From contig JAMCQZ010000009.1 of NCBI GenBank assembly GCA_023380305.1, forward strand, positions 1 to 38,964: 38,964 bases of DNA. Direction: 5' to 3'. The notes under the pieces are model-generated. The model saw only the letters and a list, made by a program, of their open reading frames with translations, was not told where the DNA came from and ran no database searches. This stretch comes from Patescibacteria group bacterium. GTDB lineage: Bacteria > Patescibacteriota > Minisyncoccia > UBA6257 > Colwellbacteraceae. The translations under genes were made by a program, and so were the position numbers. Below are positions 1-38,964 of this stretch, piece after piece. Numbering within the stretch: position 1 is the stretch's first letter; each line of letters begins with the position of its first letter.

Positions 1-19
1 CATCGCTATTGAACTCAAA
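1..19. repeat. 19-nt inverted copy of internal rpsH sequence at window edge
   Basis: Bases 1-19 are the exact reverse complement of bases 213-231, which lie inside rpsH; the match stops at base 20. The copy overlaps the last codon and stop of rpsH. A perfect 19-nt fold-back at a sequence edge is typical of an assembly or chimeric-read artefact, so the last codons of rpsH here should not be trusted. Confidence 0.8.
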
Positions 20-392
20 TTTCAAAAAGAATTTCTCCTCCGACTTTTTGTTTCCTCGCTTCTGCATCGTTCAAAATCCCCTTCGGGGTCGAGAAGAAAT
101 AATTGCCGTAACCCTGGTGGGATCGTCTGATCTCCTTATAACCAAGATACATCTTTCTCGACGGCTTGCTCCAAAGCTTAATTTCGGAGAAAACCGATCC
201 GTTTTTATCGTCTTTGAGTTCAATAGCGATGACTTTTTTGAGGCTTCGTCCTTTTTTCTCAACCGAAGCCAAATAGCCGCTCTTTACCAAAGCCTCCAAG
301 ACGGCCATGTCCATCTTCGAGAAAGGCACCTTCAATGATTTCTTGCCGGAAAGAAGCGCGTTTTTTATTTTAATCAGAGTCTGTATATACAT
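15..392 (-). CDS. rpsH: 30S ribosomal protein S8
   Basis: S8 binds the central domain of 16S rRNA and is needed for assembly of the 30S platform. The 125-residue product starts MYIQTLIKIKNAL, matching the S8 N-terminus (normally ...MLTRIRNA), and ends in the conserved KVGGEIL block. The length is close to the usual 130 residues, and it sits directly after rpsN as in the classical spc operon. The start is ATG with no Shine-Dalgarno sequence. The final residues are doubtful: most S8 proteins have an aromatic or other residue after EI, while here the TGA stop falls inside a 19-nt inverted copy of internal rpsH sequence. The family call is firm; the true C-terminus is not. Confidence 0.93.
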   Translation of the reverse strand: MYIQTLIKIKNALLSGKKSLKVPFSKMDMAVLEALVKSGYLASVEKKGRSLKKVIAIELKDDKNGSVFSEIKLWSKPSRKMYLGYKEIRRSHQGYGNYFFSTPKGILNDAEARKQKVGGEILFEI

Positions 393-395
393 TTT

Positions 396-581
396 TTACC
401 AAGACGATTTTTTTACTCCGGGAATCTGACCTTTCGAAGCCATTTCCCTGAAACAGATCCGGCACAATCCGAAATCGCGCAAATAGCCATGTTTGCGGCC
501 GCAACGAAAACATCGCCTGACTTCGCGGGTGCTGAATTTGGGCTTTTTTTGCGCTCTCGCTATGACTGATTCTTTGGCCAT
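396..581 (-). CDS. rpsN: 30S ribosomal protein S14, zinc-binding type
   Basis: S14 sits in the 30S head next to S3, S10 and S19. This is the short zinc-binding form: 61 residues, with CFRCG around residue 23 and CRIC around residue 39, two CxxC pairs that hold one Zn ion. The C-terminus IPGVKKSSW is the standard S14 end. It lies between rplE and rpsH as in most bacteria, with only a few nucleotides separating the genes, so co-transcription is expected. The ATG start is preceded by an A-rich leader and no clear Shine-Dalgarno sequence. Confidence 0.95.
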
Positions 582-588
582 CTTATTT

Positions 589-1068
589 TTACTTTGCTAA
601 TGGTATCCCTTGTTCCCTATAAAAATCAATAGCTTTTTCCTTGTTTTTTAAGTGGGCGGCGAGCGTCACTTCGATGCCGAAATTGACGCGACTCGTCTCC
701 GGATTGATTTCCGGGAAAACCAGCTGGTCCTTGAATCCAAAGGACATGTTGCCGTTTTGGTCGATGCTTTTCGGACTCAAACCGCGGAAGTCCCTGACGC
801 GCGGGAGCACGACATTCACCACTCTCGAGAGAAAATCCTTCATCCTTTTTTTCCTCAAAACCACTTTCAAGCCAACCACTTCGCCCTGGCGCACCTTGAA
901 TCCGGCGATGGATTTCTTCGCCTTGGTAACCGCCGGTTTCTGGCCGGTGATGGCGGCGACTTCCTTCATAATTTCGGGCAACACTTTTTCCTCAAATTGA
1001 GGGCTCGTGAGCCTTTGCTTGCCGACACCGACGGAAACGATGATTTTTTCTAAATAGTCGCTTTGCAT
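589..1068 (-). CDS. rplE: 50S ribosomal protein L5
   Basis: L5 binds 5S rRNA and forms part of the central protuberance. I place the start at the internal ATG giving [16 protein letters not shown], 159 residues, instead of the 184-residue ORF-track start, because the extra N-terminus is only overlap with rplX and shows no L5 similarity. The core blocks are present: [26 protein letters not shown] and FPEINPE. Usual L5 is about 179 residues, so the N-terminal helix is shortened by about 20 residues. The start overlaps the end of rplX by 19 nt, which suggests translational coupling. Confidence 0.93.
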
Positions 1069-1355
1069 TTTTTGCAATATCTTTCTTTGTTTTTCCCCTC
1101 GACGCGGTGTCCGACTCTCGCATGCTTGCCGCACCGCGGGCAAACCAAAATAACGTTTGAAAGGTCGAGCGGCCGCGAGATAGTCACAAACTGACCCTTC
1201 TCCCCTTCTTTTTTCGGTTTGACGGCTTTTTTATACTGGTTCACGCCGGAAATAACGGCTTTATTGAGTTTCGTGTCCACCTTAAGCACTTTCCCGGACT
1301 TGCCGGCATTCTTGCCCTTCAATATGTAAACTGTGTCGTTTTTCTTGATGTTCAT
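1050..1355 (-). CDS. rplX: 50S ribosomal protein L24
   Basis: L24 is an early assembly protein of the large subunit, binding near the 5' end of 23S rRNA. The 101-residue product has the KOW motif near the N-terminus (KGKNAGKSGKVLKVD, about residues 13-27), then NQYKKAVKPKKEGEKG. The C-terminal half carries two CxxC pairs (CPRCGKHARVG and CKKC), a zinc-ribbon-like end seen in many bacterial L24 proteins. It follows rplN with a 4-nt gap and overlaps rplE. Length is normal. Confidence 0.95.
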   Translation of the reverse strand: MNIKKNDTVYILKGKNAGKSGKVLKVDTKLNKAVISGVNQYKKAVKPKKEGEKGQFVTISRPLDLSNVILVCPRCGKHARVGHRVEGKNKERYCKKCKATI

Positions 1356-1359
1356 GGTT

Positions 1360-1728
1360 TTAAACTACTTCTTGGGCCAAGGAAACGATTTTTTCAAATC
1401 CCTTTTCTTTGAGTTCCCTCGGAATGGGACCGAAAATTCTAGTGCCCAAAGGCTCCTTTTTGACGTTCACGATGACGGCCGAGTTGTCGTCAAATCGGAC
1501 GTACAAACCGCCCGGCCTCCGCAACGCGTTCTTGGTGCGAACGACAACCGCCTTAACAATATCCTTTTTCTTGATGTTCTTGCGAGGCTCCGCGGTCTGC
1601 ACCGAAGCGACGATGATGTCGCCCACCCGCGCATAGCGTTTGCGGCTGCCGCCAAGAACCCTAAAGCACCGAATGGTTTTGGCTCCGGAATTGTCCGCTA
1701 CTTTTAATATGGCTCTTTCTTGAATCAT
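1360..1728 (-). CDS. rplN: 50S ribosomal protein L14
   Basis: L14 lies at the subunit interface and contacts 16S rRNA helix 14. The product is 122 residues, the family's usual length. It has the typical N-terminus [17 protein letters not shown], the [12 protein letters not shown] loop, VVRTKN, and [11 protein letters not shown], ending with FGPIPREL and a hydrophobic helix. It lies between rpsQ and rplX in the standard order, separated by 6 and 4 nt. The ATG has an A-rich upstream region without a clear Shine-Dalgarno sequence. Confidence 0.97.
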
Positions 1729-1734
1729 ATTCTT

Positions 1735-1995
1735 TTAAGCTGTTTTGGCGATAACCCTCCAACGCTTATCTTTGGAAAGCGGCCTGGTTTCCTCGATGAC
1801 GACCTTGTCTCCGATTTTATACATTCCGTCCTCGGCTTCAGCCTTGAAGCGGGTGTTCTTGCTGTAATATTTCTGATATTTCGGATCTTTGCGCGTATGC
1901 GAAACCTCGACAACCACGGTCTTTTTCATTTTGTCGGAAACGACAACGCCCACGAGCTTCCGAGAATTATTTTTTTGAACCTTGTTTTCTTCCAT
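1735..1995 (-). CDS. rpsQ: 30S ribosomal protein S17
   Basis: S17 is a primary 16S rRNA-binding protein with an OB fold. The 86-residue product contains the signature LVGVVVSDKMKKTVVVEVSHTRKDPKYQKYY followed by KIGDKVVIEETRPLSKDKRWRV (shown here only to name the two blocks), which matches the family end to end. Length is normal. The unusual point is upstream: rplP ends only 10 nt before rpsQ starts, so rpmC (L29), which normally sits between rplP and rpsQ, is absent from this position. Confidence 0.96.
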   Translation of the reverse strand: MEENKVQKNNSRKLVGVVVSDKMKKTVVVEVSHTRKDPKYQKYYSKNTRFKAEAEDGMYKIGDKVVIEETRPLSKDKRWRVIAKTA

Positions 1996-2005
1996 GTTTT
2001 AAAAA

Positions 2006-2419
2006 TTAAGATTTTTTGATGATTCTCGTTCTAAAAGGAAGCTTGAATCCCGCAAGCGTCAAGGCACGTTCAGCCGTCGCGTCGCTCACGCCGTCCATTT
2101 CAAAAATCACCCTTCCCGGTTTCACAGCGAAAATATAATGGTCGACATTGCCCTTGCCTCCTCCCATAGTCACTTCCGGCGGCCTCTGGGTTACCGGCTT
2201 GTCCGGGAAAATTCTTATCCAGATCTTGCCTTCCCTCTTGATAAAGTTGGTCAAAGTCTTTCTGGCCGCTTCGATCTGTTTCGAATTGATTCTCTTGGCT
2301 TCCAACGCCTGCAACCCAAAGCTGCCGTGGCTCAAAGCCATGCCGCGAGTCTCGGTCTCACGCTTGCGCGACCGGCCCTTTTGCCATTTGCGATGTTTTA
2401 CTTTTTTGGGAATAAGCAT
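2006..2419 (-). CDS. rplP: 50S ribosomal protein L16
   Basis: L16 helps shape the A-site tRNA region of the large subunit. The 137-residue product begins MLIPKKVKHRKWQKGR and contains the conserved FGLQALE, IRIFPDKPVTQRPPEVTMGGGKG (a block around residues 75-97) and GRVIFEMDGV. This matches L16 closely in length and order. It is encoded between rpsC and rpsQ with gaps of 18 and 10 nt. No Shine-Dalgarno motif precedes the ATG. Confidence 0.97.
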   Translation of the reverse strand: MLIPKKVKHRKWQKGRSRKRETETRGMALSHGSFGLQALEAKRINSKQIEAARKTLTNFIKREGKIWIRIFPDKPVTQRPPEVTMGGGKGNVDHYIFAVKPGRVIFEMDGVSDATAERALTLAGFKLPFRTRIIKKS

Positions 2420-2437
2420 TGGATTTAGATGACTATT

Positions 2438-3118
2438 TTAGGCAGATTTTTCTTGATTAGTAAAGACTTCTCCTTTGTAAATCCAGACTTTGATGCCGAC
2501 CGTCCCGTAGGTCGCGAAAGCGGTGGCTTCGGCGTAATCGATATCGGCCCGCAAGCTCGAAAGAGGCAAGCTGCCCCTGGTCAGCCATTCGCGGCGGGAA
2601 ATTTCCGCGCCGTCCAAACGGCCGGAAAGCTTGATTTTCACTCCCTTCACGTCCCGGTGATTCATAACATCTTCGATGGCTTTCTTGATGGTCGGCCTGA
2701 AGCGGAACCTTTTTTCCAAATCATTCGCGATATTTTGGGCGACCACCTGGGCTGAAATGTCGCCGCGGCCGAGCTCGACGACGTTCAAACTGATTTCCGT
2801 CATCGGAAGCTTGCTCTTCTTGTGAAGCTTGGCGATTTCTTTATTTAACGCCTTGGTGATGTCTTCTATGCCTTTGCCGCCGCGACCGATGATGAGGCCC
2901 GGCCGGCTGGCTTTGATGATGATACGGCAGGAATTCGCCGTCCTTTCGATCTCAATCGAAGCGATGCCCGCCTCCCTCAATCTTTTATTGATCAATTTTC
3001 TGATGACGTTGTCTTCTTCCAGAACGAACTTCCGGTTTTTGGGGTCGGCAAACCAACGAGAATCCCAATTCTTCAGAACGCCCAATCTAAAGGATGTCGG
3101 TTTGATTTTTTGTGACAT
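2438..3118 (-). CDS. rpsC: 30S ribosomal protein S3
   Basis: S3 lines the mRNA entry channel of the 30S head. The 226-residue product has the N-terminal KPTSFRLGVLKNWDSRWFA, a KH type-2 domain with the loop GLIIGRGGKGIED near residues 75-88, and the C-terminal domain with SGRLDGAEISRREW and YGTVGIKVWIYKGE. Length and order match the family. It is flanked by rplV and rplP as expected, and the ATG lies 6 nt from the rplV stop. Confidence 0.97.
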   Translation of the reverse strand: MSQKIKPTSFRLGVLKNWDSRWFADPKNRKFVLEEDNVIRKLINKRLREAGIASIEIERTANSCRIIIKASRPGLIIGRGGKGIEDITKALNKEIAKLHKKSKLPMTEISLNVVELGRGDISAQVVAQNIANDLEKRFRFRPTIKKAIEDVMNHRDVKGVKIKLSGRLDGAEISRREWLTRGSLPLSSLRADIDYAEATAFATYGTVGIKVWIYKGEVFTNQEKSA

Positions 3119-3124
3119 GGTGGT

Positions 3125-3652
3125 TTAAATGGATTTCCTTCTTATAACTCTCCTCACGAGCCCGGCCTTGTCTTTCGGCTCTTCGAGACCCGTAGTTTTT
3201 TCCGCCGTTTCGGCCGGAGCCTTGGTCTTCTTCGCCGGCTTGGCTGGCTTGGCCGCGGTTTTTTTCGACGCTTCCTTTCCGGATTTTTCGGCAAAAACGA
3301 ATTTGGCGGGTTTGATCTTCGCGGATTCCTCGAGCCTCATGAAAATATGGGAACGCTTTTTTTGAATCGGCGTCGCCCGTCCTTGAGCCCGCGGAAGCCA
3401 TCTTTTCAAAATTTGTCCTCCGTCAACCCGAATTTCTTTGATGGCCAATTTTTCCGGTTTGAATCCAAGATTTTTGGCGTTCGCTATGGCGCTGTCCAAG
3501 AGTTTGAGCATCGGTTTGACCGCCCGCTCCCTTCTTAAGGAAAGTTCGGCTTTAACCTCGAGCGCCGGCCTGTTTCTGATAAGGTCGGCAATGATCCTCG
3601 CTTTGCGCGGAGCCACGTCCAAATTTCTTAATATTGCTTTTATCTCTTGCAT
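3125..3652 (-). CDS. rplV: 50S ribosomal protein L22 with C-terminal extension
   Basis: L22 lines the peptide exit tunnel. Residues 1-112 are a full L22: VAPRKARIIADLIRN, then SAIANAKNLG, and the tunnel-loop region ending KRWLPRAQGRATPIQKKRSHI. Residues from about 113 to 175 form an extra tail rich in Lys, Ala, Pro and Glu (KPAKPAKKTKAPAETAEK), with low complexity and no recognisable fold. Canonical L22 is about 110 residues, so roughly one third of this protein is extension. Such basic tails may add rRNA contacts, but that is inference. It lies between rpsS and rpsC. Confidence 0.95.
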   Translation of the reverse strand: MQEIKAILRNLDVAPRKARIIADLIRNRPALEVKAELSLRRERAVKPMLKLLDSAIANAKNLGFKPEKLAIKEIRVDGGQILKRWLPRAQGRATPIQKKRSHIFMRLEESAKIKPAKFVFAEKSGKEASKKTAAKPAKPAKKTKAPAETAEKTTGLEEPKDKAGLVRRVIRRKSI

Positions 3653-3657
3653 GATAA

Positions 3658-3993
3658 TTATTTTCCGGATTTAGCTGATGGCGCGGCCGCCGGCGCCGGG
3701 GCGCCTACTGTCTGGGATTTTTCCAGCTCTTTCTGTATCTTTCCGCCGTGGCGGACGAACTTGCGGGTCATGGCGAATTCGCCAAACTTGTGTCCGACCA
3801 TTTCCTCGCTCACTCTCACCTCGACAAAATCCTTGCCGTTGTGAACTCCAAAAACAAACCCCACCATTTCCGGAGCGATCGAACTCGATCGCGCCCACGT
3901 CTTAATAACCGTCTTGTCTCCCGGTTTCAAACTGGCGATCTTCTTTAAAAGACTCGCTTCGACGTATGGGCCTTTATGACTGCTTCTGGACAT
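3658..3993 (-). CDS. rpsS: 30S ribosomal protein S19
   Basis: S19 binds the 16S 3' domain with S13 in the 30S head. The first 90 residues are typical: [38 protein letters not shown], and [16 protein letters not shown]. The last 20 or so residues ([16 protein letters not shown]) are an Ala/Pro-rich tail beyond the usual end near residue 92. It follows rplB with a 3-nt gap. The assignment is firm; the tail resembles the low-complexity extension on the neighbouring L22. Confidence 0.96.
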
Positions 3994-3996
3994 GTT

Positions 3997-4833
3997 TTAT
4001 TTCTTTTTTTGTCTTCGTTTCATTATCAAAACGTTTGACCATTTTTTCTTGTTTCTGGTCTTCCGGCCTCCGGTGATCTTGCCCCATTTGGTCTTTGGCT
4101 TTCTGGTGCCGCGAGGCTGTCTGCCTTCGCCACCGCCGTAGGGATGATCAACCGGATTCATCACCGATCCTCTCACCGTCGGCCTGATTCCCAGACCGCG
4201 GTTCCGACCGGCTTTGCCGATATTAACCAGGTTCCAATCGGAATTGGAAACCTGTCCCAAAGTGGCGAAGTTATTCCAAATCACCTTGCGGATTTCTCCC
4301 GAAGGCATTTTTAGCTGGGTGTATCCAGCGTCATGTCCCAAGACTTCGGCGGCCGAACCGGCGGAACGGACGACCTGTCCGCCCTTGCCCGGATTCAATT
4401 CGATGTTAAAAACGGTGTAACCGACCGGGATGTTTTTGAGAGCCAAACGGTTGCCCGGAATAAGCTCGGCGTTTTCGGCGGTGATAATGGTCGAACCGAC
4501 TTTGGCGCCCTGGGGCGCGATCGAATAACGCCTGGTGCCGTCTTTGTAGATAAGCTTCATGATAAAGGCGGTGCGGTAGGGATCGTATTCCAAGGATTCT
4601 ATCCTTGCCGGAATATTCAGTTTGTCGTTCCGCTTGAAATCAATGATCCTGTAGGTCCGCTTGTTGCCCGCGCCCTGGTGCCTCATGGTGATGCGGCCCT
4701 GGTTGTTGCGTCCGGCCCTGTCCTGGAGCTTCATCGTCAATTTCTTTTCGGGTTTCCGGCCGCTCAAAATCTGGCGGTAATCCGGAGCCGTCATGTGCCT
4801 TCTTGATGGAGTTGTCGGGTTATATTTTTTCAT
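3997..4833 (-). CDS. rplB: 50S ribosomal protein L2
   Basis: L2 is needed for subunit association and peptidyl-transferase activity. The 278-residue product is the normal length. It opens with MKKYNPTTPSRRHMT, has GRNNQGRITMRHQGAGNK, the SH3-like middle part with IPVGYTVFNIELNPG, and the C-terminal active-site loop region with GSVMNPVDHPYGGGEGR, including the conserved His within VDHPYGGG. The start overlaps the end of rplW by 14 nt, suggesting coupling. Confidence 0.98.
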   Translation of the reverse strand: MKKYNPTTPSRRHMTAPDYRQILSGRKPEKKLTMKLQDRAGRNNQGRITMRHQGAGNKRTYRIIDFKRNDKLNIPARIESLEYDPYRTAFIMKLIYKDGTRRYSIAPQGAKVGSTIITAENAELIPGNRLALKNIPVGYTVFNIELNPGKGGQVVRSAGSAAEVLGHDAGYTQLKMPSGEIRKVIWNNFATLGQVSNSDWNLVNIGKAGRNRGLGIRPTVRGSVMNPVDHPYGGGEGRQPRGTRKPKTKWGKITGGRKTRNKKKWSNVLIMKRRQKKK

Positions 4834-5071
4834 TGATGATTTGGCCCTTCTTTAAAGTGACGATGGCCTTCTTCAAATTCTTTTTGGCGATCCTCACGAT
4901 GTTCATGCCGATGACGTTCACCTTGTATTTTTTCTCAATCTGTTTTTTGACTTCGCTCTTATTTAAGGCGTTTTTAATGACAAAAACAAACTGGTTAAGC
5001 CCGCGAAGATCTCCGGCTTTCTCGCTCACGCGCAATTGGATATCGGTTGTATTTTGCTTATTTGACGGCAT
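4820..5071 (-). CDS. rplW: 50S ribosomal protein L23
   Basis: L23 sits at the tunnel exit and forms the docking site for trigger factor and SRP. The 83-residue product shows the diagnostic FVFVIKNALNKSEVKKQIEKKY block followed by VNVIGMNIVRIAKK and a Lys-rich C-terminus. It is somewhat shorter than the usual 95-100 residues. It overlaps rplD by 14 nt at its start and rplB by 14 nt at its end, so this group of genes is tightly packed. Confidence 0.93.
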   Translation of the reverse strand: MPSNKQNTTDIQLRVSEKAGDLRGLNQFVFVIKNALNKSEVKKQIEKKYKVNVIGMNIVRIAKKNLKKAIVTLKKGQIINEKI

Positions 5072-5696
5072 GGTAATGTGAATCTATCGCTTCGATCGCG
5101 TTTTTTTCTATAAAAATCTCCTTGAATTTCATCAAATCGTAGACATTCAGGTCTTTCGGCCCGAGACTCTTTACTTTCGGAAGATTGGCCGAAGCGCGAT
5201 GGATATTCTTGTTGCCGGCCTCCGGAATCAAAAGCGCGTTCGGCGTCTTTTTTCCGAAAAAGGCCTTTAGATGCGCATGAAGCATCTTGGTCTTCGGCTC
5301 GGCGATAGTCAGAGAATCGACAAACTTCACCTCGTTATCCTGTAATTTCCTGGCGAGGACGCTAAACATCGCCGCCTGTCTCATCTTCTGGTTCAGTTTG
5401 ACCGAATAATCCCTCTCCTTCTTGGGGCCGTGGCTCACGCCGCCGCCTTTCCAAATCGGAGACCTGGTCGAACCGTGCCTGGCGCGACCGGTTCCTTTCT
5501 GACGCCAAGGTTTTTTGCCGCCTCCGGAGACTTCGCCGCGGCCCTTCGCGTGGGCGAACGGCTTGCGGCTATTCTTCTCCTGGGTATCCAAAGCCTGTTT
5601 TACCAGATCGGGCTTCCACGGATAACCGAAAATCCGGTCGGGTATTTCCACCTTGTCGATCACTTCCATCTTGGCGTTGTAGAGATCGGCTTTCAT
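5058..5696 (-). CDS. rplD: 50S ribosomal protein L4
   Basis: L4 reaches into the exit tunnel and, in Escherichia coli, also represses the S10 operon by attenuation. The 212-residue product has the conserved extended loop RKPFAHAKGRGEVSGGGKKP followed by WRQKGTGRARHGSTRSPIW, the LNQKMRQAAMFSVLARK helix, and a C-terminal NVYDLMKF segment typical of the family. Length is normal. Whether it regulates the hairpin upstream of rplC, as L4 does in E. coli, cannot be told from sequence. Confidence 0.96.
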   Translation of the reverse strand: MKADLYNAKMEVIDKVEIPDRIFGYPWKPDLVKQALDTQEKNSRKPFAHAKGRGEVSGGGKKPWRQKGTGRARHGSTRSPIWKGGGVSHGPKKERDYSVKLNQKMRQAAMFSVLARKLQDNEVKFVDSLTIAEPKTKMLHAHLKAFFGKKTPNALLIPEAGNKNIHRASANLPKVKSLGPKDLNVYDLMKFKEIFIEKNAIEAIDSHYHAVK

Positions 5697-5697
5697 G

Positions 5698-6120
5698 TTA
5701 GAAGTAGATTTTGATTTTGTTGCCGTTGTTGCCCGGAATAGCTCCTTTCAAAGCCATCGTCTTCGCTTCGCGATTCCATTCGATGACTTTGACGTTCTTC
5801 ACGGTCTTCCGATCCACGCCCATGTGGCCGGCCATTTTGTGGCCCTTTAGAACTCTCTGTGGAGCAGTCGCTCCGATCGAGCCCGGAGCACGAAAGCGAT
5901 CCTTCTGTCCGTGGGTTTTCGGACCGCCTCCGAATCCCCAACGCTTCACGCCGCCCTGGAAACCGCGGCCCTTGGTGGTGCCGACGATCTTCACGGAAGC
6001 GTTCTCCGCGATTTCGACGTCGGCCGGCATATCCAAAACCGCCACCAAAGTAACCGGAATCACTCTGTCTTCCTTGAAGACCTGGGTCATTTTGATTTTT
6101 TTAGCGGTAATGTATGCCAT
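5698..6120 (-). CDS. rplC: 50S ribosomal protein L3, compact form
   Basis: L3 is an early assembly protein whose finger approaches the peptidyl-transferase centre. The call rests on the TTKGRGFQGGVKRWGF block, GSIGATAPQRVLKGHKMAGHMG and KGAIPGNNG, all near-identical to standard L3. At 140 residues it is far shorter than the usual 200-210. By eye the missing part lies between the first strands (VIPVTLVAVLDMP) and the GTTKGRG block, about 65-70 residues of the barrel domain, while the finger and rRNA-binding parts are kept. The ORF is uninterrupted, so this looks like true compaction, not a frameshift. Confidence 0.93.
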   Translation of the reverse strand: MAYITAKKIKMTQVFKEDRVIPVTLVAVLDMPADVEIAENASVKIVGTTKGRGFQGGVKRWGFGGGPKTHGQKDRFRAPGSIGATAPQRVLKGHKMAGHMGVDRKTVKNVKVIEWNREAKTMALKGAIPGNNGNKIKIYF

Positions 6121-6134
6121 GGTTTTAGCGCCTT

Positions 6135-6166
6135 AAAAAATAACCGAGGAAGCCTCGGTTATTTTT
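6135..6166 (-). terminator. Strong terminator-like hairpin between rpsJ and rplC
   Basis: A perfect 14-bp stem (AAAAATAACCGAGG paired across a 3-nt loop) ends in a T-run on the minus strand. It lies after rpsJ and only 15 nt before the rplC ATG. It is symmetric, but both neighbours run on the minus strand. It can act as a terminator for tuf-rpsJ or as an attenuator in front of the rplC-rplD operon. Confidence 0.8.
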
Positions 6167-6198
6167 GGGATTTCTTATTGGCTATCCTCTATCTTATA

Positions 6199-6504
6199 CT
6201 ACACTGTTTTTATTTCGATGTCTACCCCCGCGGGCAGATTCAAGTCGGATAGCGCCTCGATCAGCTTTTGCGTCGGATTAAGAATGTCGATGAGCCTCTT
6301 ATGAATCCTCATTTCGAACTGCTCTCTCGCGTTCTTGTGGACGAAGGTCGAGCGATTGACCGTATATTTCTTGAATTCCGTCGGAAGCGGCATCGGACCG
6401 ACAAGTTTCGTGTCCATTCGCTCCAAGACCTCCATAATCTGCTTGCAGGAATTGTCCGCCAGCTTCTGATCGTATGATTTGATTCTTAACCTAAGCTTTT
6501 CCAC
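6199..6504 (-). CDS. rpsJ: 30S ribosomal protein S10
   Basis: S10 belongs to the 30S head and doubles as the antitermination factor NusE. The 101-residue product has KLRLRIKSYDQKLAD, VGPMPLPTEFKKYTVNRSTFVHKNAREQFEMR split over residues 36-67, and ILNPTQKLIEALSDLNLPAGVDIEIK, all family hallmarks. The start codon is GTG. It lies 11 nt after tuf and is separated from rplC by a strong hairpin, so here it belongs transcriptionally with tuf instead of leading the S10 operon. Confidence 0.97.
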   Translation of the reverse strand: MEKLRLRIKSYDQKLADNSCKQIMEVLERMDTKLVGPMPLPTEFKKYTVNRSTFVHKNAREQFEMRIHKRLIDILNPTQKLIEALSDLNLPAGVDIEIKTV

Positions 6505-6515
6505 GTTAGAGCAGA

Positions 6516-7715
6516 TTATTTGATGATTTTGGAGATGACTCCGGCGCCAACAGTCTTGCCTCCTTCGCGGATGGCGAAATGCTGTTTTTCCTCAAGAGCG
6601 ATCGGAGCGATGAGCTTGATCGTTACGTTAACGGTGTCTCCCGGCATAGCCATTTCCATGCCTTGAGGCAAAATCATTTCTCCGGTAACGTCCGTGGTTC
6701 TCACATAGAACTGCGGCTTGTAGCCCGGAAAAACCGGAGTGTGTCTGCCGCCCTCTTCCTTGGTCAAAAGATAAACTTCAGCCTCGAATTCGGTGTGCGG
6801 AGTAACCGATCCCGGTTTGGCGATGATCTGTCCGCGCTCCACGTCTTCTTTCTTGGTGCCGCGAATCAAAATGCCGACGTTGTCTCCGGCCTGCCCCTCG
6901 TCCAAGGTCTTGTTAAACATCTCCACTCCGGTAACGACGGTCTTTACGGTCGGTTTCAAACCGATGAGTTCGACTTCGTCGTTCACGTGCACGATTCCCC
7001 TCTCGACGCGGCCGGTCACCACGGTGCCGCGGCCTTCGATCGAGAAGATGTCTTCGATCGGCATCAAAAACGGTTTGTCCGTTTCCCTCTTCGGTTCCGG
7101 AACATAGTTATCCAAGGCGTCGACCAATTCCAAAATCGGTTTGACGGCTGGATCATCGAGCGAAGTGGCTTCGAGCGCCTTTAAAGCCGATCCTTTGATA
7201 ATCGGCACTTCGTTGCCCGGATAGCTGTATTTGGAAAGAAGTTCTCTGACTTCGGCTTCGACGAGCGAAATAAGTTCGGGATCGTCGACCATGTCCACTT
7301 TATTCAAGAAGACGACCAAAGCCGGAACGCCGACCTGGTGAGCGAGCAAGATGTGCTCTCTCGTCTGAGGCATCGGGCCGTCAGCGGCGGAAACGACAAG
7401 AATCGCTCCGTCCATCTGGGCGGCGCCGGTGATCATGTTTTTAATGTAATCCGCGTGTCCCGGAGCGTCGATGTGGGCGTAATGCCTCTTCTCCGACTCG
7501 TACTCCGAGTGATGCAAAGCGATAGTGATACCGCGAGCCTTCTCTTCCGGCGCGTTATCGATATCATCGACTTTCTCTTCTTTCTTCGCGAAACCTTTAA
7601 GGTGAAGAACGTGGGTAATCGCCGCGGTCAACGTGGTTTTACCATGGTCGACGTGACCGATGGTGCCGACGTTAACGTGCGGTTTCGTTCTGGTATATTT
7701 CTCTTTTTCGGCCAT
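6516..7715 (-). CDS. tuf: Elongation factor Tu
   Basis: EF-Tu is the GTPase that delivers aminoacyl-tRNA to the ribosome. The 399-residue product is full length, with the P-loop GHVDHGKT at residues 20-27, the switch-I region containing RGITI, DAPGH near residue 80, and NKVD near residue 137. Domains 2 and 3 follow, including [13 protein letters not shown] and the C-terminal [15 protein letters not shown]. It has its own well-formed promoter in the 97-nt gap after fusA and is followed 11 nt later by rpsJ. Confidence 0.98.
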
Positions 7716-7753
7716 TTTTGAATTTTTAATTTTTATGACTTTGCGACTTTAAA

Positions 7754-7782
7754 ATATTACTGATTGATGACGATAATGTCAA
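7754..7782 (-). promoter_or_regulatory. Sigma-70-like promoter for tuf-rpsJ
   Basis: On the minus strand, TTGACA, a 17-nt spacer and TAATAT stand 38 nt upstream of the tuf ATG, predicting a leader of about 30 nt that is A/T-rich and lacks a Shine-Dalgarno sequence. It is the clearest consensus promoter in the window and separates tuf from the upstream rpsL-rpsG-fusA unit. Confidence 0.85.
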
Positions 7783-7812
7783 GGTTTTTCCTGGCTTTTT
7801 TCCGATGCCGGG

Positions 7813-9915
7813 TTACTTCTTGCCGCTGATGATCGCCTCTTCCAAATTCTTGGGGACGATGTCGTAATGATCGAATTCCATCGTGAACGCTCCCCGACCC
7901 TGGGTCATTGACCTCAATTTTGTCGCATAACCGAACATTTCGGAAAGCGGGACCATGGCATCGACCACTTTGGTGTTGGCCCGGTCGTTCATCGCCTCGA
8001 TCTTGCCTCTCTTCGAAGAAAGGTCTCCGGTGATGTCTCCCAAAAATTCAGAAGGAATGATGACCTGGATTTTCATCACCGGTTCCAGGATAACCGGTTT
8101 GGCTTTCTTGACGCCGTCCTGTAAAGCCATGGAAGCGGCGATTTTGAAAGCGGCTTCGGACGAATCGACTTCGTGGAACGATCCGTCGTAGAGCGTGACT
8201 TCGAGATCGGTCAATTGATAGCCGGCGATGACGCCGCGATCAAGCGCTTCTCGGACACCCTTCTCGACAGCCGGAATAAATTCGCGAGGAATGGCTCCTC
8301 CTTTGATAGCGTCGACGAAGGTAAAGCCCTCGCCGCGGTTTTTGGCGTTGACCCGGAGCCAGACATGTCCGTACTGACCGCGTCCGCCGGACTGCCTGAC
8401 ATATTTGCCTTCGGCTTCGGCGGTTCCCAAAATGGTTTCTTTGTAGGCGACCTGCGGCCGGCCGACATCGGCCTCAACCGAAAATTCCCGGCGCATCCTC
8501 TCGACAAGCACCTCGAGGTGAAGCTCGCCCATTCCGGCGATGATCGTCTCTCCGGTTTCCGGATCTCCGGAGACCCTAAAGGTCGGATCCTCCTCGGCCA
8601 AGCGGTGCAAAGCCATGCCCATTTTTTCCTGGTCGGCTTTGGTTTTCGGTGAAACCCTCTGCTCGATGACCGGCTGCGGAAAAGTGATTTTCTCCAAAAT
8701 GATGCCGTGTTCCGGATCGCAAAGCGAATCTCCGGTGGTGGTGTTTTTGAGTCCAACCAAGGCGCCAATCTCTCCGGCGTAAATCTCCTCCACTTCTTCC
8801 CGGTCGTTCGCGTGCATCCGCAGGATGCGGCCAACTCTTTCCTGGTTGTTTTTTGTGGCGTTTAGAATATAACTTCCGCGGGTCAATTTGCCGCTGTAGA
8901 CGCGGAAATAAGTAAGGCTGCCGACAAAAGGATCGGTGGCGATCTTGAAAGCCAAAGCCGTGAAAGGCTCGCTATCGCTCGCTTTCCGTTCGATTTCTTC
9001 ACCGGTCTTCAAGTCGTGTCCTTTGACCGGCGGCAAATCGGTCGGCGCCGGCAAATAATCGACAACCGCGTCGAGCACAAGCTGGACTCCCTTGTTCCTC
9101 AAAGCCGTTCCGCAAAGAACCGGAACGATCTTCAAGGCCAAGACCGCTTTCCTTAAAACGCGACGGAGGTCGTCGATCGATATTTCCTTGCCCTCCAGAT
9201 AATCGGACATCAAGGCATCGTCGTTCTCGACGATTTTTTCAACGAGCGCCTGTCTGGCGGTTTTGGCCGCCTCGATCATGTTCTCCGGAATGGGAATCTC
9301 AACGACTTTCTCGCCGTGCTCGCCTTCGAAATCAAAAGCCTTCATCAAAATGAGATCGATCACGCCCTTGAAGTCGCTTTCCGCTCCTATGGGGAGCTGG
9401 ATCGGCATGGCGTTCGGGGTCAGCCTTTCGTGGATGGATTTCAAAACAAACTCGAAGCTCGCGCCCATCCGATCCATTTTATTGACGAAACAGATGCGCG
9501 GGACGCCGTACTCGTCGGCATAATGCCAGTTGGTTTCGGACTGGGGTTCGACTCCGGAAACGCCGTCAAAAACGACAACAGCGCCGTCCAAGACGCGCAA
9601 CGATCTTTTGACTTCGACGGTGAAGTCGATGTGTCCCGGGGTGTCGATGAGGTTGATGCGGTGCTCGTAAGCCTTGTCGCCATTCCGATAGGTTGGGATC
9701 CAGAAACAGGTGGTAGCCGCCGAAGTGATAGTAATGCCGCGCTCGCGCTCCTGGTCCATCCAGTCCATGATGGCCTGTCCTTCGTGCACCTCTCCGAGCT
9801 TATGGGAAACGCCGGTATAAAAAAGAATCCTCTCGGAAACCGTGGTTTTTCCCGCGTCGATGTGGGCGATGACGCCGATGTCGCGGTTTTTCTCAATGGG
9901 ATAGAGTCTAGCCAT
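7813..9915 (-). CDS. fusA: Elongation factor G
   Basis: EF-G is the GTPase that drives translocation and, with RRF, ribosome recycling. The 700-residue product is full length. The P-loop AHIDAGKTT is at residues 17-25, followed by switch motif [17 protein letters not shown] and NKMDRMGA. Domains II-V follow, including GMGELHLEV and the domain [11 protein letters not shown] block. The C-terminus [16 protein letters not shown] is typical. It follows rpsG with a 27-nt gap in the standard str order rpsL-rpsG-fusA. Confidence 0.98.
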
Positions 9916-9942
9916 GATAAATCAATAAGGTGGTTGTTAAGG

Positions 9943-10416
9943 TTATCTCGCAAAATGCGCGAAAGCCCGGTTGGCTTCGGCCATGCGATGAATGTCGAGT
10001 TTTTTCTTGATGGCCGTTCCTTCGTTCTTGGAAGCGGCGATTATTTCTTCGGCCAATTTTTCAGCGATCGGCCTGCCCTTCTTCGCCCTGGCGGCGTCGA
10101 TGATCCACTTGCAAGCCAACATGAATTTCCGTTCTTCGCGGACTTCGCGCGGCACCTGATAGTTCGCGCCGCCGACCCTCTTCGAGGCGACTTCCAAAAG
10201 CGGAGAAGCGTTCTCCAAAGCTTTCGTGAAAACCGCCATGGCGTCGGGGTTTTCCTTGTTCTCCTTGGCGACGATGTCCATAGCGTCGTAGAAATCCTTT
10301 TCGGCGACGGATTTCTTCCCGTCCTGCATCAAATAGTTGATAAACCGGCTGACGGCGATATCGCCGTACTTCACGTCCGGCTTCCTTTCTCTTTTATAAT
10401 TTCTCTTCTTTCTCAT
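9943..10416 (-). CDS. rpsG: 30S ribosomal protein S7
   Basis: S7 nucleates the 30S head and contacts the E-site tRNA. The 157-residue product matches the usual length. Hallmarks are INYLMQDGKKSVAEK, ENASPLLEVASKRVGGANYQVPREV (around residues 88-112), and the C-terminal HRMAEANRAFAHFAR with the conserved ANRAFAH. It sits between rpsL (10-nt gap) and fusA (27-nt gap). There is no recognisable Shine-Dalgarno sequence before the ATG. Confidence 0.97.
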   Translation of the reverse strand: MRKKRNYKRERKPDVKYGDIAVSRFINYLMQDGKKSVAEKDFYDAMDIVAKENKENPDAMAVFTKALENASPLLEVASKRVGGANYQVPREVREERKFMLACKWIIDAARAKKGRPIAEKLAEEIIAASKNEGTAIKKKLDIHRMAEANRAFAHFAR

Positions 10417-10426
10417 TTTTTAAAAA

Positions 10427-10840
10427 TTATGAAGCCTTCGGTCTCTTGGCGCCGTATTTGCTCCTTTGCTGTTTTCTCTGAACGCCGGCGGTGTCGAGCC
10501 TTCCCCGGACAATATGGTATCTCACTCCCGGAAGGTCTTTTACGCGGCCTCCGCGGATCATGACCACCGAGTGCTCCTGCAAGTTGTGTCCTTCTCCCGG
10601 AATGTAGGCGGTCACCTCCATGCCGTTCGTCAAACGAACCCTGGCCACTTTGCGCAAAGCCGAGTTCGGTTTTTTCGGAGTAACGGTGGAAACCTTCAAA
10701 CACACGCCTCTTTTAAAGGGAGACTCGGAATACACCGGCTTGTTTTTGAGCACGTTCATGTAACGGCCCAAGGCCGGAGTCTTGTCTTTTTTTGAGGCAG
10801 TCTTCCTGCCTTTCTTCAAAAGTTGTGGAATCGTTGGCAC
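10427..10840 (-). CDS. rpsL: 30S ribosomal protein S12
   Basis: S12 monitors codon-anticodon pairing in the decoding site. I choose the GTG start at 10840, giving [13 protein letters not shown] and 137 residues, because S12 proteins begin with M-P-T-I-x-Q-L. The ORF-track start is a TTG nine nucleotides upstream that lies inside the -10 box of the promoter and so could not be translated from that promoter. The decoding loops [11 protein letters not shown] and [11 protein letters not shown] are intact, including the lysines involved in streptomycin response. It heads the str operon. Confidence 0.95.
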
Positions 10841-10847
10841 GGATATC

Positions 10848-10877
10848 AATATATCAGCAAGCCGCGGGTTATGTCAA
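10848..10877 (-). promoter_or_regulatory. Promoter for rpsL-rpsG-fusA, leaderless spacing
   Basis: TTGACA, an 18-nt spacer and TATATT on the minus strand end 7 nt before the rpsL GTG. Transcription would start at or next to the start codon, predicting a leaderless mRNA. The position also rules out the upstream TTG as the rpsL start. Confidence 0.8.
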
Positions 10878-10915
10878 TAATATCAAGGCTTTTTCGGGTC
10901 CGGAAACCGGAACGC

Positions 10916-10937
10916 GACAGGGATCAGTATCCCTGTC
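10916..10937 (-). other. Hairpin spanning the M50 protease stop codon
   Basis: A perfect 9-bp stem (GACAGGGAT/ATCCCTGTC, 4-nt loop) covers the TGA of the protease gene. It is followed by a second short palindrome (TCCGG-AAA-CCGGA). Neither has a T-run, so this may be an mRNA 3'-end structure and not a classic terminator. It separates the protease gene from the rpsL promoter. Confidence 0.55.
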
Positions 10938-11517
10938 CGGTGAGCAATTTGAAAATCAGATTTCCGACCGGCGGCAAAATCGCCGAAGCCGCAAGGATGG
11001 CGAGAATCACGCCGGAAAAACCGAGCCTCATCACGCCGGCCCAAGCTTTTGGAAAAAGCTCGTAGAAAATCTGCGATCCGTCGAGCGGCGGAAACGGCAA
11101 AAGATTGAACAAAGCCAAGGAAATATTGACGATCACCACCTCTTTTAAAAGGACGACGGCGGCGACCGGAAGAACGCTTGTCCCGAAACGGACGAGCAGG
11201 CCGAAAACGACGGCAAGCAGCAAGTTGGCGCTGACGCCGGCCAAGCTAACTTTCAAAATACCGTTCCGCCGGTCTTTAAAAAAAAGAGGGTTGATCGGCA
11301 CGGGTTTAGCCCAACCGATGAAAGAACCGAACGAAAAAAGCGAGAGAAGCGGCACGATAACCGTTCCCATCATGTCGAGATGCGGAACAGGATTTAGGGT
11401 CAAGCGGCCGGAATTCCGGGCCGTCGGATCGCCAAGCTCGAGAGCCATCAAGCCGTGGCCGTATTCATGGAAAACCGCCGAAAGAATAATAATGACGTAG
11501 AGAACTAAAATATCCAT
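10924..11517 (-). CDS. Site-2-protease-type M50 membrane metalloprotease
   Basis: The 197-residue protein is a polytopic membrane protein with the zinc motif HEYGH at residues 17-21 in the first transmembrane segment and a distal NLLPFPPLDGSQI that supplies the third zinc ligand (Asp of LDG). This places it in the compact M50B group, without the PDZ domain of RseP. Such enzymes cut substrates inside the membrane; the substrate here is unknown. It is transcribed away from rpmB from overlapping divergent promoters and ends just before the rpsL promoter. The family is clear, the role is not. Confidence 0.88.
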   Translation of the reverse strand: MDILVLYVIIILSAVFHEYGHGLMALELGDPTARNSGRLTLNPVPHLDMMGTVIVPLLSLFSFGSFIGWAKPVPINPLFFKDRRNGILKVSLAGVSANLLLAVVFGLLVRFGTSVLPVAAVVLLKEVVIVNISLALFNLLPFPPLDGSQIFYELFPKAWAGVMRLGFSGVILAILAASAILPPVGNLIFKLLTGQGY

Positions 11518-11533
11518 AGATTGAATAAGACGC

Positions 11534-11567
11534 TTTACATTATAAGCATTTTTGGATAATATTTACA
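11534..11567. promoter_or_regulatory. Overlapping divergent promoters for rpmB and the M50 protease
   Basis: Plus strand: TTTACA (11534-11539), 17-nt spacer, TAATAT (11557-11562), ending 7 nt before the rpmB ATG, a leaderless layout. Minus strand: TATAAT (11539-11544) with a weak TGTAAA 17 nt upstream, 21 nt before the protease ATG. The two promoters overlap almost completely and so probably compete for polymerase. Confidence 0.65.
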
Positions 11568-11569
11568 CC

Positions 11570-11788
11570 ATGCGACAATGTGCGATTTGCGGCAAGGGAT
11601 CGATTCTCCGCGCTTCCAGAAACAAGCTCCGCGGTAAATACAATCCGGCTCCGCTCAAAAGAAAATATCCGAATCTCCAATATATGCGGCTCGAAAACGG
11701 CAAGCGGGTTTTGGCCTGCGCCAAGTGTATCAAGGCCCAAGCGAAGAAACCCGTAAGCCGATCAAAAAACAAAGTTAAGACTAAATAA
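11570..11788 (+). CDS. rpmB: 50S ribosomal protein L28, zinc-binding type
   Basis: L28 is a small large-subunit protein near the E-site. I start it at the ATG giving MRQCAICGKGS, 72 residues, because this fits the family N-terminus and the promoter ends 7 nt upstream; the ORF-track start is an upstream TTG that begins inside or next to the -10 region. Two CxxC pairs, CAIC and CAKC, form the zinc site of the C+ version of L28. The middle part KYPNLQYMRLENGKR matches the family. It is monocistronic and closed by its own terminator. Confidence 0.93.
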   Translation: MRQCAICGKGSILRASRNKLRGKYNPAPLKRKYPNLQYMRLENGKRVLACAKCIKAQAKKPVSRSKNKVKTK

Positions 11789-11807
11789 ACGCCGCCAGGC
11801 GTTTTTT
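11788..11807 (+). terminator. Rho-independent terminator of rpmB
   Basis: AACGCC and GGCGTT form a 6-bp stem around a 4-nt loop, followed by a T-run. It begins on the last base of the rpmB stop codon. Confidence 0.85.
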
Positions 11808-11830
11808 AGTCGGCTGTCCCATAGAGCCAG

Positions 11831-11867
11831 ATATTCAAAAATCGCCGCGAGGGCGATTTTTGAATAT
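11831..11867 (-). terminator. Terminator hairpin after tRNA-Pro
   Basis: A perfect 16-bp stem (arms 11831-11846 and 11852-11867, 5-nt loop) begins 2 nt after the tRNA 3' end on the minus strand. It contains A and T runs in the arms, so it can work in both directions, also closing rpmB transcription from the other side. Confidence 0.8.
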
Positions 11868-11868
11868 G

Positions 11869-11939
11869 TCGGGCTGCCGAGAATCGAACTCGGTCTACAT
11901 GCACCCCATGCATGCGTACTACCGGTATACTACAGCCCG
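11869..11939 (-). tRNA. tRNA-Pro(GGG)
   Basis: The 71-nt cloverleaf folds fully: acceptor CGGGCTG/CAGCCCG, D stem GTAT/GTAC, anticodon stem CATGC/GCATG with loop ATGGGGT (anticodon GGG, read at loop positions 3-5), T stem CCGAG/CTCGG with loop TTCGATT, and discriminator A. The CGGG start is typical of proline tRNAs. The CCA end is not encoded. It lies downstream of the PIG-L gene on the same strand. Confidence 0.93.
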
Positions 11940-11991
11940 TCGGCTTTTACGGGCTGTATCCCGCAAAAGCAACGCTTCCATTTTTAACACA

Positions 11992-12774
11992 CTACAAAGC
12001 CGAAAACAATTCGTTTCGGCGGACAAAACTCAAAATCAGGCTTTTGAGCCACGGCTTTTGAAGCTGCGAAACATAACGACTTATCGCCTCGTGCTTCGCT
12101 TCTTCCACTTCGGGGGTCAAAGACAATCTGTTCCAGATATGGGGCTGACCGAGCAGGTTGATCGGAGGCAATAAATTCCTTTTCGGAGCGTAGCCGAGCG
12201 GCCGCGGAAAATCGTGATAATGAACGAGATATCCGAGAACCCGGCTCTGATAGCCCAATTCCGCCAGGCTGGATTTTACGGCTTTGCCCAAAATTTTGTG
12301 GTCGCGATGGCCGTCTTCGGGATCGGGCGTTACGATGATCGTCGGACGAAAGCTTTCGATAAGGGATCTGATTTGCGAAGGCAAGGACGAAGCGTAGTTT
12401 TGAAGCTTGCCGTCGGGATAATTCCAGAAGACGACATCGTTTTCCCCGACGCCCATGGTGGCAGCGGCTCGAAGCGTCTCCTCCGATCTAATCGCCTCGA
12501 TTCCGGTTCTGTTGCCGTTCGTCGCGATAACGATTTTAACTTCCGCAGCCTCGCGCTTCGCCATGATTATCAAAGCCCCGCTGCCCAAAACCTCATCGTC
12601 CTGGTGCGGCGCAAAGACCAGAACCCGATCGCTTGCTGTCGGCGCCTGGATTTCATCGAAAAAATTGACGATCGCGTCCGGCAGAGCGCCGATGTATTTG
12701 ACGTAAATCGAATATCCGATAAAAAGGATGATAATCGCCGCCGTGATAAAATATTTTTTATTCTTTTTAAACAT
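11992..12774 (-). CDS. PIG-L (LmbE-like) family deacetylase, membrane-anchored
   Basis: PIG-L proteins are zinc-dependent amidases that remove acetyl groups from GlcNAc-type substrates. The 260-residue product has a single N-terminal transmembrane segment (about residues 8-25) that would place the domain outside the membrane. The metal motif HQDDE is at residues 57-61 (the family pattern is HPDDE), and the second ligand block is DPEDGHRDHK near residue 150. The substrate is unknown; cell-surface glycan or glycolipid is a reasonable guess. A structured RNA ends 14 nt upstream of its ATG, so it may be under leader control. Confidence 0.88.
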   Translation of the reverse strand: MFKKNKKYFITAAIIILFIGYSIYVKYIGALPDAIVNFFDEIQAPTASDRVLVFAPHQDDEVLGSGALIIMAKREAAEVKIVIATNGNRTGIEAIRSEETLRAAATMGVGENDVVFWNYPDGKLQNYASSLPSQIRSLIESFRPTIIVTPDPEDGHRDHKILGKAVKSSLAELGYQSRVLGYLVHYHDFPRPLGYAPKRNLLPPINLLGQPHIWNRLSLTPEVEEAKHEAISRYVSQLQKPWLKSLILSFVRRNELFSAL

Positions 12775-12788
12775 CTTTGACTTACAAA

Positions 12789-12913
12789 AATCCCTCTCCT
12801 TTTGATTACCCGGCCTAAGCCAGAGTGGGAATCCTCAATCCGAGCCCGCAGGCTAAGATACTGTCGGTTTCCCCCAAAAAAATCTTTGATCCGGAATCAC
12901 AAGGAGAGGGATT
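12789..12913 (-). ncRNA. Structured RNA or 5' leader with 19-bp closing stem
   Basis: Arms 12789-12807 and 12895-12913 pair over 19 positions with one mismatch, enclosing 87 nt. On the minus strand an extended -10 promoter ends exactly 6 nt before the stem, so the RNA would begin at the stem base. Inside, GGGAA/UUCCC, CCGA/UCGG and a small AGCC-UGCG-GGCU hairpin nest in order, leaving a large internal loop. The 3' arm runs into a short T-run. It could be an independent RNA (the closing stem plus central bubble is somewhat 6S-like, though shorter) or the leader of the PIG-L gene. I do not recognise the SRP RNA, tmRNA or RNase P signatures. Confidence 0.55.
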
Positions 12914-12919
12914 AACATA

Positions 12920-12928
12920 ATTATAGCA
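12920..12928 (-). promoter_or_regulatory. Extended -10 promoter for the structured RNA
   Basis: TGCTATAAT on the minus strand is a perfect extended -10 element (TGnTATAAT). The -35 region is weak, as is usual for that class. The predicted start falls on the first base of the 19-bp stem. Confidence 0.72.
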
Positions 12929-12983
12929 CCCAGACCGTAAGCCGCGAGCCCGCTCCAAATCCGTTTTGTGGATAAGCCGGATC

Positions 12984-13595
12984 TTATTCGAGTATTCCGT
13001 CCAAATTGACGTCGTATAATATTTCTTCGTTTACCAGGCGGTAATTTATCAGCTCTTCCGGCTTAAACCACAAGCTGACTTCGTCATTCGCCTCGGCCGG
13101 GCTGCCGGAAGAGTGGACGATGTTTCTGGTCGAACGGTTGTCTATATCAGCCACCTCGTAAGAATCGATGGTAAAATCTCCGCGGATGGTACCCACGTCA
13201 GAAGTCAAAGGCTCGGTGCCTCCGGTAATCTTCCTAACGATGGCCACGGCGTGCATGCCCTGCCAGATCATCGGCACCACCGGCCCCGAACTCAAATATT
13301 TTTTCAGTTTTCCCAAAGTGATGGCGTTTACGGCGAGCGGATCTTCCGAAGGAGGAGTCAACCCCTTGGCTTTATAGGCCTCGATGGTCTTCCGGCCGTT
13401 CCTCTCGCGCCAGGTCGGATCCAGGGTATAGTGCTTCTCGACGAACTCAGGCGTAGGCACGACCATCTTGATACCGATGAGCTTCAATCCCGCCCGTTCA
13501 TACCGCTTGATGACCTCGCCGATCAATCCCCTTTGCACGCCGTCGGGTTTGATAATGACGAGCGTCTGTTCTTTCTTGTTAGCCTGTTCCGCCAT
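12984..13595 (-). CDS. ndk: Nucleoside diphosphate kinase, enlarged form
   Basis: Ndk passes the gamma-phosphate between nucleoside triphosphates and diphosphates through a phosphohistidine. The 203-residue product begins TLVIIKPDGVQRGLIGEVI (residues 11-29), has the nucleotide-binding GPVVPMIWQG block and GTIRGDF, and the catalytic His at about residue 161 in RNIVHSSGS (usually NxxHGSDS). Standard Ndk is about 140-150 residues; the excess is an insertion of some 35-45 residues after the first helices (including TWRERNGRKTIEAYKAKGLT) plus a C-terminal tail WFKPEELINYRLVNEEILYD. The core is intact, so activity is likely. Confidence 0.93.
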   Translation of the reverse strand: MAEQANKKEQTLVIIKPDGVQRGLIGEVIKRYERAGLKLIGIKMVVPTPEFVEKHYTLDPTWRERNGRKTIEAYKAKGLTPPSEDPLAVNAITLGKLKKYLSSGPVVPMIWQGMHAVAIVRKITGGTEPLTSDVGTIRGDFTIDSYEVADIDNRSTRNIVHSSGSPAEANDEVSLWFKPEELINYRLVNEEILYDVNLDGILE

Positions 13596-13640
13596 GATTT
13601 TTGTTTTTTTATTTTTTATTGCGACGATTTTTTATTCAAA

Positions 13641-13811
13641 TTAGATTTTTCCCAAAAAGGCGATGACCGCCCTCAAAACAACGTAGGCAAACCAGAAAAA
13701 AGTTCCGTAGGCGGCGATAACGGCGACGATCGTCAAAAATCGGAAGCTCGCTTCGAAAACCCTCGTTATCCATTCACCCAGATTGTCGAACCAATTCTTC
13801 GGCTGGATCAT
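13641..13811 (-). CDS. Small single-pass membrane protein, 56 aa (absent from ORF track)
   Basis: This ORF was found by translating the gap between aspS and ndk. It starts MIQPKNWFDNLGEWITRVFE, has one long hydrophobic segment (about residues 25-52) rich in Ala, Val and Phe, and ends FLGKI. The ATG overlaps the aspS stop (TAATG), a classic coupling arrangement, and the frame is open for 57 codons. I do not recognise the family. The amphipathic start and single membrane helix suggest a small membrane subunit or regulator. The tight coupling to aspS supports a real gene. Confidence 0.7.
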   Translation of the reverse strand: MIQPKNWFDNLGEWITRVFEASFRFLTIVAVIAAYGTFFWFAYVVLRAVIAFLGKI

Positions 13812-15220
13812 TATTTTCTCTTTTTAATTTCAAGGCCGAGCTCATCGAGCTGGGATTGGTCGACTTCCGATGGTGCCTCCATCAAAAGATCCCGCCCGTC
13901 TCCGGTCTTCGGAAAGGCGATGACCTCCCTTATGTTCGGTTCGTTTTGCATGATCATAACAAACCGGTCGATCCCCGGAGCGATGCCTCCGTGTGGCGGC
14001 ACGCCGTATTCGAAAGCCTCAAGCATGTGGCCGAATCTCTCCTGGACCACTTCGGGTTTGTTGCCCATGGCTTCAAAAACCGCCTGCAGCAATTTGGGGT
14101 CGTGAATCCTGATTGAACCGCCGCCGATCTCGTAGCCGTTCAAAACAAAATCGTATTGTTTGGCCGTCATCAAGCCCGGATCCTTCGAAAAAATTTCCTT
14201 AAATTCGGCAACATCTTTGACGTTCGGCTGGGTGAAAGGATGGTGCACCGCGTCCCAACGCTTTTCGGTTTCCTTCCATTCGAAAGCCGGAAAATCGACG
14301 ACGAAAAGAAATGCGAGCTCGTTCGGATCGTCCTTGTTATCGCGAATATCCGGTTTGTCGCTCTGGTACTTTTCCATCGCCTCTTTGTAAGTCATCACCG
14401 GAATGCGGCCGTTCTCATCAAGCTTCACCTTTTTCTCCGGATAAAGGTCGGCCACGAGCTTCAAATAAAGCTCTTCCGCGAGATCCATCACCTCTCGCTC
14501 CTCAACAAAACTCATTTCAATGTCAAGTTGGGTAAACTCCGGTTGGCGGTCGCCGCGCGAGTCCTCGTCCCGGAAACACCGGGCGATCTGGAAATAGCGC
14601 TCGAACCCGGCCACCATCAGAAGCTGTTTGTACTGCTGGGGAGACTGGGGCAAGGCGTAGAACTTTCCCGGATAAACGCGCGAAGGCACGAGATAATCCC
14701 TCGCTCCCTCCGGCGTGGATTTGCTGATGATCGGCGTTTCAATTTCCACAAAATCCTTCTTGGCCAGATAATCCCGCATGTAGCGGATGATTTTGTTCCG
14801 GTTGCGGATATTGTCCGCCATTCTTTTTCTCCGAAGATCGAGATAGCGGTATTTCATCCGAATATCCTCGCCGACGTCGCGGCCGTCGGTGTCGACGGCG
14901 AAAGGCGGAGTTTTGGCTTCGCTAATTATCTCGAAGCTCTTGACCTGCACCTCGATTCTGCCGGTTTCGATTTCCGAATTCACCATCGCCGCCGGCCTCT
15001 CGGACACCAAACCCTTGACCCCGAGAACCCATTCGAGCCTCAAGTTTTGAGCTTTGTCATAATCCGGGATGGCGGGCGTGAAAACAAGCTGGATCAAACC
15101 GCTTCGGTCCCGCAAGTCGATAAAGATAAGCTTGCCGTGGTCCCGCCTCGCGGCTACCCAACCCTTCAGCTCGATCTCTTCGCCGACTTTGACGGCCGCC
15201 TCCCTGTTCACAATTCGCAT
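13811..15220 (-). CDS. aspS: Aspartyl-tRNA synthetase lacking the GAD insertion
   Basis: AspRS charges tRNA-Asp (and tRNA-Asn in non-discriminating forms). The 469-residue class II enzyme has an N-terminal OB-fold anticodon domain (ELKGWVAARRDHGKLIFIDLRD), the QSPQQYKQLLM region, motif 2 FRDEDSRGDRQPEFTQLD, and motif 3 GIAPGIDRFVM. These motifs are of the bacterial kind, yet bacterial AspRS is about 590 residues. The roughly 120-residue GAD domain that normally sits between motifs 2 and 3 is absent: the sequence passes directly from the KLVADLYPE region to FVVDFPAFEW and HHPFTQPN. Its own promoter lies in the 13-nt gap after the comEC MBL gene. Confidence 0.95.
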   Translation of the reverse strand: MRIVNREAAVKVGEEIELKGWVAARRDHGKLIFIDLRDRSGLIQLVFTPAIPDYDKAQNLRLEWVLGVKGLVSERPAAMVNSEIETGRIEVQVKSFEIISEAKTPPFAVDTDGRDVGEDIRMKYRYLDLRRKRMADNIRNRNKIIRYMRDYLAKKDFVEIETPIISKSTPEGARDYLVPSRVYPGKFYALPQSPQQYKQLLMVAGFERYFQIARCFRDEDSRGDRQPEFTQLDIEMSFVEEREVMDLAEELYLKLVADLYPEKKVKLDENGRIPVMTYKEAMEKYQSDKPDIRDNKDDPNELAFLFVVDFPAFEWKETEKRWDAVHHPFTQPNVKDVAEFKEIFSKDPGLMTAKQYDFVLNGYEIGGGSIRIHDPKLLQAVFEAMGNKPEVVQERFGHMLEAFEYGVPPHGGIAPGIDRFVMIMQNEPNIREVIAFPKTGDGRDLLMEAPSEVDQSQLDELGLEIKKRK

Positions 15221-15227
15221 ATATTTC

Positions 15228-15257
15228 AGTATATCACCGGATTTTCATAATTTTAAA
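15228..15257 (-). promoter_or_regulatory. Promoter for aspS inside the end of the comEC MBL gene
   Basis: TTTAAA, an 18-nt spacer and TATACT on the minus strand; the -10 box ends 7 nt before the aspS ATG, again a leaderless layout. The -35 lies within the upstream coding sequence. Confidence 0.55.
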
Positions 15258-16070
15258 CCCCTCTTCGCCGAAAACGGCCGTAAGAGTGCCCAAAAGGTCG
15301 GTGCGGTAAACCTTGGCGCCGGCCGCCTCGAGCCGGCGCTGGGCTTCGGCTCCGGGGTGGCCGTAAGAATTCTTTCCGACCTCGATGATGGCCGCCGCGG
15401 GCCTGACCGCCTCCAAAAACTCTCGAGTCGAAGAACGGTTTGATCCGTGATGTCCCACCTTCAACATCTCGGCGCGGATATCGTGTCCGGCCGCGATTTT
15501 TTCTTCCGCCAACGCCGAGATGTCGGCCGCAAACAAAGTTCTCCCGAAAGAAGTCTTCAGAATGATTACTAAAGAAGCGTCGTTCGTGTCTTCAAAGCTT
15601 TCTCCGGCTTCCGGAGACAGAATGTCCATTTCCGCATCCGCGAAATAAATCTTATCGTCTTCCCCCAGGCCGATCACCGGAATTTCTTTTTGATTGAGCT
15701 CCTCCAGGAAGGTTTTCAAGGCGCGGTCGTTTCTTTGATTTCGCGCATAGATAAAAGCTCCGACTTCGTAGCTTTTCAAGACTTCCCGCAAACCGCTTAG
15801 ATGGTCGGCGTTCGGATGCGTCAGTATCAGAAAATCGACATAGCGCCGCGCCGGCCCCAATATCCGGTCGAGTTCGCGAACAACCGACCTATCCGGCCCG
15901 CCGTCGAGGAGAAATCTCGCGCCTTTGACAGCTATAAGCTCGCTGTCTCCCTGCCCGACGTCCAAAAAATAGACACGATCGGAAAAACGGCCGGATCGCA
16001 AGGCGCGGATTTCCGAAAAAACAAGGATATTACATAAAACGAGCGCAAAGATTAATAACGGCTTCCGCAT
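15234..16070 (-). CDS. ComEC-type metallo-beta-lactamase domain protein (separate gene)
   Basis: In DNA-uptake proteins of the ComEC/Rec2 family, a metallo-beta-lactamase domain follows the membrane channel and is thought to degrade the non-transported strand. Here that domain is its own 278-residue protein. A hydrophobic N-terminal segment (about residues 4-20) would export or anchor it. The domain shows DVGQGDSELI, LDGG, and the metal motif LTHPNADHLSG, then KVGHHGSNRSST and ASLVIIL. It overlaps the membrane-part gene by 41 nt in another frame. Its stop is TGA. It may also have a role outside competence. Confidence 0.9.
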   Translation of the reverse strand: MRKPLLIFALVLCNILVFSEIRALRSGRFSDRVYFLDVGQGDSELIAVKGARFLLDGGPDRSVVRELDRILGPARRYVDFLILTHPNADHLSGLREVLKSYEVGAFIYARNQRNDRALKTFLEELNQKEIPVIGLGEDDKIYFADAEMDILSPEAGESFEDTNDASLVIILKTSFGRTLFAADISALAEEKIAAGHDIRAEMLKVGHHGSNRSSTREFLEAVRPAAAIIEVGKNSYGHPGAEAQRRLEAAGAKVYRTDLLGTLTAVFGEEGFKIMKIR

Positions 16071-17328
16071 AGTTTAATAATATTTGAAGACCCCACCCGA
16101 CGATGATAGCCAAAGGTTTTGAAACGATCGCGAGACCGGCCACGGCGAATCCTCCGAACATGATCAGTGGCGTAACAGCCAAGACAAAAATATTCGGAAC
16201 AACGGACAACGCGCTAAATCCGCCGGTTTTTACGATTAAAAGCGGCGCCACCATGGCCTGGGCCGATACGGTCTGAACGGCGTTGTCTTTCCAGCCTAAA
16301 AATCCCCTGTCCTCAATCCGCAACTTTCCCTTCAAAAAAGGGGCGAGATAAGCGATACCGAAGAAAGCGAGAAAGGACAACTGAAATCCAAGATCAAAAA
16401 CGAGGAGCCGGGGGTCGACCAGGACCATGGCAAGCCCGGCGAAGACAACCGGATTTTTGGCCGAATAAACGCGATCGTTGCGTCTGGCGATCAAAGACAG
16501 GAACGACATGATGGCAGCCCGCACGACCGAAGCGGCCGCGCCCGTCATCAAGACAAATCCCAAAATAAACAACGCCGAAAACCAAAAACTGCGACGCTTC
16601 AGCCCGACGGCGGCCAGAGACGTCTGGACCGCGGCAATGACGATCAACACGTTGTACCCCGACAGAGCGATGAGGTGGCTCGTGCCGGTTTTTTTCAAAT
16701 TATCCAAAAAGGTTTTGGAAAGAAGGCTGTCGTCTCCAAGCGTCATGGCGATCGCGAATCCGGCTTCGGAAAGCGGCAAGGTCTTCCGCAACCCGGATTC
16801 CAGAACGCTTTTAAACCCGTAAAGCGTCCGGCGCAAAGAAAATCCCCGGGTTTCGGCCACCAAGACGTTTTGAGGAAAAGAGACGCTGCGGCCCCGGGGC
16901 CCCTCCTCGATCCGGCCGGTTACCCGGAGCAAATCTCCGTAAGCGTATTCCGGATATATCCTGTTATAACTCACGATCTCTCCCCTCCATGGCGGTTGAA
17001 ATTTAAGAAGCAACACCTGCGTTTTCTCTTTTAATTCCGGTTCCGCGACTATCCTGGCCAGGAAAACAGCTTCTCCCGGACCCGGCATCTTGGATTCGGC
17101 AAGCGTTTCGCGGAAATGAAAATAGAAACAGCCCGCAAACATCAGCCAGACGCATACTGAAAGAACGCGCCATTTTCTTCCCTTCCGCGCCGTCGAAAAT
17201 AATAAAAAACCGCCGGAAAACGCGGCGGTCGCGGCGAGAGCCCAAACGCCAGAGAAGCCGGCGCCGGCCGCGAACACGCCCGCCAGGAAGAAAACCGAAG
17301 CAGAAAAAAATATCTCCGACGGCCGCAT
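16030..17328 (-). CDS. comEC: ComEC/Rec2 competence membrane protein (channel part)
   Basis: ComEC forms the inner-membrane channel for single-stranded DNA in natural transformation. The 432-residue product has N-terminal transmembrane helices, a soluble OB-like part (about residues 65-165, with YGDLLRVTGRIEEGPRG), and the Competence domain with the signature GTSHLIALSGYNVLIV near residues 220-235 and several more helices. It stops after the membrane domain; the C-terminal metallo-beta-lactamase domain is in the next, overlapping gene. The ATG starts 2 nt after the mnmA stop. I see both halves as intact, so a two-gene ComEC is more likely than a pseudogene. Confidence 0.9.
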   Translation of the reverse strand: MRPSEIFFSASVFFLAGVFAAGAGFSGVWALAATAAFSGGFLLFSTARKGRKWRVLSVCVWLMFAGCFYFHFRETLAESKMPGPGEAVFLARIVAEPELKEKTQVLLLKFQPPWRGEIVSYNRIYPEYAYGDLLRVTGRIEEGPRGRSVSFPQNVLVAETRGFSLRRTLYGFKSVLESGLRKTLPLSEAGFAIAMTLGDDSLLSKTFLDNLKKTGTSHLIALSGYNVLIVIAAVQTSLAAVGLKRRSFWFSALFILGFVLMTGAAASVVRAAIMSFLSLIARRNDRVYSAKNPVVFAGLAMVLVDPRLLVFDLGFQLSFLAFFGIAYLAPFLKGKLRIEDRGFLGWKDNAVQTVSAQAMVAPLLIVKTGGFSALSVVPNIFVLAVTPLIMFGGFAVAGLAIVSKPLAIIVGWGLQILLNYAEAVINLCARFM

Positions 17329-17329
17329 C

Positions 17330-18379
17330 TCAAATTTCGGCGATGATTCCGCCGCCGAGCATCCGTCCCTTTTTGTCGTAGAAGACGGCCGACTGGCCCT
17401 CGGCCACGAACTTCTGGGATTTTTGCGGCTGGAAAATCCACCTGTTCCCTTTTTTCGACAACCGACCCGGGAAAAGCGGCTGCCTGTATCTCACGCGACA
17501 GAGAATATCGGAACCCGCGATTTCTTTTTCCGGAACCAACAGATTGACATCCCCGATTTCGAATTCGTTTTTTAACAAAAGCCTGCTTTGCCCCGGGACG
17601 GCGACAATGACGTTTTTTTTCACATTTTTTTCAGCCACGTAAAGCGGCTCTTTCCCGGGAACCCCGAGGCCGTGTCTCTGGCCGACCGTGTAATACCAGG
17701 CGCCCTGATGCCGGCCGATCTCTCGACCCTCCTCGTCGAGTATCAGCCCCTCCTTCGCCGGGATGAAAATTTTGAGAAAATCGTCTATGGATACTTTTCC
17801 CAAAAAACAAATTCCTTGGGAATCTTTTTTTTCGGCGGTCAAAAGGCCGGCCGATTTCGCGACGCGACGCACTTCCGATTTGAGCATCTTTCCCACCGGA
17901 AAAAGGCAGAACTTCAGATCGTTTTTTTTGACGGCCCACAAAAAATACGTCTGATCCTTATTCTTGTCCTTGGCCGCGAAAACAGCTCTTCTTTGCGGAT
18001 CGACGACGGCGTAGTGGCCGGTCGCGATATAATCGGCGCCCAGCCTCTTGGCTCTTTCAAGAAATAACCCGAATTTTATTTCCTTGTTGCACATAACATC
18101 GGGATTCGGCGTCAGTCCTTGTTTATAGCCCCCGATCATGTAATCCACGACGAAGCGTTTATATTCCTGCTTGAAATCCCAGACATAAAAAGGAATGCCT
18201 ATTTTCTCGGCCGCGCGGCGGGCGTCCTCGCTATCCTTCTCGTCGCAGCCATCGATATTGTATCCGGCCATGAAAACGCCGACGACGTCATACCCGGCGC
18301 GCTTCAACAAATAAGCGGAGACGCTCGAGTCGACTCCGCCGGACATGCCGACAAAAACGATTTTCTTCCGGCGAGGCAT
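17330..18379 (-). CDS. mnmA: tRNA-specific 2-thiouridylase MnmA
   Basis: MnmA puts sulfur on U34 of tRNA-Lys, Glu and Gln. The 349-residue product carries the PP-loop GMSGGVDSSV at residues 11-20, the nucleophilic Cys in PDVMCNKEIKF near residue 95, the second catalytic Cys in SQGICFLGKV, and the C-terminal YTVGQRHGLG. Length fits the family. It is the first gene of a likely operon with the two comEC genes, and has a leaderless-type promoter directly before it. Two of its expected substrate types, tRNA-Lys(TTT) and a tRNA-Glu, are encoded in this window, although this Glu tRNA has anticodon CTC. Confidence 0.96.
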   Translation of the reverse strand: MPRRKKIVFVGMSGGVDSSVSAYLLKRAGYDVVGVFMAGYNIDGCDEKDSEDARRAAEKIGIPFYVWDFKQEYKRFVVDYMIGGYKQGLTPNPDVMCNKEIKFGLFLERAKRLGADYIATGHYAVVDPQRRAVFAAKDKNKDQTYFLWAVKKNDLKFCLFPVGKMLKSEVRRVAKSAGLLTAEKKDSQGICFLGKVSIDDFLKIFIPAKEGLILDEEGREIGRHQGAWYYTVGQRHGLGVPGKEPLYVAEKNVKKNVIVAVPGQSRLLLKNEFEIGDVNLLVPEKEIAGSDILCRVRYRQPLFPGRLSKKGNRWIFQPQKSQKFVAEGQSAVFYDKKGRMLGGGIIAEI

Positions 18380-18388
18380 TTCATCGGA

Positions 18389-18417
18389 AGATTAGCAGAA
18401 CGGCTAAAAAATGACAA
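18389..18417 (-). promoter_or_regulatory. Promoter for mnmA
   Basis: TTGTCA, a 17-nt spacer and TAATCT on the minus strand, with the -10 box ending 9 nt before the mnmA ATG. The -35 lies just after the T-run of the efp terminator, so the two operons are separated compactly. Confidence 0.7.
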
Positions 18418-18420
18418 AAG

Positions 18421-18443
18421 AAAAAATCCCGCGGAGCGGGACT
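18421..18443 (-). terminator. Rho-independent terminator after efp
   Basis: On the minus strand GTCCCGC-TCC-GCGGGAT forms a 6-7 bp GC-rich stem followed by a run of T. It closes the secD-to-efp operon 12 nt after the efp stop. Confidence 0.87.
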
Positions 18444-18454
18444 TTTTCCGAATC

Positions 18455-19027
18455 TTATTTCGTTTTTTCCACCCTTTCGACGTATTGTCCGGTTTCGGTG
18501 TTGATGCGCACGACATCGCCTTGGTTGATAAAAAGCGGCGCGTTGATCTTCGCCCCGCCTTGCAGGGTTACCATCTTGTTGCCTCCCTGAGCGGTATTGC
18601 CCTTGATCGAAGGCGGCGCCTCGAGAACTTCCAATTCCATTTTGATCGGTATCTGCACCTTGATCGGCTTGCCGTCCAAGATAAACGCGGTTACTTCGGT
18701 CTGCGGCTTCAAAAACTGGCCGGCCGCGCCCAAGACATCCTCGGAAAGCATAAGGCGGTTTTTCGGATTGCCTTTTTCCTGGAACCAGTACTCGCCCCGG
18801 TGGCTGTAAAGGAAAACCGCTTCCATCCGTTCGATGTCGATCTCTTCGATGGCATCCGATGCTTGCCAGGTGCGTTCGACAACTTTGCCGCTGATCAAAT
18901 TTTTAAGTCTGGTCGTTACCACTGCCTTTCTCTGCTGCATTCTCATAAAAGCCACGTCAATCACCTCAAAGACTTCGTGGTTGAAGCGAATGATCATGCC
19001 CTTTTTTAAATCCGTGTATGAAATCAT
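18455..19027 (-). CDS. efp: Elongation factor P with Gln at the loop tip
   Basis: EF-P rescues ribosomes stalled on polyproline by reaching into the peptidyl-transferase centre with a conserved loop. I start it at the ATG of MISYTDLKKGM (190 residues); the track start is an upstream TTG. The three domains are complete, ending in INTETGQYVERV. Without gaps, the loop FMRMQQRKA aligns with FVKPGKGQA of Escherichia coli, which puts Gln32 where Lys34 (or Arg in rhamnosylated forms) normally is, flanked by Arg and Lys. The usual P-G/G residues around the tip are lost too. No modification enzyme is nearby. It follows the ATPase gene by 4 nt. Confidence 0.95.
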   Translation of the reverse strand: MISYTDLKKGMIIRFNHEVFEVIDVAFMRMQQRKAVVTTRLKNLISGKVVERTWQASDAIEEIDIERMEAVFLYSHRGEYWFQEKGNPKNRLMLSEDVLGAAGQFLKPQTEVTAFILDGKPIKVQIPIKMELEVLEAPPSIKGNTAQGGNKMVTLQGGAKINAPLFINQGDVVRINTETGQYVERVEKTK

Positions 19028-19031
19028 GGTC

Positions 19032-20501
19032 TTATTTTTCCGTTTCGGAGTCAATGTTGTCCGCCTTTTTTTCCGCTTCGGCCGGATTCGCGTTCGAACC
19101 GAGGGCGGCGCTCAAGGCCTTTCTTAAATCGTCGATAATGATAGGCTTCCTTTCTTTCGGACGCAAGAGCTGGTTTATAGGCAGTTCGCTCCGGCGTTCG
19201 GCTTTTTCCTCGATGATGTTCTGTCGCCGCGTCCATTCTTCGGTGATCTGTTTTTCGACGGTTACCTTCGGAGTGCCGTATTTCTTCCGGCTCTGATCGA
19301 CGATGAGTTCGCTGAAAGATTCCAGGGGTTCCATGGGCGGAGGCAGGTTCTGGATCGAAAAAGGCCGGGAGGGCGCTCCGTCGATGATCATTTTGATATA
19401 AGCGTGCCAGTTGCTCAAATTGACGAGATCCCTGTCTTCGAACTCGGGCAGAAACTCTTTTTCCAAGAATTCCGCGTCTTCGGCGCCGATGCGGAAAGAA
19501 ATCATCGTGCCGACGTTTCCGATGATGGCCGCCTTAACGAGATCGGTCAACTGTTCCAGATACTGATGCGCCAGAATCAGGCTCAAGCGGTATTTGCGTG
19601 CTTCGGAAAGAACCACGGCGAAGGAATCGGTCGAAAAGTTTTGAAATTCATCGATATAAAGGAAGAAGTCGCGGCGTTCCGCCTCGGGGACGTCGGCGCG
19701 ACTCATGGCGGCCTGTTGAAGCTTGGTGATGAGCATCGCTCCCAAAAGGTTGGAGTTGTCTTCGCCGATTCTCCCGCGGGAAAGATTGGCGATCAAAATC
19801 TTCCCCTCGTCCATGACGCTCCGCATATTGAGTCCGGAAATCTGCTGGCCGATAACATTCCTGATCAAGGGATTGGCCACAAACTGACCGATTTTGTTTT
19901 GAATGGCACCGACCGCTTCGGTGGCATACCTGTCGGTGTATTTGGCGAACTCGTTCACCCAAAAACTCTTGACTACCGGATCCTCCAGCCGGTCGACGAC
20001 GCTCTCGCGATAGCTTTTTTCAGCGAGCATTCTCATGATTCCCAAGAGGGTTGAACCCGGATATTCCAAGAGCGCAAGAAGCGTGTTATTCAGGATATAT
20101 TCCATCCTGGCGGACCAAACATCAGGCCAGATTTTTTTGAAAACGCTCATGATACCCGAGGCGACCAGGTGCCGGTGCTCGCCGTGGACGTTTTCCAAGG
20201 CGTTGAAGCCTATCGGAAAATCGGTGTCCGCCGGATTGAAATAGATGACGTCGTCTATCCGTTCCGCCGGAATGAAATTGAGCAATTTCTCGGCCGCGTC
20301 TCCGTGGGGGTCGAACCAGGCGGCTCCGTGTCCGGCGCGGACGTCTTCGATAAACATCCGCTCCATCATCGTCGTCTTGCCGACGCCGCTCTTTCCGATC
20401 ATGTACATGTGGCGCCTCCGGTCATCGGTCTTGATACCGAATTTGACCACGCGATTCCTAAAGTTCGTCTGACCGAAATAAATTATCTCGTTGTCTTCCA
20501 T
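19032..20501 (-). CDS. TraG/VirD4-type ATPase (TraM-recognition family), soluble
   Basis: The 489-residue protein is a RecA-fold motor related to type IV secretion coupling proteins. Walker A is GKSGVGKT at residues 36-43, DPHGDAAEKLL follows at about 64-74, and Walker B LYIDEF is near 281-286, followed by ARKYRLSLILAHQYLEQL, the TraG/TraD C-terminal block. Unlike VirD4 there is no N-terminal membrane segment; the upstream gene supplies a membrane protein. The last 90 residues are charged and probably partly disordered. Substrate (DNA, protein or pilus parts) is unknown. It could also be a HerA-like DNA motor, but the DPHGD and IDEFQNF pattern favours the coupling-protein group. Confidence 0.82.
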   Translation of the reverse strand: MEDNEIIYFGQTNFRNRVVKFGIKTDDRRRHMYMIGKSGVGKTTMMERMFIEDVRAGHGAAWFDPHGDAAEKLLNFIPAERIDDVIYFNPADTDFPIGFNALENVHGEHRHLVASGIMSVFKKIWPDVWSARMEYILNNTLLALLEYPGSTLLGIMRMLAEKSYRESVVDRLEDPVVKSFWVNEFAKYTDRYATEAVGAIQNKIGQFVANPLIRNVIGQQISGLNMRSVMDEGKILIANLSRGRIGEDNSNLLGAMLITKLQQAAMSRADVPEAERRDFFLYIDEFQNFSTDSFAVVLSEARKYRLSLILAHQYLEQLTDLVKAAIIGNVGTMISFRIGAEDAEFLEKEFLPEFEDRDLVNLSNWHAYIKMIIDGAPSRPFSIQNLPPPMEPLESFSELIVDQSRKKYGTPKVTVEKQITEEWTRRQNIIEEKAERRSELPINQLLRPKERKPIIIDDLRKALSAALGSNANPAEAEKKADNIDSETEK

Positions 20502-20512
20502 ATCCTTATGCC

Positions 20513-20531
20513 ATTATAACCCCGAAAGGGG
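20513..20531 (-). promoter_or_regulatory. Possible internal promoter and hairpin before the ATPase gene
   Basis: A CCCC-GAAA-GGGG hairpin (20520-20531) is directly followed on the minus strand by TATAAT (20513-20518), 11 nt before the ATPase ATG. No good -35 is visible. It may allow separate ATPase-efp transcription. Confidence 0.4.
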
Positions 20532-20539
20532 CGACGCGG

Positions 20540-21832
20540 CTAACTCTCGATCGGCAAATTGGCCGGAGGCTCGGCCTTGACCGCTTCGGTTTTAACGACT
20601 CCCGGAGCGCCGACGTCAGTTACCGGGAAATGATAGATAGTGGCCAGCTCCTCGACGCTCCACAAAGACGGGTCAAGCACGCGATCCTTGAAATACGGCG
20701 TGTATAACTGTTCGAGAGGCGTCCGCAGATCAAATTTCCTGTTCACAAAATGCCTGTAGATGGATTTTTTCTTCATCAACAAGGTCCTGTCTTTAAAAAG
20801 GAATCTCGGTTTTTTGGTGAAGGTTACCGGCGACGGCCGCATGAAATTCAGATGGCCCACGGTAAATATCTGGAAAGTGGAGTTGACGGCGTAAAACTTC
20901 CCTTTGTCCATGACATCTTTCCTCGCGACATAAACAAATCGCGGAATGGCTTGAAAAACCAGTTTCGAAGCTTTGGCGTTCGCCGCTCGGATCTGCTCTA
21001 TTTCCTCGGAGGTTAAATCCTTGTTCTCTTTAGGATCGCCTGTCTTCTTGGTCATAACCTTCTTTATATAATCCGCCGCCATCTTCTTGAAACTGCCGCT
21101 ATCAAACGGCCTCATCAAAATCTGGTACCAGATATATTCTCCCTCCTTCAAATTGGCCATCACCTCGAGAAGTCCGGCGATCGGATCGATTTTTTCGACG
21201 TCGAACCTGAAGCGACTGATGGTGGCGCCTCCGGAAAAATCCGTATAGGTCCTCATCGGCAAAGCGTTGCTGATGCCTTTTTTCCCGAGAATCATATCCG
21301 CCCCGTAGACGTCATATTCGCCGTTCGGGAGATCTGGCGGCAAAACTTTGGTATAATCGTCGGTTTCGGTGATTTCGGCGTCCGGATACTGGCCGTAAAT
21401 GGCCGATTGAACGATATTTTTATCTTTGACCGGAAAATGGAAAATAAACCTGATTAAGTTGTGCGAAGCGGCGATCTCCGCCGAGATCCAATCCTCGACT
21501 TTTCCTTCCAAAACGATTTCTTCCGGCTTCAGTCCGAAACTATAGATGCCGTAGATGCTCGCGAAGACCTGTTCCATGGATTTCGGTGATTTTATGTTCT
21601 CGCGCGGCACCTTGATTTCCACGTCCATCCAAGTCAGTTTGCCCAAATAGTCGCCGATGATGGAATCCATCCACCAGATTTTGAAGAAGCGGTAAAACAA
21701 AGTGAAGATAATAAGGAGAACGCCGCCGAGGATGATCGTTTCGATCAATAGCCAGTAACTCGCCTCGGTAAAGTGGCTGAGATTCAGCAGAAAATTGGTT
21801 ATGAATTTGACGGCGTTTTCTATTATGACCAT
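20540..21832 (-). CDS. Conserved-looking membrane protein partnered with the TraG-type ATPase
   Basis: The 430-residue protein has a strongly hydrophobic segment near residues 25-50 (WLLIETIILGGVLLIIFTLF) preceded by a short amphipathic stretch, then a long soluble part that is probably cytosolic. The soluble part opens WMDVEIKVPRENIKSPKSME and includes mixed alpha/beta segments (VEDWISAEIAASHNLIRFIF, PDAEITETDDYTKVLPP). No enzymatic motif is seen and I cannot name the family. It overlaps the sigma4/HARE gene by 10 nt and precedes the ATPase by 38 nt, so it is a good candidate for the membrane anchor or platform of that motor. Confidence 0.75.
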   Translation of the reverse strand: MVIIENAVKFITNFLLNLSHFTEASYWLLIETIILGGVLLIIFTLFYRFFKIWWMDSIIGDYLGKLTWMDVEIKVPRENIKSPKSMEQVFASIYGIYSFGLKPEEIVLEGKVEDWISAEIAASHNLIRFIFHFPVKDKNIVQSAIYGQYPDAEITETDDYTKVLPPDLPNGEYDVYGADMILGKKGISNALPMRTYTDFSGGATISRFRFDVEKIDPIAGLLEVMANLKEGEYIWYQILMRPFDSGSFKKMAADYIKKVMTKKTGDPKENKDLTSEEIEQIRAANAKASKLVFQAIPRFVYVARKDVMDKGKFYAVNSTFQIFTVGHLNFMRPSPVTFTKKPRFLFKDRTLLMKKKSIYRHFVNRKFDLRTPLEQLYTPYFKDRVLDPSLWSVEELATIYHFPVTDVGAPGVVKTEAVKAEPPANLPIES

Positions 21833-22656
21833 TGTTTCAGGCCGTAGGTTCCCCGAGAAACCAGAGTGAATTTATCCCTGTCTTTGATGAGTTCGTTATG
21901 AACGGTCGGGGCATGGCTTTTGATCATCGCGGCGATCTCCGTGAAGTGGAGCGGCTTTCCGGATTTTTTCAAAGCCAGATAAATCTTCGCCCTGACGGTC
22001 TTCGGACGGATCTCGTCCCAATCCCGCAGACCGAGGTCGCCGTAAGGACCAACGTCGATTTTCTTTGAAATGGAAACGTAGTGCAAGGCCACGGTTTCGG
22101 TCATGTTCTGCGGAGCGACGATCGAACGAAGGATGTCCAAAAATTCCTCGGTCTTTTTCAATTGTTTGAGGAGCGACGAATGAATGGAATCCAAAACGTT
22201 CAAGGTGTCGTCTTGCAAATACCAGAAATCGTAATAGTTGTCGTCCTCTTTATAAAATCGGGGCGCGTCTTTCAATTGAAGCAAAAATCTCAATTTGTTC
22301 TTGAAGACCTCCTCTCCCGATTCGGTTCGCGACAAATTGTAAAGATCGTCCATCAAGAGATTGTCCCGCCTCACGCCGCCGGTTCCCGCGAGATGATCGA
22401 TGACAAAGCCGATCAGAGCGTCGGTCTCGGCGATTTTGGCGACAGCCTCCTTGATGTCGGCCACGGCCTGCGATTCCACCTGGCGGATCCGTTCGCGCGT
22501 AACGCCGTAAGCGTCTCCGAGTTCCTGGAGGGTAGCCGGCTCATCCGAAACCAAGCCGAAGCGTTTTTCAACGATTTTCCGGCTCCGGTCGTCAAGCTCG
22601 GCTTTGGCAAAAGCGGCCTCAACCAATTCTTCGATGCTTTGAGGAATTTCTCGCAT
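21823..22656 (-). CDS. DNA-binding protein with sigma-70 region 4 and C-terminal HARE-HTH-like domain
   Basis: The 277-residue protein starts with a sigma-70 region 4 helix-turn-helix (residues about 22-72: EKRFGLVSDEPATLQELGDA then YGVTRERIRQVESQA), which in sigma factors binds the -35 element. Regions 1-3 are absent, so it is not a complete sigma factor. A helical middle part follows, and the last 60 residues (KIYLALKKSGKPLHFTEIAAMIK...LVSRGTYGLKQW) resemble HARE-HTH, the fold of the RNA polymerase delta subunit N-domain. A polymerase-associated regulator is a reasonable inference. It follows secF by 20 nt and overlaps the membrane-protein gene. Confidence 0.83.
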   Translation of the reverse strand: MREIPQSIEELVEAAFAKAELDDRSRKIVEKRFGLVSDEPATLQELGDAYGVTRERIRQVESQAVADIKEAVAKIAETDALIGFVIDHLAGTGGVRRDNLLMDDLYNLSRTESGEEVFKNKLRFLLQLKDAPRFYKEDDNYYDFWYLQDDTLNVLDSIHSSLLKQLKKTEEFLDILRSIVAPQNMTETVALHYVSISKKIDVGPYGDLGLRDWDEIRPKTVRAKIYLALKKSGKPLHFTEIAAMIKSHAPTVHNELIKDRDKFTLVSRGTYGLKQWS

Positions 22657-22676
22657 ATTTCCTTATAAAATTACAA

Positions 22677-23582
22677 TTATTTCTTCCTCGTGTCAAGCTG
22701 ATGCCAAAGCACGAGAAGCGGGCTGGCCACAAAAATCGAAGAATAAGTGCCGAAAAACATGCCGACAAGCATGGTCAAGCTGAAATACTTGATGGAGACC
22801 GGCCCCAGAAGCCAAATGGCCACGAGCATGAGCATCACGGTGATCGAAGTGTTCAAAGACCTCTCGAAGGTCTCGTTGAGGCTTTCGTTCACCACTTTGC
22901 CGAAATCCTCTTTGCCGGAACGATCCTTCTTCAGATTTTCCCTCACCCGGTCAAGAACGACAATCGTGTCGTAAACCGAAAACCCGATAATGGTCAGAAG
23001 CGCGACGATGAAGTTGGTGTCGATGGCGACGTCTTTAAAGTGGCCCATCAAACTGTAAAAGCCCGAAGCGATGATCGTGTCGTGCGCGAGGGCAATCAGA
23101 GTAACCGCGCCGTATTTGTAAGAGCTGACTGGCCAGGAAACCGACGAGAAGGCGTAAGCGACGAATCCGCCGATGATGAGGAGCACGAAAAGAACGACCC
23201 AGATGGATTTTTGTTTGAGTTCGTTCGAAACCGTCGGGGAAACGCTCGAATAGTCGAGACTTTCCACCGGTCCGAAATCTTTCTGCAGTTCCGCGAGATA
23301 AGTCTGTTTGGTCTCTTCATTGATCTCCGGCAAAAGAATCGAATAAGAGTTGGTCGCGCCGTCAAAGGTGATGGCCGGGTTTTCGACGCCGAGCTTCGAA
23401 GTCAAAATATTTTTGAGATCGGCCTCGCCGCCCTTGGCAATCCTGATCTGCCAAAGCGTGCCGCTCTTGAAATCGATGCCCAATTTAAATTTAAAAGTGA
23501 AAATTGAAACAAGGGCCGCCGTCACGAGCAAGGCGGAAACGAGCAAAAACCATTTTTTGTTAGCGATGATGTTCATGTGCAT
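22677..23582 (-). CDS. secF: Protein translocase subunit SecF
   Basis: SecF works with SecD to pull exported proteins through SecYEG using the ion gradient. The 301-residue product has an N-terminal transmembrane helix, the LGIDFKSGTLWQIR motif (family GIDFxGG), an extracytoplasmic domain, and five further helices with GFSVYDTIVVLDRVREN, the family signature, near residues 200-216. Length is normal. The gene follows secD by 6 nt. Two in-frame ATGs, at the annotated start and two codons later, are equally possible. Confidence 0.96.
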   Translation of the reverse strand: MHMNIIANKKWFLLVSALLVTAALVSIFTFKFKLGIDFKSGTLWQIRIAKGGEADLKNILTSKLGVENPAITFDGATNSYSILLPEINEETKQTYLAELQKDFGPVESLDYSSVSPTVSNELKQKSIWVVLFVLLIIGGFVAYAFSSVSWPVSSYKYGAVTLIALAHDTIIASGFYSLMGHFKDVAIDTNFIVALLTIIGFSVYDTIVVLDRVRENLKKDRSGKEDFGKVVNESLNETFERSLNTSITVMLMLVAIWLLGPVSIKYFSLTMLVGMFFGTYSSIFVASPLLVLWHQLDTRKK

Positions 23583-23588
23583 GGAATG

Positions 23589-24863
23589 TTATTTTTTTTG
23601 GGTTGCTCTCAAAATGACCTTGGTGATGGCGATCGCCGAAACCAAACTAATGGCCGTGCCGATCATCAAGGTCAAAGCGAAGCCTTTGACGAAGCTTGTG
23701 GTGAAGAAATAAAGAATGAGCGACGTCAAAATGGTGCACAGATTGCCGTCCCTAATCGAAGTCCAGGCGTGTTTGAATCCGGATTCGAGCGCCGCCTTGC
23801 GGTCGATCCCCTGACGGTTTTCCTCCCTCGCCCGTTCGAAAATTAAAATATTCGCGTCAACCGCCGTTCCGATGGAAAGCAGGAATCCGGTGATGGCGGC
23901 GATGCTCATGGCGAATCCCGGCACGAGCTTAAAAACGGCCAAACACCAGGCGGTATAGATCAGAAGACTCAAGCTCGCGGCCAAACCCCAGGATCGGTAA
24001 AAAACGATTATGAAAAACATGACGAGCAGAGCGCCGACGGCGCCGGCGTACATAATCCGACTCAAAGAATCCTTGGCCGCGGTGGCGTTAACCGTCCTTT
24101 GGCTTGCGAGCTTGATCGGCGCGGCTAAAGCTCCGGCGTTAAAACGCTCAACTAATTTTTCCGCCTCTTCGAAAGTCATCCCCGAGATGGCCGCTTCGCC
24201 GTTCGGGATTTTTTCCTTCACGGACGGCGCGCTCACCAGCTGATTGTCCAAAAAGATAGCGATGTATTTGCCGATGTTCTGTTCGGTAAGATCGCTGAAA
24301 ATCTTCGCACCCTCCTCATCCATGGTCAACGCGACAATCGGTTTCTGAAGATCGTCCAATTCCAGTTTGGCGCTTTTAATGTGGCGGCCGGTCAGTTTTG
24401 TCGTTTCACAAGAAAGAATCGTCTCGTTTTGAATCGCGCAATTCACGCGGAAATCCAAAACCGGAGTTTCTCCGATCTGGGCCGCGGCTTTGGTCAAATC
24501 TTTTTCTCCGGCGATTTCCACCAAAAGCTGATAACGGTCGTCTCCCTTCTCCACGACCGCCACTTTCGGCTCGGAAACCCCAAAAAGATTAACTCGCCGT
24601 TCCACGACGTCCCGGAGTCCGGCGGTCACCGACTGGTAATCTTCCGCCGGGATGTTCGTCAAATCGATGTCGTAAACCAGGGCGCTGCCTCCGATAAGGT
24701 CTAATCCCAGCCTCCACGGCTTGTAATTATTCAAGATGAGGTTGGGCATCTTGACGTTGCCCGCGATGGCCGAACCCGGGGTCGGCATAATAAAAATACC
24801 GGCGGCGGCGGTAACGGCTAAAATCAACATTAGGAACAAAACAGATTTCTTCCGCTGTGTCAT
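23589..24863 (-). CDS. secD: Protein translocase subunit SecD
   Basis: SecD is the larger partner of SecF. The 424-residue product has an N-terminal helix, the GLDLIGGSALVYDID motif, a P1-type periplasmic domain with VERRVNLFGVSEPKV, and six C-terminal helices with GTAVDANILIFERAREE, the SecD signature. Compared with Escherichia coli SecD (615 residues) it is the short form common in Gram-positive-like cells. It is co-oriented with tRNA-Lys, 55 nt upstream, and starts the secD-secF operon. Confidence 0.96.
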   Translation of the reverse strand: MTQRKKSVLFLMLILAVTAAAGIFIMPTPGSAIAGNVKMPNLILNNYKPWRLGLDLIGGSALVYDIDLTNIPAEDYQSVTAGLRDVVERRVNLFGVSEPKVAVVEKGDDRYQLLVEIAGEKDLTKAAAQIGETPVLDFRVNCAIQNETILSCETTKLTGRHIKSAKLELDDLQKPIVALTMDEEGAKIFSDLTEQNIGKYIAIFLDNQLVSAPSVKEKIPNGEAAISGMTFEEAEKLVERFNAGALAAPIKLASQRTVNATAAKDSLSRIMYAGAVGALLVMFFIIVFYRSWGLAASLSLLIYTAWCLAVFKLVPGFAMSIAAITGFLLSIGTAVDANILIFERAREENRQGIDRKAALESGFKHAWTSIRDGNLCTILTSLILYFFTTSFVKGFALTLMIGTAISLVSAIAITKVILRATQKK

Positions 24864-24918
24864 GTATGGTGTTTATATTTTGTATTTTCGAACCAAGAAT
24901 TTCCCCTCTTGTTTCTTG

Positions 24919-24990
24919 TCCCCCCGGAAGGACTCGAACCTTCAACTTTTTGCTTAAAAGGCAACTACTCTACCATTGAGTTACAGGGGG
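24919..24990 (-). tRNA. tRNA-Lys(TTT)
   Basis: The 72-nt cloverleaf has acceptor CCCCCTG/CGGGGGG (one T-G wobble), D stem ACTC/GAGT, anticodon loop CTTTTAA (anticodon TTT), T stem GAAGG/CCTTC with loop TTCGAGT, and discriminator A. The outermost anticodon-stem pair is a G/A mismatch. CCA is not encoded. It lies 13 nt after dnaJ and upstream of secD on the same strand. Confidence 0.93.
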
Positions 24991-25003
24991 AAACAAAAAG
25001 ATA

Positions 25004-26077
25004 TTACCACTCGCCGTCCGATTCTTCAAGTAATTTCTTCAGCTGCGGACCGATCTTTTTCGGCGTTTTTACATCGAGCCTGATGTAAAGATCCCCCTGC
25101 CGATTCATACCCTCGCCTGGGACGCGAAGATCTTCGCGAAGATTGAACCCCGCGGGAACGGCCACTTCTATTTTTTTGCCGGACAAAGTCGTAATCTCCA
25201 CTTTCCTGCCGAGGAGAATATCTTTGAACCCGACCGTTTTTTTCATCACCAGATCGTTTCCACGCCGTTCGAACACCGGATGCGGCTTCACGATGATCCG
25301 CACGTACAGATCTCCAGCCTGGGCGTCGGCCAGGGCTTCGCCCATGGCGCTCACCTTGATAATTTGGCCGTTTTCCACTCCCGGCTTGATATCAACGGAC
25401 GCTTTCCTCTGACCGCGGACCGCGCCTGCTCCCTTGCAAACGGAACAGCGCTCCTTGGGTATTTCGCCCTTGCCGCGGCACTCCGGACAAGCCGACTCCT
25501 GGTAAAAACTTCCCAAAATGGTGTTTTTGATGTTTTTCACCCGGCCGCTTCCGCCGCAGGCGCCGCATTTGGAAACGCCTTTTGCCGGGTCATAACCCTT
25601 GCCCTTGCATTTTTCGCATTCCACCAAGGTGCCATAGGTAAATTCCACTTTTTTTCCGGAAGCCGCCTCTTCCAGGCTGATTTCCTGGACCATCTCCAGA
25701 TCAGCTCCTTTGCGTCGGCCGGAATAAGCGTTCTGCCGGCCACCGAAAAATGTTTCGAAAATGTCGCCGATCCCCCCGAGGTCGCCAAAGTCCGCTCCGT
25801 TGAAATCGACGTTCCAATTGAAACCGTTAAACCCCTGGAAGGGGTTGCCACCGGCCTGGCCGGCTCCGCCCTCGAAAACGCGGCCGAAACGATCGTACTG
25901 CTGCCGCTTTTCCTTGTTCGAAAGCACCTGGTAGGCTTCGTTGATTTTTTTGAATCGCTGCTCGTCTCCGCCAGCCTTGTCGGGATGATATTTGTGGGCC
26001 AGCTTGCGGTAAGCCGTCTTGATTTCCTCTTCGGAAGCGTCGCGATTCAATCCCAGGATTTTGTAATAATCGTCCAT
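25004..26077 (-). CDS. dnaJ: Chaperone DnaJ (Hsp40)
   Basis: DnaJ stimulates the ATPase of DnaK and delivers substrates. I use the internal ATG of [11 protein letters not shown] (357 residues); the 14 extra residues in the track do not fit the J domain. The J domain has HPD at residues 31-33, followed by a G/F-rich linker, four CxxCxGxG zinc repeats ([32 protein letters not shown]), and the two C-terminal barrels. This is a complete type I DnaJ. It ends the grpE-dnaK-membrane protein-dnaJ operon. Confidence 0.96.
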
Positions 26078-26140
26078 CGGTTGATTAAAAAATCTGCTTC
26101 GCAGACAAATTAAATCCAAAAATGATTTTTGTAAACTCCG

Positions 26141-27145
26141 TTATCGCAGGATGACGGTCTCGCGGCTCCGATTTTCCAAACCGATGCGGGCGAAACCGAA
26201 GAAAACAAGCATCTCGTAGATAAGCCAGGCGACCACGGAAATGACCCAGTTGAAAAACCAGGCGAAGCTTTCGACCGTCACGAATAAAAACGCGACCACG
26301 CCTCCCGTGAAAAACCATGACGGCATCGCCTGGATGAACCTGCTGAGTTTTCCCTTGATCGCGTTGTACAAATTATCCGAAACGCTAGCGTTCGAATCGA
26401 GTTTTACCCCGGCCAGCCCCTCGGCCGTCTTTTTGAGCTCGGCCGTCACCGTTTGCAGGTACTGCTTCTGGCTGGCCGCCGGAAGATCATTAAAATTCAC
26501 TCCGCCGATCGCTATCTTGGCGGCGTTCTGTTCGGCAAAGACGTTCAAAAAATCCCCGAGATCCATTTTAACATCGAGACCCGGAATAAACGGTTTGACG
26601 AGCGCCGCGAGCGGACGACTGAAGTTGTCTTCAAACGATTTTTGAGAAATCCATTCCTTGCTTGTCGGGTTGATGGCGAAGCTGAGCAGTATACCCTCGA
26701 GCACCAACAATCCCGCCAGGCTGCCGGAAATAACCGACCTCGCGATACGAAAGAAATTCACCTTCAAAGACGATTCGGATTCGGCGCGTCCGCCCCGACT
26801 CGCTAAGAAAGCGAGCAGATAAAAAACGCCGACGCCGATGCCGAAAATCTTTATGGGCACGGCGGCGTTCCAATAGAAGACCGCGCCTGACATGGCCGCT
26901 GTCTCTAAAAAGAGAAAAAGGGCGATCCGTCCGAGATCCTTAACAAAAAGGCTTTGAAGGCCCAAAAACACCAGAAGCCCGGCGCTCCAAAGGCTGATCT
27001 TCAAAATTCCCCCGAAAGCGAACGAAAACCCGAGGCCGGCCGCGATGACGCAGCCGACAAGAAGAACTATCAGCAATTTCGGAATCGAATAATCGACCTC
27101 CGGTTCGTTATTGATTGGCGGGAGATTCTCCTGTGTTCCGATCAT
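26141..27145 (-). CDS. Multi-pass membrane protein of unknown function in the dnaK-dnaJ operon
   Basis: The 334-residue protein has four or five hydrophobic helices in the first 165 residues ([20 protein letters not shown] and following), an extracytoplasmic-looking loop of about 120 residues (from [10 protein letters not shown] to [10 protein letters not shown]) with helical, charged character, and two C-terminal helices. No motif I can name. It overlaps the end of dnaK by 38 nt in another frame, so it is probably translated with the chaperones. A membrane-stress role is suggested only by location. Confidence 0.72.
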
Positions 27146-28952
27146 CTCCCTTATTATACAACGAGGATCCTATTTTTTGAAGCGATTGGGAAAGCTCGTC
27201 GGCTGACCGCCTGATTGTCTCCGCATCCTCGCCCTGATTCGCCTGGCGCAAAGCTCCGATTTTATCATTAATCTCCTTCTTCAAATCCTCGGCGACTTTA
27301 TCGGCGTTGTCCTTCAAGGCTTTTTCCGCCGTGAAAATCAAAACTTCGGCTTGGTTTTTCGCCTCGGCCGTTTCCCTCTTCTTTCTATCGACTTCGGCGT
27401 ACTGCTCGGCCTCCATTTTTAATTTTTCGATTTCCTCCTTACTTAAGGAAGTCTTCGCTTCCACCCGGACGCTCTGGGTTTTTCCGGTCGCTTTATCAAT
27501 GGCCTTCACGCTCAAGATGCCGTTTGCGTCGATATCGAAGGTAACCTCGATTTGCGGAACGCCGCGCGGCGCCGGAGGCAACCCGTCCAAGATGAAAGTG
27601 GCCAGAGTTTTATTGTCTCCCGCCATCGGCCGCTCGCCCTGAACGACGTGCACCTCGACCGACGTCTGGTTGTCGGAAGCGGTGGAGAAGATCTGCGTTT
27701 TTGCCGTCGGCACGGTGGTGTTTTTTTGAATCATCGGCGTCGCCACTCCCCCCATTGTTTCGATGCTCAAAGTGAGCGGGGTCACGTCGAGCAAAAGAAT
27801 GTCTTTGATGTCTCCCTGCAATATGCCTCCCTGGACGGCCGCTCCCAAAGCCACCACTTCGTCGGGATTGATGCCGCGATGCGGTTCTTTTCCGAAAAGC
27901 GCCTTGACCGCCTCCTGCATCTTCGGCATCCGTGTCTGTCCGCCGACCAGAAGCACTTGGTCGATTTCCCCGAGTTTGAATCCAGACTCATCGACGGTTT
28001 TGCGGGTAAGCTCTATCGAACGATCAATATAATCCTGCACCAGTTCCTCCAATTTGGCGCGCGTCAGTTTGAGAAGCATATGTTTCGGTCCGGAAGCGTC
28101 CGAAGTGATGTAGGGCAGGTTGATCTCCGTTTCCACCGCGGTCGAAAGCTCGTGTTTGGCGCGCTCGGCCGCTTCTTTCAACCTTTGCAGAGCGAGCGGG
28201 TCGTTCGAAATATCGATACCCTCCTGCTTTTTGTATTCGGCCGTCAAATACTCGTTGATCCGTTTATCGAAGTCGTCTCCGCCCAAGTGGGTATCCCCGC
28301 CGGTCGCCTTGACCTCGACAGTATCCTCGCCGATTTCGAGAACCGAGACGTCGAAGGTACCTCCGCCGAAATCGTAAACGACGATCTTTTCGTTCTTCTC
28401 CTTGTCCATGCCGTAGGCCAAAGCGGCCGCGGTCGGCTCGTTGATGATGCGCCTCACTTTGAATCCGGCGATTTCTCCGGCGTTCTTGGTCGCCTGTCTT
28501 TGCGAATCATCGAAATAAGCCGGAACGGTGATGACCGCTTCTTCGATTTTCTCCCCGATCCTCATTTCGGCGTCGGCTTTCAATTTGGAAAGCACCATAG
28601 CCGAGACCTCCTCAGGCGCGTACCACTTCTCGCCCATCTTTATTTCCACTCCTCCGCTGGTCGATTCGCGGATATCGTAAGAAAGCCATTTTTTGTCGCG
28701 CTCCACTTCCGGATCGCTCCACTTTCTGCCGATCAGCCTTTTCACCGAATAGACGGTGTTTTTGGGATTGGTGATGGACTGCCTTTTCGCCAAAATGCCG
28801 ACCAGGCGCTCGGCCGTCTTGCTCAAAGCGACGATGGAAGGCGTCGTCCGGTTGCCTTCGCTGTTTTCGATGATTTGTCCTTCTCCGGCGGAATTGACGT
28901 AAGCCATCGCCGAGTTGGTTGTTCCGAGATCTATGCCTATGATTTTTGCCAT
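27108..28952 (-). CDS. dnaK: Chaperone DnaK (Hsp70)
   Basis: DnaK binds unfolded segments in an ATP-driven cycle with DnaJ and GrpE. The 614-residue product has GIDLGTTNS at residues 5-13, the [17 protein letters not shown] and [17 protein letters not shown] nucleotide-domain motifs, [10 protein letters not shown], the [11 protein letters not shown] linker, the NTTVPT substrate domain start, and a helical lid. The C-terminus is short and lacks the EEVxxD-type acidic tail. It is preceded by grpE, 47 nt upstream, and overlaps the next gene. Confidence 0.98.
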
Positions 28953-28999
28953 GATTGTTAAATATTTTTTTACTTAATTAATCCTTTTCTTTCAAAAAA

Positions 29000-29548
29000 T
29001 CAAGATTGATTTTCTTCCTGCGGCTCGGCCTTCTTGCGCGCCACCTTCACCCGGGCCGGCCGGAGCAATCTGCCGTTCAAAAGATAACCCCTTTCCACTT
29101 CCTCGATGATCGTGCCCTCGGGTAAGTCCGATTCGACGACGACAGCGGCGTCGTGGATCATCGGGTCGAACATCTGGCCGGCGGAAATCGCCACCCGCTC
29201 CAAGCCCCGTTTTTTCAGAACGTCCTCGAATTGGCTTCTGATCATATAAAAACCCTTCATGGCCGGGCTCGTCTCGTCCAGAGTCGCGAGTCCCAGATCG
29301 AAACTGTCGAGCACGATCAGAAGATCCCTGATCAAGTCCGAATTGCCGAATCTGGCCAGCTCCTGCAGGCGTTCGGCTTCTTCTTTTTTGTAATTGATAA
29401 GTTCGGCCTTGGCCCTTTTCCAGCCGTCCAAATATTCTTCTTTCTCTTTTTCGATTTTTTGCAGCTCGGATTTCAAGGATTCCGCGTCCGCCTTTTCTTC
29501 CGCGCTCGTTTCGACCGGATTGATCTTAAATTCGTTCTCGTTATCCAT
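29000..29548 (-). CDS. grpE: Nucleotide exchange factor GrpE
   Basis: GrpE releases ADP from DnaK. The 182-residue product has a charged N-terminal coiled coil (residues about 18-75, with KSELQKIEKEKEEYLDGWKR), then the core FGNSDLIRDLLIVLDSFDLGL, and the C-terminal beta domain ending RGYLLNGRLLRPARVKVAR, the family signature. Length is normal. It is the first gene of the heat-shock operon and has a clear promoter directly upstream. No hrcA gene lies next to it. Confidence 0.95.
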   Translation of the reverse strand: MDNENEFKINPVETSAEEKADAESLKSELQKIEKEKEEYLDGWKRAKAELINYKKEEAERLQELARFGNSDLIRDLLIVLDSFDLGLATLDETSPAMKGFYMIRSQFEDVLKKRGLERVAISAGQMFDPMIHDAAVVVESDLPEGTIIEEVERGYLLNGRLLRPARVKVARKKAEPQEENQS

Positions 29549-29560
29549 ATTTTCAAGCTC

Positions 29561-29588
29561 ATTGTAAATAAAAAGCTTCCCTTGTCAA
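29561..29588 (-). promoter_or_regulatory. Promoter of the grpE-dnaK-dnaJ operon
   Basis: TTGACA, 16-nt spacer, TACAAT on the minus strand; the -10 ends 12 nt before the grpE ATG, so the leader would be about 6 nt. I see no CIRCE inverted repeat (TTAGCACTC-N9-GAGTGCTAA) in the 86-nt gap, so HrcA-type control is not evident. Confidence 0.78.
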
Positions 29589-29619
29589 CCCGTTTTTCGC
29601 CGTTGCGAACCGGAGCTGT

Positions 29620-29625
29620 TATAAT
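29620..29625 (+). promoter_or_regulatory. -10 box of the cysS promoter
   Basis: TATAAT on the plus strand ends 9 nt before the cysS ATG. The -35 region is weak. The predicted start lies 2-4 nt before the ATG, again near-leaderless. It is divergent to the grpE promoter. Confidence 0.6.
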
Positions 29626-29634
29626 GAAACCATA

Positions 29635-30993
29635 ATGAAAATCTTCAACACTCTTCGCCGCCGGATCGAAGAGTTTAAACCCATCAAGAAAGGCTTTGTC
29701 GGACTCTACACCTGCGGCCCGACCGTCTACAATTTCAGCCACATCGGCAACCTCCGCACCTATATTTTTGAGGATCTCCTGCGCCGCACACTCGAATGGG
29801 GCGGGTTTAAAGTGAAACAAGTGATGAATATCACCGACGTCGACGACAAAATCATCAAAAAAGCCGTCGAGGAATCGAAAATCATCGCGGAAATAACCGT
29901 TCCCTACACCAAAGCTTTTTTAGAAGATCTCAAGGACTTGAACATCGAAAAAGCAGCTGTCTATCCCCGGGCCACCAGGCACGTCAAAGACATGCTCCGG
30001 CTCGTGGCCAGCCTTATGGCAAAAGGATTCGCCTACCAGGGCAAGGACAAATCGGTTTATTTCGAAATCGCCAAGTTTCCGGATTACGGAAAGCTGGCCG
30101 ATCTCGACAAAGTCGCCCTCCAAGCCGGCAGTCGCATCGAAGCCGACGAATACAACAAGGAAGAAGCCCGAGACTTCGTACTTTGGAAAGCGATGAAGCC
30201 CGGGGAGCCTTCTTGGCCTTCGCGGTTCGGCCTCGGCCGTCCGGGTTGGCACATCGAATGCTCGGCCATGAGCATGCACTATCTGGGGTCCCATTTCGAC
30301 ATCCACACCGGCGGCGTGGACAACATCTTCCCCCATCACGAAAACGAGATCGCCCAGTCCGAAGCAGCGACTGGAAAAACGTTCGTCAATTATTGGATGC
30401 ATTCCGAGCATCTGATGGTCGACGGCCAGAAAATGTCGAAATCCCTGAATAATTTCTACACTCTCCGGGACATCAAAAACCGCGGTTTTGATCCGCTCGC
30501 TTTCCGCTACGCGACCCTGACAAACCACTACCGCTCCAAGATGAACTTCACTTGGGAAGCGCTCGAGGCAAGCCAAAACGCCCTAAATAACCTCCGTTTC
30601 GAAATCGCCAAATTACGGATGTCTTCGGCCAAAGCTCCACGGCATCCTTCGGAGACAGAGACAAAACTTGTTAAAAGCTTCAAGGAGGCCGTCGAAAACG
30701 ATTTGAACGTTCCCGAGGCCCTAGGCATCGCCTGGCAGGCGGTCAAGGAAAAAAACTTGAATTCGAAACGGAAACTCCGGCTTTTGCTCGATTTCGACAA
30801 AATCTTCGGCTTGGGGCTCGCAAACATCAAAAAGCCGGTTATCCCGCGGAAAATAAAGGCTATCGTCAAAAAACGGGAGTTATTAAGAGCTCATCAACAG
30901 TTTATTCAATCCGACGTTTTGAGGAACAAAATAGAAGCGTTAGGATATAAGCTGGAAGACACGGAAGAGGGTCCGATCATCACCAAAAAATAA
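29635..30993 (+). CDS. cysS: Cysteinyl-tRNA synthetase
   Basis: CysRS charges tRNA-Cys. The 452-residue class I enzyme has the Zn-binding Cys and HIGH-type motif in CGPTVYNFSHIGN (Cys27; HIGN at 36-39), GWHIECSAMS with another zinc Cys, NIFPHHENEIAQSEA, and the KMSKS loop (DGQKMSKSLNNF) around residue 265. The C-terminal helical domain is present. Length fits. It is the first gene of a plus-strand unit with dnaB 25 nt downstream. Confidence 0.97.
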   Translation: MKIFNTLRRRIEEFKPIKKGFVGLYTCGPTVYNFSHIGNLRTYIFEDLLRRTLEWGGFKVKQVMNITDVDDKIIKKAVEESKIIAEITVPYTKAFLEDLKDLNIEKAAVYPRATRHVKDMLRLVASLMAKGFAYQGKDKSVYFEIAKFPDYGKLADLDKVALQAGSRIEADEYNKEEARDFVLWKAMKPGEPSWPSRFGLGRPGWHIECSAMSMHYLGSHFDIHTGGVDNIFPHHENEIAQSEAATGKTFVNYWMHSEHLMVDGQKMSKSLNNFYTLRDIKNRGFDPLAFRYATLTNHYRSKMNFTWEALEASQNALNNLRFEIAKLRMSSAKAPRHPSETETKLVKSFKEAVENDLNVPEALGIAWQAVKEKNLNSKRKLRLLLDFDKIFGLGLANIKKPVIPRKIKAIVKKRELLRAHQQFIQSDVLRNKIEALGYKLEDTEEGPIITKK

Positions 30994-31018
30994 CCATTCC
31001 GCGCTTCGACCGAAGTTC

Positions 31019-32392
31019 ATGGATTCAAAAGAACTGAAATTGCCGCCGCAGGATTTGGACGCCGAACAATCGGTGCTCGGAGCGATCCTTATAGACAAAG
31101 AGGCTTTGGCGAACATCGCCGACGTCGTCGACGCGAACGACTTTTATAAAAAAGCGAACGCCGACATCTACCGCGCCTGCTTCAAGCTCTGGGAAAAAGG
31201 AGAACCGATCGACATTTTGAGCGTCACTTCCGAGCTTAAAAAGACAAACCTTATCCAACAGGTCGGCGGGTCCGGTTATCTCGCCGAGCTCGTCAATTCC
31301 GTCCCCTCTTCGGCTCACGTCAGTCATTACGCCAAAATCGTCAAGGAAAAGAAGATCCTCCGAGATCTCATCAACGCCTCCCAGGAAATCACCGAGAACG
31401 CCCTGGGAAGCGCCGACGATCTCGACATACTTCTCGACGGAGTAGAACAAAGGATATTTTCAATCTCCAAAGCCTCGGTCTCGAGAAATTTCGTTCCCAT
31501 CAAAGAAGAGCTCCGAAACGCCTACGAACGCATCGCCGAGCTCGAACAGGGCGACGGTAAATTGAGAGGCGTTCCCACCGGATTCGCCGCCCTCGACAAC
31601 ATGCTCTCCGGCCTTCAAAAGTCCGATCTCATCATCGTCGGCGCGCGGCCGTCTTTCGGTAAAACCTCTTTTGCCCTGGACATCGGCCGCTACGTGGCGT
31701 CTAAAGCCAATCTTCCCGTCGGCATCTTCTCCCTCGAAATGTCCCGCGAACAGGTTGTCGACCGCTTGATCGCCACCGAAGCCCGGGTTGATCTCTGGAA
31801 ATTGCGCACCGGCCGCATCGGCAAAACCGATCCGACCGAATACGATATGATCCAAGCCGCGCTCGACCGACTCTCACGGGCGCCGATATATATAGAAGAC
31901 ACCCCCTCCCCGAACATCATCGAACTCCGGCGGATGGCGCGCCGGCTCCAGGCCGAGGCCAAAAACCTGAGCCTCATCATCGTCGATTATCTCCAGCTCA
32001 TCCAGCCGCGCAAAAATTACGACAGCGCCGTCCAACAGGTTACCGAAGTCTCCCGCGGGCTCAAAGCCCTGGCCAGAGAGCTGAACGTTCCGGTCATCGC
32101 CATTTCCCAGCTTTCCAGGGCTGTCGATCAGCGGGACAACAAGGCGCCCCGTCTTTCCGATCTCCGCGATTCCGGGTCCATCGAGCAGGACGCCGACGTC
32201 GTCATTTTCATCAATCCGATCTGGAGGCAAAAAGATCCCCGCGCGATCGATCCGAACGAGGACGGCGAAACCGAAATCATCATCGCCAAACATAGAAACG
32301 GACCGATCGGCACCGTCAAATTAAAATTCAACAAAAACCTGGTCAGCTTTGAAAACATCGACACCTTCCATGACAATCCCGGAATTAATTAG
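31019..32392 (+). CDS. dnaB: Replicative DNA helicase DnaB
   Basis: DnaB unwinds DNA at the replication fork as a ring hexamer. The 457-residue product has the N-terminal helical domain (PPQDLDAEQSVLGAILID), the linker, and the RecA-type domain with Walker A GARPSFGKTSFA, the MSREQVVDRLIA block, LIIVDYLQLI (Walker B, near residue 325) and SQLSRAVDQR. The C-terminal KHRNGPIGTVKLKF is typical. No intein interrupts it. recR begins inside its last codons. Confidence 0.97.
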   Translation: MDSKELKLPPQDLDAEQSVLGAILIDKEALANIADVVDANDFYKKANADIYRACFKLWEKGEPIDILSVTSELKKTNLIQQVGGSGYLAELVNSVPSSAHVSHYAKIVKEKKILRDLINASQEITENALGSADDLDILLDGVEQRIFSISKASVSRNFVPIKEELRNAYERIAELEQGDGKLRGVPTGFAALDNMLSGLQKSDLIIVGARPSFGKTSFALDIGRYVASKANLPVGIFSLEMSREQVVDRLIATEARVDLWKLRTGRIGKTDPTEYDMIQAALDRLSRAPIYIEDTPSPNIIELRRMARRLQAEAKNLSLIIVDYLQLIQPRKNYDSAVQQVTEVSRGLKALARELNVPVIAISQLSRAVDQRDNKAPRLSDLRDSGSIEQDADVVIFINPIWRQKDPRAIDPNEDGETEIIIAKHRNGPIGTVKLKFNKNLVSFENIDTFHDNPGIN

Positions 32393-32972
32393 GCAGTTCG
32401 TGGACGTCGTCTCCGAACTTCCGGGCATCGGTCCGAGGCAGGCTATCCGTCTGGCCTTCTATTTCGTGAATCGCGGCAAAGGATTCAACGAGCAGGTGGC
32501 CAAAGCCGTGGCCTCGCTTCAAGACATCACCCTTTGCAAAAACTGCTTCAACATCACGGCAAACCCGAACGGCCTCTGCGACATCTGCGACGATCCCAAA
32601 AGGGATCGGGAAGTAATCGCCATCGTCGAGAAAGAAACCGATTTGATGTCGATGGAAAACACCAAAAAATTCAACGGTGTTTATCTGATCCTCGGCGACC
32701 TTAAGAAAACCGGCGTTCTCGACGCCGGCCAGAAAAACCGCATCGAGGTTTTGAAAGACCACATCGCGAGGGATCTCGGGGGACAAACCAAAGAAATCAT
32801 CATCGCCTTCAACCCGACGACCTACGGAGACATCAATAGCCAGATAGTCGCCAAGGAGCTCCGGCCGCTGACCCAGAAAATCAGCCGGCTCGGACGCGGC
32901 ATCCCCACAGGCGGTGAAATCGAATTCGCCGACGAAGAAACCCTGACGGCGGCCATCGAACGCCGGAGCTGA
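32370..32972 (+). CDS. recR: Recombination mediator protein RecR
   Basis: RecR acts with RecO (and RecF) to load RecA at gaps. I start it at the ATG of MTIPELIRQF (200 residues); the ORF-track start is an upstream TTG inside dnaB. The N-terminal HhH is VVSELPGIGPRQAIRL, the zinc finger is CKNCFN...CDIC near residues 58-76, and the Toprim domain carries VEKETDLMSME and RLGRGIPTGGEIEFADEETL. It overlaps dnaB by 23 nt, so the two are co-translated. The stop is TGA. Confidence 0.95.
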   Translation: MTIPELIRQFVDVVSELPGIGPRQAIRLAFYFVNRGKGFNEQVAKAVASLQDITLCKNCFNITANPNGLCDICDDPKRDREVIAIVEKETDLMSMENTKKFNGVYLILGDLKKTGVLDAGQKNRIEVLKDHIARDLGGQTKEIIIAFNPTTYGDINSQIVAKELRPLTQKISRLGRGIPTGGEIEFADEETLTAAIERRS

Positions 32973-32983
32973 AACCGACACCA

Positions 32984-33010
32984 AAAATCCGCCATCGAGG
33001 CGGATTTTTT
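32984..33010. terminator. Bidirectional terminator between recR and rplU
   Basis: A 10-bp stem AAAATCCGCC/GGCGGATTTT with a 5-nt loop and a T-run on the plus strand; the A-rich left arm gives a T-run on the minus strand too. It separates the convergent recR and rplU genes. Confidence 0.9.
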
Positions 33011-33016
33011 ATTCGT

Positions 33017-33316
33017 TTAACCGATAACAACTTCGGTGAAATGCTGGCGGTGTCCTTTCTTTTTATCGTAACGGGTCTTGGCGTGATAATGAAAAACTAT
33101 TTTTTTCTTGTCCCGCGCCTGCTTCTCTACCTTAGCTTTAACCGAAGCGCCCTGGACATAGGGCCGGCCGACTTCCACTTTGCCATCTTTCTCCTGGAGC
33201 AAAACTTTGTCAAAAACAACCTCTTCTCCGGGTTCGGCTTTCAATTTTTCTATCTTTATTTTGTCTCCCGAGGAAACTGTATACTGCTTTCCGCCGGTTT
33301 CGATGACTGATAACAT
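33017..33316 (-). CDS. rplU: 50S ribosomal protein L21
   Basis: L21 is a small 23S rRNA-binding protein. I choose the ATG of [18 protein letters not shown] (99 residues), the normal family start; the ORF-track version begins at a TTG that overlaps the -35 box. The [14 protein letters not shown] block and the C-terminal [19 protein letters not shown] match L21. rpmA (L27), usually the next gene, is not downstream: the gene runs straight into a terminator facing recR. Confidence 0.95.
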
Positions 33317-33323
33317 AGGGAAA

Positions 33324-33352
33324 ATACTACCAGAAATAAACGACCGATGCAA
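33324..33352 (-). promoter_or_regulatory. Promoter for rplU, leaderless spacing
   Basis: TTGCAT, a 17-nt spacer and TAGTAT on the minus strand, with the -10 box ending 7 nt before the rplU ATG. It lies within the end of the preceding small membrane-protein gene. Confidence 0.7.
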
Positions 33353-33659
33353 CCTTGATGAGAGTAAGGCTCGCTACAGCGAATCCGGAAAGCGCCAAAA
33401 ACCAGGAAAGCATCCTTTCCTTTTTAAAAACCGCCAGGGACAGCCAGGAGTTGATGCAGACGGCTGTAAGGGCCGCAGCGATGATTTTGAAAGTCGTCAG
33501 TTTGTTGCCGATCATCCCAGCCACCACGACAAAATTCCCCGTCGGGCCGACGGCGTTCAAAACCAGAGCGGCGAAAATGACCATCAAAGCCGCCGCGTCC
33601 ACGCAAGCGACCGGTTTAAATAATTTCCAATCCTTCAAAATGGTCTCCTTAAAACCCAT
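33327..33659 (-). CDS. Small membrane protein, 110 aa
   Basis: A three- to four-helix membrane protein: residues about 22-42 ([18 protein letters not shown]), 44-65, and 82-106 ([20 protein letters not shown]). The N-terminus is short and basic. It weakly recalls the DUF5658-like group of small membrane proteins, but I cannot confirm that. It overlaps the promoter of rplU at its end and follows the exported M23-like gene by 5 nt, so the two are probably co-transcribed. No function is assigned. Confidence 0.7.
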
Positions 33660-33664
33660 AAATT

Positions 33665-34195
33665 CTATTTCGCCGGGAAAAATTGCCGGAGCAAGTCGGC
33701 GTCGGTCAGAGAATAACCCACCATCGGGTTGTAGCGCTTGAAATCGGCCAGAAAATTATAGCTGTCAACCGCGGCTATGGAGCCGATCGATCTTCCTAAA
33801 AGTTCTCCTTTTTTCACGCTCACGGTTTTCCCCTGGTCGAGCTTCCTCGTCAGGTTCGCCAAAAAAACCGCGGCTGTGCTTTGCACGTCTAATGATCCCG
33901 ACGGATTGTTTTCTATTGTCCAAATCCCCGTTTCTACGCCGTTCATCGAAGTTTTACCGGAATATTTGAGCGTTCCGTCGAAAGGAGCGTAAACCTTGAC
34001 GCCCGGACGCAGGTTGGCTGTTATGCCGATGAATTGTCCGGAAACATAAGTCTCTTTGGCCGCATCGCAATACGCTTGAGGCAGGACAAGGCACGTCCCG
34101 GATTTGTTTTTCAAGAAATCCCAGACAAAGTAGCCGGCCGCGGCGGCCACCGCGATAATCAACAAAATCAAAAGCAAAACTTTTCTTTTGTCCAT
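33665..34195 (-). CDS. Exported or membrane-anchored protein with M23/lipoyl-like barrel
   Basis: From the ATG at 34195 the product has 176 residues, chosen because a TATAAT box ends 6 nt upstream and the track start (TTG) would lie beyond that box. An N-terminal hydrophobic anchor is KVLLLILLIIAVAAAAGYFVW. The later part, GVKVYAPFDGTLKYSG and KTVSVKKGELLGRSIGS, has the spacing of the LytM/M23 barrel (APFDGxV...GxxVxxGxxIGxxG). The HxxxD and HxH zinc motifs of active M23 peptidases are not visible, so it is probably a non-catalytic relative or a lipoyl-like fold. Confidence 0.6.
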   Translation of the reverse strand: MDKRKVLLLILLIIAVAAAAGYFVWDFLKNKSGTCLVLPQAYCDAAKETYVSGQFIGITANLRPGVKVYAPFDGTLKYSGKTSMNGVETGIWTIENNPSGSLDVQSTAAVFLANLTRKLDQGKTVSVKKGELLGRSIGSIAAVDSYNFLADFKRYNPMVGYSLTDADLLRQFFPAK

Positions 34196-34201
34196 GACTC
34201 C

Positions 34202-34241
34202 ATTATAACACACGACCAATTGGGGTATAATACGCTATAAT
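34202..34241. promoter_or_regulatory. Divergent -10 boxes between the M23-like gene and the MacA-like gene
   Basis: Minus strand: TATAAT (34202-34207), 6 nt before the M23-like ATG. Plus strand: TATAAT at 34226-34231 and again at 34236-34241, the latter 10 nt before the adaptor ATG. -35 boxes are weak on both sides. Confidence 0.55.
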
Positions 34242-34251
34242 AAAAGAGCTG

Positions 34252-35841
34252 ATGGCAAAAAAGTATTCTTTGAAATTTTTCGAACTATTTAGCAAGTCGG
34301 CTAAAGTTAAAGCCCTCTTTATTGTCCTTGCCGCCGCGGCTGTCTTTTTCGCTGCCGGTCGCCTGTTTTACAGCAAAGAATCCCGATACGATCTGACTGT
34401 GGCGAAAAAAGCGACCATCGTCCAAGAAGTGAGCGTTACCGGCTCTGTCAAACCAGCTTCGAGCGTCAACCTTGCTTTTGAAAAATCCGGAAAAGTGCGG
34501 CGGGTTTTGGCGGACATCGGCGACCGGGTAAAATCCGGAGCCATACTCGTTTCTTTGGATAATGCCGAGCTTCTGGCCGACCGCGACCAGGCCGAGGCGG
34601 CGGTTAAAATCGCCGAGGCCAATCTTTCAACCGCGCTTTCCGGCAGCCGGCCGGAAGAACTGGCTATCGAAACGGCCAAACTCCAAAGCAGCCAAGCAGA
34701 CCTCGCCGAAGCCCGTTCGGCCCTCGTAAGCAGTTTTGAATCAAGCTACTCCACCATCTACGACGTCGCCAAGAATAAAATCGATTTCATGTTCGCGGCC
34801 CAGGAAGGCGTCTCCCCGACTTTCAAACTCAATTTTTCCGACGGCGAAACCAATCTCCGCACCAGCGTCGAATCCGAAAGAAACGAATTGAATAGCGATC
34901 TGATCGCCTGGAGATCATCTTTGAACAACGTAAACAACGCAAGCGACCTCGATTCTTACATAAACGAATCCAAGGACGCGTTCCGACTCGCGACCCAGCT
35001 CATCACCAACCTCTCGAATCTCTTAAATACCTTCAGTCCGGAAGTCTACCCATCGAAAACAACCGTCGATTCCTGGCGCGCTTATCTTTCCGCCGGCCAG
35101 ACGGCCATCAACACCAGCCTCGCCGGTTTTGACACGGCTACCGCCGGTTATGCCGCCGCTGTTTCGGCGAAGGAAGTGGCGAGCCGCAACTTGACTCTGA
35201 TGATGGCCGGATCGACAGCCGAAGAAATAGCCGCCGAACGGGCAAAACTCGACCAAGCCAAGGCCAATCTCGCGAAAATTCTAAGCCAACTTGCGAAAGC
35301 CGATCTCCGGTCGCCGATCGACGGCATCGTTACCAAACAGGAAGCCAAAGTCGGCGAATTCGTCTCCGCCGGCGCAACGGTCGCCGCCGTCATCTCCGAC
35401 GCCGATTTTGAAATCGAAGCCAACATTCCGGAAGCGGATATCGCCAAGGTGCAGCTAAACGACGAAGCGGAAATTACCCTGGACGCTTACGGCAACGACG
35501 TTGTTTTCCGCGCCATCGTCGTGAGCATCGATCCGGCGGAAATCGTGATCGACGGCGTGCCCACCTACAAGACGATCCTTAAATTCGTGGATAAAGACGA
35601 CCGCGTCAAATCGGGCATGACCGCCAATATCGATATCATTACCGAGAACAAGCCCGGCGTCCTGGTCGTCCCCCAAAGGGCGGTAATCACGCGGGAAAAC
35701 CGTAAAATCGTCAGAATTCTGACAAACGGCGATCCGATCGAAACATTGGTTATAACAGGCATCCGCGGTTCGGACGGCTATATTGAAATCATCGAAGGGC
35801 TTAAAGACGGCGACCGGGTGATCGTTTCGGAAAAACAATAA
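34252..35841 (+). CDS. MacA/HlyD-family efflux adaptor protein
   Basis: Adaptor proteins of this family link an inner-membrane ABC pump to the cell exterior. The 529-residue product has an N-terminal anchor (about residues 20-40), the first lipoyl half FEKSGKVRRVLADIGDRVKSG with VSLDNAELLADRDQAEAAV, a long helical hairpin (residues about 120-350, alanine-rich coiled coil), the second lipoyl half DLRSPIDGIVTKQEAKVGEF, and beta-barrel and membrane-proximal domains ending RAVITRENRKIVRI. The hairpin is much longer than in Escherichia coli MacA (371 residues total). The ATPase and permease genes follow directly. Confidence 0.88.
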   Translation: MAKKYSLKFFELFSKSAKVKALFIVLAAAAVFFAAGRLFYSKESRYDLTVAKKATIVQEVSVTGSVKPASSVNLAFEKSGKVRRVLADIGDRVKSGAILVSLDNAELLADRDQAEAAVKIAEANLSTALSGSRPEELAIETAKLQSSQADLAEARSALVSSFESSYSTIYDVAKNKIDFMFAAQEGVSPTFKLNFSDGETNLRTSVESERNELNSDLIAWRSSLNNVNNASDLDSYINESKDAFRLATQLITNLSNLLNTFSPEVYPSKTTVDSWRAYLSAGQTAINTSLAGFDTATAGYAAAVSAKEVASRNLTLMMAGSTAEEIAAERAKLDQAKANLAKILSQLAKADLRSPIDGIVTKQEAKVGEFVSAGATVAAVISDADFEIEANIPEADIAKVQLNDEAEITLDAYGNDVVFRAIVVSIDPAEIVIDGVPTYKTILKFVDKDDRVKSGMTANIDIITENKPGVLVVPQRAVITRENRKIVRILTNGDPIETLVITGIRGSDGYIEIIEGLKDGDRVIVSEKQ

Positions 35842-35845
35842 GCCG

Positions 35846-36571
35846 ATGCCTCTCATCGAAGCTGTCAATTTGAGAAAGACCTACAAAGAGGGCGAAACCG
35901 AGACCGTCGCTCTTGACGGCATATCTTTGAAAATCGAGCAGGGGGAATTCGTGGCCATCATGGGGCCTTCCGGATCGGGAAAATCCACCTTGCTCCACAT
36001 CCTCGGTTTTTTGGACACGGAAACGAGCGGAAAATACCTTTTTGAAGGCAAAACCATCGGCCATTATTCTCCGGCGGCCGTCGCCCGGATCCGCAATCAG
36101 AAAATGGGATTCATTTTCCAGGCTTTCAATCTCCTGCCCCGCACCACCGTCCTCGACAACGTAAAACTTCCATTGATTTATTCAAAAGAGAAAGAAACCG
36201 ATTGGGACAAGCTTGCAAAGCACGCCATAGAGGACGTCAACCTTACCGCGAGGATAGACCATGAGACAAGTCAGCTCTCCGGAGGGGAAAAACAGCGGGC
36301 GGCCATCGCTCGCGCCCTGGTCAACAATCCTACGGTTATTTTTGCGGACGAGCCGACCGGAAACCTTGATTCCAAATCCGGCGAAATCGTCATGGAGATC
36401 CTCCAGAGGTTAAACGATGAAGAGGGTCGGACGATCATTTTGATCACTCATGAAACAACGACCGCGGAACACGCCCGGCGGATCATCCACATCAAGGACG
36501 GCCGGATAGAAAGCGACATCGGGGTCGGAAAAAATCATCGGGTCGCCAAGGACCATCAATTCGCCAAATAG
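35846..36571 (+). CDS. MacB/LolD-type ABC transporter ATP-binding protein
   Basis: The 241-residue ATPase has Walker [11 protein letters not shown] near residues 39-48, the Q-loop in [10 protein letters not shown], the signature [15 protein letters not shown], Walker [13 protein letters not shown], and the H-loop in LITHE. This pattern is that of the LolD/FtsE/MacB ATPase group, not a peptide importer. It starts 4 nt after the adaptor gene and the permease begins 1 nt after its stop, so the three make one transport system. Confidence 0.95.
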
Positions 36572-37810
36572 ATGAATCTCAAAAGCGCCGCCAAAATAAG
36601 CCTGGTGGGGTTGAGAACGAACAAATCGCGCTCGGCTTTGACGATCTTAGGAATCGTCATCGGCATCGCCGCCATCATCATCATCGCGGCCGTCGGCCAA
36701 GGAGCGCAGAACCTTATTTTGAGCCAGGTCAAAGCCATGGGAGCCACCATCGTTTCCATCGAGGGCGGCCGGGAACCGAAAGGTTTGTCGGATATCACCA
36801 CTATTTTTTCCGACGCCCTGAAAGAACGGGAACTCCAGGCTTTGAAAAACAGGAATAACGTTCCCGGCGCGATCGAAGTAACGCCCTTCGCCATCGTTCC
36901 CGGAGACATCCAGTATCTCGGTAAGACAACCAACACCGCCATCTACGGCAGCGCTCCGGGCATGATCGACGTCTTGACTTTAACCATGGGCGAAGGCAAT
37001 TTTTTCACCGAAGACGATGTCGTCTCCAAAGCGAGCGTTGTCGTCCTCGGCCAAGAAACCAAACGCAAGCTTTTCGGCGACTCCGACGCCATCGGGGAAA
37101 AAGTGAAAATCCGGGACCGGAACTTCCGCGTCGTCGGAGTCTTAAGCCAAAAAGGCCAAGCTTTGAGCCTCTATATGGACGAAGCAGCCATTATTCCCTA
37201 TACGACCGCCCTCACCTATCTTTTGAGTTCCCACGCTTTTCACAACATCAGCATCAGGGCGGCTTCCGAAGAAGAAGTTCCGCAGGTGGTCGAAGACGCC
37301 AAAAGAACCCTGCGTGATCTCCACGACATCACCGATCCGGAAATGGACGATTTTAGGATTATGACCCAGGCCGATGCCGTTTCGACCGTCAAAACCATTA
37401 CCGGAGTGCTGACCGCGCTTCTTCTCGCCGTCGCCGCCGTGTCGCTCGTCGTCGGCGGCATCGGCATCATGAATATCATGCTTGTTTCGGTTACCGAACG
37501 CACCCGGGAGATCGGACTTCGCAAGGCGGTCGGCGCGACCGAAAAAGACATCCTGACGCAATTTCTTTTCGAAGCCGTCATTCTGACTGCCGTCGGCGGC
37601 CTTATCGGAATTATTTTCGGAACCGGCCTGGCCTTTCTCCTCACCATAATTTTGAGCAAGACCGTGGCCGCCGGCTGGACATTCAGCTTTCCGTTAAGCG
37701 GCGCCCTCGCCGGATTTATCGTCGCCGCCGGCGTCGGCCTGGTCTTTGGCATTTATCCGGCAAGACAAGCCGCGACCAAGAACCCGATCGAGGCTTTGAG
37801 ATACGAATAA
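36572..37810 (+). CDS. MacB-type ABC transporter permease (FtsX-fold)
   Basis: The 412-residue permease has an N-terminal transmembrane helix (ALTILGIVIGIAAIIIIAAVG, residues about 23-43), a large extracytoplasmic MacB_PCD domain (about 44-275), and three C-terminal helices of the FtsX domain with the signature SVTERTREIGLRKAVGATEKDI. It lacks a fused ATPase domain, which is supplied by the preceding gene. Family members move toxins, lipids or peptides outward by mechanotransmission; the substrate here is unknown. A terminator follows 22 nt downstream. Confidence 0.93.
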   Translation: MNLKSAAKISLVGLRTNKSRSALTILGIVIGIAAIIIIAAVGQGAQNLILSQVKAMGATIVSIEGGREPKGLSDITTIFSDALKERELQALKNRNNVPGAIEVTPFAIVPGDIQYLGKTTNTAIYGSAPGMIDVLTLTMGEGNFFTEDDVVSKASVVVLGQETKRKLFGDSDAIGEKVKIRDRNFRVVGVLSQKGQALSLYMDEAAIIPYTTALTYLLSSHAFHNISIRAASEEEVPQVVEDAKRTLRDLHDITDPEMDDFRIMTQADAVSTVKTITGVLTALLLAVAAVSLVVGGIGIMNIMLVSVTERTREIGLRKAVGATEKDILTQFLFEAVILTAVGGLIGIIFGTGLAFLLTIILSKTVAAGWTFSFPLSGALAGFIVAAGVGLVFGIYPARQAATKNPIEALRYE

Positions 37811-37832
37811 AAATCCCGACGAGAATAAAATA

Positions 37833-37860
37833 AAAGACCCTCTTTCGAGGGGTCTTTTTA
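37833..37860 (+). terminator. Terminator of the MacAB-like operon
   Basis: AGACCCTC and GAGGGGTCT form a stem with one bulged base and a TTTC loop, followed by a run of T. It is 22 nt downstream of the permease stop. Confidence 0.85.
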
Positions 37861-37877
37861 TTGCGCTCCCACCGAGA
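37860..37877. repeat. Direct repeat of the tRNA-Glu 3' end (copy 1)
   Basis: ATTGCGCTCCCACCGAGA occurs here and again at 38066-38083, where it is the 3' end of tRNA-Glu (38070 onward) plus 4 nt of flank. Each copy follows a GAGGGG-containing terminator hairpin. An intact tRNA with a second copy of its 3' end 206 bp downstream is the layout left by site-specific integration, or by a local duplication that has decayed. Confidence 0.75.
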
Positions 37878-37894
37878 TCTCACATACTCGCCAG

Positions 37895-37942
37895 CGGTAT
37901 TGCTTCTGGAATTATATATAATATACATCGAAAGCAATACCG
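37895..37942. repeat. 11-bp inverted repeat with an AT palindrome in the loop
   Basis: CGGTATTGCTT (37895-37905) and AAGCAATACCG (37932-37942) are perfect complements. The 26-nt loop contains the 12-nt palindrome ATTATATATAAT. Smaller hairpins follow (TCCG-CTA-CGGA, CTCTAT-CCCG-ATAGAG). No protein-coding signal is convincing in 37861-38038. Confidence 0.75.
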
Positions 37943-38038
37943 GGCTGCGTCTCACACCCCTCGGTTTGAGTAATTCCGCTACGGAGAGTAAACTCCCCGA
38001 CCCCTTCTTTTGTTCTCTATCCCGATAGAGGGCAATAT

Positions 38039-38063
38039 AAAACCCCTCCTCAAGAGGGGTTTT
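38039..38063 (-). terminator. Terminator hairpin after tRNA-Glu
   Basis: A perfect 10-bp stem AAAACCCCTC/GAGGGGTTTT with a 5-nt loop begins 6 nt after the tRNA 3' end on the minus strand. It is symmetric and could also stop plus-strand transcription. Confidence 0.78.
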
Positions 38064-38069
38064 ATATTG

Positions 38070-38142
38070 CGCTCCCACCGAGAATCGAACTCGGGTTTTT
38101 AGGATGAGAACCTAATGTCCTGGGCCACTAGACGATAGGAGC
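38070..38142 (-). tRNA. tRNA-Glu(CTC)
   Basis: The 73-nt cloverleaf has acceptor GCTCCTA/TGGGAGC, the D-arm CGTCTAGTGGCCCAGGAC typical of Glu tRNAs, anticodon stem TTAGG/CCTAA with loop TTCTCAT (anticodon CTC), T stem CCGAG/CTCGG, and discriminator G. CCA is not encoded. Its 3' end is duplicated 206 bp downstream. Confidence 0.94.
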
Positions 38143-38186
38143 AGTGCTCTTATAGTGCCAAATTTTTTAAAAAAAGTGAAGACTAC

Positions 38187-38964
38187 TTATCGGCTCGATT
38201 TATATAGGGCTTTCATTTCGGTCGCGTTGAGATTTCGCCTATATACATATACATCGTCAATCAAACCTTTATAAATTTGGTTCCAGTCAGCTGCACCAGA
38301 ACCCAACCAAATGCTGCTGTAATATCTATCCATCGTCCCGCTACCAGTATTATCCACGCAAAATTCACCATTCTTGTACAAAGTGATCTTCGGGACAGAG
38401 TTATCAAAAACAAAAGCAACATGTGTCCACGTGGCCGTATTCAACCCGCCGCAGCTCGTCCACGCGACTCCAGGACCGCCGCCGCTCGCGGACACCCAAG
38501 CACCGGCGCCGTCAAGCGTCAACGACGCATATTCATTTAAAAATCTCCCGCCCAACGGGTCTCCCGGCTTAACCCAGGCCGTTATGCTGAAAGATTGATT
38601 GCGAAAATCAAAATCGCTGACAGGCAATGCTTCCGCGTGATCGTCTGTACCATTAAATTGTCCGGCGTACGCGCCAACCTTACCAATCGCGTAATGCACA
38701 CCCGTTCCATACCAAGTTATATTATTGGATCTTCCCGAATCGTCTTTGACTTGAGAACCACTTCCTTCTTCAAAAGCCCAATGGGCAACCGCGCCCGAAG
38801 GAGTCTTCCATAGAGAAAGGTCTGTTCCGAGCTCCAGTCTTCCGGGATCAGATCCTTTGTCCTTGGAAGCGGAGGATTTGAGGTATTTCTCGGATTCGAG
38901 GAGGGAGAGAACCTCGTAGGAACCTCCGGTGAGATAGGAATAGTAGCGGGAGGAGGAGTTTTGG
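38187..38964 (-). CDS. C-terminal part of a LamG-domain surface protein, possibly pseudopilin-type (5' end outside window)
   Basis: The frame is open without a stop from 38187 to the window edge, so the track start (a GTG at 38699) is only the first in-window start. The last 190 residues form a LamG / concanavalin-like jelly roll: AHWAFEEGSGSQVKDDSG, GQFNGTDDHAE, FSITAWVKPGD, WTHVAFVFDNS and GLIDDVYVYRRNLNATEM. The part before it (YYSYLTGGSYEVLSLLESEK) recalls the C-terminal part of type II/IV pseudopilins, which in CPR-like genomes can be fused to LamG. An extracellular binding role is likely; the N-terminus must be seen to confirm a pilin signal. Confidence 0.8.
   Translation of the reverse strand, partial: QNSSSRYYSYLTGGSYEVLSLLESEKYLKSSASKDKGSDPGRLELGTDLSLWKTPSGAVAHWAFEEGSGSQVKDDSGRSNNITWYGTGVHYAIGKVGAYAGQFNGTDDHAEALPVSDFDFRNQSFSITAWVKPGDPLGGRFLNEYASLTLDGAGAWVSASGGGPGVAWTSCGGLNTATWTHVAFVFDNSVPKITLYKNGEFCVDNTGSGTMDRYYSSIWLGSGAADWNQIYKGLIDDVYVYRRNLNATEMKALYKSSR

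Follow-up and report, generated by a model that had tools for sequence, protein, structure and literature searches.

The RNA locus and its predicted fold

In the window (the whole stretch of 38,964 nt that was analysed), the minus strand carries a putative 6S RNA gene at 12786-12913, with a predicted start at A12913 and a predicted end in a T-run, as delimited by the fold, by the match of a covariance model (R2, see below) and by covariation. Upstream of it, at 12920-12928 on the same strand, lies an extended -10 promoter element, TGCTATAAT, assigned from the sequence and from the upstream regions of homologs; A12913, the first base of the closing stem, is placed 7 nt past its hexamer. The 3' arm of the stem is followed by a TTTTT run (12790-12786, minus strand), and the downstream gene, identified as PIG-L by Pfam, begins with an ATG at 12774. 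Among 70 homologs, a perfect TATAAT was found directly upstream in 46, compared with 1.9% of random stretches, and the TGn of the extended -10 element in 43. Judged from these sequence features, the RNA, with a length of ~125-128 nt, is a stand-alone gene with its own conserved promoter, mostly present as a single copy. Four homologous loci (L012, L014, L018 and L047) have a separate hairpin, rich in G+C and accompanied by a T-run, directly after the RNA, while the window copy has just its own closing stem plus T5.

In the minimum free energy fold, 12913-12895 paired with 12807-12789 in 18 pairs with one mismatch, enclosing 87 nt, and the energy of the fold (-56.4) was lower than that of all 200 dinucleotide shuffles (-39.7 ± 4.0; z = -4.21). 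These results bore out an earlier note on this DNA, made from the sequence alone, in its placement of the extended -10 element so that transcription would start on the first stem base (A12913, with the coordinates confirmed), in its 19-bp stem with one mismatch around 87 nt, and in the short T-run that it saw 14 nt ahead of the PIG-L ATG. All parts of the RNA lie on the minus strand. The closing stem is formed by a 5' arm at 12895-12913, supported by the fold and by the covarying pairs of helices 1-3, and a 3' arm at 12789-12807, supported by sequence, fold and covariation. Further in, the 5' arm of the inner stem (GGGGGAAACC, 12866-12875) rests on the fold and on covariation of helices 5 and 6; its 3' arm (GGATTCCC, 12827-12834), which continues into ACTCTGG, rests on covariation and on the Rfam alignment, where the 6S consensus reads ACCCACCUgg. 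Between them, an apical hairpin with a four-base loop (12837-12860) corresponds to helix 7, whose 9 pairs all show two-sided changes across the family.

Conservation, covariation and taxonomic spread

A blastn search of 100 related genomes with the window RNA returned homologs in seven of them, all of which had, in RNA orientation, the promoter, a closing stem of altered sequence, CCGGAUCAA, GG, the apical hairpin and the 3' hairpin region. A first covariance model, built from five sequences, matched in 75 of the 101 genomes of the order set. The second model, R2, was built from 70 members and recognized the window copy at 12788-12914 (96.3 bits, E = 1.7e-23); it matched in 79 of the 101 order genomes and in 138 of 380 genomes across the phylum, in both cases almost always with one copy. 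Two genomes had two copies: one carries two different copies of the RNA, on contigs C2 (1525-1651, L074) and C17 (1700-1826, L077) of G007, and the other has copies at 6219-6346 of contig C1 and 2403-2531 of contig C16 of G154. They possibly parallel 6S-1 and 6S-2 of B. subtilis, or are mixed assemblies. Within the same order, none of the four listed genomes of family f8 (G033, G056, G074 and G090, two of them single-contig assemblies) had an R2 match, which suggests that the RNA was lost or has strongly diverged in one lineage.

In the 70-member alignment, 92.2% of pair cells held standard pairs, compared with 64.8% after shuffling. Changes on both sides were observed in 32 of 34 pairs, and the covariation score was 0.773, compared with 0.227 for shuffled alignments and 0.12 when the partner was slid by one column; these counts are somewhat inflated by the fitting of the alignment to the structure, hardly to the extent observed. 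Every helix covaried except the near-invariant GGG/CCC. Thus, the two signs of a conserved RNA that the earlier note had proposed to look for, homologs in relatives and covarying pairs, were both found, the first by blastn and, more broadly, by R2, and the second at considerable strength.

Scanning 85,462 species genomes for a strict sequence motif yielded 56 loci, and R2 matched at 54 of them. These 54 loci belonged to genomes labelled just "bacterium" or bearing Patescibacteria names (Colwellbacteria, Wolfebacteria, Liptonbacteria, Peribacteria, Peregrinibacteria, Magasanikbacteria, Uhrbacteria, Woesebacteria and others). The two loci outside Patescibacteria, one in Rokuibacteriota (L161) and one in Intestinimonas (L176), matched neither R2 nor 6S and were set aside as chance hits. 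The family of the window includes genomes labelled Candidatus Colwellbacteria, whose loci and scores coincide with those of G018, G022 and G024 of the same family, and the closest counterparts of the window's AspS and Ndk include the proteins of the genomes so labelled.

Relationship to 6S RNA

6S RNA is a small RNA that imitates an open promoter and thereby holds RNA polymerase. An Rfam search, also proposed by the earlier note, yielded no credible match for the window RNA: nothing in the window passed the gathering threshold, and relaxing it to E <= 10 added just three implausible weak matches, none of them to the 6S model RF00013. Bacterial small SRP RNA was discarded as a candidate, as the Rfam SRP models matched neither the window (E <= 10) nor the RNA in a panel of 20 further loci; in the same panel, RF00013 gave only three matches (29.7, 24.5 and 19.5 bits), all on this RNA family.

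RF00013 exceeded its cut-off in none of the 101 order-set genomes. It did match, at 26.5-28.7 bits (E from 1.4e-4 to 4.6e-4, per genome), in three genomes from the same family as the window, and the three places are homologs of the window RNA. Across the 380 phylum genomes, RF00013 gave 27 matches, four of them over the 46.4-bit cut-off (60.2, 56.3, 55.4 and 55.4 bits) and covering all 187 model positions. Twenty-four matches, among them the four that passed the cut-off, shared place and strand with an R2 match; the other three were in G119, G196 and G413, each devoid of R2 matches. Since RF00013 matches, including those over the cut-off, coincide with R2 loci, the RNA is best regarded as a diverged 6S RNA; for the window copy the link is transitive, because it matches R2 (96.3 bits) and not RF00013. 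With a probability of roughly 0.88, the best explanation of the data is a shortened, diverged RNA of the 6S (SsrS) family, with a likely role as a mimic of an open promoter that holds RNA polymerase. The small 6S-like RNA that was among the options of the earlier note is supported by these bridging matches over the cut-off, by anatomy and by gene context, and its option of an undescribed class falls away with the homology to 6S.

The anatomy of the RNA was compared with that of 6S RNA. A rod-like architecture (closing stem, central bubble, apical stem-loop) was found, backed by covariation, and the Rfam alignments placed the 6S elements AgCCgA, GGGag...caCCCACCUgg and GGuU on the corresponding elements of this RNA. 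The 5' strand of the central bubble (CCGGAUCAAAG..., 12876-12894, minus strand) was located by conserved columns and by its register with E. coli GCCGAU44 in the Rfam 6S alignments. At the base of the bubble, the AgCCgA of the model corresponds to AGCCGAU44 in E. coli and to UCCGAU or UCCGGAU in the family, so that by sequence register a CCGA-type template motif is present (CCGGAU in the window). As U44 is the product-RNA start in E. coli 6S, U12889 is the predicted start in the window RNA. The template site has U at the start in 58 of 70 members and the following A in 65 and 66 of 70. From the same register, a 13-nt product RNA, 5'-AUCCGGAAUCACA, is predicted at 12889-12901 on the plus strand; it would begin 5'-AUCCGGAAUCAC....

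With 6S/SsrS (RF00013; E. coli ssrS and B. subtilis bsrA, 6S-1) the RNA shares the closing stem, the CCGA-type 5'-bubble site, the GGGA...CCCACC inner stem, the 3'-bubble hairpin, the single gene and, as in B. subtilis, the aspS neighbour. It differs from them in its length (~125 nt vs ~180-200 nt, outside the usual 6S range of ~160-200 nt), in its apical arm (~48 nt vs ~73 model positions), in the extra G of CCGGAU in the window and in scoring below the Rfam cut-off throughout the 101 order-set genomes. The distal apical arm with the -35-like region, present in E. coli 6S, is missing or reduced. A ~160-nt 6S RNA from a 2024 study is likewise a shortened 6S in a small, condensed genome, and the window RNA is ~35 nt shorter still. 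The 78-nt core of B. subtilis 6S-1 (6S78), which lacks the -35-like arm, retains RNA polymerase binding, albeit roughly tenfold weaker, along with product-RNA templating and release (PMC8876501). Because this core works in vitro, a short 6S is workable and length does not define the class. The window RNA resembles 6S78 in its central bubble, its short arms and the lack of a full -35-like region, whereas 6S78 is a laboratory construct and the window RNA a natural one with a long closing stem.

A 6S-derived RNA could also bind RNA polymerase differently, for instance as core enzyme, or could by now make no product RNA. Such a case is Ms1 RNA of Actinobacteria (PMC9130861), which has a 6S-related fold, binds the RNA polymerase core enzyme and illustrates that 6S-like folds can switch partner; moreover, the reduced apical arm of the window RNA could weaken sigma contacts. 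Polymerase binding would be common to both RNAs, and the core enzyme as partner is what sets Ms1 apart. We consider this explanation unlikely, given the strong conservation of the 5'-bubble template site, its register with E. coli U44 and the primary-like sigma factor that the genome retains. That the RNA is a conserved structured RNA unrelated to 6S and similar by convergence, a reading favoured by the sub-cut-off Rfam scores of the window copy and of most order members and by a reciprocal test in which R2 gave no match to E. coli ssrS, is very improbable in view of the 24 coincident RF00013 matches and the complete model coverage of the four strongest.

Predicted switch, gene context and significance

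Our analysis supports homology to 6S well, together with a conserved structure, a conserved promoter and two competing pairings; that the RNA is transcribed, binds RNA polymerase, templates a product RNA and then releases the enzyme we infer from homology and anatomy. Most likely, the RNA acts as a mimic of an open promoter, engaging RNA polymerase with the primary sigma factor (the genome encodes a primary-like one) and dampening transcription. When nucleotides are plentiful, the polymerase would template the short product RNA from the 5' bubble, starting at U12889, and this synthesis would open the closing stem at its base; the opened stem would let the 3'-bubble hairpin UCUGGC/GCCGGG form fully, upon which the enzyme would be released. 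In E. coli 6S, unwinding of the corresponding stem makes way for a 3'-bubble hairpin of 9 bp, which in turn drives release (PMC8876501), and therefore a release switch of the same kind is likely in the window RNA, as judged by this comparison.

The hairpin in question, UCUGGC-UUAG-GCCGGG (12809-12824, minus strand), with up to six pairs, persists across the family, where 90.5% of its cells are paired, and its outer Gs can instead pair with the CC at the closing-stem base (92.6% of cells), a rival pairing also considered by refolding prediction; the outer pairs are too conserved to give a covariation signal. In thermodynamic predictions with the 13-nt product-RNA site held unpaired, the hairpin was favoured in 51 of 69 members, compared with 30 of 69 before, and the free RNA of the window copy already preferred it (0.83 to 0.88).

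Regarding gene context, 42 of the 70 loci had ndk and 39 had aspS upstream, each on the strand of the RNA, and one or both were upstream in 47 loci; the aspS count is a lower bound, as the flanks span at most ~2 kb. Downstream genes varied, with PIG-L in only two of the 70. A cis-acting leader or riboswitch controlling PIG-L, the riboswitch-type leader of the earlier note, would fit the position of the RNA directly upstream of PIG-L, 14 nt away with a short T-run between, but this gene context makes it very improbable, since PIG-L so rarely adjoins the RNA and the conserved neighbours lie upstream; besides, the RNA has its own conserved promoter and in some homologs is directly followed by a terminator hairpin of its own. 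In B. subtilis, aspS and yrvM are the two genes that flank 6S-1 (bsrA) (PMC11077062), and the aspS neighbour common to 6S-1 and to this RNA may be ancestral.

With the standard 6S model, which passed its cut-off in 0 of 101 genomes in the order and four of 380 in the phylum, 6S would look absent from Patescibacteria. The R2 matches (79 of 101 and 138 of 380, respectively) indicate that some of the bacteria with the smallest genomes keep a 6S-type global brake on transcription, if the role is as we propose. In the open-licence literature we found nothing relevant on 6S RNA in Patescibacteria or the candidate phyla radiation beyond passing mention, and an earlier report is possible. The RNA offers a natural minimal 6S for structural work, and R2 a better model for annotation. 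More tentatively, and with the odds somewhat against so composite a claim, a phylum-wide, naturally minimal 6S clade (~125 nt, with a reduced -35-like arm) might regulate RNA polymerase of Patescibacteria by a compact bubble-hairpin switch, and the aspS linkage might date to the common ancestor with 6S-1 of Firmicutes.

Two observations concern other genes on the minus strand of the window. Its Ndk (12984-13595) has 203 aa and two separate Pfam stretches, probably owing to an insertion relative to the usual Ndk. Farther away, two overlapping open reading frames (15234-16070 and 16030-17328) resemble, by eye and from their translations only, the beta-lactamase-fold and membrane halves of a split ComEC.
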